Of a stretch of 12,561 nt of DNA, positions 1-12,561 are shown in pieces. Numbering within the stretch: position 1 is the first letter of the stretch; the number at the start of each line of letters is the position of its first letter. The DNA is taken from positions 1 to 12,561 of the forward strand of contig JAAYZL010000542.1 of NCBI GenBank assembly GCA_012514855.1, written 5' to 3'. Source of the DNA: Clostridiales bacterium. Lineage in GTDB: Bacteria > Bacillota_A > Clostridia > Christensenellales > Aristaeellaceae. The notes under the pieces were generated by a model. The model was not told the origin of the DNA, made no database searches, and saw nothing but the letters and a program-made list of their open reading frames with translations. The position numbers were made by a program, and so were the translations under genes.

Positions 1-26
1 AAATAATAAAAGAACAGAAAAAACTA

Positions 27-55
27 TTGACAAGGCGTCGGTTTTGTTGTAGCAT
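27..55 (+). promoter_or_regulatory. Promoter P1 of the ASRT-M24 operon
   Basis: A perfect -35 TTGACA (27-32) is followed after 17 bp by TAGCAT (50-55), which matches four of six positions of the -10 consensus. Transcription would start near position 62, just before the first palindromic operator at 70-87, so a bound repressor would block escape from this promoter. The sequence is seen directly; promoter activity is inferred. Confidence 0.6.
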
Positions 56-69
56 ACATGCATGAGGTT

Positions 70-87
70 TATGTGAGCGTTCACATA
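70..87. promoter_or_regulatory. LacI-family-type operator O1
   Basis: An 18-bp palindrome, TATGTGA-GCGT-TCACATA, with perfect 7-bp arms and a central CG. This is the architecture of LacI/GalR-family operators and also resembles catabolite (cre) sites. It lies immediately downstream of P1. An identical copy lies at 148-165, with centres 78 bp apart. The cognate regulator is not encoded in this window. Confidence 0.8.
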
Positions 88-139
88 TTTGCCGATAGGG
101 CGCGAGAAAAAGCGCGATGATGCGGAAGAGGTTGTTTTT

Positions 140-169
140 TTGACCGATATGTGAGCGTTCACATATAAC
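140..169 (+). promoter_or_regulatory. Promoter P2 of the ASRT-M24 operon, containing an operator in its spacer
   Basis: TTGACC (140-145) and TATAAC (164-169) are separated by 18 bp. The second operator (148-165) fills the spacer and touches the -10, so regulator binding would directly exclude RNA polymerase. The predicted start near 176 gives a leader of about 28 nt ahead of the ATG at 204, with GGAGG at 191-195. Confidence 0.55.
148..165. promoter_or_regulatory. LacI-family-type operator O2
   Basis: This is an exact 18-bp copy of the operator at 70-87. It overlaps the spacer and -10 region of P2. Two identical sites about 78 bp apart could allow looping by a tetrameric LacI-type protein, although 78 bp is close to a half-integral number of helical turns, which does not favour looping. 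Confidence 0.8.
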
Positions 170-203
170 TGGAAAGCGATGATCGCGTGCGGAGGCAGAT
201 AAA

Positions 204-572
204 ATGAACGGCAAGAGCAACTGGTTTATTGTCGACGGCTATCGGCCGCCGCCGGAGCCGAATCAGGCGGAGTACGAGGGGCATGAGTGTATCATGATTC
301 TCAACTGCAACGAACAGGACGCGCACTGCCTGATCGACGTATATTTCGAGGATCGGGAGCCGGTGCTGGGGATACCGTTCGTCGCGCCGGCGCGGCGCAT
401 CAGCGCGTTCCGGTCGAACGACCGCCGCGTGTTCGGGGATGTGGAGCTGAAAATCAACCTCCAGTATTCGCTCCGGATTCGCAGCGACGTCGACATCGTC
501 GTGCAATACGGACGCGCCGACGTGTCGCAGCCGAACCTCGCCTATATCGCAACGCTCGGACGCGCAGAATAA
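204..572 (+). CDS. ASRT-like (sensory rhodopsin transducer family) small-molecule-binding protein
   Basis: This 122-residue protein resembles Anabaena sensory rhodopsin transducer (PF07100) over its whole length. The N-terminal 'W.I..GY.PP' segment (residues 7-16), the 'HECIMILNCNEQDAHCLIDVYFEDREPV' region with its 'DAH' (about 28-55), the 'VPARR'-like 'VAPARR' (about 60-65) and the late 'VPIVVQ'-like 'DIVVQYGR' all have counterparts in ASRT. The length matches a stand-alone ASRT domain (about 125 aa). There is no signal peptide or membrane segment, so it should be cytoplasmic. GGAGG sits 8 nt before the ATG. No rhodopsin gene is present. The wider superfamily has been proposed to bind small molecules such as sugars, and that role fits this sugar-transport neighbourhood better than phototransduction. 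It heads an operon with the M24 gene, which starts 12 nt downstream, under two LacI-type operators. The family call is from recalled similarity, without a profile search; the function is inference. Confidence 0.8.
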   Translation: MNGKSNWFIVDGYRPPPEPNQAEYEGHECIMILNCNEQDAHCLIDVYFEDREPVLGIPFVAPARRISAFRSNDRRVFGDVELKINLQYSLRIRSDVDIVVQYGRADVSQPNLAYIATLGRAE

Positions 573-584
573 GGAGGAAGAGAC

Positions 585-1766
585 ATGAAAAAGGCTTGCA
601 TCCCCCACAGCGAATTCGAACAGCGGCTCGCAAACATCCGAACCGCGATGGCGGCGCTCGGCGTAGACGCGTTCTTCGTCTACGGCGACGAGTATCGCAA
701 GGAAAATCTGCGCTATGTCAGCAACTACTGGCCGATCTTCGAGCGCGGCGGCATGTTGCTCGGCCGCGAGGAGGGGCCGGTCGTGCTGTGCGCGCCCGAG
801 GGGGAGCAGGTCGCGCGGGAGATGAGCGTGTGGCCGGACGTCCGTCTGCTGCCGGACTTCCTGTGCGTGACGGTTCCGGACGAGATCGACTATCCTCTGG
901 CGACCTACACGAGCTTCAAGGCGCTCGCGGCGGAGCTTCGGGAGAAGGGGCCGCTCGGGAAGCTCGGCGTCGCGGGGCTCAAGGACATGCCGGCGGTGCT
1001 CTTGAAGAGCATCGAGGCCGCGTTCAACTGCGAGATCGCCGACTGCGCGGACGTGCTGTTTGAGCTTCGCAAGAAGAAGTCGGAGAACGAGATCTCGTGC
1101 CTGAAGGAGGCGGCGCGGATCGCGGAGGCGGGGTTCCGCGCGATGATGGAGGCGGAGCTGATCGGCAAGACCGAGCGCTACGCGGCGGGGATCGCCGAGG
1201 GCGTGGCGCGCAAAGAGGGCGCGGAGGCGGTGATCTTCACGGTGTTCGGCTCGGGGGATCGGTCGGCTCGGATCATCGGCCGCCCGGAGGAGAAGATCAT
1301 CGAGGACGGGGACATGATCATGTGCGCGCTGGCGATCCAATACGAGGGCTATGTGTCGACCTGCGAGTACCCGTTCGCGGTCGGCAACTACTCGGAAAAG
1401 ACGCGCCGCGTGCTGGACGTATTGATCAGGGCGAGCGCGAAGGGATACCCGTACCTCAGGGCGGACGTGCCGATGAAGGAGTTCGTCAGGGCCGTGCGCA
1501 ACCACTTCCGCGAGGAGGGGCTCTCGGAGTACGACGTGTACCCGCCGCTGCACGGCATCGGCTGCGCGGAGGCGGAGAGCCCGTACCCGGACGAGAACAC
1601 GGAGGCGGTGTTCGAGGCGGGCATGTGCGTGAACACGGACATCAGCCTGTTCGGGCTCGAGGGCGGCTCGAACCGCATCGAGGAGGGCTTCGTGATCCGC
1701 GAAGGCGGCGCGGAGACGCTGTTCCCGAACATGCGCAAGTACTATGAAAACTGGATGAAGGGCTGA
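585..1766 (+). CDS. M24-family creatinase/prolidase-like protein with degenerate metal site
   Basis: This 393-residue protein has the two-domain layout of creatinase/Xaa-Pro dipeptidases: a creatinase-N-like domain (about 8-150) and a pita-bread domain (about 165-385). The usual five metal ligands are D, D, H, E, E. Here the first two positions are A248 and T259 (within 'GDMIMCALAIQYEGYVSTCEY'), H323 is kept ('LHGIG'), the fourth is D352 in place of Glu, and E366 is kept ('NRIEE'). Loss of both aspartates is also seen in metal-independent creatinase, so this is more likely a C-N hydrolase or related enzyme than an active metallo-aminopeptidase. An AAGGAGG ribosome site (571-577) overlaps the end of the ASRT gene, and the 12-nt gap implies translational coupling. 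No signal peptide is seen, so it should be cytoplasmic. The substrate is unknown; an amidino or N-methyl compound is one possibility. Family confidence is high, activity confidence is low. Confidence 0.85.
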   Translation: MKKACIPHSEFEQRLANIRTAMAALGVDAFFVYGDEYRKENLRYVSNYWPIFERGGMLLGREEGPVVLCAPEGEQVAREMSVWPDVRLLPDFLCVTVPDEIDYPLATYTSFKALAAELREKGPLGKLGVAGLKDMPAVLLKSIEAAFNCEIADCADVLFELRKKKSENEISCLKEAARIAEAGFRAMMEAELIGKTERYAAGIAEGVARKEGAEAVIFTVFGSGDRSARIIGRPEEKIIEDGDMIMCALAIQYEGYVSTCEYPFAVGNYSEKTRRVLDVLIRASAKGYPYLRADVPMKEFVRAVRNHFREEGLSEYDVYPPLHGIGCAEAESPYPDENTEAVFEAGMCVNTDISLFGLEGGSNRIEEGFVIREGGAETLFPNMRKYYENWMKG

Positions 1767-1934
1767 GGCTATTCCCTCGAACACGCGAGCACGTTCCAGC
1801 TGAGCGCCGGGGTCTTCGGCGTCCCGCGCCCCCGTCGAGCGGAGCGGCGCGCTTCTGCCGGAGCGCGGGATCGTCCGCTGCTCGATCATCGAGCGGCAGT
1901 CGGTGCAATAAAAATATCGCGGCACGGACTGCGA

Positions 1935-1966
1935 AGGGCGCCGAGGCGAATCCGCCCTGGCGCCCT
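1935..1966. terminator. Hairpin, possible terminator of the ASRT-M24 operon
   Basis: AGGGCGCC (1935-1942) and GGCGCCCT (1959-1966) are perfectly complementary. They enclose an inner GGCG/CGCC stem with an AATC loop after a 2-nt internal loop. It is a stable GC-rich stem but lacks a good T-tract on either strand, so Rho-independent termination is only possible, not clear. Confidence 0.45.
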
Positions 1967-1978
1967 GTTCGTCTCTAA

Positions 1979-2008
1979 GGCAATGCCGAACGATTTGTGC
2001 GCATTGCC
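1979..2008 (-). terminator. Hairpin directly after the stop of the secreted-protein gene
   Basis: GGCAATGC (1979-1986) pairs with GCATTGCC (2001-2008) across a 14-nt loop. On the - strand it begins right after the TAG at 2011-2009 and is followed by a weak TTAG. It is a plausible but poor terminator for the - strand gene. Confidence 0.45.
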
Positions 2009-2713
2009 CTAATTCACGTAGTAGTACGCGATGGATTCCATCGAGGCGGGAACGATGTTGTTGCCGTCCATGTAATCCCGCATGTCCGACCCGATTTGGG
2101 TGCGCATCTCTATGAAAGAGCCGGGCATCACGCCGGTATTGTACCCGCTCCACGAGGTGCTGGCCGCGTACAGGGGCTTTCCGTCGGCGTCCTTCATCGC
2201 GTATACGACCGTGCAGTCGTAGAGGACGTTCTCCGTATTGTTCTCTATGACGGCGATGAGGTAACCGTAGGTGCTGTAGCCGTCCGAGATTTGTTCGTAG
2301 CGGGCCGTGGAGTTCAGGCGCGCGATGTCGCGCGAGATGGTTCCCTTTCCCGTCACGCTCAGCATGTAGTCGTCGATGAAATCCTCTTCCCTTGTGGCGA
2401 CGTAGCCGTACGTGAAGATATAGCTGTTCTCTCCGGGTTGCATGACCGGCGGATAGCAGTAGTAGACGTCCGACGACGCAATGCTGTTCCCGTCCGCGTC
2501 GAACAGCTCCACCAGTCCGCTGCTGAATTCCACGGGCTTGTCGCCGGCGTTGGTCAATTCCGCGAATACATATCCGTAGTATCCGTCGCTGTAATAGGGT
2601 AGAACGAGCAAACTCTCCTGCGCCGACACCAGCTTGCCCGCCGCCAATGCCCCATTGGAGAAAAGAGCCAGGCAGATCAGAAGGGCCACCAAGAAACGCG
2701 CTTTCCTCGCCAT
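2009..2713 (-). CDS. Secreted protein with two FxLYD-like repeats, function unknown
   Basis: This 234-residue protein has an Sec signal peptide (basic MARKAR, hydrophobic 7-21, likely cut after ALA at 22-24) and no lipobox cysteine, so it should be exported. The mature part contains an internal duplication. Residues 46-104 and 149-206 share the pattern 'YGY..A.[LI].N', then 'DADG.[SP][IL]', then '[MQ].PG', about 103 residues apart. The pattern (a tendency-to-beta strand with 'N....', a 'D.DG' turn and a 'PG' before the last strand) resembles FxLYD-type beta-sandwich domains of Gram-positive secreted proteins. Tyrosine content is high. A strong promoter lies upstream and a GAAGGGGG ribosome site about 10 nt before ATG. 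It is transcribed away from zwf as a single gene. No enzymatic motif is seen; an envelope or adhesion role is only a guess. The domain name is tentative, but the repeat is visible. Confidence 0.75.
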   Translation of the reverse strand: MARKARFLVALLICLALFSNGALAAGKLVSAQESLLVLPYYSDGYYGYVFAELTNAGDKPVEFSSGLVELFDADGNSIASSDVYYCYPPVMQPGENSYIFTYGYVATREEDFIDDYMLSVTGKGTISRDIARLNSTARYEQISDGYSTYGYLIAVIENNTENVLYDCTVVYAMKDADGKPLYAASTSWSGYNTGVMPGSFIEMRTQIGSDMRDYMDGNNIVPASMESIAYYYVN

Positions 2714-2762
2714 ACAATGTATTCCCCCTTCTTACCGGATGGCAGTGTTGAACTGCATCAAT

Positions 2763-2791
2763 AGAATATCAAAATTAACACAGATTGTCAA
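2763..2791 (-). promoter_or_regulatory. Promoter of the secreted-protein gene
   Basis: Read on the - strand, a perfect TTGACA (2791-2786) is followed after exactly 17 bp by TATTCT (2768-2763), with a TG one base upstream of the -10 (extended -10). This is one of the two best sigma-A-type promoters in the window, suggesting substantial constitutive expression of the exported protein. The predicted start is near 2756, giving a leader of about 43 nt. Confidence 0.75.
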
Positions 2792-2887
2792 CATTTAACT
2801 GAAGGCAACGCCGCGCAACAGGGTTGGACGGGCTCCGATCGCCGGGCGGATGCGGGTTCGGCAAGTCGAACGGCGCGGTTTTGCCTG

Positions 2888-2916
2888 TTTTCGCCGTTGC
2901 GCTTTCGGTGTATAAT
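2888..2916 (+). promoter_or_regulatory. Probable zwf promoter
   Basis: A perfect -10 TATAAT (2911-2916), preceded by GTG, lies 40 bp before the zwf start. The -35 is weak (TTTTCG at 2888-2893 with 17-bp spacing is the best placement). It is divergent from the secreted-protein promoter, with about 120 bp between their -10 elements. Confidence 0.55.
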
Positions 2917-2955
2917 GTTCATAGAACCCCTATACGGAACGGAAGGATGTTTCGC

Positions 2956-4464
<1,509 letters not shown>

Positions 4465-4481
4465 GCGAGGGAGGGAACCCC

Positions 4482-5117
4482 ATGCGCATTTTCGACATCT
4501 CCATGACCGTCCGCAAAGACATGCCCGTCTACCGCGACGCCCCGGCGAAGCGCCCCGTGCACACGGTCGAGCGCAGCAACCCGCCCGACGGCGTCAACGA
4601 GTCGAGGCTCTCGATGAACCTCCACACCGGCACGCACCTGGATTCGCCGTTTCACATGATCCGGGGCGGCCGGCCGACCGAGTTTCTGCCGCTGGAGCGG
4701 CTGATCGCGCCCTGCCGCGTGCTCGATCTGACGCATGTCGGGGAGAAGATCACGCGCGAAGACCTCGAGGGGCTGGACATCCGCCCGGGGGAGTTCGCGC
4801 TCTTCAAGACCGGCAATTCCCAACACGAGGGTTGGCGGGACGATTTTGTCTACCTCGAAAAGGGCGGCGCGGAGTACCTGGCGGCGCTCCCGGTCGGCGG
4901 CGTCGGCATCGACAGCCTCGGCATCGAGCGCGCGCAGCCGGGGCACGAGACGCACCTCGCGCTGTTGGAAAGGGGGATCATCATCCTGGAGGGCCTGCGG
5001 CTCGGGCATGTGGAGCCGGGGCGGTATCTGCTGATCGCGCTGCCGGTGAAGATCGCCGACGCGGACGGAGCGCCCGCGCGGGCCGTGCTGGTCGACGGGG
5101 AGCTGCCCGCGGTGTAG
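4482..5117 (+). CDS. Cyclase family protein (kynurenine formamidase-like metal hydrolase)
   Basis: This 211-residue protein belongs to the cyclase/KynB family (PF04199). The metal-binding signature 'HTGTHLDSPFH' is complete (H48, H52, D54, H58), and the downstream ligands appear as H158 in 'GHETHLALL' and E170 in 'IIILEGL', with the 12-residue spacing of bacterial kynurenine formamidase. 'FALFKT' and 'VGGVGIDSLGIE' are further family segments. Length is typical (about 205-215). The start ATG 4482 has GAGGGA about 8 nt upstream. It lies 17 nt after zwf in the same direction, so the two are likely one transcript. No kynureninase or tryptophan dioxygenase gene is near, so tryptophan degradation is unlikely. 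Members of this family also hydrolyse other amides, lactones or cyclic compounds, and the substrate here is unknown. Acting on a lactone or amide from the neighbouring sugar pathway is inference. Confidence 0.9.
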   Translation: MRIFDISMTVRKDMPVYRDAPAKRPVHTVERSNPPDGVNESRLSMNLHTGTHLDSPFHMIRGGRPTEFLPLERLIAPCRVLDLTHVGEKITREDLEGLDIRPGEFALFKTGNSQHEGWRDDFVYLEKGGAEYLAALPVGGVGIDSLGIERAQPGHETHLALLERGIIILEGLRLGHVEPGRYLLIALPVKIADADGAPARAVLVDGELPAV

Positions 5118-5157
5118 AAAACGAGGGGCGGCGGAATGTCGCCGGCTCTCCATTAAG

Positions 5158-5178
5158 ACGTCCATTTGAACATTTCGA
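5158..5178. promoter_or_regulatory. Candidate DeoR operator, copy 1
   Basis: This 21-bp stretch, with the core GTCCATTTGAACATTT, lies directly upstream of the -35 of the deoR-like gene. It matches 16 of 21 positions of 10733-10753, which lies just upstream of the -35 of the importer operon. The shared core is GTCYATTTSAACATTT. It is AT-rich and contains the direct repeat CATTT(N3)CATTT. Autoregulation by the DeoR protein plus control of the transporter is the simplest reading. Confidence 0.5.
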
Positions 5179-5179
5179 T

Positions 5180-5208
5180 TTGCTCTTTTTACATTTTTGT
5201 GGTATAAT
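5180..5208 (+). promoter_or_regulatory. Promoter of the DeoR-family regulator gene
   Basis: TTGCTC (5180-5185) and a perfect TATAAT (5203-5208) are separated by 17 bp. Transcription should start near 5215, leaving a leader of about 57 nt to the GTG start. The candidate operator ends 1 bp before the -35. Confidence 0.7.
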
Positions 5209-5271
5209 GTTTATACGCACAAAATGTCCGCGGACTGCGCGGCGAGAGAACTCATGTCGAGGTGAATTTCG

Positions 5272-6075
5272 GTGGGGCTGCAAAAGAAGGGCTCCCGTCG
5301 CGAGGAATCGCTGCTGCAATCCTTGCGGCTGTATAAGGAGATGTCCGTCGAGGTCGTCGCGGAGACGCTGGGCGTCTCCGTGCCGACCGCGCGCAGGCTC
5401 TGCACGAAGATGGCGAACGACAACCTCGTAATCCGCACCCACGGCGGCATCCGCGTCATGCCGGCGATCCAGATGGCCTATTCCTTTGAAGAGGTGCAGA
5501 ACGAGGAGGCGCTCGAAAAGGTCCGCATCGGCGAATACGCGTGCCAGCTGATCCGGGACGGGCAGACCGTGTTTCTCGAGGCCGGCACGACGATACTGCA
5601 GCTCGCGATCGCGCTCGCGAGGCGGATCGAGCGGAACGAGCTGCCGAATCTGATCGTCTACACGAACTCGATGAGCAATCTGGAGATACTGGGATCGGTG
5701 AAGCCCGTCAACCTGATCGGCGGGGAGTACCGCCCCGCGCGCCGCGATTTCACCGGCTACATCAGCGAGCGCATCGTCCGCAGCCTCCGGTTCGACCTGT
5801 GCTTCGTCGGCTGCGACGCGCTCAACCACGAGGACGGCATCATGGCGCAGGACGTCAACACCGCGAAGTTCGACGAACTGCTGACGGGCCGTGCGGCGCA
5901 GAGCATCGTGCTCGCGCAGTCCGCGAAATTCAACCGGCATTCGCTGATCTCCTACGCCGGCTTTTCCGACGTCTCGATGATCGTCACCGACGACAACCTG
6001 CCCGCCGAGCTGCTGGAATCCTGCCGCGCCGCGAAGGGCAATATCGCGCTGGTTCCGCTGAACGGAACGCTCTAA
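5272..6075 (+). CDS. DeoR/GlpR-family transcriptional regulator
   Basis: This 267-residue regulator has an N-terminal winged helix (about 9-60: 'RREESLLQSLRLYKEMSVEVVAETLGVS' region, 'TARRLC', then the 'RTHGGIRV' wing typical of DeoR 'HGG'). A DeoR C-terminal sensor domain (about 75-255) has 'FLEAGTT' (101-107), 'YTNS' (to S133), 'GGEYR' (150-154) and 'FVGCDAL'. These sensor motifs form the phosphosugar-binding pocket in the family, so the effector is expected to be a phosphorylated sugar. The start is GTG 5272, with GAGGTGA about 7 nt upstream; no ATG fits the ribosome site. Its stop overlaps the end of the last transporter gene by 4 bp on the opposite strand. The shared motif at 5158 and 10733 suggests it controls itself and the importer. 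The family is certain; target and ligand are inferred. Confidence 0.93.
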   Translation: MGLQKKGSRREESLLQSLRLYKEMSVEVVAETLGVSVPTARRLCTKMANDNLVIRTHGGIRVMPAIQMAYSFEEVQNEEALEKVRIGEYACQLIRDGQTVFLEAGTTILQLAIALARRIERNELPNLIVYTNSMSNLEILGSVKPVNLIGGEYRPARRDFTGYISERIVRSLRFDLCFVGCDALNHEDGIMAQDVNTAKFDELLTGRAAQSIVLAQSAKFNRHSLISYAGFSDVSMIVTDDNLPAELLESCRAAKGNIALVPLNGTL

Positions 6076-7049
6076 ATCTTTCCCAGCGCGCGCATCTTCT
6101 TCATGTGCACATATCCGTCGAACAGCACCACCAGCACGAGCGCCGCGCCGACGACGACGCTCTTGAACAGCGAGTTGATCTCGAACAGGTTGAACGCGTT
6201 TTCCAGGAGCGCTACGAACACCGTACCGAACAGCGCGCCCTTCATGTCGCCCTTTCCGCCCATCAGCGACCCGCCGCCGATGATGCAGGCGATCAAAATG
6301 TCCATGTGCAGCCCCTGCCCGAGATAGCGGCTCGCCGACTGGAAGCGGGCGATCGAGACGACGCCGGCCAGCGCGGCCAGCATGCCGCTGATCGCGTAGC
6401 ACATGATCGTCACTTTGCGCACGCCGAAGCCCAGCGACTGCGCGCTCGCCCTGTTGCCGCCGATGAAGTAGAGCTGCCGCCCGAGATACGTCTTCTTCAG
6501 CACAAACTCGAACGCGGCGAGCAGTACCAGCATGATCCACAGCATCGGGTACATGCCCAAAAACGTCCTGCCGCCGAAGTTGAGGAAGCTCTGCGGGAAG
6601 CCGGTCAGCGACATCGCGAGGTTGCTCGTCATGATCATCTCGCAGAAGCCGCGGAAGATGTACATCGTGCCGATCGTCGAAATCAGCGGCAGTATCCTGC
6701 ACACCGCGATCAGGAAGCCGTTCACGAGCCCGACCGCGAGCCCCACGGCGAGCCCGGACAGCATCGCGACGGGAACCGGCATGCCCCGGCTCAGGATGTA
6801 CCCGCACACGATGCCCGCGAGCCCCATGACCGAGCCGACCGAGAGGTCGAACATGCCGAGGATGATCACGAGCATCATGCCGATCGCCATGATGACGCGC
6901 GGCGCGATCAGCGCCTGCAGCGAGAGCAGGTTGTTCTGCATGAAGAAGTATGGGCTGAAGATCGCCAGCACGAGGAAGAACAGCAGCGAGGTCAGCGCGC
7001 CGAAGAAGCTGTCCTGCTGCCTGAATCTCTGATACGCGCGTTTCAACAT
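6072..7049 (-). CDS. Sugar ABC transporter permease (RbsC-like), second of two
   Basis: This 325-residue, highly hydrophobic inner-membrane protein belongs to BPD_transp_2 (PF02653), the ribose/xylose/galactose permease family. It has the diagnostic 'GMFDLSVGSVMGLAGI' segment near one third of its length and 'GGGSLMGGKGDMKGALFGTVFVALLENAFNLF' near the end. Around eight to ten membrane segments are expected. I choose ATG 7049, which has AGGTGGGG a few bases upstream, over GTG 7058, which lacks one. It is the last gene of the importer operon and starts 9 nt after the stop of the other permease. The two permeases differ in sequence, so the channel is probably a heterodimer. Its stop codon overlaps that of the convergent deoR-like gene, leaving no room for a terminator between them. 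Confidence 0.93.
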   Translation of the reverse strand: MLKRAYQRFRQQDSFFGALTSLLFFLVLAIFSPYFFMQNNLLSLQALIAPRVIMAIGMMLVIILGMFDLSVGSVMGLAGIVCGYILSRGMPVPVAMLSGLAVGLAVGLVNGFLIAVCRILPLISTIGTMYIFRGFCEMIMTSNLAMSLTGFPQSFLNFGGRTFLGMYPMLWIMLVLLAAFEFVLKKTYLGRQLYFIGGNRASAQSLGFGVRKVTIMCYAISGMLAALAGVVSIARFQSASRYLGQGLHMDILIACIIGGGSLMGGKGDMKGALFGTVFVALLENAFNLFEINSLFKSVVVGAALVLVVLFDGYVHMKKMRALGKI

Positions 7050-7058
7050 GTTCCCCAC

Positions 7059-8015
7059 CTACACTTTCGCGCTGTTCATGCGCACGTCGAGGAAGACGGC
7101 GACGATCAGCACCAGCCCCTGCGCGACCTGCTGGATGAACGGGTCGATCCGGTAGATCGTCATGCCGTTGGCGAGCATCGCGATGAAGATCATGCCGAGC
7201 GCGGCCTTCAGGATGCCGCCCTTGCCGCCGGCCAGCGACGCGCCGGCGACGACCAGACCGGTGATCAGCGTGAACTCGAGCCCGCTGCCGGTCAAGATGT
7301 CGGAGTGCGTGATGCGCGAGGTCGCGATGATGCCGGCGAACGCCGAGGCCAGCGCGCTGATCATGAACGCGACGCGCTTGATCCGGTCGGAGTTGATGCC
7401 GTACAGCCGGGCGGTCTCCTGCCCGTTGCCGATGTAGTAGAGCTTGCGCATCCGCGCGATCTTCTTGAGGCACAGCTCCAGCACGATGGTCAGCACCACC
7501 ATCGCGAGGATCGTCCAGTGGATGCCGCCGATCTTGAACTTCGCGAGCGCGCGGTACTCGGAGTTGTAGGTCATCGCGGGGAAGCTGTTGAACACGACGG
7601 CGTTCACGCCCGAGACGAACGACAGCGTGCCCAGCGTCACCATCATCGAGTTCAGCCGGAACCGCGTGACCAGAAAGCCCACGAAGAAGCCGAAGAGCGC
7701 GCACACGGCCAGCACCGCGAGGGACGACGGGAGCAGCCGCCACTTCCACACCGTCATGCAGAAGCCGACGAGCGTGCCCGACAGCCCGTACATCGAGCCG
7801 ACCGCGAGGTCGATCTCGCCCATGATGACGAGCAGCGTGAAGCCGATCACCGCGAAAAACTGTATCGAGACGCCGTAGAACATCGAGTAGAGGTTGCTGT
7901 ACGTGCAGAACGTGCTCGACGTGAGCGTCAGCAGCAGGAACAGCCCCGCCAGCAACAGCAAAATCGTGTAGCTGCCGAGATGGAATTTTCTCCGGGTGTA
8001 TTTCGCGTCGCTCAT
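7059..8015 (-). CDS. Sugar ABC transporter permease (RbsC-like), first of two
   Basis: This 318-residue membrane protein is of the same BPD_transp_2 family as its neighbour. It starts with a short basic segment (MSDAKYTRRKF), then a strongly hydrophobic first helix (about residues 15-33). The family motif is 'GEIDLAVGSMYGLSGTLVGF', and the C-terminal part has 'AGASLAGGKGGILKAALGMIFIAMLANGM' followed by 'LVLIVAVFLD'. I prefer ATG 8015, 5 nt after the ATPase stop and with AAAAGGGG about 10 nt upstream. A GTG at 8024 overlaps the ATPase stop as GTGA and is too close to that ribosome site. It sits between the ATPase and the second permease, as expected for a one-operon importer. Confidence 0.93.
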   Translation of the reverse strand: MSDAKYTRRKFHLGSYTILLLLAGLFLLLTLTSSTFCTYSNLYSMFYGVSIQFFAVIGFTLLVIMGEIDLAVGSMYGLSGTLVGFCMTVWKWRLLPSSLAVLAVCALFGFFVGFLVTRFRLNSMMVTLGTLSFVSGVNAVVFNSFPAMTYNSEYRALAKFKIGGIHWTILAMVVLTIVLELCLKKIARMRKLYYIGNGQETARLYGINSDRIKRVAFMISALASAFAGIIATSRITHSDILTGSGLEFTLITGLVVAGASLAGGKGGILKAALGMIFIAMLANGMTIYRIDPFIQQVAQGLVLIVAVFLDVRMNSAKV

Positions 8016-8020
8016 CTTTG

Positions 8021-9541
8021 TCACGCCCCTTTTCCCGCCGCGCCGATCGCCGCCAGGCGCATCACGCTGTTTTCGCTGATGTCGTCGCACTCGATGACGC
8101 CGGCGATGCGCCCCGTGTTCATCACGGCGATCCGGTCCGACAGCGTGATCAGCTCCGGCAGGTCGGAGCTGAAGCACAGCACGGAGATGCCGCTGAGCGC
8201 GATATCGTTCAGCAGCCGGAGTATCTCCACCTTCGCGCCGACGTCGATGCCGCGGGTCGGGTCGTTGACGATCAGGATTTGCGGCTTCGTCCCGAGGCAG
8301 ATCGAGAGCATGACCTTCTGCTGGTTTCCGCCGGAGAGGCTGCTCGGCCTGTCGTAGATGGAATTCAGCGTGATCGAGAACTGCCGGACGAAGTCGAGCG
8401 TGTAGTTTTCGACCGCCTTCGTCGACATCAGGCCGTGAACGGCGAGCTTGTCCAGCGCCGGCGCGGCCATGTTCTCCGCGACCGACATGTTGAACAGCAG
8501 CCCCGCGTCCTTGCGGTTGTTGCTCAGGAACACGACGCCCTCCCGGATCAGCGCCATCGGCGTGATGCTGCGGATCTCCCTGCCGTTGACGAACAGCCTT
8601 CCCGTGTCCTTTCCGTGCAGGCCGAACAGCATGCGCGAGAACTCGTAGGTGCCGGAGCCCTCGAGCCCGAACACGCCCATGATCTCGCCGAGGCGGACGC
8701 TGAGCGAGGCGTCCAGCAGCGTCTTTCCCTTCGAGAAATTCCGCGCCTCCAGCGCGACCGGGACGCCCCCCGGCACCGCGCACTGTTTTTTCGAGTAGAC
8801 GTTCTTCTCGAAATCGCGGCCGACCATGCTGCTGATCAGCGTGTTTTCGGTCAGGTTCGCGTCGTTTTCAAAGGTGTTGACGTACATCCCGTCGCGCAGC
8901 ACCGTGATGCGGTTCGAAATTTCGAGCACCTCGGAGATCCTGTGCGAGATGTAGATGATGGAGATGCCGTCGTCCCGGAGCCGCTTCAAGATGCGCATCA
9001 GGTTCTCCGTCTCCTGCGTGTTGAGGCCGGACGTCGGCTCGTCGAGCAATATGATCTTCGCGTTCGCCGACAGCGCGCGCAGTATCTCGACCATCTGCTG
9101 CATCGAAAGCCGCAGGTCGCCCATCTTCGCGGTCGGGTCGACCTCGAAATCGAAGCGCTTCGCCGCCTGCCGGACGCGCCGGATCAGCTCTTTTTTCGGA
9201 ATGAGCCTGCGCGCGCCCTCGGGGTAGGGGAACACGTTCTCGTAGACGGCGAGGTTTTCAAAGATCGACAGTTCCTGGTGCACGATGGCGATGCCCGCCG
9301 CGCGCGAGACCATCGGGTGAAACGCCGAAAACCGCTTCCCGTCCACGGCGATCTCGCCCGAATCCGGCGCGTGCTCGCCCGAGAGCACCTTGATCAGCGT
9401 CGACTTTCCGGCGCCGTTTTCCCCGAGCAGCGTGTGAATCTCGCCCCTTTTGACGGACACGCTGACATCCCTGAGCGCCTGGACGACCCCGAAGCTCTTC
9501 GAGACCCCGCGAATCTCCAGAATATTCCCGCTTTGCTCCAT
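8021..9541 (-). CDS. Sugar ABC transporter double ATPase (RbsA/MglA-like)
   Basis: This 506-residue protein holds two fused nucleotide-binding domains, as in RbsA/MglA. Domain 1 (about 1-240) has Walker A 'GENGAGKST' (40-48), Q-loop Q89, a weakened signature 'LRLSMQQ' (143-149), and Walker B 'IILLDEP' (163-169). Domain 2 (about 255-500) has a degenerate Walker A ('GLEGSGTYE'), an intact signature 'LSGGNQQ' (402-408), and a Walker B ending N426-D427 instead of D-E. The pairing implies one competent ATP site (Walker A of domain 1 with the signature of domain 2) and one dead site. The start is ATG 9541, with GGAGGGAAGGG just upstream; a TTG at 9562 lies in front of that ribosome site and is rejected. 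It energises the two permeases encoded downstream; the substrate is probably a monosaccharide. Confidence 0.95.
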   Translation of the reverse strand: MEQSGNILEIRGVSKSFGVVQALRDVSVSVKRGEIHTLLGENGAGKSTLIKVLSGEHAPDSGEIAVDGKRFSAFHPMVSRAAGIAIVHQELSIFENLAVYENVFPYPEGARRLIPKKELIRRVRQAAKRFDFEVDPTAKMGDLRLSMQQMVEILRALSANAKIILLDEPTSGLNTQETENLMRILKRLRDDGISIIYISHRISEVLEISNRITVLRDGMYVNTFENDANLTENTLISSMVGRDFEKNVYSKKQCAVPGGVPVALEARNFSKGKTLLDASLSVRLGEIMGVFGLEGSGTYEFSRMLFGLHGKDTGRLFVNGREIRSITPMALIREGVVFLSNNRKDAGLLFNMSVAENMAAPALDKLAVHGLMSTKAVENYTLDFVRQFSITLNSIYDRPSSLSGGNQQKVMLSICLGTKPQILIVNDPTRGIDVGAKVEILRLLNDIALSGISVLCFSSDLPELITLSDRIAVMNTGRIAGVIECDDISENSVMRLAAIGAAGKGA

Positions 9542-9567
9542 ATGCCCTTCCCTCCGATACAAAACAC

Positions 9568-9597
9568 GGCTATCCGGAACCTGCGTTCCGAATAGCC
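9568..9597 (-). promoter_or_regulatory. Intercistronic stem-loop between binding protein and ATPase
   Basis: A 13-bp inverted repeat (9568-9580 with 9585-9597, a single G-U-type mismatch) encloses a 4-nt loop. On the - strand it is followed by GTGTTTTG. It lies between the binding-protein stop and the ATPase ribosome site. Such stems in binding-protein operons act as partial terminators or protect the upstream mRNA, giving more binding protein than ATPase. The structure is seen; the role is inferred. Confidence 0.65.
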
Positions 9598-9613
9598 ATG
9601 CGTCTCGGTGCGT

Positions 9614-10624
9614 TTAGCCGTAGAAGCTGGAGTCCAGCATCGGCATGTTCTCGATCATGAAGTTGTCGACGTTGTCCTGCGTGATGAACACGGTGCCGTT
9701 GTAGCAGACCTCGGGGACGGCGTTGATCCCGGCCGCGGCGTTGTCGCCGGAGAGCGGCAGGCCCTGCATGCCGTTCTGCACGATGCCGTTGAGGATCAGA
9801 AGCGCCAGGAACGGCATCGAGGCGGTCTTGTTGACCAAGGTGCAGTTCAGGTAGCCGTTCTTGATGTACTCGAGCGTCAGCACCTCGCGGTCGTGCACGA
9901 TCGCGGTGATCGAGCCGGGCGCCTTGCCGAGCTCCTCCATCGCGGCGCCGATGCCCGCGCCGGAGCTCGAGTCGAGGCCGACGATCGCGGTCATCTCGGT
10001 GTAGTTGTTGAAGGCGGTCTTGGCCTGCTCGATGGCGGTCTCGGTCACGGCCTTGTCGTCGAGCTTCGCGATGACCTCCCAGGTGGAGTTCTCCGCGAGA
10101 TAGTCCTCGAATCCGGCCAGCTTCTGGTCGGTGTTCGCGGCGCCCCAGTTGCCCATCACGACGACCTTTCCGCCCGCGCCGCCGTACTCGATCAGCTTCA
10201 TCGCGGTCTTCTTGCCGGAGTCGTAGTTGTCCAGGCCGATGTAGGAGACCACATTGGCGCCCGCCATCGTGGACTCGATCGCCACGACCGGGATGCCCGC
10301 CTCGGCGGCGGCCTGAATGCCGGGCAAAATGGAGGCGTCGAAGATCGGCACGATGATCCCGTCCGGGCCCTTCGTGATGGTCTGCTCCATCGCGGCGGCC
10401 TGCCCCTGCGGGTCCCAGTCGTCGACGCCGGCCTTGACGACCTTTACGCCGAGCTTTTCGGCAGCATACTCAAAGCCCTGATGCACGTCGTACCAGTAGG
10501 GATGGTTGTTGTTGACGCCGACGTAGTAGTACGTGACCTCCTTTTCCTCGGCCAGCGCGGCGGATGCGGCCGAGAGCAGCAGAACAAGCGCGGTCAATAG
10601 AGCGAGCAACTTTGTTCCTTTCAT
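9614..10624 (-). CDS. Sugar ABC transporter substrate-binding protein (RbsB-like)
   Basis: This 336-residue exported protein belongs to the periplasmic-binding-protein type-1 family (PF13407). Its signal peptide is residues 1-25 (MKGTK basic start, hydrophobic 6-20, cleavage after ALA before EEKE). The mature protein opens with 'VTYYYVGVNNNHPYWYDVHQGFEYAA', the family's first strand and ligand loop. Later come 'GIIVPIFDASILPGIQAAAEAGIPVVAIEST', 'YIGLDNYDSG', and 'AIVGLDSSSGAGIGAAMEELGK'. There is no lipobox Cys, unusual for a monoderm-type importer. AAGGAGG lies 7 nt before the ATG. It is the first gene of the importer operon, preceded by a strong promoter and a candidate DeoR site, and followed by a stem-loop. 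The family is certain; the ligand (ribose-, galactose- or other sugar-like) cannot be told from sequence alone. Confidence 0.95.
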   Translation of the reverse strand: MKGTKLLALLTALVLLLSAASAALAEEKEVTYYYVGVNNNHPYWYDVHQGFEYAAEKLGVKVVKAGVDDWDPQGQAAAMEQTITKGPDGIIVPIFDASILPGIQAAAEAGIPVVAIESTMAGANVVSYIGLDNYDSGKKTAMKLIEYGGAGGKVVVMGNWGAANTDQKLAGFEDYLAENSTWEVIAKLDDKAVTETAIEQAKTAFNNYTEMTAIVGLDSSSGAGIGAAMEELGKAPGSITAIVHDREVLTLEYIKNGYLNCTLVNKTASMPFLALLILNGIVQNGMQGLPLSGDNAAAGINAVPEVCYNGTVFITQDNVDNFMIENMPMLDSSFYG

Positions 10625-10683
10625 GGTTCAACCTCCTTACATCTCTGTTCATGTCGTGCGATTTGCCCCACGGGTGCGACCTT

Positions 10684-10712
10684 AAAATATCATATATTCG
10701 GCAAACTGTCAA
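10684..10712 (-). promoter_or_regulatory. Promoter of the importer operon
   Basis: On the - strand, TTGACA (10712-10707) and TATTTT (10689-10684) are 17 bp apart, with TGA just before the -10 (an extended -10). Transcription should start near 10677, giving a leader of about 53 nt. The candidate DeoR site lies about 20 bp upstream of the -35. Confidence 0.75.
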
Positions 10713-10732
10713 CAGAAATATTTTTCATTTGG

Positions 10733-10753
10733 ATGTCTATTTCAACATTTTGG
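10733..10753. promoter_or_regulatory. Candidate DeoR operator, copy 2
   Basis: This 21-bp stretch matches the region at 5158-5178 at 16 of 21 positions (shared core GTCYATTTSAACATTT). It lies upstream of the importer -35, in the opposite orientation relative to the gene it would control. An additional CATTTGG at 10726-10732 extends the repeat towards the promoter. Confidence 0.5.
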
Positions 10754-10942
10754 CTGCTTGCGGCGGGCGGCGCAGGGGCGGGGGATCGGGCGGGGAATAG
10801 GGCGCCCGGCTTCGGCGATATCGCCATCACTCCGCCCGCTCCTTTTGCCGCCATGCGTTGCTTCGCGCTGCCGCTTCAGATCGGCTCGCATGCCCACAAT
10901 GTGCATAAGAATAATTATGATTATTTGTCTGATACTACGGTA

Positions 10943-10972
10943 TTGTGGTCAAGAATCCCCCTGTGTTATAAT
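10943..10972 (+). promoter_or_regulatory. Promoter of the GntR/FCD regulator gene
   Basis: A perfect -10 TATAAT (10967-10972) lies 18 bp after a weak -35 TTGTGG (10943-10948). The predicted start (about 10979) is immediately before the GTATAC-centred site at 10982-10995, an arrangement suited to autorepression. Confidence 0.6.
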
Positions 10973-10981
10973 TCTGAAAAC

Positions 10982-10995
10982 GATGTATACAATAT
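10982..10995. promoter_or_regulatory. GntR/FCD operator, copy 1
   Basis: GATGTATACAATAT contains the palindrome TGTATACA. FadR/FCD-subfamily GntR proteins commonly bind sites built on a GT-N2-AC core, which GTATAC fits. The site lies at the predicted transcription start of the GntR gene, and an exact 14-bp copy is at 11795-11808. Confidence 0.65.
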
Positions 10996-11019
10996 ATTTG
11001 TCAGCTTGGAGTGTGGGAT

Positions 11020-11718
11020 ATGCGCGACGATCTGGAAAGAGTCATAGACGTGCTGGAGCAGCCGGGGATAAAATCAAAGTATCGCTCGCTGATGGACATC
11101 GTCTATGATCAACTGCAGGACGACATACTGTCCGGAAAGCTCCCGCCCAATTCCCCGCTGAACACAAGCGAGATCGCGCTGAACATGAAGATCAGCCGCA
11201 CCCCGGTTCGGGAGGCGATCAACAAGCTGGCGTCCGTGGGGCTCGTCAACAAGACGAACCACAAGGAATCGAAGGTCTCGAGCTTCATGGGCGACGAGAT
11301 TCACGAGATCTACTACGTGCGCGCGGCCCTGGAGGGGCTGGCGGCGAGAACCGCGGCGAAGTCCATGAGCCGGGCGGACAAGGAGGCGCTTTTGCTTCTC
11401 GCGCAGCAGTCGAAGCAGCTCGCCGAGACGGGCGACCTCGAGCGGTTCATGGAGAACAACTACCGGTTCCACCACCTGATCTACAAGTACGTCACGACGC
11501 CGCTGATCCGGGCCGTGATCGAGCAGTTTTACATCATCTCCCGCCAGTACCGAAACATCGGCTACGAGCTGAAGGACCGCAACCACTCCGTCTCCGAGGA
11601 GCACGCCCTGATCGCCGAGAGCATCTGCGCCGGCAACGAGGACGACGCGGAGAAGTACGGGAGGCTGCACCACCAGCAGACGATGATGGTGATTCAGGAG
11701 CAGTTCCAGGCGAAGTAG
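11020..11718 (+). CDS. GntR-family regulator, FCD (FadR-type) subfamily
   Basis: This 232-residue regulator has a GntR winged helix at about residues 20-85 ('VYDQLQDDILSGKLPP', 'LNTSEIALNMKISRTPVREAINKLASVGLV') and an all-helical FCD ligand domain at about 90-225. The FCD metal-site histidines appear as H151 ('NYRFHH'), H195 ('EEHALI') and H217 ('RLHHQQ'), with the usual 22-residue spacing between the last two. The expected Asp four residues before the first His is N147, which may weaken metal binding. FCD regulators usually sense carboxylates or sugar acids. The start is ATG 11020 with GGAG 8 nt upstream; GTG 11011 overlaps the ribosome site. It is transcribed towards the damaged second binding-protein gene, and identical GTATAC-containing sites precede both, so it probably represses itself and that downstream gene. 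Confidence 0.93.
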   Translation: MRDDLERVIDVLEQPGIKSKYRSLMDIVYDQLQDDILSGKLPPNSPLNTSEIALNMKISRTPVREAINKLASVGLVNKTNHKESKVSSFMGDEIHEIYYVRAALEGLAARTAAKSMSRADKEALLLLAQQSKQLAETGDLERFMENNYRFHHLIYKYVTTPLIRAVIEQFYIISRQYRNIGYELKDRNHSVSEEHALIAESICAGNEDDAEKYGRLHHQQTMMVIQEQFQAK

Positions 11719-11958
11719 CCCGCTGCGGCGGCGCCCCCCTCCGCGGCGCTTCCCGCGGAAGGGTGGAAACCGGCATGGGGGCATTGCGGCCTATGATGTA
11801 TACAATATGCAAGATATGGGAAACGCGGCGCGGGGACTGCGGAGAGGGCGGGGGGTGGCGAAAGAAACCGGGCGGCTCGGGGAATCAAAAATCCCGCTTG
11901 GGCGGTTCACACTGCAAGTCGCGGCGGAAGCCGTGAAATAAAAGAGAGGGATTTGTCA
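11719..11958. other. Leader region of the second binding-protein gene
   Basis: This 240-bp GC-rich gap has a short inverted repeat CCGCGG-N6-CCGCGG (11741-11758), which has no T-tract and so is a weak terminator candidate for the GntR gene. It also holds the second GntR site at 11795-11808. I find no convincing -35/-10 pair; TACAAT at 11801-11806, inside the GntR site, is the best -10 candidate. No gene is seen. Confidence 0.5.
11795..11808. promoter_or_regulatory. GntR/FCD operator, copy 2
   Basis: An exact 14-bp copy (GATGTATACAATAT) of the site at 10982-10995, located 150 bp before the second binding-protein gene. It overlaps the best -10 candidate (TACAAT) there, consistent with repression by the adjacent GntR protein. 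Confidence 0.65.
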
Positions 11959-12351
11959 ATGAAGAACCTGGTTTCCCTGTTCCTGGCACTGGCGATGATG
12001 CTGGCCCTCGTCCCCGCGGCGATGGCAGACGATCCCATTGAAATCGGCGTCATCAGCTACAACTGGGCCAACACCTTTCAGAGCTACCTGAACGCGGGCT
12101 TCAGGTACTGGAACGAGCGGTACGACAGCGTGAACATCACACTCTATGACGGCGAGAACGACCAGGCCATCGAGAACGACAAGATCGACACCGCCGCCGC
12201 GCAGACGGTCATCGAAAAGGCGCGCGCGGCCGGCGTGCCGGTCGTCTTCTACAACAGGATGCCCGCCCCGGAGGCGCTCGCCTCCTATGACTATTGCCTG
12301 TGCGTCGGCGTCACGACGCGCAACCAGGGCAAGCTGCAGGGCGAGTTCTAG
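11959..12351 (+). pseudogene. Truncated MglB-like sugar-binding protein gene
   Basis: The readable part encodes 130 residues of an exported galactose/glucose-type binding protein (MglB-like, PF13407), where about 310-340 are expected. The signal peptide is residues 1-23 (cleavage after AMA). 'IEIGVISYNWANTFQ' is the first strand and ligand loop; 'LYDGENDQAIENDKID', 'AAAQTVIEKARAAGVPVVFYNRMP', 'ALASYDY' and 'LQGE' align with E. coli MglB. Two lesions are visible. Between 'NDKID' and 'AAAQTVIEK' about 16 residues found in MglB (the strand ending near 'INLVDP') are absent, with frame kept. Then the reading stops at TAG 12349 right after 'QGEF', where homologues continue. The following DNA is a hairpin-rich repeat, so insertion is likely. 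GAGAGGG lies 8 nt before ATG 11959. It was probably the first gene of another importer operon continuing beyond the window. Any product would lack the second lobe and be non-functional. Confidence 0.8.
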
Positions 12352-12561
12352 GCAACCGCTGATTTATTCGGCGGCGGGCCTGCCGGCCGCTTTTCCGCCC
12401 CCACAAGGTTGGTTTCCCTTTGGGAAACCAAGTCGCTACGCGACCGTGCGATTCAAATGAATTTGAATCGCACGCCGTTGTCGCTCATCCGGTCGCCGTA
12501 GCGCTGCTACGGCTCCCTTCTGGCTCCGTGTGGGGACGAAAAATCGCCTCGGCAATCCACC
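12346..12561. repeat. Nested-hairpin palindromic element, MITE/REP-like, runs off the window
   Basis: After the point where binding-protein similarity ends, the DNA is non-coding and packed with inverted repeats. There is a 10-bp stem (12409-12431, loop TTT), a 5-bp stem (12432-12444), a perfect 14-bp stem with 2-nt gap (12445-12474) and an 8-bp stem (12495-12513). All are enclosed by an outer arm pair 12391-12405/12529-12543 matching at 13 of 15 positions. The element would fold as a multi-branched cloverleaf. It encodes no transposase. The left boundary is approximate and the right boundary lies outside. A non-autonomous transposable repeat is most likely; a structured RNA or a dimer-resolution/attachment-type site are alternatives. 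Confidence 0.7.

What the first reader, a model, noticed from the sequence alone, without database searches (positions are those of the whole stretch)
12346..12561. Cloverleaf-like multi-hairpin element interrupting a binding-protein gene
Four consecutive perfect stems (10, 5, 14 and 8 bp) are nested inside a 13/15 outer inverted repeat, in DNA starting exactly where similarity of the binding protein to MglB stops. The first three stems abut without spacing. Such order is far beyond chance and fits no standard feature (CRISPR, tRNA, classic terminator). It could be an undescribed non-autonomous mobile repeat or a structured RNA family of this lineage.
Basis: partly seen in the sequence, partly recalled or inferred. 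Interest (0 to 1): 0.7.

Follow-up and report, generated by a model that had tools for sequence, protein, structure and literature searches.

The report
Multi-hairpin repeat ending a transporter gene
A 216-base stretch of DNA packed with perfect hairpins sits exactly where a sugar-binding-protein gene of a gut-type bacterium breaks off; it looks like a copy of a non-coding mobile repeat, but no second copy could be found in the data at hand.

Summary
Observation confirmed. Four perfect stems (10, 5, 14, 8 bp; three abutting) lie inside a 13/15 outer inverted repeat, and binding-protein similarity stops one residue before the TAG at 12349. None of 5000 dinucleotide shuffles had three stems of 8 bp or more; 6 of 15,619 tiles of other loci did. 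Rfam, tRNA and terminator scans found nothing in the element. A second protein, 96% identical, ends at the same residue.

By one gene the lineage is Christensenellales-like; no genome of it could be reached, so copy number in the host is unknown. No convincing homologue turned up in phages, plasmids, viral contigs or 291 Clostridia genomes.

A pattern from the window's CTCATCCG plus a recalled motif uncovered dispersed multi-hairpin units in other Clostridia: many copies, compensating stems, core absent at 8 of 8 comparable sites of a close relative. They share the window's layout (cap hairpin abutting a GTC...GAC hairpin), but their covariance model does not recognise the window (best 3.9 bits, E 2.9). 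Same kind by layout, not a member by sequence. Best reading: one copy of a lineage-specific non-autonomous hairpin repeat at the end of a decayed mglB-like gene; confidence 0.6.

The parts
11953..12351 (+). Truncated mglB-like periplasmic sugar-binding protein gene (start codon at 11953 or 11959); lacks about 16 internal residues and about the C-terminal half; its TAG (12349-12351) lies at the junction
   Evidence: ORF; Peripla_BP_4 to profile position 112/258; PDB alignments; P0021, 96% identical, ends at the same residue
12349..12561 (.). Multi-hairpin element; left end inferred as the point where binding-protein similarity stops; right end not in the window
12391..12405 (.). Left arm of the outer inverted repeat (13/15; extends to 12388-12408)
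12529..12543 (.). Right arm of the outer inverted repeat (extends to 12526-12546)
12409..12431 (.). Hairpin 1 (cap type), 10 bp perfect, loop TTT
12432..12444 (.). Hairpin 2, GTCGC-TAC-GCGAC, abuts hairpins 1 and 3; GTC...GAC closing as in the Clostridia repeat units
   Evidence: fold; layout scan
12445..12474 (.). Hairpin 3, 14 bp perfect, loop 2 (near-palindrome of 30 nt)
12485..12492 (+). CTCATCCG octamer just 5' of hairpin 4, identical to the tag of the Clostridia repeat units; suggestive only
   Evidence: sequence; tag in the repeats; model match not significant
12495..12513 (.). Hairpin 4, 8 bp perfect, loop 3

Best explanation
The segment is (most of) one copy of a non-coding, non-autonomous interspersed repeat built of consecutive hairpins inside an outer inverted repeat, a MITE/BIME-like element of a Christensenellales-like bacterium. 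Shown: the hairpins, their improbability, the gene break at the left edge, and that units of the same layout are multi-copy and polymorphic in other Clostridia. Inferred: that it arrived by transposition in trans (a resident transposase recognising the hairpins and outer arms), that the insertion finished off an already decaying binding-protein gene, and that the contig stops here because the repeat recurs and breaks the assembly.
For: Non-chance stems; all 37 bp of the four stems are Watson-Crick, none G-U, as expected of symmetry kept at DNA level. No Rfam match at gathering score and only one weak match, outside the element, at E <= 1; no tRNA or tmRNA; no promoter-like or terminator-like site in 11700-12561. 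Similarity to the binding protein stops at the edge, and P0021, 96% identical from another contig, ends at the same residue, so the junction is unlikely to be an assembly error, although the DNA behind P0021 was not seen. The layout 'hairpin of 8 bp or more, 0-2 nt, GTC...GAC hairpin' occurs at one place in the window (hairpin 2, with hairpin 1 on one strand and hairpin 3 on the other), 17 times in 1.96 Mb of G075 and 0 times in 1.71 Mb of other loci. Units of that layout are dispersed, show compensating changes, and their core is absent at 8 of 8 comparable sites in a relative. Two such units end 19 and 71 bases before contig ends in G077.
Against: No other copy was found. The covariance model of the Clostridia units gives at most 3.9 bits, E 2.9, over the element, below six other places in the same window. 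The tag-cap relation seen in those units was not found here. The right end, any target duplication and the copy number are unseen. The layout criterion was chosen after seeing the window.
Confidence: 0.6

Rival explanations
1. Deletion or rearrangement junction: the binding-protein gene was cut short by a deletion that brought up an intergenic region that already carried a hairpin cluster; the element did not insert here.
For: The gene shows another in-frame loss of about 16 residues, so it was decaying anyway; in G040 and G075 the hairpin units sit in mosaic intergenic regions where both genomes carry different sequence, and of the five sites looked at closely only one looks like a simple presence/absence block.
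Against: Does not explain the hairpins themselves, only how they came next to the gene; the outer inverted repeat starts within about 40 bp of the break.
Confidence: 0.22
2. Structured RNA, such as a cis-regulatory leader or a small RNA of this lineage, lying between the binding-protein remnant and the next gene beyond the contig end.
For: Very stable fold on both strands, z -7.1 and -8.6.
Against: No Rfam match at gathering score and none in the element at E <= 1; no promoter-like or terminator-like site; no relatives on which to test covariation; all stem pairs Watson-Crick, so both strands fold alike.
Confidence: 0.1
3. A degenerate or lineage-specific member of the CTCATCCG cap-hairpin-tag units found here in other Clostridia: left half = cap plus GTC hairpin, right half = tag plus hairpin plus a decayed cap.
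For: CTCATCCG at 12485 directly before hairpin 4, then CCCTTC after it; cap plus GTC...GAC on the left; by eye, extra hairpins interrupt at least one unit in G040.
Against: Covariance model match not significant; no clean cap on the right; no tag after hairpin 2; tag-cap relation not found.
Confidence: 0.08

Closest known systems
Cap-hairpin-tag repeat units of Clostridia genomes G040, G075, G076, G077, G067, G085, G033
   Same: Consecutive perfect hairpins, cap abutting a GTC...GAC hairpin, CTCATCCG octamer before a hairpin, inverted pairing of half-units, some copies near contig ends
   Different: Cap sequence, no second clean cap, a 14-bp hairpin in the place of the tag, tag-cap relation not found, covariance model does not match
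MITEs (RUP, NEMIS, ERIC, Nezha and others, as listed in PMC3733652; passages seen)
   Same: Size in the 70-300 bp range given there, inverted outer arms of about 15-21 bp, no gene seen, strong secondary structure
   Different: Copy number, true termini and target duplication not shown for the window element
REP/BIME elements with GTAG or CGTC tags (PMC3733652; abstract and passages seen)
   Same: Palindromic units, sometimes paired in opposite orientation
   Different: Larger, several different hairpins in a row; no unpaired GTAG/CGTC tag recognised by eye; that paper's main text has no word beginning with 'Firmicutes' or 'Clostridi'

Membership tests
Clostridia CTCATCCG cap-hairpin-tag units (model R1) | Significant match to a covariance model trained without the window | tested here: not met
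   Best over the element 3.9 bits, E 2.9; the same model gives 76 rows at E <= 0.1 in 1.94 Mb of G075 (7 of them cap-only, most of these the reverse of another row; one G075 site was in the training set) and 0 at E <= 0.1 in 1.36 Mb of other loci, best 0.14
Clostridia CTCATCCG cap-hairpin-tag units (model R1) | Cap hairpin of 8 bp or more abutting a GTC...GAC hairpin | tested here: met
   criterion chosen after seeing the window
Clostridia CTCATCCG cap-hairpin-tag units (model R1) | Purine tag after the second hairpin that mirrors the cap arm | tested here: not met
   best 6 of 8 over up to 80 offsets on either strand; none of the four best offsets printed for each is right after hairpin 2
MITE | 70-300 bp, no coding capacity, outer inverted repeats | tested here: inconclusive
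   213+ bp; one of six frames was scanned against Pfam without a match; outer arms 13/15 to 17/21, but whether they are terminal is unknown
MITE | Many dispersed copies in the genome | not testable with these tools
   No whole genome held for the window
MITE | Target-site duplication at an empty orthologous site | not testable with these tools
   Right end outside the window; no close relative reached
REP/BIME | 20-40 bp palindromes with unpaired GTAG or CGTC tag, high copy | tested here: inconclusive
   No such tag recognised by eye; copy number untestable
Known structured RNA (Rfam 15) | Match at gathering score | tested here: not met
   0 matches in the window; one match at E <= 1 in 11700-12561, 17.8 bits against a gathering score of 40, at 11955-12019, outside the element
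tRNA/tmRNA | ARAGORN detection | tested here: not met
   0 genes
Intrinsic terminator | G+C-rich stem followed by a T run | tested here: not met
   0 found in 11700-12561

The most novel reading that the evidence does not exclude
The window element and the Clostridia units belong to one broad, undescribed superfamily of mobile multi-hairpin repeats that are moved as folded single strands and whose recognition code includes a third strand lying on the cap hairpin (in the Clostridia units the tag reads the cap as in a purine-motif triple helix), the window copy being a divergent form that replaced the tag by an extra hairpin.
Probability: 0.1. Interest if true: 0.75.

Novelty: new member of a known kind. 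Interest (0 to 1): 0.42.

Why it matters
If it is a repeat, it adds a lineage to the bacteria known to carry hairpin repeats that end genes and fragment assemblies. The wider result met on the way, a multi-subfamily set of hairpin units in Clostridia with compensating stems, presence/absence polymorphism between close relatives and a tag that covaries with the cap as a mirror, can be tested directly: it asks which transposase moves them and whether a triple helix is part of the recognition.

Tried and rejected
Yet 70-90% relatives exist among public proteins, one (76%) named Christensenellales bacterium (quick tree, in which at least three of my own rows were mis-picked frames on very long branches). 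The ABC protein search had a threshold that was too strict and scored 3 candidates per genome (0 of 396); the intact binding protein gave at most 32% (9 of 128 genomes, 8 of 169). I read N-terminal signal sequences as a hint of lineage; it led nowhere.

Judged chance, by eye: L101 (1 of 11 genomes at E <= 0.1; coding-like); the viral stretches (coding-like or without the neighbouring hairpins); and the 24 short matches (18-33 nt) in 23 of 291 genomes at E <= 0.05. About 15 matches would be expected there, so there is an excess, and more so at the strong end (7 at E <= 0.006, about 2 expected); they fall on many different parts of the element, most of them 10 to 60 nt from its left end or on the stems. 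One search scored only 2 first-look candidates per genome. I printed the surroundings of 6 of the 24: coding-like, and one terminator-like. Phage matches at E 2-8 I take as chance.

Rejected ideas: read-through of the element in the extra ends of G6PDH proteins (none convincing); one frame of the element, translated, in plasmids and phages (none); the window as a plain member of the CTCATCCG units. Clean insertion points in G040/G075 were sought at four sites and one more. Most are mosaics; one 778-base block in G040 is absent in G075, where the two flanking matches overlap by 6 bases. I did not establish a duplication.

Full report
WHAT IS THERE. The last 216 bases of the window hold four perfect stems of 10, 5, 14 and 8 bp at the stated places, the first three without a single base between them, inside an inverted repeat that matches 13 of 15 (12391-12405/12529-12543) and 17 of 21 when extended. 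Both strands fold far better than shuffled sequence (z -7.1 and -8.6, 0 of 200 shuffles as good). Counting only perfect stems of at least 8 bp, three are seen, and none of 5000 dinucleotide shuffles reaches three. Among 15,619 half-overlapping 216-nt tiles of the loci held then, 6 reach three. So the order is real and rare, not unique.

THE GENE. The reading frame from 11953 is a sugar-binding protein of the Peripla_BP_4 family with a signal-like N-terminus (by eye), closest in the PDB to galactose-binding proteins. Similarity runs to residue 128 of the 129 read from 11962, and the frame ends at TAG 12349-12351. Relative to MglB the remnant also lacks about 16 residues in the middle (shift between the two aligned parts), so it was probably no longer functional. 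In the protein database one relative turned up among 89 candidates, P0021, 96% identical and ending at the same residue, on a separate 627-base contig. Full-length relatives could not appear in that search because of its length limits, and the DNA behind P0021 was not seen. The shared end argues against an assembly artefact. One reading frame of the element was scanned against Pfam without a match; the other five were not.

NOT A KNOWN FEATURE. Rfam has no match at gathering score anywhere in the window. In the permissive scan of 11700-12561 there is one match, 17.8 bits against a gathering score of 40, at 11955-12019, upstream of the element. There is no tRNA or tmRNA and no promoter-like or terminator-like site in the region.

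SEARCH FOR COPIES. The window's genome is not held. Its glucose-6-phosphate dehydrogenase is 90% identical to a public metagenome protein and 76% to one named Christensenellales bacterium, and in a quick tree it sits in a well-supported clade of 73 rows; the lineage rests on this one gene. I could not reach a genome of that clade: overlapping samples of 391, 398, 51 and 60 genomes gave nothing above 54%. The element has no match in phages or plasmids by blastn at E 1e-5; of eight exact patterns run on the viral contigs, four found nothing and four found 8 stretches in all that look like chance. There is no match in 24 and 11 genomes at E 0.001. In 291 genomes of the class of G001 (an uncultured Clostridiales bacterium), 24 short matches in 23 genomes reach E 0.05 where about 15 are expected, best 6.8e-4; two candidates per genome were scored, and none of the six inspected has the neighbouring hairpins. 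These absences say little about the host lineage itself.

A RELATED KIND IN OTHER CLOSTRIDIA. The octamer CTCATCCG just before hairpin 4 reminded me of repeats in gut Clostridia. A pattern made of it and CCTTCCCC was found 47 times in 9 of 69 genomes, with 0 matches for the reversed control. In 44 of the 47, by eye, the bases between form a hairpin (two with a bulge) whose sequence varies in a compensating way; the other three (two in G066, one in G001) look like chance. Extracting copies shows a half-unit: tag CTCATCC or CTCATCA, variable hairpin, short linker, cap hairpin CCTTCCCC-loop-GGGGAAGG or a variant, often with a second half-unit inverted nearby. On 23 aligned half-units (chosen from 35 different ones), 93.7% of cells pair against 74.8% when shuffled, 51 cells change on both sides against 16.8, and the covariation score is 0.407 against 0.096, each reached by 0 of 500 shuffles; no slid control exceeds 0.067. 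The two other measures do not exceed the shuffles: pairs with a change on both sides, 6 against 5.7 (358 of 500 as high), and further pair types, 14 against 13.3 (235 of 500). These rows had been chosen for perfect hairpins, which inflates the result; the choice had not. A covariance model of them gives 76 rows at E <= 0.1 in 1.94 Mb of G075 (7 cap-only; one G075 site was in the training set) and none at that level in 1.36 Mb of other loci. G040 and G075 are close relatives. Of the 18 G040 copies, 17 were examined; 8 of the 17 have both flanks (85-97% identical) in the G075 sequence held, and the exact core is absent from all 8, although some of these G075 intervals carry other unit types and one interval spans over 2 kb in both genomes. 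Of five sites looked at closely, four are mosaics of several repeats and one is a 778-base block missing from G075. Such units also end 19 bases before the end of a 154,320-base contig and 71 bases before the end of a 66,414-base contig in G077; the window's element likewise stands at the end of the window.

IS THE WINDOW ELEMENT ONE OF THEM? By layout, yes: a cap hairpin of 8 bp or more followed within 2 nt by a GTC...GAC hairpin is found at one place in the window, 17 times in 1.96 Mb of G075 (15 of them clear units by eye), 19 times in 308 kb chosen around known units, and 0 times in 1.71 Mb of other loci. The criterion was set after seeing the window. By sequence and structure together, no: the model's best score over the element is 3.9 bits, E 2.9, lower than six other places of the window. 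The right half has the tag and a hairpin but no clean cap, and the left half has a 14-bp hairpin where the tag should be. I therefore do not file it as a member.

A SIDE RESULT. In the GTC-type units of those Clostridia the purine tag after the second hairpin follows the cap: position by position it is the complement of the cap's pyrimidine arm read in the same direction, a mirror relation. The 34 units give 15 distinct cap/tag pairs; 91 of 105 positions agree against 78.3 when tags are permuted, 0 of 20,000 permutations as good; with one tag per cap type, 68 of 77 against 56.4, 2 of 20,000 as good. If the triads of a purine-motif triple helix are allowed (G on G-C, A or T on A-T, T on C-G; recalled chemistry, chosen after seeing the data), 110 of 120 agree against 87.3, and with one tag per cap type 84 of 88 against 63.0, 0 of 20,000 in both. 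Watson-Crick pairing between tag and cap would not make such a relation (inference). The units are related by descent, so the numbers are not clean probabilities. I did not find the relation in the window element.

LITERATURE. The only paper opened is PMC3733652 (abstract and passages), used for the definitions of REP, BIME and MITE; the other hits were seen as search listings only. Searches by topic and by literal sequence found no description of this element or of the Clostridia units; the library holds only open-licence papers.

VERDICT. The most likely reading is one copy of a lineage-specific non-autonomous hairpin repeat at the end of a decayed binding-protein gene (0.6). Next come a rearrangement junction bringing up a hairpin-rich intergenic region (0.22), a structured RNA (0.1) and a degenerate member of the Clostridia units (0.08). 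The decisive test, copies in a complete genome of this species, could not be run.

Noticed in passing
L169-L318 (G040, G067, G075, G076, G077, G085, G033): Large, multi-subfamily set of dispersed cap-hairpin-tag units with compensating stems in Clostridia; at 8 of 8 comparable sites the G040 core is absent in the close relative G075.
   Followed up: partly
G040/G075/G076/G077 units, e.g. L239:17836-17883, L199:9447-9493, L308:8176-8223: The tag covaries with the cap arm as a mirror (parallel complement), 0 of 20,000 permutations as good over 15 pairs and 2 of 20,000 with one tag per cap type; the pattern fits a purine-motif triple helix on the cap.
   Followed up: partly
G040 and G075 intergenic regions, e.g. 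L204, L205, L232: Several further repeat families are intermixed, such as GGGCGGATATTATCCGCCC, GGCCGGATGCCCACATCCGGCC and tracts of CTAATCACTACGTT.
   Followed up: no
window 10983-10995 and 11796-11808: ATGTATACAATAT occurs before the GntR/FCD regulator gene and again before the truncated binding-protein gene; possible operators of that regulator (read by eye).
   Followed up: no
window 70-87 and 147-166: Two copies of the palindrome TATGTGAGCGTTCACATA near the window start, an operator-like pair.
   Followed up: no
window 11962-12348: Besides being truncated, the binding-protein remnant lacks about 16 residues relative to MglB.
   Followed up: partly
window 6072-10624, minus strand: Sugar ABC transporter set: a second, full-length binding protein (9614-10624), ATPase (8021-9562), a permease (6072-7058) and a further permease-like frame, next to a DeoR-type regulator (5272-6075, +).
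   Followed up: no
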